From Ipomoea triloba (lineage: Eukaryota; Streptophyta; Magnoliopsida; Solanales; Convolvulaceae), in contig NC_044923.1 in assembly GCF_003576645.1 (NCBI RefSeq), positions 5,300,788 through 5,364,787 of the forward strand: 64,000 bases of DNA. The letters are read 5' to 3'. The notes under the pieces were generated by a model that saw only the letters and a list, made by a program, of their open reading frames with translations, ran no database searches and was not told the DNA's origin. A program made the translations under genes and the position numbers. Positions 1-64,000 of this stretch are shown in pieces. Every line of letters begins with the position of its first letter. Position 1 is the stretch's first letter.

Positions 1-666
1 AAAACTGAAAATTTTAAAAACAGAAAATAGAGAAAAGTTTCCTAAAGAAAATGGGCACAAACCCGGCCTTTACCCTTTCGTTTTGTGCTTGTTATGAAAA
101 TAATTTTCAAAGTTAATTTCCAACAATTTCTTTCCCTCCTAAATTTTCGCTCTGATATTTTTTCTTGTTTTGACTTCCATTCATTAGTGTCATGAATTGT
201 TTGACCTCTATCACTAATTATTAAAAAGAAAGCTAGCTTAGTTACCAATTGGATAATATCGATTATATCATGAGGGATGCATTTAAGTGAAAATTAAGGA
301 GGGGTACCTAGCAGTATTCTATTATAAAATAACGTTAATTGAAATGTAATATTAATTAAGTTTTTATTATAATAATATATTGAAAGCAAATTACGCAGTA
401 CAAATAGAAAAATAGACAAAACATCGAGAAGATATTTCTCTATTATAAATATATAATTAAATTTGAACCTTAACCGGCAATATTTAATTACGAGCTGAGT
501 GCAATACAAAATTATTTTAAAAAACAAATAATTAATTGCACGCCATAGAGCTGATACTCTATCATTAAAACAAGGTTTATACTTAATAGGTGATTGAAGC
601 AGCAACCAAGCCGGGAATGCCATCTCCATTTCCTTTGTACGTGCAAACTTCCCATTCTCATAGGAG
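1..666. other. 3' flank of the SVP-like MADS gene
   Basis: AT-rich DNA downstream of the stop codon of the minus-strand MADS-box gene. The 3'UTR of that gene must lie in its right-hand part. No other gene, repeat or RNA could be recognised; the short ORFs here have no protein-like character. Confidence 0.5.
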
Positions 667-3600
667 CTAGTAATATGGTAGCCTGCATATCATACAATAT
701 ATATTAAACTAAGCCATGATACAAAATAACACCTGACTAAAGACTACTATCCAACAGGGAATATCTAACAGGGATATCCTGTTTCAAGAGGTGAGTCCGA
801 TGGGAAGGCTTAATAGAAATCCGCCCTTGCGTGGGGAGTTCTTTCTAAGGTTGTATCCGTTCCCTTGGTCAAGTAATCCGTCCATTCCATTTTATATGTC
901 TGGTTCGATTAAAATATTTTCTAAGATTCAATTTTATTTTTTTGTAGGTAATATCAAGGGGGCATTTGGTTGGAATATTAGACCATCCTAAGTTGTTCAT
1001 AGCTGACCATCACAAATCAAGAAGGCCAATACTGTCTAACCAGTTTGGTTGAGTTTGACTGAGAATCAAATATTTAATAATTGAAATAAGTTTTTAATAA
1101 AAACGAACATTTTTTTGAGTACTATTGACTCTATTGCAATGTTGTATCTATTCATAACTAGTTTCTCAACCTAAGCACAAAAAGTCAATTTCACCTTTAC
1201 TAAGGCCCGGACTCATTCCGAGAGTATAACTGAGTGCCACTAGACCATATTGGCCACGAATGTGAATGAGAATTGAAATCCATAAATGTGTGTGAATGTG
1301 TGATTTGGAAAAATGGGAGAAACGTAAAGCACTGCATTATATTCTATTAATCTATTATATATATATATAATATATTATTCTTAGCTTACCCTAATTTCAA
1401 CGAAGTATCCGAGCAATAATCCTCTGCAGGTGGAGCACTGCTACAGCTGTTCACGTTGGTGGTGATGGACTCCGATGAAATGCCTTCTTCTGCCACCATG
1501 CATTCCACGTCAGCACTCGCCGGAAACTTCCCGTCGCCGATCATCGCCACCTGTACTTTATAATTCAGCCCGGCTTTCTACTTCTCCCAGAATAATTACG
1601 ATTAAACAATAATAGAAACTATAAAATTATTATTATTATTAAAAAACACTTTACTTTCTGTCGCAATTGTTTATTTTCTTCCAAAAGCTCAGCACCCTGC
1701 AGAAGAAATATGGGAAAAGATCAGAAGAAGAAACAAAGCAAAAAATTTTAATAGTAAAATATATTTTACTTCAGAATTATTCCATATTTTTTTTCCCTTT
1801 TTGCCATTGAAATAGGAAACACCTAAATCTATTATATATATACCAGGCATGTATTCTAAATAATTATGCTTATTTTTCAGAAAATGAACCAAATAACAAG
1901 ACAGTTTTCTAGAATACAAGAAATTGTTTTTTGGAAAATAATTCATTTTTCTTTCCCTACTTTCCCAACACACCCTTAATCTTACTAATATTAGGTCACT
2001 TCCACAGTTCTACGTCCACTTCTAAAGCATTACTTTTATCATATTTTGGTGTACAACTTTCAATTTCTCAACCAAATCTCTGATAAAAAACAACCGATGA
2101 AATGCATCTAAAGAATGCCGAGATGTTCAATCTAATATGATTTTGAACTAGAAGTGTGAACTATTTTCTATAAGAGATTTTGTTAGAAGTACTAAATTTA
2201 GTAAAGCTCAAATTAAAAAAATCATGATATATTTGGAAACCATAAATGAAAATAACCTAGCTAATTCTTGTGATGAGGACCAAGAGTGAAAACAATTCTA
2301 CTAATAATACATAATGCAATTTGAAGCTTATTAGCTTTTTGGTTTGCAAACCTTCCTTTGAAGGGTAGAAATCTCGTTCATAATTCTTTCACCCTGAAAT
2401 GCATCAATCAACAAAATTGTTGCAAAAAATCAGTATTTAAAAAAAAAAAGAATAATGGATATTAATTTTATTTATTTATATATATAAACCTTGGTCTCGA
2501 CCACACGAGATAGTCCACCTTCAAGCCTTTTTTCCAATTGTTGTAGCTCTTCTATACTTAACCCTTGAAGTTCCTCCCCCTTCAACATCCTGTATGTTGT
2601 TCATTTAACCTAGTTACATGATTCATACACTCATACTCATCAAATATTACATTTTTTCCGACCCTTTAGAGGGTACAGTGATGAAATCCTTTCGACATAA
2701 AGAAAATTTGTTAAACATATAATATATAAACATAAATGTGCAATTTTATTATCAGTTTAGACTTTTAGTTGGGATGGAACACATGTTTTGGTATCAAAGT
2801 CATCCTCGTGCTAAAGGTATAGTAGTCTTGTGTTGTTTAGAGGCGAAAGTAAAATATCACACCTTTTAACGTTATTTTACTTTTTTCATGAATTGGAGGC
2901 GGGGCACAACCCCTCTTTTTGACCTAAGGCTCGCTCGCTCACCAATCTGAGCAGAAGACATTGTCGGGTGGGGAGTTTGGCTGGAGCGGCACATCTATTA
3001 AAAGATAACGTAGGTCGGTTGGTGTCCTAAGATGAGCAACAGGGTAAAAGCTAGCTCGGTTGATTATGATTTCTAGTAGGAATATGAACCATGAAAGCAT
3101 GGCTTAACGATCCTTTAGACTTTTGAAATTCGAAGCTAGAGGTGTCAGAAAAGTTACCACATGAATAACTGGTTTGTGGCAGCCAAGTGGACATTCTTAC
3201 ACATGTGAGGGGCATGTTGAGCATATATATAATATATAAACATAAATGTGCAATCTAACTATCAGCCTAGCTTTTTAATTGAGATGGCATATATATATGT
3301 TTCAACTAAATTTATTAATTATACATTTTTCTACCTTATCATTATTTTCAACTACGACATGTATCACATATTATATGAAAAAATTGTACCTGAATTCGTG
3401 AGTCTTGTCAGCAATTTCCTTGCTCAGTCTCACATGAAGACTGTTCTCTAGCTAAACGTCGAGGACAAAAGAATGCTTTAATTACTTACTAAATATGAGC
3501 ATTAGAATTATTTGTGCACATGAATTTGGTGTTATATATGTGTGCATGTGATTTCAAAAAAAAAAATTCCCATAAATCAGATGTAAGTTTTTTTTTTCTC

Positions 3601-6001
3601 TTTAATTTATGGGAAAGTCTACCATGCAGCTATTATTCGAAGATGTGCTATTGATGAAATCGACAAATGACCATAAAGAGGTAAATTAGTTTATATTGCC
3701 TATAACTGACTTGTTCAAAGTGAAAAACAAAAAGTGATTTTTATGTATTCAAAAAAAAAAAAAGTGATTTTTATAGAGGTATGTATAACATTACTTGCAG
3801 TTTAAAATGCAATAATATAATTGAAATACATACCTGAAGTTCAAGAGAAGGTTGGAGATTTGTTTTCTCATTATTGTCACTAGAGTGCAACTTGTATTTT
3901 CCAAGGATATCCTTCATGCTACAATCAATAAAACAAACCAATAATGACATTAACTTCATCAATAGACTGTTTAGTTTATTCATAATAATTGAGGTTTTTC
4001 AAATCGAGAAGGTGTTGGCAAGAATCAAATTTCTGATATGATCTTTAGGTACGAGAATCTTGTTCAATTCCTCCCATTCAGCTACTGTTTTCGTGCAAAT
4101 CCTTGCAATTTTGAGTGTTCATGTGGGAATTATTTTTTTAATTTTTTTTTTTTTTTTTTTGCGTTCAATACTTCAGTAGTATTTTTAATGTAGTTTCTAA
4201 ATATATAAATTTTATATATTAATGATAAACTTAATATTATGACAAATTAAATTGTAAATAACTTAATATTATTATATATTTTATTTATTAATCAAATAAT
4301 GACCATTTGGTTAGAACTATGGAATGGATAGACAATAACCCACAAATAGGAGTACTATATTTGGCAATATTATAAGTTATAACTATTGACTGTATAGCAT
4401 TGTTGTAGTTTATTTAAGACAATAATCATATCAATCAATCATTTAAAGTAAATTAAGGATTATTCACAATTTATAGTCATACAATTTGTCAAACTTGGAG
4501 GCCTAAGTAATCTACCTTTTACTTGACAAATATTTTGGATTATGAATTGTATGGGCTACAAACTTATGGACATCTATATATTTGTGCCAAAAAATTTGTA
4601 ATTTCATTTTAATAAACTATATTGTAAAAGAATTTTATACGGTATCATGCATTATCATGTCATACTTTCAAAGAAAAATTCTATACTTTATTTTTCTATA
4701 AAATAATAAATTCTATACTTTATTTTTCTATAGAATAATATTTTTTGCTCATTTAAATTTTTACATGCTTTTACACAAAATTGATTTGACTTTATCTATA
4801 CCATAAGATGCTAATTAAGTATTGAATAGTATAGTAGTTTGATCTGAAAGCACAGATAACTTTGTGTAAAAGCATGTAAAATTAGAATGTGCAATATTAG
4901 CATTTTCTCCTTCATATTGAAATAAAAATAAAAATAAAAATAAAAATAAAAATATTAGCATCCCTCCTTTCAATGTAAAACTTGAATGCACATTGACATA
5001 TATGTATGCATTATATTTTTTTTATTCATCTATTTATTTATATTTACAATTAATTAGATTCTAATTCTTGATTATAACAAAACAAAGACAATTTCCTTAC
5101 TAAATCTCATTACAATTACCAAGTATTTATATTTAAATATTTGAAGGAAAAGTCACCTAAGTCTGCCAAAAATAGCAATAAACTGAAGCATTCATCCATA
5201 TGCAGATAATTAAGAAGTGATATGATTGATATGACTGGACAAGGTAGGGGAGATCAAATTTAAGAATCCCAACTGCAACAACAGACATTGTTACCAAAAA
5301 TACTATTTTCATTCCAAAAACTACTCCAAATTTTTTACTCTCATTAAGTATTTAAATTTTATTGAAGAAAAAAAAATAATGGATAAAAATCATGACCCCT
5401 TGTAAAGTTTTAGTAAGCAATCAAGCCACATTATAGAGAGTATAGAATGAAAATACATGTAAAATTACTCTGCTACATGTGCTGCTGGTCAGCTCAAAGA
5501 CTAGAAAAGCAAGAAAAGTGATATAGTGTGCAGAAAGCAGCATAATAAATCATGGGACAAGTCGAGCTGATGATGCACATAAAACCTCGTCAAACATACG
5601 GAGCATCAAACAACTCAAACAACATAGATATCTACGAAGCACAAATCAATTCAAACAATTCAACTTTTTTATTTTTATTTTTTTTTAAATGAATATATAT
5701 ACAGATAGATATGTGCTCCTTCAGTAGGTTGAGAAAGTAGCTATGAACAGATACTACATTGTAACAGAGAGTCAGTAGTTCTTACAAAAATATATACAGA
5801 TAGATATATAGATAGATACCTGGAGCTAGAAAAGTCGTAGAGCTTGCCGGTAGCGGAGAAGACGATGAGGGCGATCTGAGCATCGCAGAGCACAGAGAGT
5901 TCTTGAGCTTTCTTGAAAAGCCCTCTTCTCCTCTTTGAGAATGTCACTTGCCGAGCCGTTATGTTATCTATCTTCTTTATCTTTATCTTCTCTCGAGCCA
6001 T
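667..6001 (-). CDS. SVP-like: SVP/JOINTLESS-like MIKC MADS-box transcription factor
   Basis: Sequence-specific DNA-binding nuclear factor of the StMADS11/SVP clade, a family known for floral repression, dormancy and meristem control. Coding exons, transcript order: 5820-6001, 3834-3918, 3390-3451, 2490-2589, 2352-2393, 1655-1696, 1390-1550, 667-682. All junctions are GT-AG and in phase, giving 690 nt and 229 aa. Exon 1 encodes the MADS domain (begins [12 protein letters not shown], includes [16 protein letters not shown]). Exon 3 onward gives the K-box ([16 protein letters not shown], then [19 protein letters not shown]). The C-terminus reads [12 protein letters not shown], the clade-typical LGLP ending. 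The final 16-nt exon is inferred from the donor GG-GTAAGC at 1389 and the acceptor at 683-684; without it the frame stops at 1386-1388, just after SLKLG. Intron 1 is 1.9 kb. Intron 3 holds a small LTR element with 25S rDNA. SVP, AGL24 and JOINTLESS co-orthology cannot be separated here. Confidence 0.93.
981..1060 (-). repeat. Fragment of SINE family B
   Basis: Resembles the inner part of the full SINE at 39428-39668 in the same orientation (shared words such as TCATAGCTGACC, AATCAAGAAGGCCAATA, with substitutions). It lies in the last intron of the MADS gene. Confidence 0.5.
1110..1258 (-). mobile_element. SINE family A copy (tRNA-derived), antisense
   Basis: Read on the minus strand it has the family layout: a tRNA-like head with a box-A-like stretch (GGTCTAGTGGCACTC), then the conserved 3' body ending in AGAGTCAATAGTACTC and an A-run (T-run at 1110-1116 on the plus strand). 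It is diverged and lies in the last intron of the MADS gene. Confidence 0.7.
2709..3307 (+). mobile_element. TRIM-like mini LTR element carrying a 25S rDNA fragment
   Basis: Two direct repeats of about 80-90 bp (2709-2789 and 3215-3300) begin TGTTAAACATAT and TGTTGAGCATAT and share AATATATAAACATAAATGTG plus a matching tail. Directly after the first is TGGTATCAAAGTC (2790-2802), close to the plant initiator-Met primer-binding site TGGTATCAGAGC. Directly before the second is a purine-rich GTGAGGGG (3206-3213), as expected of a polypurine tract. The 425-bp interior is mostly 25S rRNA sequence and encodes no protein. A possible target duplication (AAATT at 2704-2708 and 3308-3312) is weak. The element lies in intron 3 of the MADS gene, antisense to it. 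Boundaries of the second repeat are uncertain. Confidence 0.6.
2842..3190 (+). pseudogene. 25S (28S) rRNA gene fragment
   Basis: Matches the conserved part of large-subunit rRNA around the peptidyl-transferase region, in order: TTTTAACGTTATTTTACTT, GGAGGCGGGGCA, CCCCTCTTTTT, GGGGAGTTTGGCTGG, GCGGCACATCT, AAAAGATAACG, GTGTCCTAAGATGAG, TCCTTTAGAC, GAAGCTAGAGGTGTCAGAAA, AGTTACCAC, TGTGGCAGCCAAG. It carries many substitutions and small deletions (for instance around 3018-3045), so it is not a working rRNA gene. It forms the interior of the small LTR element at 2709-3307. Recognition is from memory of the conserved rRNA sequence; no alignment was run. Confidence 0.88.
4757..4955. repeat. Inverted repeat plus AAAAAT microsatellite in MADS intron 1
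   Basis: A 21-bp inverted repeat pairs 4758-4780 (TTACATGCTTTTACACAAA) with 4861-4881 across a loop of about 80 nt, like the core of a small MITE. A run of AAAAAT units follows at 4919-4953. Both are in intron 1 of the MADS gene. Confidence 0.55.
5711..5790 (+). repeat. 3' fragment of SINE family A beside the MADS exon 1 donor
   Basis: Contains the family's conserved tail (GGTTGAGAAAGTAGCTATGA, then CAGATACTACATTGTAACAG and a degenerate GTCAGTAG end with A-run). It sits about 30 bp inside intron 1, next to the splice donor at 5818-5819, antisense to the MADS gene. Confidence 0.75.
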
Positions 6002-6730
6002 CAATTTTTAATTAATTTCTAGCTCAGATCAATTCCTCTACCTGAACATATCATCATGAAAAACAACATCAAGCCCATTATCATAATGAACATATGAGTT
6101 GAAGAGAAAAAGTTTGAGAATTAAACAAATCTGGGTTTGCTAGAATGAAGCAGACGAGGTTTCTTGGAAAGAAAAAAAAAATTGCCTTTTTTTCTTTCTC
6201 TTTTTTTCTGCTAAATTTAGTATAATACAAATTACAAAAGCGTGGTGTTTCGCAGAAACCCTAGAAGATGAAGAAAAAGAAAATCCCATTTCAGACTGGG
6301 GCGGAAAACCCCAGAAAAATCTGACCAATAAATTGGCATGAACGTGCAGACCTGAGGTGAATGAATATTGGAGTGTAGGGACTGTTTGGCTTTCTATCTC
6401 CTTATTGGGAGTGATGGGATTCCAGCTGATCGATCTGATGAACTGATGAATATAATGCCTTTCTTTTTTATGTAAAACCCTTTTGTGGTCCTCTTCCAAA
6501 GTACTCCGTAGAAAAGAAAGAGAGAGAGAGAGAGTGGGGAATGGGTACTGTTGTGAGAGATAAGTGGTTCAAGAAAGGAAAGTCTGCTCCCTGGTTAATA
6601 AAATAAATGAGTAAAAAAACCCTTGCTTTCAAGAGAACTTGAATTGCCCAAAGTTTAAGGTTACTATTAATGGTAGTTTCTTATCCTCTCCCTCACTTCC
6701 TTTATTATCATGTATATATATGGCTGCTTA
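6002..6730 (-). promoter_or_regulatory. Leader and promoter region of the MADS gene
   Basis: Upstream of the ATG (5999-6001) there is a plausible leader intron: acceptor TTCAG at 6042-6046 and donor CAG-GTCTGC around 6350-6352. A GA microsatellite (6519-6534) would lie in the first leader exon, as is common for plant genes. A TATATATA stretch at about 6712-6720 is a candidate TATA box. All of this is inferred from motifs. Confidence 0.4.
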
Positions 6731-6734
6731 CCTC

Positions 6735-7880
6735 ACCAATACATTTTAGGAAAGAAAGACTTGTGTTTTTTATGCTGATCTCTTGAGTGGTATTATAATT
6801 TTTTTATTTTGAATAATGCTATTCTTCACTGTTGATTTTATTTATTATTCCCTTTTTTACTCTCTACTTAATTACATGAACATCTTCTAATTAATTCATC
6901 TAGAAAAAAAAATAGTGAGTTACAGTTTTTATTACTCTATTTCTTTCTATCAATAAAATCACAACACACATGGCGGAAGTTTTAATGTCTAGGGTTCATA
7001 TATCTTTGTTTTGATGTTTACATCTTGACATGGTAATAATTTATTTTTGTTCATGGGCTACCGTGAATTGGACGACTTCACTTAATGTTTTAAAAAAAAT
7101 ATGTTTATTCATTAAATATAAAAAGAATCAATCAAATATTGTCACATAAAGAAGTGAATTCAATTTTTTTATTCATTTACTACTCGTGAGTTGGTTGTCC
7201 TCCTCATATATGTTGGCCCCAAGGTATAAGGAGATGAGGGAAGAGTTGAATAGACTTTTAACAATTTAAAATTTTTGAAAGTGATAGTGTTTACGCAAAG
7301 GAAGTCTTTAATCTTACCTTAAAGAGATTTGTGTACCTTGAAGTAAGAGCATGTGAATATGTATGAATGTTAAGCTCAATAGAAATTAAAGAAATTAGGA
7401 TAGAGAGAGATAGAGTCACAAATACTTTAAGATCAGATATTTTGTAGCGGAAAGTTGTATTAGCACATGTCAGAATCAAACAATTACCACCACGCAAAAA
7501 GTTATAACTAATAGCGAAAGCGCGTGTACTCTTCAACGTCACATTTCGATGACAAGATGCAAGACTTAGCCATCCAAGCCTCTACCGAATAGCACATGTG
7601 AATAAATGGCTTTGTAAGAACCTTTTCCAAAACAAATAAGACTAAGTGTGAATAAAAATGCAATAAAGTAAAGTTGGAAAGATTTATAGTGGGTTGAAGA
7701 TGGTGTAATTTGTGGGTATTGCTCGAACTACTCTTCGAAGTACCATTTTGAAAGATTTAATTCTGACTCTTTTAAATTAATTCAAATTTTTAATTCTAGA
7801 ATTAAAATCTAGGTTAATGGGTTGAAGGTTACAGACTGATTTTTAAACCAGTGATAATGCCATGGTTTAATGCTATTTAT
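6735..7880. other. Intergenic DNA, no recognisable feature
   Basis: AT-rich DNA between the MADS promoter and a possible LTR remnant. I could identify no gene, RNA or defined element in it. Confidence 0.4.
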
Positions 7881-8230
7881 TTCTCCATCTCTTATAAAAG
7901 CCTTGTTGTTGGCAGATTGTTTACGCGTTGGTTTTGAGTCATCAAAATCTTTATTTTCTCTCTACCTTTCTCTCATTTTCTTGAAAGGAAAATTTCTTCC
8001 AACACTTTTGAAAATAATCGAAGTGCTCGGTACGTCTGTGTTCTAGTTTGCCAGGTTTATTCATTTGAGTGCTCAAACGTTAAACCGTAATCCATTTAAT
8101 TCTGGGAGGCTATCGCTACAACGCTCCTCAAGAGGTAGCGAATCGATTTTGAAGAGAGTGCGAGTACACACAACTCATATTTCTACTGCTTCTTCCTCCT
8201 TTTCTTGATCATTGAGTTTATATTCTAATT
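7880..8230 (+). repeat. Possible LTR-promoter remnant
   Basis: A TATA-like CTTATAAAAGCC (about 7888-7900) is followed by a pyrimidine-rich leader and GGGAGGCTATCGCTACAACG with a nearby inverted echo (AGGTAGCGAATCG). The layout resembles the R-U5 part of a plant LTR. No LTR partner, binding site or target duplication was found, so this is weak. Confidence 0.25.
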
Positions 8231-8285
8231 TATAAAATCCTCATTTTCGTTTTTATTTATTTTGTATAAATAAATTCGAACATGT

Positions 8286-8431
8286 GCCAATGACCTTGTG
8301 CTCTAGTGGCACCCGGTGTCCCGATTAACACTCACACATGGATGATGGAAGTGGGTTCGAGCTTCAGTGGAGTCTATTGACTCGACAGATACTACGTTGT
8401 AACAGAGTCAGTAGTACTCAAGAGAAAAAAA
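8286..8431 (+). mobile_element. SINE family A copy (internally deleted)
   Basis: Starts GCCAATGACCTTGTGCTCTA (box-A-like), has a box-B-like GGGTTCGAGCTTCAGTGG, then jumps to ACAGATACTACGTTGTAACA and ends GAGTCAGTAGTACTC plus an A-rich tail. The segment between the head and the GTAACAGAG tail is shortened compared with 10265-10446. Confidence 0.8.
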
Positions 8432-8708
8432 TCGAACATGCTAGTTTCGTACTAGTTTGCGGTTGGAATTATTTTATATATATATAATTTGTTCTATCGA
8501 CTTATTCACAACCTACAATCTTAAAATCGATTTCTTTTGTGAATAAGTTGATGACTTCCACTTTTGTTGTAAGTAGAATTGTGAATGTTGCTCTTAGTGC
8601 ACATTCAAGTGGTTGGAGCGGCAATGATGTTGCACCATTAGGGGGTCAATTTGACATTTTTTTCCTTTTTTTTTCATAAAAAAATATATAGTCTAACCTT
8701 AGAACATC

Positions 8709-8859
8709 CACGAGGCGTTTCTTGGAAAGAATGAATTAGAGGAAAAATGAATTGTAATTCTGTGAGAAAAGAATAAAGTGAAAATTGAAATTGAAATGTG
8801 AGGAATAGAATGATTGGGAATTGAAATGGAAGAAGTGAATGAGAACTAAAATGTCATTG

Positions 8860-8902
<43 letters not shown>

Positions 8903-9055
8903 GTAATTCATGATGGAATTACAATTCCACACATAATTCCACAAAGTGTGAAATTGCAATTTCATAGGACCCTAAGAATTACAATTCTCTCTAATCAAAC
9001 CATGAAATTGCAATTCCATGGAATTTTGTAGGAGTGTAATTACAATTTCATCCTA
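8709..9055. mobile_element. Degenerate MITE related to the element at 23606-24242
   Basis: Its left end (AGGCGTTTCTTGGAAAGAAT, then GAATTAGAGG and GAATTGTAATTCTGTG) parallels the reversed right end of the element at 23606-24242. Like that element it is full of AATTGCAATTCC motifs and carries an AAT microsatellite (8861-8902). Ends and target duplication are not resolved. Confidence 0.5.
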
Positions 9056-9345
9056 TCATTAATAATTTTTTGGGATTATTTCAATTAGATGAGAGAGAAG
9101 ATTATTTTGAATTAAAATCTTGTGAATGAAACAGTAAGTGTTGTAAAAACTCCCTTCCAATAAGATTCATTAATCGTGATGATTATCATAATCAAGTGAC
9201 TAAAAGTGAAATAAATTCTTTTTAAAATAACACACATATACATGCTTGAGATTGTATATTTAACTGTTCTAATTTCAATATTCTCCCAAACTTCTTCGTA
9301 GTCAGAGACACGACCGATTTTGAATACCCATCGTGAAATCATTAA

Positions 9346-9699
9346 GGGTGTGTTTGGTTCATGGAAATTAAAATCGGAATGAAAATTAAATATTTAGTAA
9401 TGGGAATAAATTTTAGTGAAAACATTTTACATGTTTGATAGTATGGTAGAATTGGAATGATTACTAATATTGATGTTTCGTTATGTGTGACCTTATAATA
9501 GGAATAAATCTTTTAAAAATACAAAAACAAAAAAATCTAGACAATTTATCCTAATATAATGCCATCCAAAACATCAATATGAACAAAAAAAAATCATAAT
9601 AAAAAATTGAAGAGATAATCAATTCCCATAGTTGTGTGTTACAGAATTGTCAACCAAACGCTAACTATGATTTTGATTTTCATTCTAAACTAAGCACCC
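9346..9699. mobile_element. Tourist-like MITE
   Basis: Terminal inverted repeats GGGTGTGTTTGGTTCATGG (left) and, reversed, GGGTGCTTAGTTTAGAATGA (right) continue as related sequence (AAAATC motifs). The element is flanked by the 3-bp direct repeat TAA (9343-9345 and 9700-9702), as expected for PIF/Harbinger-type insertions. It has no coding capacity. Confidence 0.75.
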
Positions 9700-9985
9700 T
9701 AACTTATTTAACTCATATCACTCAATCACATCATTACACACATTTCTGCTGGATCATTGCTACAGTTAAAAGAGAATTGTCTGACAACTGGTAAGGAAAA
9801 CAAAACTTTTAAGGTAACAAAAATCTTAAAACTTTTCAAACCTTGTAGTAAGTTGCTTAAATTATCTAGCAGACTAGACAGTGTTCAGTAATCAGGAACC
9901 TCCTAAAGGGATGAGATGTATAAGGTACATTTGTTACAACAATTGAAAAACATTGTCACAGGTTGATGGCCAAATAACTGAACTT

Positions 9986-12696
9986 TCAACAGGCATAGAA
10001 TTCCAGCATCTCTTCTTCCACTGGGTGAGTAGTGCCAACAATGACTAGACAGTGTAGAGGAGGCCCGAAGTCGTACGTTAGCAATCGCTTCATAGAACCT
10101 GCAACAACCTTCTGGTCTTCGCTGCCCAGCCGGGCAAAACCAACACAAGCAGTGTCTTCATTGTAGGCTGCAATTCGAGAAAGTAAATGAAAGTAGATAT
10201 AGCATTAATCAAATTCTTCGGTTTTCACTGAGAAGCGATACTGAGAATGAGTACTGTTAATATAGCCAAAGACCTTGTGGTCTAGCGGCACCCGGTTACA
10301 CCTCCACATGGGAGGGGTGGGTTTGAGCCTCAGTGGAGGCGATATTGGCTCTTTGTGTTTCATTTGGTTGAGAAAGTAACTATGAACAGATACTACATTG
10401 TAACAGAGTCAATAGTACTCAAAAAAAAAAAAAAAAAAAAAAAAAGAGTTAAAACTAGATTTAGTTTTACTAACGTTGTTATAGTGCATTCAAATACCTG
10501 ATTCCCCACGGGATTCTTCAACTTCTAAGAGTTGCTCAATGGCAGTGTTTATTGTCATGTACCTTGGTGGCTCATATTGCTTTTTGCCTCTGAGAATAAG
10601 ATGAGGTTCTGAACAACTAAGTTAACCTATTTCATGAAGAATGTACTTAAATAGATAGATAGTAAATCTAACCTAGCCAAGGATTCCAATGAGGGTTCTT
10701 TCACCCGTATATCTGCAATATCAAATTGTAGAATTAAGTGCATAAAAGAAAATTATTATAACAGAATACATTGACGTATATATTAATACTATGAGTGGTG
10801 AACAACTGAGCAGGGGGTTATGCTGCACTGTCAACAGATATGCGAGAGAAAGCTTTTTTCTAGACATATAGGACGGAAACAAATACTCAACGTCATAAAG
10901 AAACCAGCATTCCAACTCCAGAAGAGATAATAACTAAATGCTTCAAAAAAGTAAAAATAATGTTTTTCTATATGAAATTTTGCTATTTTTGGGCCCTCAT
11001 GTCCCGGTATTGACAGTGTTAACCCTCAAGTACAAAATTGTCCAGTCACTGTCCCCCTTGTTTCCAAGGCTTCCCATGTTAATCCCTTCATCCCTCAGTC
11101 TCACACCATCAAAAGCCACACGAGCAACCAACATGTGTAGATATTAGTTAAAATGAAAAAATTACCATTCCCATAATTGGTCTCTATAGTTAAAAAGTAT
11201 TCAATATTTCAATTAGCATACCCACTGTTTCAAAAGTTTCCCCTGTTAGTTCTCCAAGGGACTAATGAGGGGAAACTTTGACAACAAGGGGGACGTTGAT
11301 TGGAGAACTTTAAACTTAAGCAAGTAGTCAAACTCAGTGTAATGTTCCATAAAACCACTTTTTTGAAGCAGTACACTGTACACATAGTGGACTGTTCCAT
11401 GAACAAGAATCAATGCCACATTTTATTGCGCTCATTGGAAGACTGGGGAAGATGTGAAACAAAGAAAATAAAAAAGAACACAAGTTTTGTATTATTTCCA
11501 TAAATCGAAATTCTTTTATGCCATCTGGTGTCTAATACTTGAGAAATACAAGTCAGAAACATCAAATCCAGCAATGAAAAACTATACACACACACACAGA
11601 CACACATATCTTTTATATGATGAGCATTATGTAACCAAGGTATCAGCGGTACCTAGCAAACAGAGAGTATGCAATCCAAGCTTTCGATTTTCACGAATCT
11701 TCTCATAGAAACTGTCAGGCCTCCAAGTGTCTGTGAAGAAGGGTATGGAGATTGTCTCTCCGTAACGATAGAGCTGCAAGCCACAAACGCCAACAGCATT
11801 CATTACTGATGCATTATGCACAACCTTTACATCCACCCCCAACTTTTTTGCTCTAACAACAAGGTCACTGTGGGTAGTTGCCCTGGGTCCAATTCGAAAG
11901 TATGAAGAAACAAATTGTAATTGTCAACAAGCAGGCTAAATTACAAGTTTTAAAGAACAAAATTGAAATTTTTCCTAAGCAGTATTAACAATCGCTCCAC
12001 CAGCAAATGTATTTAGATGTATAAGCCATTTCATATGTAAACTGATCTACAAAGGTATCTTCAACAATCAAGTTAAACTTGGAAAATAATCAAATCTTTA
12101 TCAATTGAGCCAAATGGTGAAACATCTGCATCTAGACTGATCCAGAATCAATGATTATAAACACCCAACTAACTAAGAAATGTATGACAGGAAAAAACAA
12201 CAAATTTAACAAAAACAAAATGGCATACAACAAATCAAATAAAGCGTAATCACGAAAACCGAGCATATACTGATAGAGAAAAGAAAATCACAAGTTGAAT
12301 TAAATGAAAAAAGCATTCAATACCCGAAAGGGTCTCCAACTACAAGGAAAGCAATGTCGGAGGACTGCGCTTCCAATAGTATGGCATCAGCTTTCTCCTC
12401 AACAGTTTCTCTATCCGCAAGAGTAATCGATTTTCCGTATAAGTTTTCCTGCAAAGATTGAAACTTGATCGCATAAGCGCCCAAAACAAATCGCCAAAAC
12501 GCTTGAAAGACGGAAAAAATTATTAGAGCAATGAGCAAGTGTTAACCAGAGTAGAAAGGCCATCAGAGGAGAGTCCAAAAGAGAGAAGAGAAGTGTAGGC
12601 TTCCATATACACTTGGCTGCATTTCTTCACTGCTTCAAGTCCTTTCAGGGTGATGTCTTTCTCATCCCCTAAGCCCAATCCGATTATATACAACAT
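9986..12696 (-). CDS. DPH5: Diphthine methyl ester synthase (DPH5)
   Basis: SAM-dependent methyltransferase of the diphthamide pathway, which modifies a histidine of translation elongation factor 2; cytosolic. Six exons in transcript order: 12547-12696, 12324-12448, 11653-11882, 10673-10712, 10498-10589, 9986-10167. All splice sites are GT-AG and in phase; the product is 272 aa, the usual length of plant DPH5. Diagnostic stretches: [20 protein letters not shown] at the N-terminus (SAM-site glycine loop), [96 protein letters not shown] and [20 protein letters not shown]. The start is the first ATG of the conserved N-terminus. Intron 5 contains a SINE. No sign of decay. Confidence 0.96.
10265..10446 (+). 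mobile_element. SINE family A, near full length, in DPH5 intron 5
   Basis: The best copy of the family. Head: GACCTTGTGGTCTAGCGGCA (box A fits TGGTCTAGCGG) and a box-B-like GGGTTTGAGCCTCAGTGG. Body: TTGGCTCTTTGTGTTTCATT, GGTTGAGAAAGTAACTATGA, CAGATACTACATTGTAACAG. It ends AGTCAATAGTACTC followed by a long A-tail (10420-10445). The layout (tRNA-like polymerase III promoter head, unrelated body, A-tail) is that of a tRNA-derived SINE. It is antisense to DPH5. Confidence 0.85.
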
Positions 12697-12899
12697 CTTA
12701 TTAGATTTTCAGCTGCTATTAATTGTACGAAATTAGTTGAGTTCGCAGCTCAAATTGAAAGATCACTGAACCTAAACCCTAGAAAAACCCTCTGGCAGCG
12801 AGACTTGGAAGTTGGAACTGAAGGAGACGCTGATTTGCACGAGAAGCGTAATGGGACTTATGAGGCTTCCGGCTATTAACTATTAAGTAGGTTTTTTTT

Positions 12900-13159
12900 T
12901 TTTTTTTTTTTAAAGAAATACTTATTATTCGGGTAGTTCTACACTTTTGTAAAATATTTTCAACTCAAATAATCTAAGTCCCTACTAGAGTTTGAACTTA
13001 TTATCATATATTTAGAATGGTAAATGAGATTTTATCACACTACATGGAAGTTAGCAAGTAGATTTTTTTATTAATTAGCAACTGACAAGTAGGTTTTATT
13101 TATTAATTAGCGGCAAATTATACTATGGAACTACTGATAAATAACGTTCCTGCTATATT
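12900..13159. other. DPH5 upstream flank, no other feature
   Basis: Begins with a long T-run near 12893-12911. AT-rich intergenic DNA; nothing else recognisable before the hAT-like element. Confidence 0.4.
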
Positions 13160-14256
13160 CAGGGTCGGCCCTGAGGGGTGCAGGGTGGGCACCTGCCCAG
13201 GGCCCATCTCTATAGGGGTCCATAGGCCATAAGATATACGGAGTATTATATATTAAAAAAATAATAGGGTTAATTGTTTCTGGAAGTCAAGAACTGAACT
13301 CACGAAGACGGAATGAGACGTTGTCGCACACCCACCACTCACGCTACCCAGCCGCCCAAGAGTATAAAGGTCGTCGGTCGTGCCTACGCCACATCAACCA
13401 CTCAAATACTCAATAAACAATATTCACTGCTTCGCCACCCAACCAATGCTTCGCCGGTTCGTTGCGCCTTAACCTAATCATCTTCGCAAATTGTAGATTC
13501 ATAGTGCCTTCGCGATGTCGCCTAATGCGTAAATGCTCTAATCGCCTGCGGCCTGCCTAATCTACCATTGTACAGGTATTTTATGAATTGCAGAATGCAT
13601 ATTATACCGTAATGATGTATTGTTGTAATGTTGTTTGTGAAATCCTAAATTCCTAACTGAGTAATTGTCACTTTGCTATTTAAATAATTAAATAAATTAG
13701 GAATTTAGTTTGCAGATGAATCGCAGAAATGCATAATTGTGGATTAATAAGGAATTGACGAATTGTAATTTTGGAATTAGGAATTTAGTTTGCAGAATTG
13801 CATTTTTTTTTTTTTTTGCATTGTATTGTTGTTTAGGAATTCTAATATATTTCTAATTATATTGTATTGTTGTTTAAATGTTTAAGAGTTTGGAATTAGG
13901 AATTTTATTTCTGCTTTAATTTTATTTATTAGGATTTCTATGTAAAATGAAATTGTAAGTTTATTAGGTTTATTATATGGAGGGATTGAAGGGACATGTT
14001 TACCGTTGGTCGATCTAAAGATTTTCAATTGACTGATTTGGATTGATTGATTCATAAGTGCCATATGCTTTTGTTTCTTTTTTGTTAAGATCGATTTTAT
14101 AATGCTTTTTTTTTTTTTATACAATGTTGCCTAAAAAAATTCATTGGTGAAAAAAGAAAACGAAGAAAACAAATTGATCATCCAGAAACAAATTTTTCAT
14201 AAGGGGTCCTTTTTTAATTTCGCCTCGGGACCTATTAAAACTTTGGATCGGCCCTG
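13160..14256. mobile_element. Non-autonomous hAT-like element
   Basis: Ends are CAGGGTCGGCCCTGAGGGG on the left and, reversed, CAGGGCCGATCCAAAG on the right, a terminal type familiar from plant hAT elements. The flanking 8-mers (GCTATATT and ACCATATT) match at 6 of 8, so the insertion is old. Near the right end AAAAAAGAAAACGAAGAAAA resembles the basic start of a hAT transposase, but no open frame survives. Confidence 0.6.
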
Positions 14257-14434
14257 ACCATATTGTAAGTTCATATTTAGTATTCTGAAGATTTTAAAAA
14301 TATTTAAAGTGTATACTAAAAATAAATATATATGTCAATGATTTGCCCTAATAACGTAAATTATAGTCCATTGTATAATGATTGTATGCGATTAATAAGG
14401 TTATATGTGTGTGTGTGAGAGATAATTGTACTTA

Positions 14435-14712
14435 GGCCCAGTTTGGTAAATAATCAGTCAATTTTAGCTTATTTGATCACTATTAGTTGTTTGGTTAATA
14501 AGCTTTTTGTAACTTCAAAAACTAAAATTCAAAAGGCTACTCAAAGCAGCCTTTTCAATTAGCTTTTTGAGAAAAAAAATTATACCAAACAGCTATCAGC
14601 TAACAGCTAATCTATCAAACAACTTTCTACAATCAGCTAATGTTATTAACTAATCATACATTCTAACCCAATCAGCTAACGATCATTTACCAAACAGGGC
14701 ACCAAACAGGGC
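14435..14712. mobile_element. MITE with GTTTGGTAAAT terminal repeats
   Basis: Left end GGCCCAGTTTGGTAAATAAT; right end reversed GCCCTGTTTGGTAAATGATC, with a further CCAAACAGGGC copy at the extreme right. The inner arms (CAGCTAAT and TTAGCT motifs) also pair. TTA flanks both sides (14432-14434 and 14714-14716), consistent with a 3-bp target duplication. Confidence 0.6.
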
Positions 14713-14931
14713 ATTAATCTCATGTTTCATATTCATTTGTTACTTGTTAATAATACTTAAAGTCTTGCAACAAAATTGCAACTTCATTACTAGTAGCACT
14801 AAATAGTTTTTGGTATTGATGATAATTTTTCAAAATTTTGAAGGATTCTTATGGAATGACAATGTGTATGTATATATGTGTTTGTGTTGGTGTGTTTTTT
14901 ATTTATATACATCTCACAACCATGTTTGCAG

Positions 14932-14977
14932 TAGGCGCTAGGCGCTAGTCGGACGGTCGACTAGCGCCTAGCGCCTA
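14932..14977. repeat. Perfect GC-rich hairpin, 20-bp arms
   Basis: Left arm TAGGCGCTAGGCGCTAGTCG (14932-14951) and its exact reverse complement (14958-14977) surround a 6-nt loop (GACGGT). Each arm itself repeats GGCGCTA. It stands in very AT-rich DNA about 560 bp upstream of the J-protein start codon. Confidence 0.9.
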
Positions 14978-15538
14978 AGCGGATAGATATGTTAGGTCCA
15001 CAAATAATTAAATATAATTATATTTATTTAAATTAATTTTCATTACAATTATAAATTTATAATTCAAATAAGTAAATAAAAAATAAAATATAAGATAGAT
15101 ATGGTGGGTCCACAAAAATTAATAAAAAGAAAGAATTTTAAGAATTGAGTGAGATAGCGGATAATAATGTGAATGTTTGGACTTACAAAAAACTTGAGAA
15201 AAAACTCAAACTTTTGAGGTTAACCTTAATAACACAACAGGTTTGCACATATAGGGCAAAAAGGTAAATATATAAAAAGACATATATACCCCTCTTAATT
15301 AGGGGTATAAGCTTAATTTTGATAAATAGGAGCACCAAATTGGTAAAATCAAGCAGCACACCCACACCCACTCACAAAACCTCAACTTTCATCAAAATTT
15401 AACCTGCATCTAACCACTACACATTCCTCATTTCTACCGTCCCCATTTGAAACACAGTGGGGAAACCAAAATCGGAACAAAAATCCCCAAAAAATTCTCA
15501 AAAACTCCTCAAAAAAAATCGGGAAAGCGAAGAAAAAA

Positions 15539-16762
15539 ATGGAACACCATACCACCACGAGCCGAGCTGAAGCAGAGCGGCTACTTGGAATCGCCGAGAA
15601 GCTTCTGAGGAACAAGGACTACTCCGGCTGCAAAGACTTCGCGCTGTTGGCGCAAGAAACGGAGCCGTTACTGGAAGGCTCCGACCAGATCTTGGCCGTC
15701 GCGGAGGTCCTATTGGCCTCCACCAGGAAGATCAACAACCACCAGGACTGGTACTCCATTCTCCAAATCGGAAACCGCACCGACGACGCCGAGCAGATCA
15801 AGAAGCAGTACCGCCGTTTCGCGCTCCTCCTCCACCCCGACAAGAACAAGTACATGTTCGCCGATGCCGCGTTCGGCCTCGTCGCGGACGCATGGGCCGT
15901 TTTGTCGGACCCTACTAAGAAATCGCTGTACGATAACGAGATGTCGCTTTATACGAAGGTCGATTTGGTGCCGACGAAGAAACCGGCGGCGAAATGGCAG
16001 CCGCCGACGGCGGCTGCCGCGCGCCGATCTGAGGATCAAGGTCAGAAACTCCCGGTGAGGAGGAGCTCGAGAGTAAGCGGTAATAATAGCAATAATAATG
16101 AGAATAGTAATAGTAATAGCGGTAATGAGAATAGTAATTTCAATAATAGCGGTGGGAATAATCAGAGTGGAGGGGGGAGAAATACGAACCCTAGGAGTGG
16201 AATTGGGGGTGGAGTGAAAGCTCAGAGGGCGACTTTTTGGTCGGTGTGTCCGTACTGTTATAATCTGTACGAGTATGAGAGGACTTATTTAGGGTGTTGT
16301 TTGAGGTGTGAGAATTGCGAGAGGGCGTTCACGGCGGCGGAGATACGGCAGATGCCGCCGCGAGTGCCGGGGAAGAATGCTTACTATTGCTGTTGGGGAT
16401 TTTTCCCAATGGGGTTTGTGATAGGGAACACTGATGGAAAGAGAAGTATCTCTAATTCTGCTAATGCTGCTAGTGGTTTCCCCAATTGGATGCCTCCGAT
16501 GTTCCCGGGAGGAGGCGGTGGTGGAGGAGGAGCACCGCCAGCAGCAGCCCCGGCTGCTGCTGTGGCCCCCACCGCCCCTGCCAATGGAGAGGGGTTTGTG
16601 CCTGTTGCCGAGGGTAATGTGGGCGGCACGAATGTTACTGTAATGGGGATTGCGGCCGGGGGAGCTGCGCCTGCTGCGCCAAAGCCTAAGCCAAAACCGT
16701 CGCCCCAGCCAGTGTCGGGAGGGCCTAGGAAGAGAGGTAGGCCTAGGAAGAATCCACTATAG
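15539..16762 (+). CDS. Intronless J-domain (DnaJ-like) protein with Cys motif and AT-hook
   Basis: 407 aa, one exon. An N-terminal helical region (residues 8-65, with AEAERLLGIAEKLL and DYSGCKDFALLAQE) is followed by a J domain at about 70-135: DWYSILQIG, QIKKQYRRFALLLHPDKNKY with the HPD motif at 99-101, and DAWAVLSDPTKKSLYD. J domains stimulate Hsp70 ATPase. A low-complexity Asn/Ser/Gly linker (180-228) leads to a conserved plant motif ATFWSVCPYCYNLYEYERTY with CLRCENC at 254-260, a likely zinc-binding pair. The C-terminus is Gly/Ala/Pro-rich and ends with KRGRPRKNPL, an AT-hook-like motif at 398-404 that suggests a nuclear role. It belongs to the plant type C J-protein group whose members share the TFW-CPxC block. 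The start codon precedes the conserved helix, and the coding part is strikingly GC-richer than its surroundings. Client and partner are unknown. Confidence 0.92.
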   Translation: MEHHTTTSRAEAERLLGIAEKLLRNKDYSGCKDFALLAQETEPLLEGSDQILAVAEVLLASTRKINNHQDWYSILQIGNRTDDAEQIKKQYRRFALLLHPDKNKYMFADAAFGLVADAWAVLSDPTKKSLYDNEMSLYTKVDLVPTKKPAAKWQPPTAAAARRSEDQGQKLPVRRSSRVSGNNSNNNENSNSNSGNENSNFNNSGGNNQSGGGRNTNPRSGIGGGVKAQRATFWSVCPYCYNLYEYERTYLGCCLRCENCERAFTAAEIRQMPPRVPGKNAYYCCWGFFPMGFVIGNTDGKRSISNSANAASGFPNWMPPMFPGGGGGGGGAPPAAAPAAAVAPTAPANGEGFVPVAEGNVGGTNVTVMGIAAGGAAPAAPKPKPKPSPQPVSGGPRKRGRPRKNPL

Positions 16763-17530
16763 AAGGTAGGTTCGTTTTGCCCTCGAGAACTTTGTATCTC
16801 AAGAAAATTTTCCGGGTTGCATATGCATATCGTGCTCGAGGGCAGGTTGAGTAGGTGATCCAAATGTACTTAAGCTCGTGATTGTCTGCATTTTACTTGT
16901 TCTAAGCTGCTGTCGAAAACCGAGCATTAGAAATTGCTCTTGTTTCAAATGTAAGTTAAGGTAGTTTCAAATTTCGACTGCTGTACTTTAAATTGTAACT
17001 CTTCCTGTTTGTACTTGTAGAAAAATTTGAATATTTATTAGATGATTTTCAGATGGTCCAGATGTGAATGACTTGAAATGGTTCAAGAATTTTAGATTTT
17101 TTTTTTTTCCAAATCTCCCAAAGAATTGGATTTGGGACCAATGCATTGCAAGCTTGAAAGTGTCATCATTGATTAATCCTGCATTCACTCTTTCTGGCAA
17201 TATAGCCTGAAGTAGAAGAAATAAACCTTGATATTCAATTTGTGCTATTTGGTTGTTTTTGTATTGGTACATTAACGAGTATGAGGATGTTGAGACATTC
17301 AAAATTTCAAATATTAGTGAAATGGCTTTGAAACATTTTATCGAGTTTTTGCAAATGTGTGAAGAAATGTTTTTGAAACATAGAAACATTAAAATCCTAT
17401 AGAGTTTTCATGCATCTGGAGAACAATAAAGCAATTTTGGGCATAATGCATATGGCATTGGAATGCCAAAGGGAAAAAATGATATGCATCCGCAAGCCAC
17501 ACAAAAATGATATGCATCTAACGGCGGTGC
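16763..17530. other. J-protein 3'UTR and downstream flank
   Basis: Presumed 3'UTR followed by AT-rich DNA with a T-run at 17097-17108. No other gene seen. Confidence 0.4.
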
Positions 17531-17574
17531 AGGTCTAGTTAAGTTGATTTAACCTAGATTTTGATTGATCAAAG

Positions 17575-18150
17575 GAGATGAAGATCATGTGTGCACTGAG
17601 TGTATAGAAAGCGGTGAGAACCTGGAGAATGACAGGTCATTTTACAATTTATCTCCTCCAAAGGCTTTGAGTGTATAGAAAGAGGTGAGAATCATTTTTA
17701 CAATTTATCTCCTCCAAAGGCTTTGAGTGTATAGAAAGAGGTGAGAATCATTTTACAGTTTATCTCCTCCAAAAGCTTTGAGTGTATAGAAAGGGGTAAG
17801 AATCTAAAGAGTTTATCTCCTTCAAAAGCTTTGAGTGTATAGAAAGGGGTGAGAATCTAAAGAATGACAGATCATTTTACAATTTATCTCCTCCAAAGGC
17901 TCTGGGAGTTTAATGCACTGAGTGTATTAAAAAGGGTGAGAACCTGAAAAATGACATGTTATTTTACGATATATCTCCTCCAAAGGCTCTGGGAGCTTAA
18001 GATTAGTCTAACGTAAACAGTTAATTTAACCCAAATTTTAATCGATCAAAGGAGATGAAAGACCCTATGTGCATTGAGTGTATAGAAAGGGGTGAGAGAC
18101 GGGTCATTTTGCAATTTACCTCCTCCAAAGGTTCTGAGAGTTTAGAATTA
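17575..18150. repeat. Minisatellite-like array, about seven imperfect units
   Basis: Units contain GAGTGTATAGAAAGAGGTGA, then CATTTTACAATTTATCTCCT and CCAAAGGCT. Unit length varies from about 55 to over 100 bp because some units carry an added AATGACAGGTCA or TCTGGGAGTTTA segment. A higher-order segment (TTGATCAAAGGAGATGAAG type) precedes the array near 17555 and recurs near 18040. No coding potential. Confidence 0.8.
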
Positions 18151-18397
18151 GTACGGCGTAAGCTTGGATAACTAATGTAATAAAAAAAAATGATATGCAT
18201 CCTCAAGCCATATTGTAAATGGGGAATGCACTAAGCTATTATAATCAAGCTAGGGGAGAAAAAGCACTTGGAGTATAACATAAAATACATGATCCACAGT
18301 TTCAATGGCTGGGTATCCTTCATTAGAGGATCGTTTACAGTCTTCAACAGAGTTCTTGAAGAAATGCGGGAGCAGAAAAAGAGAAATGGTTTGCGGA

Positions 18398-18778
18398 TCA
18401 AGACAAAGAAGAAGTCGAGAGGCGAAGGCACTCACTTTGACACCTCTTCAGGCAAATGTCATTCCAGTTAGGCACTTGATGCTGGTTAACACAGACAGTC
18501 CGTGCACATGCATCAGCGCAAGCATCGAGCTCGGAAACACCACAAACAGTGACACAAGTATCGGGCGTTGGGTCTTTAGAAAATGCACCGACCTTCTTCA
18601 ACATCCTCTTCGAAGTACAAACCCTCTCGCAGACAAATATATCATCTGAGTTCTTTTCGCGTCCTCTCGCCCTCTTTAGCCTCTGTTCATCATCTCGTCT
18701 CTTCTTCATCCTGAAAGCTTGACCTGCCAGTACAGCTGGAACAGCTGCACCCAGTAAAGACCACCATAATTCCACCAT
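18398..18778 (-). CDS. Small membrane-anchored Cys-rich protein, function unknown
   Basis: 126 aa from the ATG at 18776-18778. I chose this start because it opens directly into a hydrophobic helix (VELWWSLLGAAVPAVLAGQ, residues 2-20); the frame stays open another 25 codons upstream but that part looks like leader sequence. The helix is followed by a strongly basic stretch (MKKRRDDEQRLKRARGREK) and then ten cysteines in regular spacing: CERVC, CVTVC, CADAC, then TVC, DIC, RC and EC. The repeated CX3C pattern suggests paired disulfides or metal binding. I recall uncharacterised plant proteins with this layout but cannot name a function. The long leader and a good 5'UTR donor at 21574-21576 suggest a 2.8-kb leader intron. 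Confidence 0.8.
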   Translation of the reverse strand: MVELWWSLLGAAVPAVLAGQAFRMKKRRDDEQRLKRARGREKNSDDIFVCERVCTSKRMLKKVGAFSKDPTPDTCVTVCGVSELDACADACARTVCVNQHQVPNWNDICLKRCQSECLRLSTSSLS

Positions 18779-19724
18779 CACTGCTGCTTGAAAACTAAAT
18801 TCTTGGACCTCTTTGTTTATAGTGTAGGAAAAACACAAAAGGAAAATAATCAAGTTAGCAATCAGTTACTAGTGAGCAGAAGGAAACACTATTTTTGAAT
18901 TATGATCAGCAAATTTTCCACTTAATTGCACAACATAATATTTTGTAACCTATTTTCAAGTAATTTTTAGGCAATTCAAAATTCACGTGGTAAGTTGGTA
19001 TGCAATACACAACAATTACAGTGATCTAGCATTTTAGCCATGAAAGCCATATTGGTTAGGAAGTTTTTTTTTTTAATAAAATAAAATAAAAGTCCAAACT
19101 TCACATCACTGTGAGGTGTAATTTCAACAACTGCCCAGCAACATATTCATACAGTACACTATCTATCCTTGGTTCCAGTAGTCAAAATTTGATCTGTGGC
19201 TTCAAGTTTTAGAATACCTGGACTAATAAGTCAGTTCTTCAAATGACATGAAATAAACAAAACTTCAATGGCAAGAGGAAATACATTGCCTGTATAAACT
19301 AAATAGACATAAGACATCTGTACCTAAAAACACAGGTGTACAAGAACAAAGAAGTAAACTTATCAGTACTAACCAGAGAGTAAACTGCAGTTCAAATGAT
19401 TGCATTTCCAACACCCAATTCAAGGGTGGCCCAAATTCACAGTTAACACTTTAGCATTTGCCTTAAAAACTAAAGAGCATGTTCTGACCTGCTGAAAGAA
19501 TATTCATACAGGTAGAAAAAGGAAAAAGGGTTTTAACCAGAAGGCACTGCTAAAGAAACTGTTACATTGATGCATCTGACGGTTTTATAAGAATTTCAGA
19601 ATAATAATTTCGTTGCTGAATAAAATGTAACTCAAACAAGAGGCATCTTGTCACAAGGAATTGATGTGCCCTAGACATAAACAAACTATAATTCATAAAA
19701 AAGAATTGGGTGAAGTGGTCAATT

Positions 19725-21085
19725 GGATACAACTAGAGCCAAGCGAATATGTTGTCTGGTGACCGTTTGAGAAAAAAAATAAGGGCAGGAGAGCAAGGCA
19801 ATGGGAAATTTAGTAGATAATTACACAATCATTCCTTAAATTATGGTCCTTTATGGACTCTCTTGTAGCATCTAAAGATGAAGCTATAGGTTAACCATAG
19901 CATATGTGTTTCAATAGTCACATTCATGGAAGCCCCTGCATCTTAATGAAAACTACATTTTGCAACTGGAGGATAATTATCAATTATGGAATATCTTGCT
20001 AAATACCTTGCCCTTCCAAGTCAAAGAAACCATTACGGAGGAGTTTTCTTAATGTAGCCCAGAGTTGAGTTGTCCAACAGGGGACCAAATCCAGCTGCCA
20101 GCAGCCCTCCTCATATTTGAACCTATAGCCATCCTCCACTTAATACCAAGCTCTGGTTCCCCTCAATTCTTCCAAGAACTCACTGATATCAACCAAACCT
20201 AGGTAACATTAATGCTAAACACAAATCTTTACCTTATGTCATCTACAGGTGCTCCGTGGCAAAAATCCTTATTTCCACCAAGCATACTTCCTTAGAAAAA
20301 CCAACTACAATCACAAAACATAGAATCAAAGTTCACTACTAGATTATTCATGGATCACTACTGTTTCATTCCTCTCACGACAAATGGATACAACCATGCC
20401 AAGTGAATTTGTCATTTGGTCCCATTGAAGTGTTGAACTCAAAAAAGATGCAGGTGAACAGGCCAAAGCAATGGAAAAGTTAGAAGAGAATTGCACAACC
20501 ATTTATATGAGTACACTCTTGTAGCATTGAAAGATGAAGCTCTATGAGTCTATGACAAGCACAGAAGATGTGTTCACATAGTGCTGCACATAACCTTTGA
20601 CATTTAGAGGAAAACTACATTTTGCAACTTGAAGACAATATAAATTGCATAATATCAAATAGCCTGCCCTTCCCCCGTAAAGGAACCGTCAAGGAAGATT
20701 TTTCTTAAGGTTGACAGGAGACAATGAGTTGTCCCACAGGGGAACAAAATTCAGCTAGTAGGGGCTCTCTGCATGTTTCAAACTATTGTCTTCCTCCACT
20801 TCTACCCAAACTATGAATCCCTCTCAATACCTCAAAAACATCGTCCAGACTAAATGACACAATCTATTTCAATTTCTTGATCTCATCACATCAACAAAAC
20901 GTCTTGCCCATTTTAGCAACAGCTAAACTAAACCATAGCCTAGTTATCTTCACCTTAAGTCATCCACTAGTGCTTCCCCAACATATATTAATATTTCCAC
21001 GCTAACTACAGTCACAAAACACAGGTTTAAAGTTCACTACCAGATTACTCATAGACTACCTTTCATTCCTCTTGGCAACAAATCC
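19725..21085. repeat. Diverged tandem duplication, unit about 660 bp
   Basis: Unit 1 (about 19725-20385) and unit 2 (about 20386-21085) start GGATACAACTAGAGCCAAG and GGATACAACCATGCCAAGTG and share many landmarks in order: AAAACTACATTTTGCAACT, CCTCCACTT, AAAGTTCACTAC, ATCACAAAACA or GTCACAAAACA, and TTCATTCCTCT. Similarity is patchy, so the duplication is old. It lies in the presumed leader intron of the Cys-rich gene. Confidence 0.7.
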
Positions 21086-21575
21086 CATTACCAAAATGCA
21101 TAACAGATATTAAATGTAGGTACTAAGCCCATATTCTCTCTCAACCATTCCCCTCAAAAACTGTTCTGCATCACAAGTATTTTTCAACCCAGCGAACCCT
21201 CTGATTGCAGTCTGACAACACTCACTTATTCACAATTTCTCAATTCTATCACATTCGACTGTGCAAACTTCGCAATATACATTTTTTCTGTATTTTCTTC
21301 TTGGGCATTTTCACAAACACATATACTACATTACTACCTGGAACACTGCCGTGACAGTCAGAAGCACAATCATCAGAAGACTCAAGGAGCAAACTGAGAG
21401 CTGAGCAATATCACACTAGTTCTACTGATTCTGATACTTGTCTGAGTTTTGAGATTAGACTCATCACTTAGTCATTTTTCAAATTTTGTGATTTGAAGAC
21501 AACTATGACAAATTTTCTGGTTCAGTGGAATTTAAACAATTATGATAACAACAAATAAGGAAGTTAGCTGCATAC

Positions 21576-21745
21576 CTCTTTGCTCAGATATGTCGCGGCG
21601 ATCTGCTATCGACAGTAGTGATAAATTTTCTTCTGTTCTTATTTTTTCTTTTTGTTGTTGCGAGGTTTATATGTTTGAGCCAAGGAAACGAGACTACGAG
21701 AGAGGGGGAGTGAAGGGGTCTCCCTGTAAACAGAAACCCTTGATG
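21576..21745 (-). promoter_or_regulatory. Candidate first (leader) exon of the Cys-rich gene
   Basis: On the minus strand this GC-richer, purine/pyrimidine-patterned stretch ends at a textbook donor, AAGAG-GTATGC (21574-21576). Candidate acceptors AAGCAG and CAG lie 3-6 nt before the coding ATG (18781-18788). The link between exon and gene is inference. Confidence 0.4.
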
Positions 21746-21795
21746 AGGTATATTTTAGAGAACTTTAGCACTCTTTTTTTTTTTTTTTGAGTTTT

Positions 21796-21925
21796 TTTTT
21801 TCTTAATTCTACTGGACTATTATATTTTAGTATCCGTTCATACATACTTTCTGAACCTGTTGTAGTACAAAGAGTCAATAATGTTTCCACTGAGTCTCGA
21901 TTTCATGACCTCCTATATAAGAATT
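21796..21925 (-). repeat. Diverged SINE family A copy
   Basis: Minus-strand reading shows a weak version of the family body (reversed TTCATACATACTTTCTGAAC, AAAGAGTCAATA) and a box-B-like reversed CACTGAGTCTCGA. Strongly mutated. Confidence 0.4.
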
Positions 21926-21949
21926 CTACTGACTCTATTACATTGTTTT

Positions 21950-22960
21950 CTTGGGTATAGGATTCCAAATTCGATTTCTTGCAGGGTGCGGGTGCCTTTT
22001 ATTAGACTTATCGATTAAATTATGAGTACTTTATGTTGATTTACCTCCTTATGATTCGTTATCAGTTAGAATCACAATGTGAGTTCACTCAAAGCATATA
22101 TTCAGATAGCAATCACAAATTTATTGTAAATCAAAAAATTATCACCATACTCTAGACCATTCAATCATCATTCATCACCATTTCATTCCCAACCCCTCGT
22201 CTTATGCTAAATTATTATACATGGTAATAGTTCAAGCTTATACTTCTTTTTTAATAGTTCAAGCTTAGGATACATGACTTCAAAAACAGTGCAAAAACCA
22301 TCCCAAAAGCACTGATGGGATACTCTAAAAGTCTTACGACCTCATTTTACATCCTTAATTTCACTGTCTTTGTTGGTTTGGAAAATAAAAAACAAAAAAC
22401 ATCAATATATTACAAATTGAAATGTAACAAATCAATATAATGCACCAAGAAAGTAAGACAAACAATTTCAATTTCAATCAAATAACATTATATGTGATGA
22501 AAAAAGTGAACTCAAAACTAATATACAGCAAATGAAACCAACCCTATTCAAAACATTTTAGATTATCGAGGGATATTGTCAAGCTAAAAAAAGAAAAAAT
22601 AAGTCAAAATGACTCAATTTTACATCATATTTATGTCATATTTACTTGTAAAAACTATATTACACTAACTTGAATATCATATCATGCTTCTTTATATTTT
22701 TATAATAATTTAAAATTTATGTAGCGTTAAAATACAAATGTATAGGCATGAGAGCTCACATTTACAAAGTCGGACAATGAACCTGCCCTCTCTCTCAAAA
22801 TAGGGTCCACATATCCAACCGTTTCACTGTCCTTCCAGTATCTTATTTGATAGTTTAACTCGTCTGCCCAAAGGTGTGTGATAAACTGAAACGGAAGTTA
22901 AAGTTTTGCTTCTTAGGTAGGTTTAGGAATTGGAATTCAGCTTGTCACTTACCTGATAGC
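21950..22960. other. Intergenic DNA, no recognisable feature
   Basis: AT-rich DNA between the Cys-rich gene's upstream side and the first large duplication. No gene, RNA or defined element seen. Confidence 0.4.
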
Positions 22961-23954
22961 TTTTTTTTTTTTTTTTTTTTAACTTATTAATGGCTTAAAG
23001 TCCTATTGGACTATTGGACGTTGTTCTCTAGGATGAACCATCTGGCAACTCTTAATGAAGCATTGCAGTTTTATAATGAACAAAATGTGCAAGAGAAGTT
23101 TGAAGGTAAATGCTTTTTCATCAATTGTTTCATCAAATGCACTTAGATTAGAGATTTTATTTTGGTCAGCTGTTCAATTGAATGCATCTTTGCTATTTAT
23201 TTATTGCAATCCATCATGGAGCTGTAACTATGGAGTTGTATTCATGTGTTAGGTTTTATTTTGGTCAAACCTTTTGTTTTATAGTTTTAGTGCATCAACA
23301 ATTCACTACTGTTCTCATCTCTTCCACTGGAGGGCTGTACTAATTTAAGGTTCACAAGATATGGACAGCTAGTTCAATTTGCAACTTGCTATTTAATGTC
23401 TTATCTCTGCAGCTATAAACCTATAATACATGCAAGGAGCTAACATTTATAGGAAGATGAAGGTCAAGGCTGTTGATGAGTTTAAACATTTGTGTTTAAA
23501 AATTGTGTATATATGTAATTGAAAGATGAACATGAATTAATTGGAGGCTTTTGTTTTGGTCTAATCAAGAGTGGACATTTATGATTTGACTCACACACAA
23601 CACTACGGCCTGTTTGGTTGGATGTAGTTTGGGAGGATTGAATTGCAATTCAGTAAATTCCCAAACTACAGTGTTTGGTTGGAGGGAATTGCAATTCCGC
23701 AGTATTGTAATTCCCTCCAAATGATGAATTGCAATTCATGGGGGGTACCCCATGAATTGCAATTCGGTGGAGAGGAGGGGCAATTTGTTGGTGTAAAGAC
23801 AATTTTGCCCCTCTTCCCATACCCTTTGTCTTTTATTTATTTATTTTTTTAAATAAATTTCGAATAATAATAATAATAATTATTATTATTATTATTTTGA
23901 AAGAATTATTATTATTATTATTATTATTATCATCATTATTATTATTTTGAAAGA

Positions 23955-23986
<32 letters not shown>

Positions 23987-24549
23987 ATTATTAATTTTTG
24001 AAAGAATTATTATTATTATTATTACTATTACTACTAGTACTATTACTACTATTACTACAACATCTACCACACCATAAAGGCATTTTAGTCATTTTGTCAC
24101 TTTTTACCTTTCAATTCCCTGTACTCCTATTTCTGCATACCAAACACTGTAATTTCAATTCTTACTTTATTCATTGAATTGCAATTCCACAGAATTACAA
24201 TTCTTTTCCACCCTAATTCACTCCTCCCAACCAAACGCCCCGTAATACTCCGTATATGTTTGGTTGGTCAAATAAATTAGGAATGAAATAAAGAAAAATA
24301 CTATATCATCTATATGTATTCCCATTTTCTATTTCCAACTTTTACTCCTAATGTCTAATTTCTATTGCAACATAACATAACAAATGTGTATGATTGCACA
24401 ATATAATGATACTCTTTTAATATAATGGTAACCTAAAAGAGTACTAGTCTGAGTATACACGCTCGGAAATACTATATGCAATTAAATGTAAATACTAAGC
24501 TAGTAAATATGCACAGGAGATATTAATGCAAGAACTGAGTTATTTTGCG
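22961..24549 (+). repeat. Large direct duplication A, copy 1 (probable assembly artefact)
   Basis: Starts in a T-run and ends GAGTTATTTTGCG at 24549. It reads as identical to 24552-26140 (shift 1591 bp), and the two are separated only by a single N at 24550. It contains the MITE at 23606-24242 and no gene. Confidence 0.9.
23606..24242. mobile_element. MITE with GTTTGGTTGG ends and AAT/ATT arrays
   Basis: Left end CGGCCTGTTTGGTTGG; right end reversed CGGGGCGTTTGGTTGGGAGG. The interior has repeated AATTGCAATTC motifs, a near-perfect hairpin around GGGGTACCCC (23726-23765), and ATT/AAT microsatellites (about 23865-24055). The target duplication is unclear. The copy at 25197-25833 arises from duplication A. 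Confidence 0.7.
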
Positions 24550-24551
24550 NT

Positions 24552-25545
24552 TTTTTTTTTTTTTTTTTTTTAACTTATTAATGGCTTAAAGTCCTATTGG
24601 ACTATTGGACGTTGTTCTCTAGGATGAACCATCTGGCAACTCTTAATGAAGCATTGCAGTTTTATAATGAACAAAATGTGCAAGAGAAGTTTGAAGGTAA
24701 ATGCTTTTTCATCAATTGTTTCATCAAATGCACTTAGATTAGAGATTTTATTTTGGTCAGCTGTTCAATTGAATGCATCTTTGCTATTTATTTATTGCAA
24801 TCCATCATGGAGCTGTAACTATGGAGTTGTATTCATGTGTTAGGTTTTATTTTGGTCAAACCTTTTGTTTTATAGTTTTAGTGCATCAACAATTCACTAC
24901 TGTTCTCATCTCTTCCACTGGAGGGCTGTACTAATTTAAGGTTCACAAGATATGGACAGCTAGTTCAATTTGCAACTTGCTATTTAATGTCTTATCTCTG
25001 CAGCTATAAACCTATAATACATGCAAGGAGCTAACATTTATAGGAAGATGAAGGTCAAGGCTGTTGATGAGTTTAAACATTTGTGTTTAAAAATTGTGTA
25101 TATATGTAATTGAAAGATGAACATGAATTAATTGGAGGCTTTTGTTTTGGTCTAATCAAGAGTGGACATTTATGATTTGACTCACACACAACACTACGGC
25201 CTGTTTGGTTGGATGTAGTTTGGGAGGATTGAATTGCAATTCAGTAAATTCCCAAACTACAGTGTTTGGTTGGAGGGAATTGCAATTCCGCAGTATTGTA
25301 ATTCCCTCCAAATGATGAATTGCAATTCATGGGGGGTACCCCATGAATTGCAATTCGGTGGAGAGGAGGGGCAATTTGTTGGTGTAAAGACAATTTTGCC
25401 CCTCTTCCCATACCCTTTGTCTTTTATTTATTTATTTTTTTAAATAAATTTCGAATAATAATAATAATAATTATTATTATTATTATTTTGAAAGAATTAT
25501 TATTATTATTATTATTATTATCATCATTATTATTATTTTGAAAGA

Positions 25546-25577
<32 letters not shown>

Positions 25578-26140
25578 ATTATTAATTTTTGAAAGAATTA
25601 TTATTATTATTATTACTATTACTACTAGTACTATTACTACTATTACTACAACATCTACCACACCATAAAGGCATTTTAGTCATTTTGTCACTTTTTACCT
25701 TTCAATTCCCTGTACTCCTATTTCTGCATACCAAACACTGTAATTTCAATTCTTACTTTATTCATTGAATTGCAATTCCACAGAATTACAATTCTTTTCC
25801 ACCCTAATTCACTCCTCCCAACCAAACGCCCCGTAATACTCCGTATATGTTTGGTTGGTCAAATAAATTAGGAATGAAATAAAGAAAAATACTATATCAT
25901 CTATATGTATTCCCATTTTCTATTTCCAACTTTTACTCCTAATGTCTAATTTCTATTGCAACATAACATAACAAATGTGTATGATTGCACAATATAATGA
26001 TACTCTTTTAATATAATGGTAACCTAAAAGAGTACTAGTCTGAGTATACACGCTCGGAAATACTATATGCAATTAAATGTAAATACTAAGCTAGTAAATA
26101 TGCACAGGAGATATTAATGCAAGAACTGAGTTATTTTGCG
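24552..26140 (+). repeat. Large direct duplication A, copy 2
   Basis: Reads as identical to 22961-24549 and includes a second MITE copy at 25197-25833. Absence of any divergence, together with the N at 24550, points to an unmerged contig overlap. Confidence 0.9.
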
Positions 26141-26454
26141 AGAGATGTATATTCACACATTGTCTGTCTCTCTTAGTTCGGTGCATACTATTTCACATTC
26201 CGTTTGTGCATTGATAATTTGATATTCAATTTGATCCAAGTATGATGTCCAGATTTGATTGTTTGGATTATTAAGGAAACTAGTATTTTGCTCGTGTGGT
26301 GCGCGGTATGGAAAATTTAAGTATAAATGTTATGATTTTAGATTAAACGTTATTTTGACTAAATAACTAATCAAAATTACAAATTTTTAAAAATTTCTTT
26401 GTAAATTGTTAAAAAAACTAATCTAAATTACAAACTATTAAAAAGTTAGTACAT

Positions 26455-26460
<6 letters not shown>

Positions 26461-26513
<53 letters not shown>
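26461..26513. repeat. TA microsatellite
   Basis: About 26 TA units, flanked by AT-rich intergenic DNA (26141-26994) with no gene or defined element. Confidence 0.95.
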
Positions 26514-26519
<6 letters not shown>

Positions 26520-26994
26520 GCATCTGTGTTAGGTGAGATAGCTAGCCTAGAGATTTAAAGTTGTCCCATACCTAAAGTCAATGATCGAACTCTTAAATCT
26601 TTTCACTCAACCGCACCCCATGTTAACTAGGGATATACTCTAATCATGGTGAACATGAATACTTAAAGTTCAAAACTTGATTCAATTTGAAAAATCAAAT
26701 CTCAACCTTGACTTGAATATGGTCAATAAAGTTTTGTTTTCTTTCTATTTTTTTTTTTACAAAAATAATATAAACATTTTACATTTGAACATGATAATAA
26801 AACTCAATATTACCCAAAAAAAAACTCAATATTAAATCTTAATTATAATCCCTTCATAGCGTATAAATATATTAGCTAAATTTGTAATACATACATACAT
26901 TAGAAAAAAAAAAAACTAAATTAGTCTTACGAGTTAGTTGATCTAAGTATTAAGATGTGCTATGTTTTGAATTATGTGATAATATATTAGATAT

Positions 26995-27460
26995 TGTTAT
27001 GAATAATAACAATAATTGTGATATTAAAAATGAAGAATATAGAGATGAAGAACACTGAAATGGAGTAGAAGAAGGAAGCAATTCGTATTGATGATGTTTC
27101 TGGATGATCTTTTACAGAGGAGTGAAGGGGTATTTATAGTACCCGGAAATGAATAAATAAATACATATATGTACAGGGATGGTTCATAATTGCCGCTTAG
27201 CTTTGCTGGCTTTGTCAACTGCTAGATGCTCCTCTCGCCGCCCTATGGTTACGGGATCGATTCCTCCTAGCTCATAGCTTTTGTCTTCATCTGGTATTAG
27301 CTTCATCTAGCTTTCAGGGAAACATTTAGGTATTAAATGGTCTCTGAACTATCATTAATAGCAGCAGTAACAAAGTGGATTGAATCTTGAGTTCTAAGCA
27401 ATAGGTCCAAGGCTCGAATCATAGCTTGGACATCCACCATTTTCTTTTTGTTTCATAACA
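26995..27460 (-). repeat. Downstream (3') LTR of the Copia element
   Basis: 466 bp, TG...CA. Contains a TATA box on the minus strand (TATAAATA, 27131-27138) inside ACTATAAATACCCC. Confidence 0.9.
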
Positions 27461-27474
27461 CTCCCCCTTGGATG
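27461..27474 (-). other. Polypurine tract of the Copia element
   Basis: Minus-strand CATCCAAGGGGGAG abuts the TG of the downstream LTR, the expected place for plus-strand DNA priming. Confidence 0.8.
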
Positions 27475-27480
27475 TCCAAA

Positions 27481-28045
27481 GGATTAACACTATATTGCCT
27501 CGTTAAAAACCTTACCAAAGAAAAACCCATTGGGTACAAAAAAAAAAAAAACTTTGGGTAAGGGAAAAAGAGTACAATATGTGCTCCTGATAAAGACATC
27601 ATTGAAGATCAGATTTGTGATTTGTGTGCTCCTCCTTGCTTCTGAAGATTTTTGAGATGATGCCATACTGATTAATAACGTTTTCCATTGGCCATCACCT
27701 TATCATACTCATGCCTCATTAAAAAAAAATTTCGCTAGAAAAACCCTGTGGGAAAAAATCTGGCCGAGGGAAAAAGAGTACATGGTATGTCTAATTATGT
27801 ACTGGCCGAGGGAAAAAGAGTACATGGTATGTCTAATTATGTATTGCACTGGTTGCCTCATTAAAAACCTTACGCTAAGAAAACCCAGTGGGAAAAAACT
27901 TAGCTAAGGGAAAAAGAGTATAACCATAACCCCAACATAAACTTCAGGACATAATATTCATATAACCATAACCCCAACATAAACTTCAGGACATAATATT
28001 CATGATTCATTATGCTCCCCATAAACTTCAGGACATAATATTCAT
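27481..28045 (-). repeat. Tandemly reiterated 3' noncoding modules of the Copia element
   Basis: Three versions of the Copia 3' signature (near 27500-27575, 27715-27790 and 27850-27920), each with GGGAAAAAGAGTA on the plus strand and a GCCTCRTTAAAAA word. Within them a unit of about 43 bp (TGGCCGAGGGAAAAAGAGTA...) is duplicated head to tail at 27760-27846. A further unit (AACTTCAGGACATAATATTC) occurs three times at 27940-28045. Confidence 0.8.
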
Positions 28046-29990
28046 GATTCATTATGCTCCCCTGAAGATAACATTCTACAAATCCCTTATTTTAAACTTC
28101 CAAAATGTAGAGGGATTTTGTGAACAATCATGTTCAACTGTCAATGGGAAAAATATATTTCATAATAATTGCGTGACTCTTTTTAGAGCTGATGTGGGTA
28201 TAATACTGACATTATCATGTCTAGTTAATTTTCATAATATACCCATAACATAATTCTTATTGTCCACTTATAGAACAATGGTGAAAATTATAGTACAACC
28301 AGTTTTTGGAACTTGGCATCATGGGCATATAATAATAATAGCCAGTACCCAAGTAGCCCATTATATAGTGGCTTGTCTAAGTAGCCAACCAGAATCATTT
28401 ATGGGCTAACTGGTGTATAAATTCATTTTCAAGGAAATACTCGATCTTTCAAGTTGAGATAATATTTAGCTTTCACATACAAGCTTTTCATTTCAAAATC
28501 CCCGTCTTTAGACATGAGCTAACATCATTAAGCTCTTTATATATTTCATTGATGTTTATACCATCAATATTGACTGAGATGTTCATTGTTAACTCTTTAT
28601 TGAACACAAAATGACACATATTATTCCTTCTTCAGAAGGGAAAAATACTCAGTATGTTTCAGGTCATATATAGACCTTAAAATCCATCATGGATTTTCGA
28701 ATATACTGTCCAATGACCCATATTTATGAGGTCATGACATATTGTCCAATGACCCATCTTTATGCGGTCATGACTTTAATCAACTGCATATTATTCACTG
28801 CCAATGATATAATCAGCGAAACTTATTGCCATCCATTTATTATGACAAGAATATGGGAGAGTATATCAATTATGGGCATCTATGTAATCCCATGAGCTCC
28901 AAGCCTCGCTTTTAATCACATCATATTATTATTCTCTTTCGTACCAAAACCTATTCAATGGTGTGTACATAATTTAGAGAATATCGAGCTGAGCTATTTG
29001 CCTTCCTTAATTGCTCATTTTATTTATCAAATGATTAGGCCAATTCTTATGCCTAACTCTGGATCCAGATAGAGCAAATATAAAGGCAATTGAGTTGTCG
29101 ACAACATTTTCATAATTTTCTCCCATATCCATGGCAATTTCAAAATCAACCAGATGATAAACATTTCCAATCAATACTCAAATCTGGTCGTTTCGCATCC
29201 CAGTATTAATTATTTGGTGCACCACTGGGTATTTCGTCTTTTGACGAATGTCTCTTTTAGAAATTATTGATAGGTATATCAATAGATATATATTTGGCAG
29301 GAATTAATAATCTACTGTACATTTAGTTCAGTCAATCTAGTATGTGAAATTTTTTAAGATCTTTTCATTTCATGAAATTTTCTCGGCATTCAAATTTTTT
29401 AAAATAATTTGGGCATATATTCTCCCCCTAATGCTGAGAAATGATCTTCATGCAGTCAGCGTATCAAATGATCTTATATCATGGGCTCTAGGTTTTTATA
29501 CAATACATGGATATTTATAATCAACATGTATACCTAGCTTTATTTAATAGCTCGTAGAGATACGCAATGATGTGATAATAAAATAGACTGCATATTGATA
29601 AAACACAGATTTGGGAAATGTTCAATTTTCACCACGTACTAGATGTAAGGGGAATATTCATTGTATGCAGTATGTCAGATTTCATAAACAGTAGTATATC
29701 AAATTAGACTCCCATATAATTTGAAAATTTTCATTTAAGCATGCTTCATAAAATAATCATGCAAATAGGGAGACTACTGTTTGACATATATACGATGTCT
29801 TATTCATATTATTTCAAATCTGACTTATCAATATTTAGTCCAAATCAATGGTAGCCCCGACAAATCAGTATTCCCTAAAGATGTTTTGAAAACCGCAATC
29901 GTTGTAAACAGTAAGATGCAGTAATTGTTATCTTTTCACGGGACAACTGACTTTGAAATACTCAATCGGTTTAAACAGTATTAGCATTCT
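28046..29990. other. Interior of the Copia element without recognisable coding
   Basis: No reverse transcriptase, integrase or RNase H frame could be recognised on either strand. A short direct repeat (TGTCCAATGACCCAT) occurs at about 28707 and 28742. The right part would be upstream sequence of the RWP-RK gene. Confidence 0.5.
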
Positions 29991-30009
29991 AATACTGATT
30001 GCTTATTGC

Positions 30010-30017
30010 TATAAATT
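30010..30017 (+). promoter_or_regulatory. Candidate TATA box of the RWP-RK gene
   Basis: CTATAAATTC lies about 110 bp upstream of the ATG at 30122, giving a plausible leader of about 80 nt. It suggests that the captured gene came with its own promoter. Motif-based inference. Confidence 0.4.
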
Positions 30018-30121
30018 CATTATTCGTTATTCCCTTTTTGCCATTCTATCGCTCACATTCACTTCTGAGCATTTTCCGTTCTAGACTTATTACTCGTTTA
30101 CTTCATTTGCACCTTTTGCAA

Positions 30122-31045
30122 ATGGCAAGTACTACTCATTCCTCATCTCAAGATAATTCTTCCTTTTGGGATGAGATTCACCTATCACCGTTAAGGGATA
30201 GTGCACAGAGTACATATCATACTTCTGTCGAAAATTTTGAGAATGCTCCAACAGAATTGAATGAGATAGTTGGTAAGGGTTCAACCTTTTTCAAGAATTC
30301 TTATTCTATAAGTGTAATATTAACTTATAGCTTTTAATGCAGGTACTGCAGTTACAGATGTTGTGGCTGCAGACCAAAGTAATACTGTAGTGGTAGAGGA
30401 AGATAATACCATTACAGCGGTAGATGTAGCAAATATAAATGCCAATGTATTTATTGGGAGAAAGAGGACTAGGAGAACATTTTGTGATACTACCACATTA
30501 ACTTTTGAAATGTTTTCTAAATATTTCTATTTGACCGCTGATCAAGCTGCAGAAGAATTGCAGGTCGGGAGAGCAACTTTCAAGAAAAAATGTAGGGAAG
30601 TAGGGATTGCCTACTGGCCTTATCGGAAACTTGTGAGTTTGGACAGGCTATTAGCAAATGTCCAGGTAATTTCTAATTTACTTTCAACTTGATATTATTG
30701 AAGTAGGTTTAACAATTTGTGGTGTAGGAATTCGGTGAAATCAAAGATCAAGCTGAACTGCAAATGGTAATAAAGGGGCTAGAAGATGAGAAGAAAGCAA
30801 TTCTACAGGATCCAAACATAGAGTTGGCTGAGGCAACAACAAGACTCAGAGACAAATGTGACAGGAATAGTTCTAAAAAGAGAAGGTATATAGATCCGAC
30901 AGCTATTCCTTCAACTATTCCTGAGAGTTCATCACAAGCTCCTATATTTCCTGATATTCCTGAATTAGCACCGGAGGACATACGGGAAGTACTCGCTTTG
31001 TTAGATGAAGATGTTCCTCCTCCCAATAATACTAATGACAATTAA
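30122..31045 (+). CDS. RWP-RK domain (RKD-like) transcription factor captured in a retrotransposon
   Basis: Exons 30122-30272, 30343-30665 and 30728-31045 join through GT-AG introns of 70 and 62 bp, in phase, to 263 aa with no internal stop. The RWP-RK domain spans about residues 100-152: LTFEMFSKYFYLTADQAAEE, then LQVGRATFKKKCREVGI and YWPYRKLVSLDRLL. The signature RWPxRK reads YWPYRK (141-146), so its first Arg is replaced. A coiled-coil-like stretch (DQAELQMVIKGLEDEKKAIL onward, 166-200) and basic SKKRRY (207-212) follow, the usual RKD C-terminal layout. The tail is acidic and Pro-rich. RKD proteins are known nuclear regulators of egg-cell and gametophyte identity. The gene lies inside, and antisense to, a Copia element; this orientation would protect its introns from splicing during retrotransposition. 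Expression is unknown. Confidence 0.85.
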
Positions 31046-31530
31046 AAACATTATGACTTATTGTTCATCTTAAACTTTCTCATCAACTTGATCATTTAAT
31101 TTGCTTCTTTCAAGCATATATATAGCCCTTAAAATTTAAGCATATACGATTCCATATTATTACATAAAGTGCCAAAATAACATTAATCAAAATTAAAGCA
31201 GTTAAAGTGAAAGTCACTTCACTTTGATAATAGGATGCCAGGCTAATCCATTTTCTCAATTTATGAGAAATCATCATCATCATTATCATCACATATTCAT
31301 GATGATTTAATCAGTCGTGCCAAATCATAAAATTATACAAATCAGTAAACTTTTAGTTTACAATAAGATTGGCTTCAATGGCACTCATTACAGTGCAACA
31401 TGAGGAAAAACAAGGGAATTTTCCAATACATATTTCTTCCCTGACATTGCCTTTGTAATTTAAAGAAATTCTCAATTCCTTTATTTTATAGTCTCAACTT
31501 GACATTCGTCATTACAAACATTCAAATTCA
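31046..31530. other. Junction between RWP-RK gene and Copia remnant
   Basis: AT-rich. The 3' flank of the RWP-RK gene merges into degenerate Copia sequence. I could not place the capture breakpoint. Confidence 0.4.
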
Positions 31531-31762
31531 ATAACCTTTTGATGAGACTTCGGAGGGAACAATGCATTACAATTTTTCAATGCATATTATAAATTTGTTC
31601 CTCCAGGCAATAATATATTGGCTCATTCAGAGCTTTCAATCATTTCGTACTACCAAATATTGTAGTAACAAATTCCTCACCTTTTCAATGTGCAGAAACA
31701 CTTTGCACTTTTAATCATTGTATGTGTGGTTCCAATATCCACAACACATACATTTTCCTCAT
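31530..31762 (-). pseudogene. Copia aspartic-protease fragment, broken
   Basis: Minus-strand reading from 31762 gives NEENVCVVDIGTTHTMIKSA. This matches the Copia protease site (usually DSGTTHT or DSATTHT), here with Ile in place of Ser/Ala. Further on, ANILLPGGTNL and KSHQKVIEFE resemble the following protease region but are interrupted by stops. It fixes the element's superfamily and minus orientation and shows that pol is inactive. Confidence 0.65.
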
Positions 31763-32236
31763 TCCTTTCTTGATCCAATCAAGAGTGATGATGCATTTAT
31801 TTGCTTCTTTGAAGCACATATCTTTCAAGGATTAGGCATCACATGATTTATCATCCAATTTTCTCCATATGGTATTTAATTTGGAGATAGCATATGCCAA
31901 ACAAGCATAATTATACATTTTTATCCCATGATTTTGATAAACATATCAAAATACCTTTCATTTATAACATATGGGATAAACTTTATGGCCGTTAGCATAA
32001 TATTGATGATTCACATGGCCATAGCATAAGAAAGCAAGTTGTGACACAAAATTAATTGTCACATAAATTCATCATCTTCTAATAATTTCATCAATTATAA
32101 TAATAAATTTCGAAATTTCACCACATATATATATATATACATATATATCCACACGGTACACATAACAATTATATACATGCATATATTATTATATATACAT
32201 ACAAGACAATTGAGAACTCCCATGGCTCAAGGAGCA

Positions 32237-32677
32237 CTAATATACATACAAACATATAATATTATATATATATACTACACGCCACTGCCACACACATAAA
32301 TATATTATATGTATATATATAATACACAATAGAACATATATTATTATATACACACTCACAGTGCACAAGAAGCATTGTTCATCATCATCTTCTTCGTTGC
32401 CTTTTTCGCCGGAGAGAGAGAGCGCGAGGGAGAGGTCGGCTATGGCGGTGCAGTGGTGTGCCGGGCCGGCGTGAAGGAGGGATGGTGGTGGTTCGGCAAG
32501 GTGTGAGGTTTCTGTGTTGGTCATAGTTCGTCGCCGTCGAACTTCATTATTTTTGTTGTTGGTTTATATTTTTGTTTTGGCCGGAAAAAATGGTGGCGTG
32601 GGTTTGGTTTTCGCCGAAAAAAAAAATGGTGAAAGTGATTGTCGTGGCTTTTGGGTAAAGCATTCGTGCTGATAACG
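32237..32677 (-). other. Leader of the Copia element with primer-binding-like site
   Basis: Between the decayed gag/pol area and the upstream LTR. Minus-strand CGTTATCAGCACGAA (32663-32677) abuts the LTR end and is the likely tRNA primer site. An open frame of 95 codons at 32237-32524 has no gag features. Confidence 0.55.
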
Positions 32678-33143
32678 TGTTATGAATAATAACAATAATT
32701 GTGATATTAAAAATGAAGAATATAGAGATGAAGAACACTGAAATGGAGTAGAAGAAGGAAGCAATTCGTATTGATGATGTTTCTGGATGATCTTTTACAG
32801 AGGAGTGAAGGGGTATTTATAGTACCCGGAAATGAATAAATAAATACATATATGTACAGGGATGGTTCATAATTGCCGCTTAGCTTTGCTGGCTTTGTCA
32901 ACTGCTAGATGCTCCTCTCGCCGCCCTATGGTTACGGGATCGATTCCTCCTAGCTCATAGCTTTTGTCTTCATCTGGTATTAGCTTCATCTAGCTTTCAG
33001 GGAAACATTTAGGTATTAAATGGTCTCTGAACTATCATTAATAGCAGCAGTAACAAAGTGGATTGAATCTTGAGTTCTAAGCAATAGGTCCAAGGCTCGA
33101 ATCATAGCTTGGACATCCACCATTTTCTTTTTGTTTCATAACA
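32678..33143 (-). repeat. Upstream (5') LTR of the Copia element
   Basis: 466 bp, reads as identical to 26995-27460. In element orientation it carries the promoter (TATAAATA at 32814-32821, minus strand), directing transcription leftward, away from NHP2. Its outer edge lies 295 bp before the NHP2 ATG. Confidence 0.9.
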
Positions 33144-33418
33144 GATATTAATATTATATCTAAATTATAGCTTGTGACCAGGTGTAGCCCATTAAACCCA
33201 TAAATGATAAACCATAAGTCCATAACCCACTAAACCTTGTGACCCAGTCCAGTGAGTCCACTGTCCACACCTAAATTCCTAAAATTTAAATCCTAATTCC
33301 TAATGACCTAAATTTGAATTCTCCCTTCTCGTTCGCCATCTTCGTCCACATTAAAGGCTTAAACCCTATAAGTCGAACCTCTTAGCCGTGCATAAACCCT
33401 AGCTCCGTTGCCACAGAT

Positions 33419-33438
33419 AGAGAGAGAGAGAGAGAGAG
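33419..33438 (+). repeat. GA microsatellite in the NHP2 leader
   Basis: A GA run directly abuts the NHP2 start codon. GA runs in leaders are common in plant genes. Confidence 0.9.
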
Positions 33439-35355
33439 ATGGGAAGCGACAGCGAAACAGAGAAAAGTGCGCAAAAGGAGAGGGAGAAGAAGAAGGTCTT
33501 GGCCCTCGCCCCTATTGCAAAACCCTTAGCCGGTAAAAAGCTCAGCAAGCGCACTTTCAAACTCGTCCGACGAGGTGTGACCGGTTATCTCTGTTCATCT
33601 TTATGCATAGTCCGACTCTGTATATGCAAATTTACTCTTTTTTTGGGGCACAATTTTATTTTTTTTATCTTTTCTTTTCCGACGTTGGATATTAGCTGCG
33701 GAGCTCAAGTGCTTGAAGAGAGGTGTGAAGGAGGTGGTCAAAAGCATTCGTCGTGGCCACAAAGGGTTAGCTCAAGCTCATTCCTTTCCTTGATTTACCT
33801 TCATTTTAATTTGATTGTGCTGATGAATGATTTATATACTTATTTATTTATTTGATTTTTGTGTTTGTTACAATTCTAATTTTCATGGTTAAAAATGGGT
33901 TATTTTTTCTGTGTGTCTGTGTGTGTGTCTGTGTTTTTTTTTTTTTTTATTTTTTTTTTACTATGCTTATTTCCATATGAACTAGTAAAAGTTCACTTCA
34001 GTTAACCAACCATTGCTAATGTAAGTAATGTTAGAGTATGATGTTTTAGACACTGTCATTTCTTATGAGTCTAATTTGAGAAACTTTGAAAGGATATTTA
34101 TGGATGTCCAGTTTATCCCATGTGGGCATAATGAACAATGGGATCTAATGTAATATAAATTTGTATAGAGCTAAAGTTATTTAGGAATCATATAGATACA
34201 ATGTATAAACAAAAATGGTTAAACAGTATCTTTTCCTTGTATGGCAGAGTATGAAACTTATTGCAACAACAATTAGGTATATGAATTTAATCTTAAGCTA
34301 TTGCTTTTGCTATGAGTATTATTGGAACCAAATCCATTTATCTTGTGGATCTGTTTAATGAATAAGATAAACAAAACTGGATTTCAGTGGGGTAGTTTAC
34401 ACTTTCTCTGGCTTGTGATTAGTAAAGCATGTATGCGTATTATGCAGAGTTAAATAGCTTGCAATTAAAATCTACATCCTGGGTTCTGCTATTTATATTG
34501 TAAATTGAAATTTTAAATTTTATAGCGTTGTGATTGCAGGTTTTGTGTGATTGCGGGGAACATATCTCCAATTGATGTGATCACCCATGTTCCTATCCTA
34601 TGTGAAGAATCTGATATACCATATGTTTATGTTGCATCAAAAGAAGTAAGCCTGATTTACCCCATCTTTATCTAATACTCTTTCAATTGTGATCGTCTTT
34701 GGTTCCTTTACTGGCCAATGCAAGCCATTAACTTCAATGCTTCCAGTTTTAGTGTATATATGAGCATTTGATGGTAGAACTAGAGACGATTTGAGAACTT
34801 GTAAAATTGTTTAACTAGGAGCACTATTTGTGTGATTACCTGAACTATGGTTTTTGAAGAGTGTTGTAGCATTTAAAAAAATTGAACATATCACGCGGAG
34901 GTTAACTTTATGAGGAAATTTCCTAAGGCATTTTGGATTGATTCAGCAGGGACCTTATGGCTTCCTCCTAGCTGTCATGATTTATGATATAAGATGCGCT
35001 AACAAGTTCCTCGATTGACTTGGCTGAGTCAGGTGCCTAGGCAGCTGGCTAGGCTGATCTTTACAACAGTGGCTTTTGATGAGGCTTTTGTTCTTGCAAC
35101 TTGCACACATCACTCTAGTTAAATAGGGAACTCTGGTTTCTGTTGTTATATATGAAGATATCATATACTAAATTGCCAAAAAATTTGTTTCAGGATCTTG
35201 CAAATGCTGGAGCTACAAAAAGGCCAACATGCTGTGTATTGGTGTTAACAAAGCCTGCTAAAGGAGAACTCACCCCGGAGGATCAAGAAAAATTGAAAGG
35301 AGATTATGATCAGGCTGTGGCCGAAGTTCGTGAGCTAACATCATCTATGTTTTGA
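33439..35355 (+). CDS. NHP2: NHP2-like protein, box H/ACA snoRNP subunit 2
   Basis: Exons 33439-33574, 33696-33765, 34540-34645 and 35194-35355, all GT-AG and in phase, give 157 aa, the normal plant NHP2 length. NHP2 belongs to the L7Ae/L30e RNA-binding family and works in the nucleolus in the H/ACA complex with dyskerin, GAR1 and NOP10, guiding pseudouridylation of rRNA. Diagnostic stretches: MGSDSETEKSAQKEREKKK, LAPIAKPLAGKKLSKRTFKL, CLKRGVKEVVKSIRRGHKGF, CVIAGNISPIDVITHVPILC, PYVYVASKEDLANAGATKRP and TCCVLVLTKPAKGELTPEDQ. The AGATKRPT block is the family's conserved loop. The start codon follows a GA repeat and opens the conserved MGSD N-terminus. A Copia LTR ends 295 bp upstream, so the promoter is either very short or partly displaced. 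Confidence 0.97.
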
Positions 35356-36060
35356 ATTTTTATGATTTTGAAGTTTGTACTTAGAAATGTACTCTGCTTC
35401 ATTTGTACTTTGAGTGGATGGACAGCTTGACTTGAATTTTTGAAGTGAATTACACCATACTGCATCTTCGATTTACTAGGGAGCAAATGTTTTTCACAAC
35501 TCTACTGATGCTTTGAGGAAGTGAAAGTCTAGTCTTGTTTCATTTCCATTTCATGATGATAGAATTTTATGTCGAGAAGATCTTCCAGGTACGAAATGCT
35601 CGTTGCAGTGTTCACAGGATCCATTTTCCGCGACTGAATGAACAAGATTTTAACCCAGTATTTCTCTGCTTAGTGCATTGCTTGAACCAAAGTGTTGATA
35701 AAAATCCAGCACTGAGCAAGCAAATTTTTGTTTACTTTTTATGGTTTATGATCAGTTTCGTTTTGGTAATTGTAAATTATTACATTGACTTTCGAGCTTC
35801 CATTCTTGATATATATATTGCTCATTAAAATTCCTGTCTTTTGAACCTTGATTGAGGAATGGGGGTTGTGTTTATGTTAGAGGGATAATATTTGGACTGT
35901 ATTTTGGAACATTGCCTATCAGTTGAACTTCCCAGTCATTTGTTAATTATACCATGGACCTGGAACTACTGGTACAAGTTCATTTTTATTCTATTACAAG
36001 TTCATGTTTATGTATTATTATGTTTTTATAAATTTTGTATAGGTATAAATGTAGGTCTTA
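35356..36060 (+). other. NHP2 3'UTR and downstream flank
   Basis: Presumed 3'UTR and flank. An open frame at 35535-35828 has no recognisable protein character. Confidence 0.4.
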
Positions 36061-36300
36061 AATAGGCTCAAAGCCAATTTAAATAGGTTCAAAGGCCTAT
36101 TTAAATAGGCTCAAAAGCCTATTTAATACGGAGTACATATTTTGAAGCCTTTTTAAAGGCCTATATATTATGTAGGCCTTTAAACAGACTTTCAGGTCAG
36201 GCCATGCTTTCTGTAGGCCCAGCCTCAGGCCTTGTATTTTCATAACAAGTCCAGGCCTAAATACACAAAGCCTGGCTTGGCTTGACCTATTTACAACCCT
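36060..36300. repeat. Repeat rich in TAGGCTC and AGGCCT motifs (MITE remnant)
   Basis: Reversed, its right end reads AGGGTTGTAAATAGGTCAAG, resembling the end of plant hAT-type MITEs. The interior repeats TTTAAATAGG and CAAAAGCCTATTTAA. The left end is not resolved. Confidence 0.4.
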
Positions 36301-36336
36301 ATGTATGAGATAGGTCGAGTTATAATAAAAATGTAA

Positions 36337-37417
36337 GGATTAATATTTGATGCATATGTATAGATGTTATACATCGACAACAAAAGAGAATATATCACAT
36401 TATCACATTATTAAACAACAAAGTCAATATTAATGGAGTCTTTTTTTTCTTTTGCAAAATATCTAAGACTTATTATTAAGAAACTCTTTTATTTCTAATT
36501 AACAAAATATATATACTTTCCTAAACATATTTATTATTTAATTATTATATATCTAAATTCATCCACATTTTTAATTATTAGATACATTATTAATTAATTG
36601 GTCCCAATTAGATACATTATTATTTGTTACCAAACAATTAATATATATTAATCACACGTAAAGCTATTATGATCTTTAATTGTGATTTGTGATTATGCAT
36701 TTATTAATAATATAATTAAATATTTTACTAAACATATTTGATTATATAATAATATGATTAAATATTTTTTAAACAGACTCGTCGTTTATAGCTATCAATT
36801 GATTTTAGTTATAATCGTTGATTTATTAATAATATAGTTAAATATTTTACTAAATAGAATTACTAATCGATTTTAATAATGATCATTGATTTATTCATAT
36901 TCACGTAACATTTATCAATTAATTCTAATTATGATTGTTAATTTATAAATAATATAATTAAAAATTTTACTAAACAGAGTTGACATTTATTAATTATTAG
37001 TTGATTTTAATTATAGTTATATATTTATTAATAATATAATAAAATATTTTCCTAAACATAGTTGATTATAATATTTGATTATATATAATCCAATTTATAT
37101 TTAGTAAAATATTTAATTATATTATTAATAAATAAATAATAATAATAGTGTATGTAACTGAGAACAATTAATAATGTAATCTAATAATTAAAAATGTGTA
37201 GGAAATTAGATATATAATATTTAAGTAATAAATATGTTTAGGAGAGTAGATATGTTTTGTTAATTAGAAATAAAAGAATTTTCTAATAAAATACAAGTTT
37301 TAGGTAATTTTTTAAAAAAGACTTAATTAGTATTGATTTTGTTTTTTAATGATGTGACATCTTCTCATTCATAGGTATATTGCATCTATACATCGGTAGT
37401 GTATTAAATATTAATCT
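36337..37417. mobile_element. MULE-like non-autonomous element with about 260-bp terminal inverted repeats
   Basis: The left 260 bp and the reverse complement of the right 260 bp align through many landmarks: GATTAATATTT, GTATAGATG, AATCAATA or AGTCAATA, CTTTTATTTCTAATTAACAA, CCTAAACATATTTATTA, CACATTTTTAATTATTAGAT. The element is flanked by the 9-bp direct repeat AAAATGTAA (36328-36336 and 37418-37426), the target length typical of Mutator-like elements. The interior consists of repeated AATATAATTAAATATTTTAC units (36650-37140) and encodes nothing. Confidence 0.8.
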
Positions 37418-37429
37418 AAAATGTAATAT

Positions 37430-38340
37430 TCATATTAGAAAATGTAATACTAATTATAAATAAGTATGAGTGTTTAATACTATTTGACTCAATTTAACAA
37501 GTATGAGTGTTTAAATGCAAAGTTCAATTCTTTCAAAAAAAAAAAAAATGCAAAGTTCAAGAGTCTAATTACACTTTTGAATAAAGTTGAGAGCTTTACC
37601 CTTTTCCCAAAAAAAAAATAAAAAAAAAATAGAAAGGACAGTTAAAGTCATTGCTTTACGAGCATACTGAAGTTGGCATTGAACGCCATTATTAAAGTGC
37701 ATTTAAAGCTTCAAACCGAAGCCCAGCAATCAAACAAATTCATCACTGAAATGGGATCTTGATTCTTGGCTAGCAGGTACTTCAGTTTTCTGGAAAGAAA
37801 AAGAAGAGAGAGAGAGAGAGGCTTCAATTCATTTCTCGGTGGGCTTCGTAGCTGATTTTCCATCTGCATATTGGTGGGCATTCTTCTTCTCTTCCTGGTT
37901 ATTTGATTACTCTGCTTCATTTTTTCTGTTCTTTTGAAATTTCTTTGGTGCTTTTGCTTCATTTCTTGATGATTTGTTAAGTCGGGAAAACGGTGCAGAT
38001 GAAATGTCACCCCTTTTCCATCTTTACTTATCAATTCATCATTTAAAAAAAAATGCATATTAGCATTTATCTGATCATCTGTTCAGAGTAAAATGTAGGT
38101 TTGATTTGCAAAAACAGGCTGCAGGTTTTAGACTTTAGTTGAGCTCCAAGTTTTAAACTTTCTAATGGCTCAAAAACTTGCTGCTAAATCACGAATGCCT
38201 CATTGACTATTCTGGAAATTTAGTACAAAAACCTTGGAAAATTTTACACTGTTGTGTGATTTGTAAAGTTCCTTGTACTTTGCCAAAGATACATAGGGTG
38301 TGAGATTATAACTTGTAAGGAATAAGATATTACTTTACAA
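37430..38340 (+). promoter_or_regulatory. Upstream region and candidate leader exon of the Lys-rich gene
   Basis: Contains a GA microsatellite (37806-37820) and a possible leader exon ending at the donor CTAGCAG-GTACTTC (37776-37778). The next acceptor, TTCCTGCAG, lies just before 40050. Assignment to the Lys-rich gene is inferred from position only. Confidence 0.3.
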
Positions 38341-38349
38341 AGTATAGCT

Positions 38350-38525
38350 ATCCCAGCCAAGTTGGTCGGGTTATTAGCATTGTAACCATAAGGGACTATT
38401 GGCCTATTTGCCTTCTTGATTTTAGCCGGTCAGCTATGGTCAATTTAGGCTGATTTACCTATCATTTGCTAACTAAGGTCACAACGCAGGGTTTACCGCA
38501 CACCCTCAGGTAGTGGGAAAATACA
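38350..38525 (+). mobile_element. SINE family B copy (diverged)
   Basis: Reads CCCAGCCAAGTTGGTCGGGT at the start and ends GTTTACCGCACACCCTCAGG then TAGTGGG, parallel to the reversed full copy at 39428-39668. It is shorter in the middle and lacks a clear A-tail. Confidence 0.6.
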
Positions 38526-38633
38526 ACATTGTAAAAAATTTCCAAGAACATTTGATAATGCTTAATTGAGGAAACCCATTGGTTTGCTGTGGGGTTAAGC
38601 TTTGTTGTAGACTTAGACATGGCGCCAATGACC

Positions 38634-38728
38634 TTGTGGTCTAGTGTCATGAAGTGGCTCTCCTATATAGGAGGTTATGGGTTCAACAGATACTACATTG
38701 TAATAGAGTCAGTAGTACTAAAAAAAAA
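38634..38728 (+). mobile_element. SINE family A copy with intact target-site duplication
   Basis: Starts GCCAATGACCTTGTGGTCTA, then a shortened middle, CAACAGATACTACATTGTAA, and ends AGTCAGTAGTACT plus A-tail. A 17-bp direct repeat flanks it: GTAGACTTAGACATGGC (38617-38633) and GTAGACTTAGATATGGC (38729-38745), differing at one base. This is the signature of target-primed reverse transcription and fixes both ends of the family. Confidence 0.9.
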
Positions 38729-39427
38729 GTAGACTTAGATATGGCTTGTGTAAGAAAAAGGAGATAGTACGTTGTGGTGAGTAGAAGTCCTTGCTTACAT
38801 TTGTATGCAATGCTTAGTGTGCACCGCAATCGCTTTCTCTTGTGCATAATCTTTTGAAGCTTACGGATTGTTTAGTAACTTACAAGTGCGTTGAAGTGCC
38901 TTCTGCAAGATTTTTTTTTTTTTTTGCTAGACATGGGAGAATGCTGCACCGTGTAATAGAATGGTGACTAATTATAAATATTTAGCTGCAATACTACGAG
39001 AGTTGATAAATGTAACTTGTATCATGCTTATCTACAAAATTTTGACACGAAATGAATTTTCCTTCTTTGGTCTTTGATAGCACACTTGCTATCTTCACAT
39101 GGTGCTATAGTACATAGAAACTTTATTACTCACTAAGTATTTAGAAGTGCCATAATGATGCTCCTATAAATGATTAGTTTAATTAATGTGCTTATGATTT
39201 TGTATCATTAATCACCTTCAGAGTCTAGCATATTGTATAATGAAAAGCTATGAAAGCAATAAGATAGCTAGGAATCATAGGATTCAACTCTGCTCTGTTG
39301 AAAATGAAAAAAGTTGGCATTTTTTCCCCATGTACAGTGTTGCATGTCAATAATAGATGGGAAAGGAAAATGGAGATTCTTGATATGGTAATTGCCTTCT
39401 GACTGACTTTGTTTAGAATTGTTCCAA

Positions 39428-39668
39428 TTTTTTTTTTTTTTTTGGGCTACGAGGGAAATCCACAGCGACTACCCGAGGGTGTGCATGGGTAAACCCCGCC
39501 TTGTTACCCTAGCTGGCAAAGGATCACAAGGAGGTAAATCAGTCTAGGTTGTCCATAACTGACCAGCCCAAACCAAGAAGTCCAATAGGCTGCTCTCATT
39601 GAGAGTCGAACTTGGAACTTTGTGGTTATCAAGCCAACAGCCCAACCAACTTGGTTGGGGTTGCCCCC
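39428..39668 (-). mobile_element. SINE family B, full-length copy with target-site duplication
   Basis: On the minus strand it starts with a tRNA-like head (CCCCAACCAAGTTGGTTGGG as box-A region, box-B-like AAGTTCGACTCTC). It ends GGTAGTCGCTGTGGATTTCC, CTCGTAGCCC and an A-tail (T-run 39428-39443 on the plus strand). The direct repeat AGAATTGTTCCA occurs on both sides (39415-39426 and 39669-39680). Unrelated in body to family A. Confidence 0.85.
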
Positions 39669-40112
39669 AGAATTGTTCCATTTTGTTTGACTGAGAGGAG
39701 CATTTATCTCACTCATTCTGTGTTTTTTCAACCCACCTCATTTGGCAGGAAGGGTCGACTAGAGTACAATATTAGCTCTAGGAACAAATCTGGCGTTGAT
39801 TAGAAATTTATATTCATGGCAGTCATAGATGGCTAACTTGAGGACTTTCTTGTCATTAATTTCCAATTTCCGTGTCTCTGCATAGAGTTGATAGATTTTA
39901 TTAACTGGCTGACTTTTGTATTACCCAACTGTTAAGAGAATATTAGCTAAATGTTAAGCAGTTCAAATGTTTATGTTTTGTTTCAATTGTTTATGAAGTT
40001 TAACATTAAATTCTGTCCATCTTGACCACTCGCTTCTTGGCTTCCTGCAGTAATAATTGCAGTCTAGGCATCTCGAGACAAAAGCAAAAAAATAGCCAAC
40101 AAAGACCAGGCA

Positions 40113-41289
40113 ATGGTGTCCTCTAATTCTGTAAGTTGATGGCACTTCTGTTGTATAGTGCTAATCTTGCTAATAGCTCATGAGTGGTAACAAAGGGTTT
40201 TAAGGTTGTCTTTGGAATGTGGTGCCTTGAAAGGAAATACGAGAGATCCAGAAGACTAAAATATCTAAGGCTGTGCTTGACCTAAATTTTCACATTGATG
40301 ATGTTTTTATGAAATTAGAAGTAATATTGTCGAGAGTATAGACAAAATGCCATGATTCAAGTTTTATTGCTTCTCTGATGGTTTACCTGTTGTAAGCCTG
40401 TTTTAACTTGTTTATGATTCAGCTGAGGTCGTCTTCCAAGAAATCAGATGGGAAAAAACCAACAAAAGAAACGGGGAAAGGAAATTCAGTCTCAGACAAT
40501 AACAAATCAGATGGGAAAAAACCAACAAAAGAAACGGGGAAAGGAAATTCAGTCTCGGACAATAACAAGGAAAGTGGAAGCAGGAAAAGGAAAATTGATA
40601 AAGTTCAGGAGAAACCGAAGCCAAGTAACAAATCTGTAAGTGAATACCGAAAACAGAAAATCTTTTGTTTAAATGTATCATATATTATGCTGCATAACAG
40701 TTAAAGAATGAACTTTCAGGCGAAAACCTCTACAGGAAAGTCTTCGGCTACAAGTCAAAAAGTGAAGGAGAAGGCAAACTTACGTCCAGAGAAGACCAAG
40801 CAAGAGAAAAACAAGCAGAAACTAGGTAGCACGAGCAAGAAAACCCCTACTAAAAGCCCAAAACGGGTAAGTGCACAAGTTTTGACTCCGATACATTTTA
40901 TTTGATTTGTTTTCTTAGCGCTACACTATGCTTACTTCTAGTGGGTCACTCATCCTGTGACTACTGTAAGTCTTTGACTATCTGGTTGTCATATCTACTT
41001 AAAACCAAATGGTAGTAAGTAGGTGGACATTAACCATTTAACCACATCCCTCAGTAAGTCACAACGCCACGTCTCTAATCGAACAGGGGTTGAGCCCAAC
41101 ATATATGTTCTCTATATTGCTTGAAAATCACATTTGTAGCCCCTCCACTCTCAGGAAACAACTTCAGTTAAGGCAGTTAAAGAACCAAGCGCACGTAAAA
41201 TCAAAATAATGCAAGCTCTTGGTTTGGCTGCTCCTACCGGTTCCCCATTCCAACAAAAACGGATCAGTTCTCTGAAACGAGTTAAGTAA
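40113..41289 (+). CDS. Lysine-rich, disordered protein of unknown function
   Basis: Exons 40113-40130, 40423-40635, 40720-40866 and 41155-41289, all GT-AG and in phase, give 170 aa: MVSSNS followed by LRSSSKKSDGKKPTKETGKG. The first coding exon is only 18 nt; its upstream frame is closed by stops, which supports this ATG. Exon 2 carries a perfect tandem 21-aa repeat (unit KSDGKKPTKETGKGNSVSDN plus N) encoded by 63-nt units. The protein is extremely Lys/Ser/Thr-rich and probably disordered, with nuclear-type basic clusters (SRKRKIDK, KTPTKSPKR). The C-terminal part ARKIKIMQALGLAAPTGSPF looks more conserved and could be a docking motif. I do not recognise the family. Exons 2-4 reappear at 42279-43145, most likely through an assembly error. 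Confidence 0.72.
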
Positions 41290-42086
41290 GATGTTTCGAG
41301 CTGCTGCAGTATCTAAATTTTGTCTTCGAGCATTTGCAACTAGAGATGCTCTAGATGCTGCCCAGGTTGTCTCTTTTGTGCTCCTTGTAAAGTGCTTAGC
41401 TTGTTCTGGTCAGCATAATCTTCTTTTGTTAAATATGATATTAAGGTATCAAGCAATTATTAGTAATGACTTGACATTTGTGGATATTGAATTGAATGTG
41501 TATATATATGTCAAGCTTTTCTATTAGCCCACATGTAGAATAGAGTCCGGTTTAAGGGTGTGTATTGGGTAAATTTTGTTCTTATATAATAACTCGCAAA
41601 CCACGCATGAGATTTATTTACTACTATATTGAATGCTATTTATTTTTGAGTTGATTATTTATGCCAAATTTAATTTTTTTGAATACTACTAACTCTATTA
41701 TGAGGCTCGAACTCACCACCTCCTGTATAACGAGAAGGGTTTGATGCCACTGGATTACAATGTCCTTGGCATATAATTAACATTTATATGAATTAATAAC
41801 ATCCATTATAATTATGATGGAACATTCATTACAAATGTAAGGCCCTCAATGCTTGGTGGGTTAGTTCCAATTCGTAAAAGGGCTATCTAGAGTCTAGACC
41901 CCAGACACGCAAATTATGCTGTGGACCTGGTCCAAAATTACTTCGTTTTTGTCTTCTTTTTTTTTTCTTTTTTTTTTTTAAGTAAACATATTGCTGAATA
42001 TAGAGTTGTCCAAAAATGTGTGAATGTAGAGGTTTCAAAGTGTGAATGTAGAGTATAGAAATCGTGAATGTAGATTTATGATTGTG
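40232..42086 (+). repeat. Large direct duplication B, copy 1 (probable assembly artefact)
   Basis: Reads as identical to 42088-43942 (shift 1856 bp) except in its last 15 bp before the single N at 42087. It contains exons 2-4 of the Lys-rich gene and an antisense SINE. Confidence 0.9.
41672..41770 (-). mobile_element. SINE family A copy, antisense
   Basis: Plus strand shows the reversed tail TTTTTTTGAATACTACTAAC, the reversed box B (GGCTCGAACTCACCACC) and the reversed head (ATGCCACTGGATTACAATGT, CCTTGGC). The body between tail and box B is missing. It is repeated at 43528-43626 through duplication B. Confidence 0.7.
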
Positions 42087-42087
42087 N

Positions 42088-43942
42088 AGGAAATACGAGA
42101 GATCCAGAAGACTAAAATATCTAAGGCTGTGCTTGACCTAAATTTTCACATTGATGATGTTTTTATGAAATTAGAAGTAATATTGTCGAGAGTATAGACA
42201 AAATGCCATGATTCAAGTTTTATTGCTTCTCTGATGGTTTACCTGTTGTAAGCCTGTTTTAACTTGTTTATGATTCAGCTGAGGTCGTCTTCCAAGAAAT
42301 CAGATGGGAAAAAACCAACAAAAGAAACGGGGAAAGGAAATTCAGTCTCAGACAATAACAAATCAGATGGGAAAAAACCAACAAAAGAAACGGGGAAAGG
42401 AAATTCAGTCTCGGACAATAACAAGGAAAGTGGAAGCAGGAAAAGGAAAATTGATAAAGTTCAGGAGAAACCGAAGCCAAGTAACAAATCTGTAAGTGAA
42501 TACCGAAAACAGAAAATCTTTTGTTTAAATGTATCATATATTATGCTGCATAACAGTTAAAGAATGAACTTTCAGGCGAAAACCTCTACAGGAAAGTCTT
42601 CGGCTACAAGTCAAAAAGTGAAGGAGAAGGCAAACTTACGTCCAGAGAAGACCAAGCAAGAGAAAAACAAGCAGAAACTAGGTAGCACGAGCAAGAAAAC
42701 CCCTACTAAAAGCCCAAAACGGGTAAGTGCACAAGTTTTGACTCCGATACATTTTATTTGATTTGTTTTCTTAGCGCTACACTATGCTTACTTCTAGTGG
42801 GTCACTCATCCTGTGACTACTGTAAGTCTTTGACTATCTGGTTGTCATATCTACTTAAAACCAAATGGTAGTAAGTAGGTGGACATTAACCATTTAACCA
42901 CATCCCTCAGTAAGTCACAACGCCACGTCTCTAATCGAACAGGGGTTGAGCCCAACATATATGTTCTCTATATTGCTTGAAAATCACATTTGTAGCCCCT
43001 CCACTCTCAGGAAACAACTTCAGTTAAGGCAGTTAAAGAACCAAGCGCACGTAAAATCAAAATAATGCAAGCTCTTGGTTTGGCTGCTCCTACCGGTTCC
43101 CCATTCCAACAAAAACGGATCAGTTCTCTGAAACGAGTTAAGTAAGATGTTTCGAGCTGCTGCAGTATCTAAATTTTGTCTTCGAGCATTTGCAACTAGA
43201 GATGCTCTAGATGCTGCCCAGGTTGTCTCTTTTGTGCTCCTTGTAAAGTGCTTAGCTTGTTCTGGTCAGCATAATCTTCTTTTGTTAAATATGATATTAA
43301 GGTATCAAGCAATTATTAGTAATGACTTGACATTTGTGGATATTGAATTGAATGTGTATATATATGTCAAGCTTTTCTATTAGCCCACATGTAGAATAGA
43401 GTCCGGTTTAAGGGTGTGTATTGGGTAAATTTTGTTCTTATATAATAACTCGCAAACCACGCATGAGATTTATTTACTACTATATTGAATGCTATTTATT
43501 TTTGAGTTGATTATTTATGCCAAATTTAATTTTTTTGAATACTACTAACTCTATTATGAGGCTCGAACTCACCACCTCCTGTATAACGAGAAGGGTTTGA
43601 TGCCACTGGATTACAATGTCCTTGGCATATAATTAACATTTATATGAATTAATAACATCCATTATAATTATGATGGAACATTCATTACAAATGTAAGGCC
43701 CTCAATGCTTGGTGGGTTAGTTCCAATTCGTAAAAGGGCTATCTAGAGTCTAGACCCCAGACACGCAAATTATGCTGTGGACCTGGTCCAAAATTACTTC
43801 GTTTTTGTCTTCTTTTTTTTTTCTTTTTTTTTTTTAAGTAAACATATTGCTGAATATAGAGTTGTCCAAAAATGTGTGAATGTAGAGGTTTCAAAGTGTG
43901 AATGTAGAGTATAGAAATCGTGAATGTAGAGTTATGCATGTG
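42088..43942 (+). repeat. Large direct duplication B, copy 2
   Basis: Starts AGGAAATACGAGAG right after the N at 42087, equal to 40232 onward. Introns and flanks are as well conserved as exons, which argues against a natural old duplication. Confidence 0.9.
42279..43145 (+). pseudogene. Second set of exons 2-4 of the Lys-rich gene
   Basis: 42279-42491, 42576-42722 and 43011-43145 repeat exons 2-4 of the Lys-rich gene exactly, without the first coding exon or promoter. If the assembly were right this would be a 5'-truncated tandem copy; the N at 42087 makes an unmerged overlap far more likely. Confidence 0.75.
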
Positions 43943-44266
43943 TGGATCTGTAATAGAGTTAAGAAGTTCTACCAACTTGTAGCCCTGTAATGTGTGAATG
44001 TGGAGTTCTCAAGTTATGAATGTGGAATATAGGACCTGCGAATATAGAGTTTTGAATGTGTGAATGTGGAGTTTACAAATTGTGAATGTAGAGTATAATG
44101 TATGTGAATGTAGAGTATAGTTACTAAATATATAATCCTGTAATGTGTGAATGTGAAGTTTACAAATTGTGAATGTAGAGTATAGCGTATGTGAATGTAG
44201 AGTATAGTGTATGTGAATGTAGATCCAGGTCCACCTCAAGGTGGACCTGGGTCCACGGCATAACAA
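43768..44266. mobile_element. TIR element filled by a TGTGAATGTAGAG minisatellite
   Basis: Left end TTATGCTGTGGACCTGGTCC and right end reversed TTATGCCGTGGACCCAGGTC pair as terminal repeats. The right end also forms a palindrome (CCAGGTCCACC facing GGTGGACCTGG, about 44225-44250). The interior is an array of TGTGAATGTAGAG or TGTGAATGTGGAG units (43872-44223). Parts also appear at 41912-42086 and 45100-45488 through duplications B and C. Confidence 0.6.
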
Positions 44267-45098
44267 CCCAAGCAGACACAGCTATTGATGATCAAATTTA
44301 GGGTGTGTTTGGTTCATGGGTTTACACATCATGAATGAGAATCAAAATCATAATTAGTGTTTGGTTGACATTTTTTAAAAATACAACTATGAGATTTGAT
44401 TACCCCTTCAATTAAAAACCTCATCACCTAATTAAAAACGAGTCTGGTAATCTGATTTTTAAGTTTGGATTAATGTTTTTAGATTTTTGTTTTGATTTTT
44501 TTTTTTCTTATTGGTGCTTTGGATGTCATATTAAGATTAGTTGCCTTGATTTTTTATTTTTTATTTTTGTTTTTTGTATTTTTTTTTCACATTATAGGGT
44601 CATATATAACCAAACATCAATATTGGTACTCATTCCGATTCCACCCTACCACCAAGCATGCAAAATACTTTTACCAAAACCTATTATGATTATCAAGTAT
44701 TTTTTTTTTTTTTGAAAATCATTATCAAGTATTTGATTCCATTCTAATTTTGATTTTCATGTGCGAACTAAACACGCCCTTAATTTGTTGTGAATTTCCA
44801 TTCCATAATCTTGTGAAGGTTAACTATTAATGCACGTCTAGTAGTGATTTTTGCATTGCGTGAGAATTATTCCCAATTCTTAGAACCTGTTTAGTAAGGT
44901 GTTTGGAAGCTTATTAATTTTATGTTCAAAATGAGAATGTTCCTTAATTTGAAAAGTATAAAATGAAAGGTAGTTGTTTTTAAAACATTTTCTTTCATAA
45001 GTTGTTCAAATGTAAAAAGATTCGTACTAGATCACAACCAACTTAAATTCATGCTTTGTTTTTTTTTGAACGGAATAACTTAATTCATTAAATCATAA
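43878..45098 (+). repeat. Large direct duplication C, copy 1 (probable assembly artefact)
   Basis: Matches 45100-46320 (shift 1222 bp) with differences only in the first 40 bp or so. The copies are separated by the single N at 45099. The left border lies inside the TGTGAATGTAGAG minisatellite. Confidence 0.9.
44301..44779. mobile_element. Tourist-like MITE
   Basis: Left end GGGTGTGTTTGGTTCATGGG; right end reversed GGGCGTGTTTAGTTCGCACA. The TTA direct repeat lies at 44298-44300 and 44780-44782. Same end type as the element at 9346-9699. A second copy at 45523-46001 is due to duplication C. Confidence 0.75.
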
Positions 45099-45099
45099 N

Positions 45100-46320
45100 G
45101 AATGTGGAGTTTTCAAATTGTGAATATGGAGTATAGAAATCGTGAATGTAGAGTTATGCATGTGTGGATCTGTAATAGAGTTAAGAAGTTCTACCAACTT
45201 GTAGCCCTGTAATGTGTGAATGTGGAGTTCTCAAGTTATGAATGTGGAATATAGGACCTGCGAATATAGAGTTTTGAATGTGTGAATGTGGAGTTTACAA
45301 ATTGTGAATGTAGAGTATAATGTATGTGAATGTAGAGTATAGTTACTAAATATATAATCCTGTAATGTGTGAATGTGAAGTTTACAAATTGTGAATGTAG
45401 AGTATAGCGTATGTGAATGTAGAGTATAGTGTATGTGAATGTAGATCCAGGTCCACCTCAAGGTGGACCTGGGTCCACGGCATAACAACCCAAGCAGACA
45501 CAGCTATTGATGATCAAATTTAGGGTGTGTTTGGTTCATGGGTTTACACATCATGAATGAGAATCAAAATCATAATTAGTGTTTGGTTGACATTTTTTAA
45601 AAATACAACTATGAGATTTGATTACCCCTTCAATTAAAAACCTCATCACCTAATTAAAAACGAGTCTGGTAATCTGATTTTTAAGTTTGGATTAATGTTT
45701 TTAGATTTTTGTTTTGATTTTTTTTTTTCTTATTGGTGCTTTGGATGTCATATTAAGATTAGTTGCCTTGATTTTTTATTTTTTATTTTTGTTTTTTGTA
45801 TTTTTTTTTCACATTATAGGGTCATATATAACCAAACATCAATATTGGTACTCATTCCGATTCCACCCTACCACCAAGCATGCAAAATACTTTTACCAAA
45901 ACCTATTATGATTATCAAGTATTTTTTTTTTTTTTGAAAATCATTATCAAGTATTTGATTCCATTCTAATTTTGATTTTCATGTGCGAACTAAACACGCC
46001 CTTAATTTGTTGTGAATTTCCATTCCATAATCTTGTGAAGGTTAACTATTAATGCACGTCTAGTAGTGATTTTTGCATTGCGTGAGAATTATTCCCAATT
46101 CTTAGAACCTGTTTAGTAAGGTGTTTGGAAGCTTATTAATTTTATGTTCAAAATGAGAATGTTCCTTAATTTGAAAAGTATAAAATGAAAGGTAGTTGTT
46201 TTTAAAACATTTTCTTTCATAAGTTGTTCAAATGTAAAAAGATTCGTACTAGATCACAACCAACTTAAATTCATGCTTTGTTTTTTTTTGAACGGAATAA
46301 CTTAATTCATTAAATCATAA
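45100..46320 (+). repeat. Large direct duplication C, copy 2
   Basis: Equal to 43878-45098 from about 45140 on. Contains the second copies of the minisatellite and of the Tourist-like MITE. Confidence 0.9.
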
Positions 46321-47066
46321 GAAAGACAATCAACAAAAACATAGGCAGAATGTCCAATCACTTCCCGAGGCCAAGCCACATTGTGGACGACACAATTTGC
46401 AGATCGCTTAACAAAACGACCATTTATTACTCGAGGTGCCAGACCCAAAATAGTACGTACAAAGACCCGAGGTCCCGACCCAAATAATAAATAAATAACA
46501 AGAGCTATAGCACAAATAGAGGGCCAAGAATACAAATGCTAAAGGTTGGGACCTCAAGCCATTGGACTAGGGTGCTTGTATTGCAAGGCACCCTATTTAT
46601 AGCAAAAGCCCCCACCCCTGCATCATCCACGTGTAAAACCTGATCTTTTTTGCTCATCATCCTCCACGTGTCCCATGTCTTCACGCCCACGCACCACACA
46701 ACCCTGCACACCACACCTGCAGCCCACCACACCACACCACACCCCACCGCCTCAAGAAGACGGGGGTGCGGATGGGGATCACACCCCGCCCCCTCAAGAG
46801 GAAGGGGCGAGGCGCGATTCACGCCTTGGCCGGCCGATCGGTTGGCGGTAGCCTGCGGCACCCCTTGCACCACCCCCCGTGCTTCTTCAGAAATGGGGGC
46901 GTATGTGGGGTGCGCGGGACACGCCCCCTCCGGTGGGGGCCAACGCCCCCACTGGCAGCCTCATCCGACCGATCACCAGCGGTTGGTAACACCCCTCCAG
47001 TCAACCCACCACCCTCTTCCTGACCTGTACTGCTCAAGCCAAGCCCATTGGATCTAGCCCATGACA
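46300..47066 (-). mobile_element. LTR-like GC-rich segment (possible solo LTR)
   Basis: Read on the minus strand it begins TGTCATGGGCTAGATCCAAT at 47066, passes a GC-rich block (46740-46990) and has a TATA box (GCTATAAATAGGGTGCC, about 46588-46604) followed by CCTTGCAATACAAGCACCC, as in an LTR U3-R. The far end and a target duplication were not found. Open frames in the GC-rich block look non-genic. Confidence 0.4.
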
Positions 47067-47109
47067 CATCCCCATCACGACATCACCACTACTGCTCCAA
47101 ACTTGCCAT

Positions 47110-47690
47110 TGTTGCTCTAAAGAGTTTTTTTGCACTTTTGGTCTCACTAATATTATAGCACTAACACTCTAACCGTGTTGATTCACAACTTTCAAAACTT
47201 GCATAATTGGTCAACAAGTATTAATTTCTTAGCGCAAATGGTCCTTCCAATGAAATCTTCGTCAATTTTTCACGAAAAAACCTATTTTCCATTTTTTGTA
47301 GGGGTATAATGTTCTTTACATTTTACCACCACGTTTCCTCCCTATAATTTTTTGCACTTTTAGTCCTACGAGTATTTTAGCACTAACAATGTTGATTAAC
47401 AACTTTAAAAATTTGAATAATTGGTCCACAAGTATCAATTTCTTAGCGCAAATGGTCATTCCCGTGAAACCTCCGCAAAAGAAAAAGACCATTATATCTT
47501 GTAATAAAGGGGAAGTAAATTTTTCGGTAAAAAATTGACAGAAATTTCATCGGAATGACAATTTGCGCTAAAAATTTAATACTCATGAACCAATTATGCA
47601 AGTTTTGAATTTTATGGATCAACATTGCTAGTGTCACAATACTCGTATGACAAAAAAGGTGAAAAACTCCCGCTCTAAATGCTCTAAACT
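47110..47690. repeat. Fold-back element with one duplicated arm
   Basis: A module with GCACTTTTGGTCTCACTAAT, AACTTGCATAATTGGTCAAC and TTTCTTAGCGCAAATGGTC lies at about 47131-47275. It recurs in direct orientation at 47352-47480 and inverted at about 47520-47680. Two direct arms plus one inverted arm suggest a fold-back MITE that gained an extra left arm. Confidence 0.7.
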
Positions 47691-47990
47691 CACCACGCTT
47701 CAAGCTTAAAAGTGATAATGTAACAAAGTACATATTAACGAAAATGTTTTAACATTCCATTCTAGAAAAATAAGATACAGTTTTGGGCTGCATGAGAATA
47801 AACAGAATACCTGTGGGCTCTAATGGAAATAGAGGAAAAAGTAAGACTGCGTCCGAAATTTCAACAAAATGAAGGAGCTCTTGTAGCCTCGTCGGAGCTG
47901 TAACGACCTCGATCAAATCAAAGACGCAGTAGCCCCTAGCCAAGATCACAGAGAGCTTACGATCTGAAGATTCAACAGTAGCAGTGAGGG

Positions 47991-50900
47991 ATGATCTCGC
48001 AGTTCTTCGTGCTCTCACAGAGGGGCGACAGCATTGTCTTCCGCGACTGTGAGTTATCTATCTATTACCTACACATATACATGTAATGCGTACAAGTGCG
48101 TGTCTATACGCAATTGTTGTTTGAGCGTTGCATTTTCTGGATTCCTGATCTTATTGCGGAAACGAAACTGTGCCGAGATTTCAGTTCTCAACTCCAATTT
48201 TCACGAGTTCGTAGTTTTGAATTGGAATTGAAGTTATCGGAACTCAGATTGAGCTCGCTGATCCGAATTACTATATGGCTTTACCGTTTCGGTTTCTATA
48301 GAATGCGAATTAAATCGAGTAGTTTAATTCTAGGTGATTTTTTTTGGTTGAAATATGGAGGAAGTTGTTTTCAATCTAGTAAATATATTCAGTTTTATAG
48401 GGGCTTCAATTTAGAAGTCAATTTGCAGCTTGCTTGTTTGATTGAACGGATTGACATATATTGCTGCAATTAAGAGTTTGCTAACTGATGCTTTTAAGAC
48501 ATGTAAGTTAGAGGTGAGAGGTGAATTTAGTTTGTTGCTACTTTGTGAATGATCGTAGATGTTAGGTAACAATGTGTTGGTCAGTAGGTTCCTGTCATCC
48601 TGAGGTTGTAATTAAATGTGGTGTTTAGGTATTCTTGAAAGCCATAGCTTCTACGAACTTAGATTGTGTGTCAAGTTGGGGGGTCTCTTGTGGGCCTGTG
48701 GCAAGTAACGATTTTCTAGTAATGCTCCCAAGGAAGCCTAAAGGTTTGTTCACTGACTATATGAATTTTGAATCATCTAAAAGACATTCGGTGCATTTGA
48801 AAAAACAAGTTCAGATTTATAATGTACCCAGAGAAGGATAATACTTCCAAGCTTGATTAATATGCGTGTACAGACTGAATAGCCTTGCTAGTGGAAGGGT
48901 TCTCTGTAAGTTAGATGGAGATAAGCAACTTGTCCACCTAAATTTTTGTTGTCTTTGGACAATTTCAAATATGATATTCTTCTCTTAACTCCACTGCTCC
49001 CAAATGCAGATAGAGGAGATGTACAAAAAGGAAGTGCAGAGATTTTCTTCCGCAAAGTAAAGTTTTGGAAAGAAGATGGTGAAGAGGAAGCACCACCTGT
49101 ATTTGTAGGTATCTTTTCCAGTGTAGCACTGTTTTCATTGTTTGCTAAGCAGTATAGGTTTCTTTGAATTTTTTTTTCTTTTTCTTTTTCTTTTTCATCA
49201 TTAAACCTTTGTAATTTTTAAACATGTATATAGTGATTTATGTTAGATGCTGTTTCTGTGAGCTTATATCCAGTTTTTATTGTATGTTCTCTACAGAATG
49301 TGGATGGTGTAAACTACTTCCATGTGAAGGTTGTTGGTCTGCTTTTTGCTGCAACTACTAGGACCAATGTGTCACCTTCTCTGGTGCTGGAGCTTCTACA
49401 GAGGATTGCACGAGTTACAAAAGATTACCTTGGCATTCTGAATGAAGATTCCTTGAGAAAAAATTTTGTACTTGTGTATGAGCTACTTGATGAAGTGATT
49501 GTAAGTAATATGGTTGGGATAGTGTGCAATGAATTTGTGAATCTAAATAACAAAATATCTGTCATTGAATCAATAATTTTGTTGTTTAGTACTGAAATTG
49601 CAAATGTGTTAGTTTTTCATTACTTTAAAAACAAAAATACATGCCATCCTATTTGACACTGGACAAAGCACTGCATCTATGAAGTTTTGTACTTTTGTTA
49701 TTAAATTCAGCTAGGACTTTTTAATGAATAATGGTTCCTTCAATTTTTCTTCATTACATGATATTTAGGCTTGTTATTTCATGCATTATGCAATCAAGTA
49801 TCAAATTACTTCTGTTATCTTTTGTTTTATTTATTTATTTTAAATATATCACCAAAGGTGAAAGTGCTTAAACTCATATCCATTTTATACCAGGATTTTG
49901 GTTATGTCCAAACGACATCCACTGAAGTCTTGAAATCCTACATATTTAATGAGCCAATTGTAGTTGATGGTGGGCGTTTGCCACCAATCGGCCCAGCTGC
50001 TATATTTATGGTATTTTCTATTGCCCAAGTGATGGGACTAAGATCAAATTTACTTCCCTCAGCACTCATATAGCCCATCACTAATGCCCTTCCACTTTGT
50101 CATGTGCAGCAAGGGACAAAAAGAATGCCTGGGACAGCTATTACAAAGTCTGTTGTAGCAAATGAACCAGCTGGTAGAAAGAGGGAGGAAATTTTTGTGG
50201 ATATCATTGAGAAAATAAGCCTTACATTCAGCTCAAGTGTGAGTAATCTTGTTTGTTCTGGACTCAATTTATAAGCTCTGTGTTGTGCTAAATCCACAAG
50301 TGCACAGGTCATGAACAAGTAATAAAGAGTAGGTAGATTGTTGATCCCCTGAGGAGGAATGATAAAATTATAGTTTTATCTATTATTTGAAAAAAAAAGA
50401 AGAAGATTTAAGGAAGTTTAACTAAAGAAAACTAAATCAAGGAATTCTTAATACTAAGACATGAATCTGTTTCAATTTTAATGGAGGTTTCTCTAGAGTT
50501 TATATTTCATCAATTTAATTCCTATGGTTATCCAATATTTACTTGAATGAACATTTCCTTGTTGGAACGAATGACTAGATCACCTAAGTTATATGTTCTC
50601 TGTTGACGCACATGTTCATAATATAGCTGTGTCTACTTTCGTGATAACAAAAACCATTAAGATCTATAACAATCTATGCATTTGGTCAATGTAACGGCCT
50701 TGAATGCAGAGTTGCAGTCATAAGATCTGAGTTAGTGCTTATGTTTCTATAAAACACATACCTTAGGTCTAATGTCTTAATGAACTCGTGCTATGCTTCC
50801 TCTTTTGATCCATTGGATAACACCTTAAACATGCAAATAATCGTAAGTTGTTCACAAGAATTAATCCTAAGACAAATGATTAGTTTAATAAGATTCATTC

Positions 50901-51398
50901 AATTCCCTCAAACATAGATAAACATGGTATGTTCAGAAGACTACACCTACCGTAGATGAGAATTTTGCTATTCAAAATTAGAAACAATCACCATATTTGT
51001 TGAAATCATTTCAATCATTATATAACAAATAACAATCAATGAATTTAATGAATAGAATAAAGTTTAAGAGGGAACTCCAGCCAGAAATGTTAATGATGAA
51101 TCCAATTCTTAAAATCTCCCTGAAGAAGTGATTTGAAATCTTCATTCTTGCTCCAAGAATTCCCCAAGAATTGTTGCTCCTCAAAGATGTGGATTTAATC
51201 CATTTTCATCTAAATAACAGGGATATATATTGACTTCTGAAATTGATGGCACCATTCAAATGAAGAGTTATCTTTCTGGTAATCCAGAAATCAGATTAGC
51301 TCTTAATGAGGATCTGAGCATAGGGAGAGGCGGGAGATCAATTTATGGTACTCTCTTGTACAACTCTCCAGTCACCAGTATATTATGCTATTTTTCTC

Positions 51399-51441
<43 letters not shown>

Positions 51442-53796
51442 CAGCCGTATTTATGTTCTGATACATAAAGCTCTGCCAATGATGTCAGTGATACAGAATA
51501 TATTGACTTTTCTTTTTCATAATTTCCCCATTTGCTGGAACAGATTATGGTGGTTCTTCTGGGGCAGGAGCAGTAACATTTGATGATTGCAATTTCCATG
51601 AATCTGTTCATCTTGATAGTTTTGACATGGACAAAACATTGACTCTAGTGAGTGGAATAGGATGGTGTTCATCTGGTCTACTTTTGCAAATTGTTATGTT
51701 GTGATATCAAGTCCTTGATTTCATTGTTTAGGTTCCCCCAGATGGTGAATTTCCTGTAATGAATTACCGTATAACCCAGGAGTTCAAGCCTCCCTTTCGA
51801 ATTAATGCTTTGATTGAAGAAGCTGGATCGCTCAAGGTAGAGAATACCTTCATATATATTTTCAGCAGAGTTTTCAGTCTTGATGTATGCTGCCAACTGT
51901 GGGGACTTGTGACACTTAAGATAGTCGTATTCCATTTCATCTTTTAGTGAACATGCTACTAATCTTGTCATGATTTACTAGGCTGAAGTTATTTTGAAGA
52001 TTCGAGCTGAGTTTCCATCAAACATAACTGCAAATACTGTTGCAGTGCAGATGCCAGTGCCATCATACACATCCAGGTAATTGTCTACTCTACATATTCT
52101 TTTTTGGGATATGGAGACAAGTCCAAACCTGCTACTAATATGTATATTGATTAGAGCAATGCTACAAACCCCTCCTGTATTTTACCTACAAATTTCCCCT
52201 CCTAATGTGTCATCATGTGATTGGTAGTTAAATTTATTTATTAGGTAGTGGGTTAGCCGATTCATTGGCACCCAATGAATGAAAGACACATCATGAGGGG
52301 AAAGTCTGGAGGTAAAAATGGGGGGGGGGGGGGGGGGGGGNNNNNNNNNNNNNNNNNNNNNNNNNNNNNNNNNNNNNNNNNNNNNNNNNNNNNNNNNNNN
52401 NNNNNNNNNNNNNNNNNNNNNNNNNNNNNNNNNNNNNNNNNNNNNNNNNNNNNNGGGGGGGGGGGGGGGGGGGGTGGAGCATTTTCCTATTGATTATAAT
52501 TATAGTTATGTATCTCTTGGTGGGACTTGTTGGGGTTTCTTTTCTACCTATGGATGTATGTTTGGTGCAAGAGATAATGAGTTGTTATAGACCAACAAAG
52601 TCATACCACCTCGAACTGCTTATCTTGTAAAAAATGAGAGAAGAGGGATGGGGGTAAAAGCCCATGCATGGTCTGCTTTTATAACTTTCCAGAGCAGAAT
52701 TTAGCAACATGTGTTTTGTGATGCAAGACAAACTGACTTCAGCTTGTCTTAGCAGTCCCCGTTTATTAATCAAGTATGAGAATTCTTTACTACTGAGCAT
52801 TCCATTGTATCCTGTCCTGTCAATCCTTCTATTCCAGAAAACATTTCTTTCAATATCGTCATATATGGTGAAAATATGGTGTGATAACAAGATGATGATA
52901 CTGTGTTTTTTCTAAAAAAACACTTAGAAGCCCCCTTCCCCAACAAGAATGTTAATACTCCTACTTCTTATGATCTTTGCATAAGTGGCTAGTGACAGTC
53001 TCCATGTGAATAATTCAGGGTTAATTTTGAACTGGAAACTGGAGCAGTTGGGCAAACAACTGATTTCAAAGAATCCAATAAGAGGCTGGAGTGGAGTCTG
53101 AAGAAGGTACTAAGAGCTGAATAATTAGGTTTTCCTATTACATGTTTTGCTTTAATTTCTGTTTTCTTTAGAAAAAAATTCTGATTTTTCCAATATTTCT
53201 AGATTGTGGGTGGATCTGAATGTACACTGCGTGCCAAGCTAACCTTTTCGCAAGAGTCACATGGTACGATTTAGTTAATGTCTATACATATTTTTATAAA
53301 AAAACTTATACATGTTTGTTCCCAGTAATTTATTTATCATGGTTCATGTCACTGTGACTTGCTGATACAGGAAATATCACAAAGGAAGCTGGGCCTGTTA
53401 GCATGACCTTCACCATACCCATGTACAATCCCTCAAGGCTTCAGGTAAAAGTTATCATCTTGGATTTGATTTATTCGGTGTGACCCCTTGGAAGAGAGTT
53501 GGGCAGGGAATGATTTAAAAGACCAATTTTTTTTATCTTTAATTATGTTATAGCAGATTCCAATCTCAGTTATACTGTGATACTTCATCTAACTCGACAT
53601 TTCTTATATGTAAGAAGTGGGTGGAATGCTGGGAACTAGTTTACTATACATGGTTTCCGCACTTGGCTCTAAACTACAGAACGGATTTTCATTGCAGGTA
53701 AAGTATTTGCAGATTGCAAAGACGTCCAAAAGTTACAATCCCTATCGGTGGGTGCGATACGTAACTCAGACCAATTCATATGTGGCTCGTATATGA
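47991..53796 (+). CDS. AP4M: AP-4 complex subunit mu (medium adaptin)
   Basis: Medium subunit of the AP-4 adaptor, which sorts cargo at the trans-Golgi network, in plants including vacuolar sorting. Thirteen exons: 47991-48048, 49010-49104, 49297-49500, 49894-50010, 50110-50238, 51221-51347, 51544-51647, 51732-51836, 51982-52076, 53019-53106, 53203-53263, 53371-53444, 53698-53796. All are GT-AG and in phase, giving 451 aa, the length expected for plant AP4M. The N-terminal longin-like part begins MISQFFVLSQRGDSIVFRDY and includes KGSAEIFFRKVKFWKEDGEE and SLVLELLQRIARVTKDYLGI. The C-terminal mu-homology domain starts near REEIFVDIIEKISLTFSSSG and includes GTIQMKSYLSGNPEIRLALN, FPVMNYRITQEFKPPFRINA and YNPYRWVRYVTQTNSYVARI at the end. 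Intron 9 holds an N gap between G runs, but no exon is missing. Confidence 0.97.
50280..51190. repeat. Probable transposon-derived insertion in AP4M intron 5
   Basis: Begins near GTGCTAAATCCACAAGTGCA and TTGTTGATCCCCTGAGGAGG, phrasing familiar from dispersed plant elements, and fills most of the intron. Ends and class could not be determined. Confidence 0.3.
52320..52474. other. Sequence gap between G runs
   Basis: 114 Ns (52341-52454) lie between runs of about 20 Gs on each side, in AP4M intron 9. The flanking homopolymer probably broke the assembly. Confidence 0.95.
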
Positions 53797-54878
53797 TAAA
53801 TAAATTAAGATGCCTTCCCAGTCTCAACAGTGTGAATTTTGGGCTAGATTTTATTCGCACACTTTTTGTTATTTTCTTGTTGTGTCTTAGGGATGAGGTG
53901 CTTGTAACTCAATTTCTAAACCGGAACCATTCCCCATAAGTCATTCGTTTTCTGAAGAGTCTCAATAGTGATTCCCTGTAGTTCACAAATTTGGTGTGTT
54001 TAAAAAACTACTGTAATAGCCTCTTTATTTTTTGCATATAATTTGAGTGAATAAAGTGTACTGTTGCGGTGAATTTAGTTTGAAGCAATCTCCATGATGG
54101 AGGGGGAGGAATCTACTTTTACTTTGGCTTTTTGACGTGGGGCTGAGGCATCATGCATCCTTGTGAGAATTGACATTCCTTATTTGGGGATATCATTGAT
54201 GGCCTGCATCCATGCATCTCTTTTACTGCCTAGGTTAAAAACAGCAAGGAAGCAGTAAAAAGAAACCACCTATGCAGCAATATTGTGCTTGCTTTCTTGT
54301 CAATACCAACTTTTCACTGTTGCATGCCATTGTGGTAGAATGTAACTTGTGATATACATCATTACCTTTCGTATTTCATTAGTTAATTTGCCAACTAGTC
54401 GACACATAATAAGAAGGCTTTGCTAAAGGTGGAGAGGCTACCATTCTTTTATTAGAATGTAGGAAGCTCATGACTAAAGGGGGAATATATAGTGCATATC
54501 TCCTATTCTTTTATTAGCATTTGAATGGAGGAAGTGAATGGCTAAAGGTGCAAATCTCTTGTATCTTCTAGGAGGGTAATAGATGTGCTGGTCATTTAGC
54601 TAATTTGGTACAACTAAGCGGCTGGGTGTGGAAAATTTACATTACATTATTTGGCAGAGTATAGAACTTGTTTTTAAATGTCTTCGGAGAATGAGAATTT
54701 TATCTTTAGTAGTAGTAGTAGTTTAGCGTTCTTTTGCTTTTATATGTATCAAATAAATTTTAATGAACTCATAATAGAAATTTTTTTTAGATTCCTTTGG
54801 AGTTGGGACTCGGAGAGTGAGATTTTTTATCTAGTTATAGTAATTTAACGTTCTTTTGCTTTCATATGTATCGATTTC

Positions 54879-54910
<32 letters not shown>

Positions 54911-54914
54911 TTTT
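53797..54914. other. AP4M 3'UTR and downstream flank with an imperfect duplication
   Basis: The AP4M 3'UTR is followed by AT-rich DNA. A segment with GTTCTTTTGCTTTTATATGT (54684-54752) is repeated imperfectly at 54810-54875, about 120 bp on. No gene seen. Confidence 0.5.
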
Positions 54915-55429
54915 NNNNNNNNNNNNNNNNNNNNNNNNNNNNNNNNNNNNNNNNNNNNNNNNNNNNNNNNNNNNNNNNNNNNNNNNNNNNNNNNNNNNNN
55001 NNNNNNNNNNNNNNNNNNNNNNNNNNNNNNNNNNNNNNNNNNNNNNNNNNNNNNNNNNNNNNNNNNNNNNNNNNNNNNNNNNNNNNNNNNNNNNNNNNNN
55101 NNNNNNNNNNNNNNNNNNNNNNNNNNNNNNNNNNNNNNNNNNNNNNNNNNNNNNNNNNNNNNNNNNNNNNNNNNNNNNNNNNNNNNNNNNNNNNNNNNNN
55201 NNNNNNNNNNNNNNNNNNNNNNNNNNNNNNNNNNNNNNNNNNNNNNNNNNNNNNNNNNNNNNNNNNNNNNNNNNNNNNNNNNNNNNNNNNNNNNNNNNNN
55301 NNNNNNNNNNNNNNNNNNNNNNNNNNNNNNNNNNNNNNNNNNNNNNNNNNNNNNNNNNNNNNNNNNNNNNNNNNNNNNNNNNNNNNNNNNNNNNNNNNNN
55401 NNNNNNNNNNNNNNNNNNNNNNNNNNNNN

Positions 55430-55485
<56 letters not shown>
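54880..55485. other. 515-bp sequence gap between a T run and an A run
   Basis: Ns cover 54915-55429. A T run precedes and a 56-base A run follows, so the missing DNA may be bounded by an inverted low-complexity pair. Confidence 0.95.
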
Positions 55486-55487
<2 letters not shown>

Positions 55488-56520
55488 GTGTAGTTCAGAG
55501 CGGCCCAGCAAGCGCCTCAAAGTGACGGACAACACAAGGTCTATAAATACACAAATACATTGAAGAAAAAGTGTACTAGAGATTTTTCTTTTATTATCAA
55601 TATTGCAAGAGATAGAATGATAGATGATATATTGGGTGTTAATGTAGGGTAGTGGGTAGTCCACACGAATAGGTACATATGTTAGAGATGTCTAAGTCCA
55701 TTCAAGTTTTTGGGTGTGGTTTTTGAGAAAACAATATTTATGTGAAGGAGAGAAAAAAAAGAAAAAAAAAAAAAAACTCCTTACAAAGTATTGGTTTTTA
55801 TTAGAATTGTGGGACCCACCAAGGAACACAAGTTTTCGCGTCGTGGTCGCATGAAGTGCAACACAACGCCCATCCGGGCGCATTAATGATGCTTTTTTCC
55901 TTACTTCCCTCCCATTTTCTCTTTTCTAGTCAGACCGGTAAAAACTACTCAAAAACTATAACTATTAGAGATGCTCTTATCCAAGTTTGCAAACTAGTCC
56001 AAAAATTTAACCTAGAAATCCAATTCACTTGATTGTTTGGAACATGTTCAAATCCAAAACCCTAAAGCTTGAATCTCAGTTTGGTATTTTACAAGTAAGG
56101 ACATTATAGAGTCAACAATCCAATTCAAATTAATTGATCTAGCTTGTATTCGTGATATCAAATGAATATGTATCCTTAATCCTGTCCATGCACAGAGAAT
56201 GGGATGGGTACGTGCCGAACTCCCACAAATTAAAGCATCACATGTTTCACACTCCCCAATCATCACAAGAAACACACCTAACACCATACCCGTTTACCTA
56301 TTGGATGGTTTAATACTTGAAGATTCATCTATCTATCATCCATTATTTTGTTTTGCGGTAATCACCCTTCAATTCCTTTGACTTCCCATTATAGACAAAA
56401 GTTTAGCCTTAAAGCCTAAGCTAACATTATTGCTTGTTTCGAATTCCAAATTTAATTTTCAACAAGGCCAAGCACCATGTTTTGTCTCATTTTTTGTTTT
56501 TATTTATTTATTTATGTTAA
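55486..56520. other. Intergenic DNA with possible MITE ends
   Basis: Contains ATTTTCTCTTTTCTAGTCAG and GAGATGCTCTTAT (55916-55982), resembling the non-autonomous element near 60420-60880. No gene seen. Confidence 0.3.
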
Positions 56521-56522
56521 AG

Positions 56523-56620
56523 TCGTCATTGCTAACGACTTACGCTTTGAATAGGAAGAATTTTGACTAGTCGTCATTGCCAACGACTTACGCTTTGAAT
56601 AGGAAGAATTTTGATTTTCC
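56523..56620. repeat. Head-to-tail duplication of about 50 bp
   Basis: The unit CGTCATTGCTAACGACTTAC plus GCTTTGAATAGGAAGAATTT occurs twice with one base change (GCTAACG and GCCAACG). Confidence 0.85.
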
Positions 56621-57030
56621 TTTAGTAAGATCTCGACTTTACTAAAGGAGATTTTAATAAGTTCTCGACTTTACTTATGTTTTGTGATTGAGACTATAAA
56701 TTTGATAATTTTAACATACATATATCTTGCTATAGTGGAGGATACTATTGATTTGTTGGCGCTGTTTGTGTTACCGTCTTTTCTAATTAAAAAATATGCA
56801 TTTATCAGGACAATTACAAGTCAAGTTAGTTAACAATTGACTTGGTAACAATGAAGTCCTAAATTCAGCTTTTCGTGATAGCAACCGCAGGCTTTTTCAT
56901 AAATCAAAGGATATGCATTTATCTAATTTTAACTTAAAACTTTCAAAGTTTAGGTTTAAATAGTTGGAGCCAAGTGGGTTGGTGAAGGTATTGAGGCGAC
57001 CTTAAACTACCAAATGGAATTTAATACCAA

Positions 57031-57140
57031 ATGGGTTCGAGCCTTATTGGAGCCAATATTGGCTCTTTGTGCTTCATTTAGTTGAGAAAGTAGTTGAACA
57101 GATACTACATTGTAACATAGTCAATAGTACTAAAAAAAAA
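57031..57140 (+). mobile_element. SINE family A copy, 5'-truncated
   Basis: Begins at the box-B region (ATGGGTTCGAGCCTTATTGG), then TTGGCTCTTTGTGCTTCATT, GTTGAGAAAGTAG, GAACAGATACTACATTGTAA and AGTCAATAGTACT plus A-tail. Confidence 0.75.
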
Positions 57141-57220
57141 ACTCATTATTTTCTTGACTTTTATTTATTTGTCATATATATGTTAAAAGATTATATATGG
57201 TAAAGAAAAAAAAAAGGAAA

Positions 57221-57508
57221 AATTGTAATTTATGCCCCTTCATAATACGTCAATTATCAATGTAACTCCTGAATTATTTGTGGTGTAAATGTTGTCCATC
57301 AATTTTCAAAACGATACATATATTGCCCCTCCCAAGTGTAAATGTTGCCCCTCAATTTTCAAAATGTTACTTATATTGCCCCTCCCGTACGGTACATGAG
57401 GGGCAATATATGTACCGTTTTGAAAATTGAGGGGCAACATTTACACCACTAATAATTCAAGGGTGATATTAATAATTGACATATTATGGAGGGACATAAA
57501 TTACAATT
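57221..57508. repeat. Fold-back element with arms of about 110 bp
   Basis: Left arm words AATTGTAATTTATGCCCCTT, GTGGTGTAAATGTTG and ATACATATATTGCCCCTC recur inverted at 57398-57508. The loop contains an additional direct copy of GTGTAAATGTTGCCCCTCAA. Confidence 0.8.
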
Positions 57509-57711
57509 TTCCCAAAAAAAAAATATTAAGGAGTAATAGAAAATCATGGTCTAGAGTCATGCCATCTTAATTAATCACACAAGGGTCTGATTGCAAGTAC
57601 TTTAGTACCACTTTATATTTTGTTTTGTTTTTTTTTTCTTTTTCAGAAATAAAGTGTTCAAAAATGCACCAGGATGAAATGCACAACAATTATGGGTCAT
57701 CGGTCATGCAC

Positions 57712-57844
57712 CATTAGGTATGCATAAATGCATCACAACGTGCTCAGAAATGCACCAGGGTAAAATGCACAAATACACCAAAAAATGCACCATATCATGG
57801 TACATTTCTGAATACGTTGTGGTGCATTCTTGCATACCTAATGG
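57712..57844. repeat. Hairpin with 46-bp arms rich in AATGCACCA
   Basis: CCATTAGGTATGCATAAATG...AGAAATGCACCA (57712-57757) pairs with TGGTACATTTCTGAATACGT...CATACCTAATGG (57799-57844). The neighbourhood repeats AATGCACCA and AAATGCACAA. Confidence 0.75.
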
Positions 57845-57887
57845 TAAATGACTGGACGTCCGCACGAGAATCAGACCATATATATAT

Positions 57888-58372
57888 CAGGGGCTTGCTC
57901 AAGTGCAAACCCTCCCACAGGAAAGAAATGAGAACGCTTCGCAGCCGTTCACGTGTCCATATCAATGAATCAGATGTAATTTTTAAAAAACGACGCGGTG
58001 GCATTTTCATATATAAATAACTCAAACTTTGGTACAAGTAATTGTGCTATAAGTGTAAGTAACTAGTGCACATTTGCAAGTAAAATTACTTACAGGTGCA
58101 CCTATTTTCACTTCCAAGTGCAAGTAATTTATCTTGTTAACATTCGTGCACCTAATTATAGCGTTAGGTGCAAGTAGTTATAACATTAAGTGCACTTAGT
58201 ATTGATGCTTAGTGTACATTTTATTTGCACTTCGATGTCCAATTATTTACAAAAATATCACCACATTTAAAAAAAAAAATTAGTGTTTTTGATCTGTTAG
58301 GTATGAACACGTAGACGGATAACATACGTTCTCATTTCTTCCATGGGCGAGTGGTTCGCACCTGAACACACT
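57888..58372. mobile_element. Inverted-repeat element inside a TA microsatellite (1)
   Basis: TA runs lie at both borders (57879-57887 and 58373-58384). Left arm CAAGTGCAAACCCTCCCACA and AAGAAATGAGAACG pairs with the reversed right arm CAGGTGCGAACCACTCGCCC and AAGAAATGAGAACG. The interior repeats GTGCAAGTAA-type words. No coding. The structure resembles the rice Micron type of MITE that targets TA microsatellites. Confidence 0.65.
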
Positions 58373-58384
58373 TATATATATATA

Positions 58385-58712
58385 GTCATAATCAGGTGTG
58401 GCCGCGTCTTAACGTACGGTCAGTGCGGCCGCACTACTATGTATACAAATATACACCACTCAATGTAATAAGCTTCACCAAAAAACACACCACTGGGTAT
58501 GCAAATATACACCACACAGTGTTAGTACATGAACCATAAGGGGAGGGGAGTTATGGTGCATTATTTTGGTTTTGTGGCGTGTTTTTTTTGGTGTTTTTAT
58601 ATATTTTTATTGTGGTGCATTTTCTAACATTGAGTGGTATATATTTGTATACATAGTGGTGTATTTCGCATCGACCGCACGGGAAGGCGCGACCACATTT
58701 GAATAGAAATCT
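58385..58712. mobile_element. Inverted-repeat element inside a TA microsatellite (2)
   Basis: Left arm AGTCATAATCAGGTGTGGCC, ACTATGTATACAAATA and CACCACTCAATGT pairs with the reversed right arm TCAAATGTGGTCGCGCC and CACTATGTATACAAATATA. It abuts the TA run at 58373-58384 on the left and a CT/TA microsatellite (58711-58794) on the right. Confidence 0.65.
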
Positions 58713-58719
58713 CTATCTA

Positions 58720-58794
<75 letters not shown>
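58713..58794. repeat. CT and TA microsatellite
   Basis: CT units to 58736, followed by about 29 TA units. Reading frames through it (Tyr/Ile repeats) are not genes. Confidence 0.95.
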
Positions 58795-58797
<3 letters not shown>

Positions 58798-58880
58798 TCT
58801 TTTGGACGTGAAAGTTGACCATGATAACATAATAAAAATTATTTTTCTTTTAACAAGGATATGACAAATGGCAATACAAG

Positions 58881-59602
58881 TACTGACGGAACCACTATGG
58901 TGGCAGTGGGGGCAGCTGCCCCCACTCACCCCACCCCCATCCCATATATAGCTTTTGTATGTATATATGTATATATAGTACATGTTTTATATATAAATAT
59001 ATGAAAACAGATGAAAGTTAAAAATTGATAAGCTTGCAGAGTTGGTAGGCGTGTCATTTTGTTTAAAAAATGGCGAGGGTTTAAATCCTAGCCACAACAC
59101 TTGCTTTTGTTGCAGCTTTTCAATTGTATACGTACATATAGCTTTCTTCATTGCGTCTTTTGATAAGATGTATAATTTATAATGCGTTTTCTATTTGAAT
59201 TATTTTATCAAATTAATTATATTTTATATAGCCTTATGAATATTTTTATAAAGTTTTGATTCGTTTTATTTTCTGCCTATATCAAACAATATTTATAATG
59301 TGTTTTGTAATTTAAGAATTTATTTGTATTTGATATTTGTATTTGAACCTTGTGGCACTCGGTTTACACTCCCACATGGAAAAGAGTGAGTTCGAGCCTC
59401 AGTGGAGGCGATTGTTGACGACTCTTTGTGTTTCAATAGGTTGAGAAAGTAGTTATGAACATATATTACACTGTAACAGAGTCAATAGTACTCAAAAAAC
59501 ATTTTTGAATTTAATCTTTGCTTCTTCGCCCACTCAAAAAACATTTTTGAATTTAATCTTTGCTTCTTCGCCCCCTCAACCGAAATCCTGGATACGCCAC
59601 TG
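58881..59602. mobile_element. Non-autonomous hAT-like element with nested SINE
   Basis: A perfect 8-bp direct repeat AATACAAG flanks it (58873-58880 and 59603-59610), as for hAT insertions. Ends are TACTGACGGAACCAC and, reversed, CAGTGGCGTATCCAGG. It contains a SINE at 59346-59500 and a 42-bp tandem duplication (CATTTTTGAATTTAATCTTT and GCTTCTTCGCCC, 59491-59574). Confidence 0.75.
59346..59500 (+). mobile_element. SINE family A copy nested in the hAT-like element
   Basis: Head AACCTTGTGGCACTCGGTTT, box-B-like GAGTTCGAGCCTCAGTGG, body GGTTGAGAAAGTAGTTATGA and GAGTCAATAGTACTC plus A-run. Younger than the element that contains it. Confidence 0.8.
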
Positions 59603-59610
59603 AATACAAG

Positions 59611-60165
59611 AAACTAGTAGATTTTTACTAAATACCAATCTATATATGTGTTACTTTGTCAATGAAATTATGTTTAACAAACACATTTAGTTTACAAAAT
59701 TATTTTAAATTTAATCTAAATAAATATAAAAATCTTATAAGAGTTAATTTAGGTTATTATTCTTGATTTATGTTCGTATATTTATGTTTCTTAACTATAC
59801 ATTGTACTACAAATATTATACATTTATACTACCATTTTTACCAAACAAAATTTTCTTTACATTATTAAAATTTTATTAATATATATTAAATACTACCATA
59901 ATTATATTTAATCGTTTACCATAATGTATCAAATTCTACTATTTCTAATATAGAAATAATGTTCCCAACATAAATGGAAATGTGTTACCCAAATTATCAA
60001 CTATATTTGTTAATATTTACTACTCTGTATTTTTTAAATTTTATATACTATTATTTCGTAAAAAAATATTTCGGTATAATTTGACGCTTATTTCTGTACA
60101 ACATGGCAGAAAGGAAAGTAAACTAAATACAAATTAATGCAAATATACAAAATGCTAATAAACAT
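59611..60165. other. AT-rich intergenic DNA, nothing recognised
   Basis: Very AT-rich with no gene or defined element seen. Confidence 0.4.
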
Positions 60166-60169
60166 TAGG

Positions 60170-60880
60170 GCATTCATATCAGTGGACATTTTGGAGATAT
60201 TGAAACAGTAGGTGTCTACTTGGATGAGAGAGAAGTGAGGTGAGAGAATAAAAATGAAGTCCAGCAAGGAAGGGTTTTTAATACAGTAAATATGATTCAC
60301 AGGTTTCAAGGTGAAACAGCGCTCCTCTGCGTCAGGCATACGAAGTGAGCCCAGCGGGCGCGTGCACTGCATGACAAACCCAATCCTTTGTTATTATTAT
60401 TTTTAAAATTAGTTTTGTTTTTTTTTCCTCTCTACCCATTTTCTCTTTTCTAATCACACTTACAAAAACTCCTCAAAAACCGCGAATAAACTCCATTGAT
60501 AAGGCATTCCCCAATAGTTAGAATTTTGGTGTGGTTTTTGAGGAGTTTTTGTAAGAATGATTAGAAAAGAGAAAATGGAATGAAGGAAAAAAAATAAAAG
60601 GAAAAAATAAAACAAACAAAACAACTAAAAAAAAGTTAAAAAAATGTAATTTACGCGCCCAGGGCCTGCCTGGGCGCGAGAACTACGCCTTACGGACTAT
60701 GAGGTGCAATTCTCCTCTCACCAAGGGGGCCCACCATGTTAGCATAAAAACTCAAGCTTGCAGGAAAAAAAACAGTCCCAAATCACCTCTTTCCATTTGT
60801 TAAAACACTCTTCACTCATTTTAAGATCTGGAAAATCTCACAAAAACCTTCTTTTGGGGAAGGCCTAAGGATGCTCTTAT
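60170..60880. mobile_element. Non-autonomous DNA element with internal palindrome
   Basis: The left side starts GGGCATTCATATCAGTGG and the right side reversed reads AGAGCATCCTTAGG, weakly paired ends. Inside, CCATTTTCTCTTTTCTAATC then TTACAAAAACTCCTCAAAAA (60436-60480) is answered by its reverse complement at 60532-60578. Exact borders are uncertain. Confidence 0.45.
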
Positions 60881-61049
60881 AGGTTTTTTGCTTCCTATAT
60901 TTTTACAAAATAACGATTTTAGTGTATCAGTTGTTAATGTAAGCATTATTTATCTTTCATACCTACATTATTATTCTTAGTACATTATTTGAGTTATAAA
61001 TTGTGCCGTTTTAAGCTAGTATCTCATACTCACTATTTTTTGTTTAGTG

Positions 61050-61174
61050 TCCCGAACAATAATACTACTATAAACTACTTTCTCAACCTATGAAGCACAA
61101 CGAGACAGCAACGCCCTCCCCTTTTATATAGAGGGTGTGACCGGATGCCACTAGACCACAAGGTCATTGGCAGT
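61050..61174 (-). mobile_element. SINE family A copy, antisense
   Basis: Reversed body (AAACTACTTTCTCAACCTAT) and reversed head (GGATGCCACTAGACCACAAG, GTCATTGGC). The 3' tail is mutated. About 510 bp upstream of the AHL start codon. Confidence 0.75.
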
Positions 61175-61499
61175 ATTTAAATAATAAAGTACTTGTTAAC
61201 AAGTTAAAAAACGAAATCATTATTTCCTACAAGTATAAGACGAAAAACATTATTTTAATATTTTTACTTAAATAAAGGAAAAATTACAGAATATTCAAAT
61301 CTTTAATTCATTAAAAAAAATCAAAGAAAGCTTTATTTATTCCTTTCGACCCCCACAGTATTTTCCTGGGGCGGTCCAATGATGACATGTCCTTAAGGGC
61401 CACTTTGTCTACAAAAAATAATGTTTCTAAAACAGGCAAACAAATAAACCGAACAATACTTTCCTATTCCTATTATTAATATAATTCTTTTTATTATTA

Positions 61500-61684
61500 T
61501 TATATTCTATATATAATCCTTTTCCCTCTCTATCTCCTCGAGCTTCTTGCGTTTATTGTTATTATATTCCTATATGCACACAACCATCTTCATCATTCCC
61601 AGTCCTATAGATATATAGAGAGAGAGAGAAAACATTGACTTATATAGAGAGAGAAACAGTGTTTTTTATGATTATTATTAAAAT
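61500..61684 (+). promoter_or_regulatory. Core promoter and leader of the AHL gene
   Basis: CTATATATAATCC (about 61507-61519) is a good TATA box. The leader has two similar blocks TATATAGAGAGAGAGA (61612-61630) and TATATAGAGAGAG (61640-61654) before the ATG. Confidence 0.5.
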
Positions 61685-62617
61685 ATGAAAGGGGAATTCG
61701 TAGATCAAGAAAACAACAAGGATAGTGCCAATATGTTCACTAAGATCCATCATTCTCCTCACCACCCTTATCACCACCCTCCGCCGCCGCAAAACCCTAA
61801 TTTTCACCTTTCCGGCGCCGATGAAACGAACAACCGCAGCCCTGCTTCGCCGTCCGGCGGTGATCGGAAGGAGGCAATTGCACCGCAGCCGGTGTCTGCT
61901 AGGCCGCCGCCGCAGGCGGCGGCGGCGGCGAGTGGCGGCAGCGACGGAGCGAGCATCGAGGTGATCCGGCGGCCGAGGGGGCGGCCGCCGGGGTCGAAGA
62001 ACAAGCCGAAGCCGGCGGTGATCATCACGCGCGACTCGGAGGCGTCGATGAGTCCGTACATTCTAGAAGTCCCGGCCGGGTCGGATTTGGTGGAGTCCGT
62101 GACCCGGTTCTGCCGGAAACACAATACGGGTCTCTGCGTTCTAAACGGGTCGGGTACCGTTTCCAACGTGACTCTCCGGCAGCCCTCCTCCACCCCCGGC
62201 GCCACCGTCACGTTCCACGGCCGCTTCGATATCCTCTCGATCTCCGCCACCGTCGTGCCGCCGAACGCGAGCTTTATGTACAATGGAACCGGCAGCGCCT
62301 TCACCATCTCGCTGGCCGGGCCTCAAGGCCAAGTGGTGGGTGGGGCCGTGGTGGGGCCCCTACTATCCGCCGGAACCGTTTACTTAATTTCCGCCACCTT
62401 CAACAACCCGTCTTATTACCGGTTCCCGACGGAGGAGGAGACCAGAAATTCCGGCGGCGGGGGAAGCGGGGGAAGTGAAGGGCGTCATCCGTCGCCGCAG
62501 ACGGCGGTTTCCGGCGGAGGAGAGGGCAGTGCCGCCGCGCCGGAGCCCTTGTATAGCGGCCATTTAGGTTCTGACGTCATCTGGGCTCCGACCGCTAGAC
62601 AGCCACCGCCATACTAA
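61685..62617 (+). CDS. AHL: AT-hook motif nuclear-localised (AHL) protein
   Basis: 310 aa, intronless as is usual for clade A AHL genes. The N-terminus is rich in His/Pro and Ala/Gly. One AT-hook at residues 95-110 (RRPRGRPPGSKNKPKP) binds the minor groove of AT-rich DNA. A PPC/DUF296 domain follows at about 122-245, with SPYILEVPAGSDLVESVTRF, GLCVLNGSGTVSNVTLRQP, the core GRFDILSISATVVP (usual GRFEIL, here Asp for Glu) and GPQGQVVGGAVVGPLLSAGT. The PPC domain drives AHL trimers and partner recruitment; known members control hypocotyl growth, flowering and flower development. The C-terminus is Gly/Ser/Pro-rich. Coding GC is far above that of the flanks. I cannot assign the exact AHL number. 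Confidence 0.96.
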   Translation: MKGEFVDQENNKDSANMFTKIHHSPHHPYHHPPPPQNPNFHLSGADETNNRSPASPSGGDRKEAIAPQPVSARPPPQAAAAASGGSDGASIEVIRRPRGRPPGSKNKPKPAVIITRDSEASMSPYILEVPAGSDLVESVTRFCRKHNTGLCVLNGSGTVSNVTLRQPSSTPGATVTFHGRFDILSISATVVPPNASFMYNGTGSAFTISLAGPQGQVVGGAVVGPLLSAGTVYLISATFNNPSYYRFPTEEETRNSGGGGSGGSEGRHPSPQTAVSGGGEGSAAAPEPLYSGHLGSDVIWAPTARQPPPY

Positions 62618-63112
62618 GATTTGTGTTTTTGTTTAATATATATCGATATTCAAAGCTTATTTTAGTTTGACTTAGATTATTTTTCCTAATTTTTGTTTAC
62701 CACTTTTGGTCTTTTGTTTTGTGTAGATTTTATTACTATATTCTAATTATAGTATTTTAATCATATAGTTAATGTGTTGCTGCAATGCAAAGAAGAATGT
62801 AGTTTTATTAGCCTTATTTTAATTCTTACCAATGTTCATGTTTTTGTCGTGTTACTATCTAATTGGTTTTTTTAATACCCTATTTAATTTGATATCTCAC
62901 TAATATGAGACTAGATTCGATTTGAACCGAACTTATAAAATTTGACTCTTAGATAGCAAGAATTTTGAGACTAAATGCTGGCTTGTGAACTGTGATGAAT
63001 TCGAGACAATTTGTTGTTGTTGTTGGTTTTTTTTTTCTTTTTTTTGATCGAGAAGCGAGGGGGGGGGGGGGTGTCGGGGGAGAAGGGAATTAGTTGGTCT
63101 CCATCACTCTAG
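62618..63112 (+). other. AHL 3'UTR and downstream flank
   Basis: Presumed 3'UTR and AT-rich flank, with a G run at 63058-63071. No other gene seen. Confidence 0.4.
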
Positions 63113-63373
63113 CAGGGGGTGTACCGAACCGTTTTAACCGAAATTTTTAAACCTTTAACCGTTAACCGAATCGAAATTTATGTTATCGAATTAACTGAAC
63201 TAAATTTTTTTCGGTTAACCGAACTTTTTAAACTTAAAATTTAAAATTCTAAAAATAACACCTAAAATAATAAATCTAATTAAAATAAAATACAAATCAT
63301 AATAAATCCAATTAAAATAAAATACAAATCATAATAGGAATTAGGAATTTAGGATCACATAACTACATAAGTA

Positions 63374-63425
<52 letters not shown>

Positions 63426-63559
63426 TTTGGTTAACCGACATTTTCGAACCAAATTAACTGTTAACTGAAGTTTTAAGATTCATTTAACCATTAACCGAAC
63501 TGAAAATTTTGATTCGGTTAATGGTTAACCGAATTTTTCCGGTAGTTTGCACAGCCCTA
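63113..63559. mobile_element. hAT-like MITE rich in GGTTAACCGAA
   Basis: Flanked by 8-mers CACTCTAG (63105-63112) and CACTCTAT (63560-63567), 7 of 8 equal. Ends are CAGGGGGTGTACCGAACCG and, reversed, TAGGGCTGTGCAAACTACCG. The arms carry many TTAACCGAA and GGTTAACC words and surround a TA microsatellite (63377-63421). Confidence 0.65.
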
Positions 63560-64000
63560 CACTCTATGGTTACACGTGACATGCACGAGGTCCTTAAAGA
63601 ACTCCTCGTCACTTCCAAGGGCAGGTGTTGATAACCTTTCTCTCTTCATGTTGTCGAGTGCTTATTGAGGCAAGATTATCGGGCACCTTGTTTTGCTCTC
63701 GATATATAAATCGTACGGATAAATGTTCTGCCGACTGTTTGTTGTTTAATTGTATAAAGAATAATGTGACATGTGATCATTGAGTGCTATGAACGAACTA
63801 ACTGATTTCACCCATTTGTAATGAAATTTTAAAATACCTAATCAACGGCTTATCTCACCAAATTGTAATGAAAGGGTAAAGTATCTAATTAAAAAAAAAA
63901 AAACGTTATGTCAAGAGGAGAAAATTTTAGAGGTGTGAGTGTAAGTAACATTACTTTAACGTTTGCGGTTGATGATCTAATTTACCGGGAATTGTTTATG
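63560..64000. other. Intergenic DNA, nothing recognised
   Basis: No gene, RNA or defined element recognised up to the window end. Confidence 0.4.

Follow-up and report, generated by a model that had tools for sequence, protein, structure and literature searches.

We have analysed a window of 64,000 nucleotides from Ipomoea triloba, a wild relative of sweetpotato, and have found that a Copia-type element of 6,149 bp, dead in pol, carries a complete RWP-RK gene and has moved together with it as a unit. Overall, the carried RWP-RK genes look like a mobile family that is kept working by selection, not like a one-off capture: the gene is multicopy, intact frames and purifying selection are found among its copies, and RWP-RK genes lie in several transposon settings. 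We consider it probable (roughly 0.6) that the gene is a mobile cargo of transposons, which would have been taken up by Helitrons and transferred into LTR elements, and whose protein would serve the transposons.

The element in the window and its RWP-RK gene

The two LTRs match at 466 of 466 bases, have the ends TGTTATGAAT...TTTCATAACA, and are flanked on both sides by GATAT (Table 1), just as a preliminary description of this DNA had read them. Its LTR pair, TG...CA ends and 5-bp target duplication are those of a Copia-type LTR retrotransposon. It runs on the minus strand, with CGTTATCAGCACGA directly after the 5' LTR and AAGGGGGAG directly before the 3' LTR; we take these stretches, as the description did, to be the primer site and the polypurine tract.

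In Pfam, three X-marked stretches of the minus-strand frames gave no gag-pol domain, and the pol remnant was therefore sought by tblastn against related loci. Protease / GAG-pre-integrase stretches from these loci, which themselves stay under the Pfam cut-offs (Pol_BBD E 0.008 and 0.08, gag_pre-integrs E 0.09), match the element at E 5.5e-8 to 2.2e-14. This similarity confirms the broken Copia protease that had been proposed and supports the Copia assignment at the protein level. The longest minus-strand stop-to-stop stretch of the interior is 108 aa in the three frames, so the element does not possess gag and pol of its own. A possible RNase H remnant near 28.1 kb was seen by eye only, found no support from any tool, and is not claimed. 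The stop codon of the RWP-RK gene lies 269 bp from the protease / pre-integrase remnant, and the further layout of pol is not readable in this copy.

Table 1 Features of the Copia-type element and its RWP-RK gene (positions in the window)
Feature	Position	Strand	Remark
Target site duplication GATAT, left copy	26990..26994	.	
3' LTR, 466 bp	26995..27460	-	Identical to 32678-33143; family members present in the genome
Polypurine tract, AAGGGGGAG	27461..27475	-	Adjoins the 3' LTR; assumed role
Region with three exact 42-nt tandem duplications	27760..28061	.	Assembly-join artefact
Promoter + RWP-RK gene block	29845..31125	+	L080, a related element, lacks it
TATA box of the RWP-RK gene	30010..30017	+	Found in 10/10 aligned copies
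RWP-RK gene, exon 1	30122..30272	+	ATG at 30122
RWP-RK gene, intron 1, GT-AG, 70 nt	30273..30342	+	Missing in 11 Copia B copies (6-9 nt instead)
RWP-RK gene, exon 2	30343..30665	+	Holds the RWP-RK domain
RWP-RK gene, intron 2, GT-AG, 62 nt	30666..30727	+	Predicted
RWP-RK gene, exon 3	30728..31045	+	Includes the stop codon
Broken Copia protease / GAG-pre-integrase remnant	31314..31821	-	tblastn (see text)
Primer binding site, CGTTATCAGCACGA	32660..32677	-	Adjoins the 5' LTR; assumed role
5' LTR, 466 bp	32678..33143	-	
Target site duplication GATAT, right copy	33144..33148	.	

The RWP-RK gene is antisense to the element. Its three exons form a stop-free frame of 263 aa, in which residues 103-150 match the RWP-RK domain (E 4.5e-17); the three-exon structure, the two GT-AG introns retained in antisense and the TATA box all agree with the preliminary description. 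In five host RKD-like frames, Q-V or K-V follows the domain where intron 2 starts in the window gene, which is what a CAG-GT or AAG-GT donor would read as. The gene is repeated by NCBI proteins of I. triloba, which may stem from the same assembly, and by sweetpotato proteins; NCBI names the matching proteins RKD1-like. The named matches listed in three protein searches (18, 18 and 22 proteins, found by shared 5-residue words) belong to I. triloba, I. batatas and I. trifida, with none outside Ipomoea.

The gene and its promoter form a block. In L080, ~200 bp of mostly AT-rich sequence stand in its place, either as an empty site or after a deletion; L080 was considered as autonomous partner and rejected, as it lists no frame above 132 aa and misses this block. 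Homology to copies on other flanks starts at 29844-30120 (mostly 29852-30005) and ends just past the stop codon, and part of the promoter is common to copies on three different flanks. Compared with the window gene, its counterparts on the A, B and C flanks reach 82-97% identity and have promoter sequence in common, but not the flanks.

Transposition, copy number and selection

The gene-bearing interior recurs in two further insertions, whose own target duplications are CAACT and ACAGA. The LTR pairs of the three insertions (on C8, C1 and C11) match at 466/466, 460/465 and 457/461; a further LTR pair compared matches at 410/412. Since three insertions have three different target duplications, the gene moves as a unit with the element, which bears out the claim that a pol-dead element mobilised a complete gene. 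An LTR pair at C4:21.2M gave no RWP-RK match in the three pieces of it that were searched.

The I. triloba assembly was made with SOAPdenovo2 from short reads with gap filling, according to the accessible text of its description (PMC6214957). Exact 42-nt duplications make up 50 of the 55 exact tandem duplications in 318,728 bases of the window and loci, which partly overlap. Because of such errors in repeats, single structures may be chimeric, for example the mosaic C11 copy (LTRs at 76%, interior nearly identical); LTR identity is for the same reason a weak date, and we give no age.

A genome search for the gene scored at least 40 RWP-RK copies from 82 candidates. This settles that it is multicopy, a possibility that the preliminary description had raised, and rules out a single-copy capture. 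By script, 21 of 30 copies read are intact; among the others (L045-L048, L054-L057 and L059), L047 and L048 missed this status by one base though their full proteins are readable, and L057 enters Ns.

We have also carried out the proposed comparison of dN/dS among carried copies. The medians are 0.27-0.31 in all five comparisons (dS between A and B: 0.48), and they are alike for recent and old copies. The RWP-RK domain shows only 0.07-0.13 in three deep pairs, and the remainder of the protein evolves faster (0.30-0.41). As estimated from these substitutions, purifying selection acts on the carried gene, and does so within the pol-dead family A as well. Use by the host could cause such low values too.

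RWP-RK genes in other LTR elements

The preliminary description had attributed the cargo to one non-autonomous family. It is not special to the window family: RWP-RK genes are also carried by a second Copia family and by two Gypsy-type classes. In the second family, Copia B, which has long gag and pol frames, the RT frame stands tail-to-tail with an antisense RWP-RK gene at 9 of 11 loci. RVT_2 reaches E 1.2e-9 in L067 and stays below the cut-off in L062 and L065 (E 4e-7 and 6e-7); gag (E 4e-21) and integrase (E 8e-16) were found at one locus. In the Copia B frame Pfam shows RVT_2 alone, the RNase H there being read by eye. In six of the 11 loci, pN/pS is 0.08 for the RT frame and 0.36 for the RWP-RK gene, a far stronger constraint on the former; L058 was left out for one stop, and L059, L061, L063 and L064 have no single frame.

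In a further class, the 106-aa class, the gene is likewise antisense, tail-to-tail with a Gypsy integrase-like end at 6 of 9 loci (query counted), though this end is weakly identified (SH3_Tf2-1 at E 0.01-0.03, below the Pfam cut-off). Thus in most copies of Copia B and of the 106-aa class, whose 3' LTRs are not located, an antisense gene lies beyond pol. Athila-like Gypsy integrases, on the other hand, are followed by the gene in sense. Among 15 near-identical copies of this integrase (96% or more), 13 have it 941-1497 bp downstream; 22 integrase rows, selected from 116, were here compared with 18 hand-picked RWP-RK rows, and the two gene-less copies may simply lack a scored RWP-RK row. In addition, a further Copia class (P0008) has the gene at a different position of the backbone.

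Helitron neighbourhoods and the domain tree

Helitrons have TC...CTRR ends with a 3' hairpin and insert between A and T. Of the 30 top hits of their Rep protein, 18, in 17 neighbourhoods, have an RWP-RK gene within 12 kb (4.7-11.7 kb), always downstream. Among 150 scored Rep hits, 16 have an RWP-RK locus at 10 kb or less, where random placement would give 1.05, an expectation which ignores the clustering of transposons. The RWP-RK side comprised 150 listed rows, 40 rows of the main gene search and 66 hand-chosen rows (omitting second exons, repeats and certain other rows), which merge into at least 201 loci with host RKD and NLP genes included; the Rep side comprised 150 rows. The linkage thus holds at many dispersed places for RWP-RK genes generally. 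The linked genes include those at C4:26.58M and C15:5.90M, 90 and 89% identical to the window gene, and a two-domain class lies behind Rep genes in eight neighbourhoods.

Group C consists of those five genes on other flanks that come closest to the window gene; two of them lie 6.8 and 7.3 kb behind a listed Helitron Rep gene. For this reason a Helitron appears to be the likeliest donor of the window gene. The donor assumed at first was a host locus; these positions make another transposon more likely, short of proof. Of the earlier interpretation as a whole, transposition as a unit, the multicopy state and the kept introns stand, the host donor is the less likely one, and the cargo is not confined to one family.

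In a tree of the RWP-RK domain (68 columns, with weak deep support), the window clade stands beside a paralogue from a Helitron neighbourhood at moderate support (81/82). The second domain of the Athila-linked genes groups with L072p of the two-domain class (98/89), and the P0008 Copia gene groups with L082b from a Rep neighbourhood on C3 (94/94). The genes of the 106-aa class stand apart in a clade of their own (98/98), with no tie to the other classes. As L028, L034 and L038 have the motif outside the pattern and were omitted, the 178-aa class is one row in this tree. The host RKD rows do not form one group, and the direction of transfer is not proven by it.

Discussion

We propose that a Helitron lineage in Ipomoea would have taken up an RKD-like gene, promoter and introns included, and multiplied it, and that copies would then have passed from Helitrons into several LTR retrotransposons. 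In the window element, the gene would have come to lie antisense within a Copia backbone that lost pol, and the element would be copied via its LTRs by proteins which another Copia probably supplies in trans. Since the packaged RNA would be antisense to the gene, the introns would not be spliced out. On the opposite strand, the TATA promoter probably transcribes the gene, giving a DNA-binding protein. Host RKD proteins act in egg or embryo cells, and the carried protein most likely serves the transposons, for example by raising their transcription in such cells.

Several other explanations have to be weighed. It is rather unlikely, in our judgement, that the transposon families acquired their RWP-RK genes separately, each directly from a host RKD locus and with no exchange between transposons. 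Host RKD-like genes do exist and may share the position of intron 2, the 106-aa clade is unlinked, and P0008 holds its gene elsewhere in the backbone; yet the A, B and C genes, with shared promoter and unshared flanks, fit best a single capture followed by exchange, and both the Athila-linked and the P0008 genes group with genes from Rep neighbourhoods. That the plant and not the transposons keeps the gene, transposon copying having multiplied a regulator useful for dosage or stress, seems unlikely. Purifying selection even within the pol-dead family would agree with it, as would the proposal for pearl millet, where the available text ties RWP-RK expansion to LTR elements and reports improved heat tolerance from one overexpressed gene (PMC10011142); an RWP-RK gene, which may or may not be transposon-borne, is also reported to be expressed in roots of I. 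batatas but not of I. trifida, in the text available (PMC5234144). However, the recurrent ordered placement beside pol, integrase or Rep looks like element architecture, and the similar dN/dS of recent and old copies is expected if active lineages need the gene.

It is very improbable that the element inserted around an RKD gene already resident in the host, or that the structure is a product of assembly. The short-read assembly with gap filling, the 42-nt join duplications within the element and the C11 copy would speak for such an origin, but it is largely refuted by three sites with three target duplications and closely matching LTR pairs, and we reject the resident gene on these grounds; other families also have RWP-RK genes adjoining pol or integrase, and the gene recurs among proteins of I. 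triloba and sweetpotato. Equally remote is a role of the antisense gene at the RNA level, in which antisense or double-stranded RNA, and not the protein, would regulate the element. Such a role is discussed for antisense ORFs generally in the accessible part of one paper (PMC7264820), whereas here the constraint is at codon level and strongest in the DNA-binding domain, and the gene is in sense behind the Athila-like integrase.

Preferring the reading as transposon cargo, we see a doubtful extension: transposons of both classes in Ipomoea might share a pool of RKD-type transcription factors, with promoter-plus-gene blocks passing among Helitrons, Copia and Gypsy and activating in the germ line their carriers as well as pol-dead relatives that bear the block. 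If true, a regulator would be shared by selfish elements that are otherwise unrelated, and would time and again give rise to new host transcription factors. The settings of the RWP-RK genes already suggest gene exchange between rolling-circle transposons and retrotransposons. A number of the RKD genes predicted in the annotation of Ipomoea are carried by transposons. This bears on studies of the gene family in sweetpotato and on RKD work in apomixis and embryogenesis. What antisense accessory genes do in plant retrotransposons is described as open in the consulted text of PMC7264820, their proteins mostly resembling nothing known. The genes carried here come from a family whose DNA-binding biology is known, which makes their binding sites, their tissue and their effect directly testable.

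Comparison with known systems

Antisense accessory ORFs and LTR-linked RWP-RK genes are already known. In the partial texts searched, we found no description of RWP-RK genes in Helitrons or as antisense ORFs, nor of one transcription-factor family common to class I and class II elements. Antisense genes between pol and the 3' LTR form the class aORF-3R (PMC7264820), with Grande gene23, RIRE2 and Retand TRP28 as examples in the available portions of the sources (PMC7264820, PMC11963269). Like these, the Ipomoea genes are antisense to gag-pol in most loci read, lie past pol in both Copia B and the 106-aa class, and have a putative promoter of their own; DNA binding is predicted for TRP28 and expected for RWP-RK. 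The examples given there are Gypsy elements and PvRetro13, with TRP28 or with proteins that clearly resemble nothing else, whereas the cargo here is a recognisable, intron-containing host transcription-factor family, which occurs in Copia elements as well, follows the Athila-like integrase in sense and is found close to Helitron Rep genes. The window copy differs further in adjoining a decayed protease, not standing behind an intact pol.

In pearl millet, RWP-RK genes overlap intact LTR elements, as far as the accessible text describes (PMC10011142). The enlargement of the family in connection with LTR elements is thus alike; ours is another plant lineage, and orientation, element anatomy, introns and Helitrons are described here for Ipomoea. 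Gypsy elements of Phalaenopsis carry an AlkB-type RNA demethylase ORF, according to the available part of PMC9289625, and are similar in that a host-derived gene is fixed as an extra ORF of an LTR lineage. That cargo is an enzyme in one Gypsy lineage, whereas the Ipomoea cargo is a transcription factor in several settings. Rider/SUN in tomato is an LTR element carrying host gene sequence. Bs1 of maize likewise transduces host gene sequence, in the text accessible to us (PMC7264820). Both resemble the window element in having such sequence inside an LTR element, but theirs is usually in sense and in one or few copies, unlike the repeated, constrained, intron-containing antisense gene found here. 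Helitrons are known to capture genes, and some plant Helitrons carry RPA. The Ipomoea neighbourhoods are similar in combining a Rep gene, RPA-like frames and other genes; they differ from known Helitron capture in that several complete-looking genes of one family, also present in LTR elements, lie beside putative Helitrons recognised here by the proximity of Rep.

Structure and movement of the gene-bearing element

In the window (C8:5300788–5364787, C8 being NC_044923.1), the identical LTRs, the target duplication and the intact three-exon antisense RWP-RK gene of the preliminary description are all seen, and the broken Copia protease claimed there appears as a remnant on the same strand as the element. 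The gene has in-frame GT-AG introns, and its product of 263 aa contains an RWP-RK domain (E 4.5e-17). In addition, the 5' LTR has a sequence resembling a primer site next to it, and the 3' LTR is preceded by a purine tract.

Positions of features in the window
Feature	Position	Strand	Remarks
LTR element	26995-33143	-	two LTRs of 466 bp, identical
Target duplication			GATAT, flanks the element on both sides
Copia protease / GAG-pre-integrase remnant	31821-31314	-	tail-to-tail with the RWP-RK gene
Exact 42-nt tandem duplications	27760, 27919, 27978, 59490		also in fetched loci
Putative frames	15347-16762 and 61682-62617		resemble, by eye, DnaJ-type and AT-hook protein genes

Searching the genome (462 Mb, 17 contigs), we have found two further elements, at C1:71205-76381 and C11:15207522-15213550, in which the RWP-RK gene matches at an identity that the search rounds to 100%; each product differs from the window protein by two residues. 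Their target duplications are CAACT and ACAGA. That is, three insertions (C8, C1 and C11) each have their own target duplication, as expected from the claim that a complete gene has been mobilised, and the gene-bearing element moves as a unit. The LTR pairs of the three elements match at 466/466, 460/465 and 457/461 positions. The C1 element is without the part matching window 28590-29438, while the C11 element has LTRs only 76% like those of the window and a nearly identical interior, a mosaic which either template switching (a recombinant) or an assembly chimera would explain. At another locus (L080), an element with LTRs 76% like ours and a backbone matching at 80–89% is without the promoter-plus-gene block, and ~200 bp of other sequence stands in its place.

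The I. triloba assembly was built with SOAPdenovo2 and GapCloser (PMC6214957), and exact 42-nt tandem duplications make up 50 of the 55 exact tandem duplications in 318,728 bases of sequence, parts of which overlap. We take them as a join artefact of the assembly, which can put 14 extra residues into gene models. Since the assembly is short-read and these duplications are in excess, LTR identity was not used as a date.

Copies of the gene and selection

The preliminary description had raised the possibility of a multicopy gene, and the genome search with the gene DNA indeed scored 40 copies, some partial, among 82 candidates. We have read 30 of them (L039–L068, window copy L039 included); 21 are intact by script and two further appear intact on reading. 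Group A has flanks like the window element, group C is 87–90% identical to the window gene with different flanks, and group B is 82–83% identical. Common to the three groups are the gene and up to ~270 bp of promoter, TATA box included, but not the flanks. In the B copies (L058–L068, n = 11), 6–9 nt replace intron 1 and intron 2 is retained; exchange with a partly spliced copy might account for this loss.

The proposed dN/dS calculation among carried copies (Nei-Gojobori, medians over pairs that are not independent) has given values of 0.27–0.31 over five comparisons: 0.29 within A (36 pairs), 0.31 within B (45 pairs), 0.28 for A–C (18 pairs), 0.27 for C–B (20 pairs) and 0.27 for A–B (90 pairs, median dS 0.48). 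For three deep pairs, dN/dS is 0.07–0.13 in the RWP-RK domain and 0.30–0.41 in the remainder of the gene; a fourth, recent pair is uninformative (domain 0.25, interval 0.00–1.70). Pooled over the same 15 pairs of six B copies, pN/pS is 0.08 for the RT frame and 0.36 for the RWP-RK gene. Based on the values by domain and the RT comparison, the regulator is constrained: its DNA-binding part is close to the RT frame in this respect, and its tails are under weaker constraint. Family A, with a dead pol remnant in the window copy, shows constraint on the regulator too.

RWP-RK genes in other LTR elements

At 9 of the 11 loci of group B, a Copia RT frame ends 0.4–0.5 kb from the gene, tail-to-tail, if we include L064 (a 40-residue stretch only), L058 (one stop) and L061 (pieces). 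At L063, protease and integrase occupy that position in place of the RT frame, and the same locus (read as L083) has a gag frame of 814 aa; no RT, protease or integrase frame was found beside the gene at L059. A further Copia family (L074, L076–L079) has protease remnants head-to-head with another RWP-RK gene, P0008, which is 47% identical to the window protein; the gene thus has another position than in the window element.

For a 106-aa class, 9 loci were fetched, and at 6 of them, counting the query and a match of 22 residues, the gene and an integrase-like end are tail-to-tail. Pfam gives this end only SH3_Tf2-1 below the cut-off (E 0.01–0.03), and by eye it is of Tat-type Gypsy. A 333-aa class lies in sense, 941–1497 bp downstream of an integrase (rve E 6.9e-19, called Athila-like by eye), at 13 of the 15 integrase matches with at least 96% identity, while none of the next 7 compared (85–86%) had any of the 18 RWP-RK rows used; this search scored 113 of 4,343 candidates.

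Helitron neighbourhoods and the direction of transfer

Of 513 candidate matches to Helitron Rep genes, 150 were scored. An RWP-RK locus is found within 10 kb of 16 of these, where 1.05 are expected and 500 random placements gave at most 4, and within 20 kb of 20 (expected 2.06, at most 8), 19 of them with the locus downstream; the random placement is blind to clustering of transposons. Of the best 30 matches, 18 have an RWP-RK locus within 12 kb, in 17 neighbourhoods and always downstream. At C3:15450500-15465500 (L081, L082), a neighbourhood with Rep 5 kb outside, five or more of the scanned frames are RWP-RK and one is RPA-like, its Rep_fac-A_C match (E 0.008) not reaching the cut-off; loci of the 178-aa RWP-RK class of this neighbourhood are mostly 97–99% identical over long stretches. 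A frame similar to this RPA-like one (E 7e-21) occurs at L072, beside two RWP-RK genes whose domains are repeated; in sweetpotato, proteins that carry the name replication factor A or replication protein A include RWP-RK domains. In group C, two of the five genes are 6.8 and 7.3 kb downstream of a Rep gene; the other three have no Rep within 20 kb among the matches listed.

In a tree of the RWP-RK domain only (68 columns), the A/B/C genes form one clade (99/96) with L081a of the C3 neighbourhood as sister (81/82). The Copia gene P0008 pairs with L082b of the same neighbourhood (94/94), and domain 2 of the Athila-linked class pairs with L072p (98/89), whose two-domain class lies downstream of Rep genes at eight other places; the 106-aa class is a clade apart (98/98). 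With weak deep forks and host rows that require three changes, the tree allows more than one count and direction of transfers; passage from a Helitron to an LTR element would be the simplest reading.

In I. batatas, RWP-RK exon 2 occurs within the gene models P0013, P0014 and P0040 (named ARF2-like, RABD2a and shaggy-related kinase), which enter it at its start and leave it after identical residues (EELQ or EEMQ). These gene models look as if the carried exon had been spliced into host genes.

Possible mechanism and comparison with known systems

Overall, the window element is an LTR element with its own target duplications and an intact antisense gene under constraint. Two less likely alternatives are that the gene benefits the host or that it acts at the RNA level. 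In the reading that we prefer, the element would be copied in trans by another Copia, the introns would be retained since the RNA that is packaged has the gene in antisense, and the gene would be transcribed from its own promoter. Host RKD proteins act in reproductive cells; by analogy, the carried protein may act in transposon transcription, most plausibly in such cells.

Among the papers listed for RWP-RK with Helitrons, Copia elements or retrotransposons, and for RKD with retrotransposons, most of them judged by title, we have found no case of this kind, and RWP, antisense and intron are absent from the main text of a 2026 gene-capture review (PMC13317346). RWP-RK genes of pearl millet overlap LTR elements (PMC10011142), and an AlkB gene is known from a Gypsy lineage in an orchid (PMC9289625). 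The arrangement of the gene in group B, whose LTRs were not found, is the aORF-3R arrangement. For Retand clusters, TRP28 is reported as the product of nearly all antisense regions, and this protein is predicted to bind DNA (PMC11963269).
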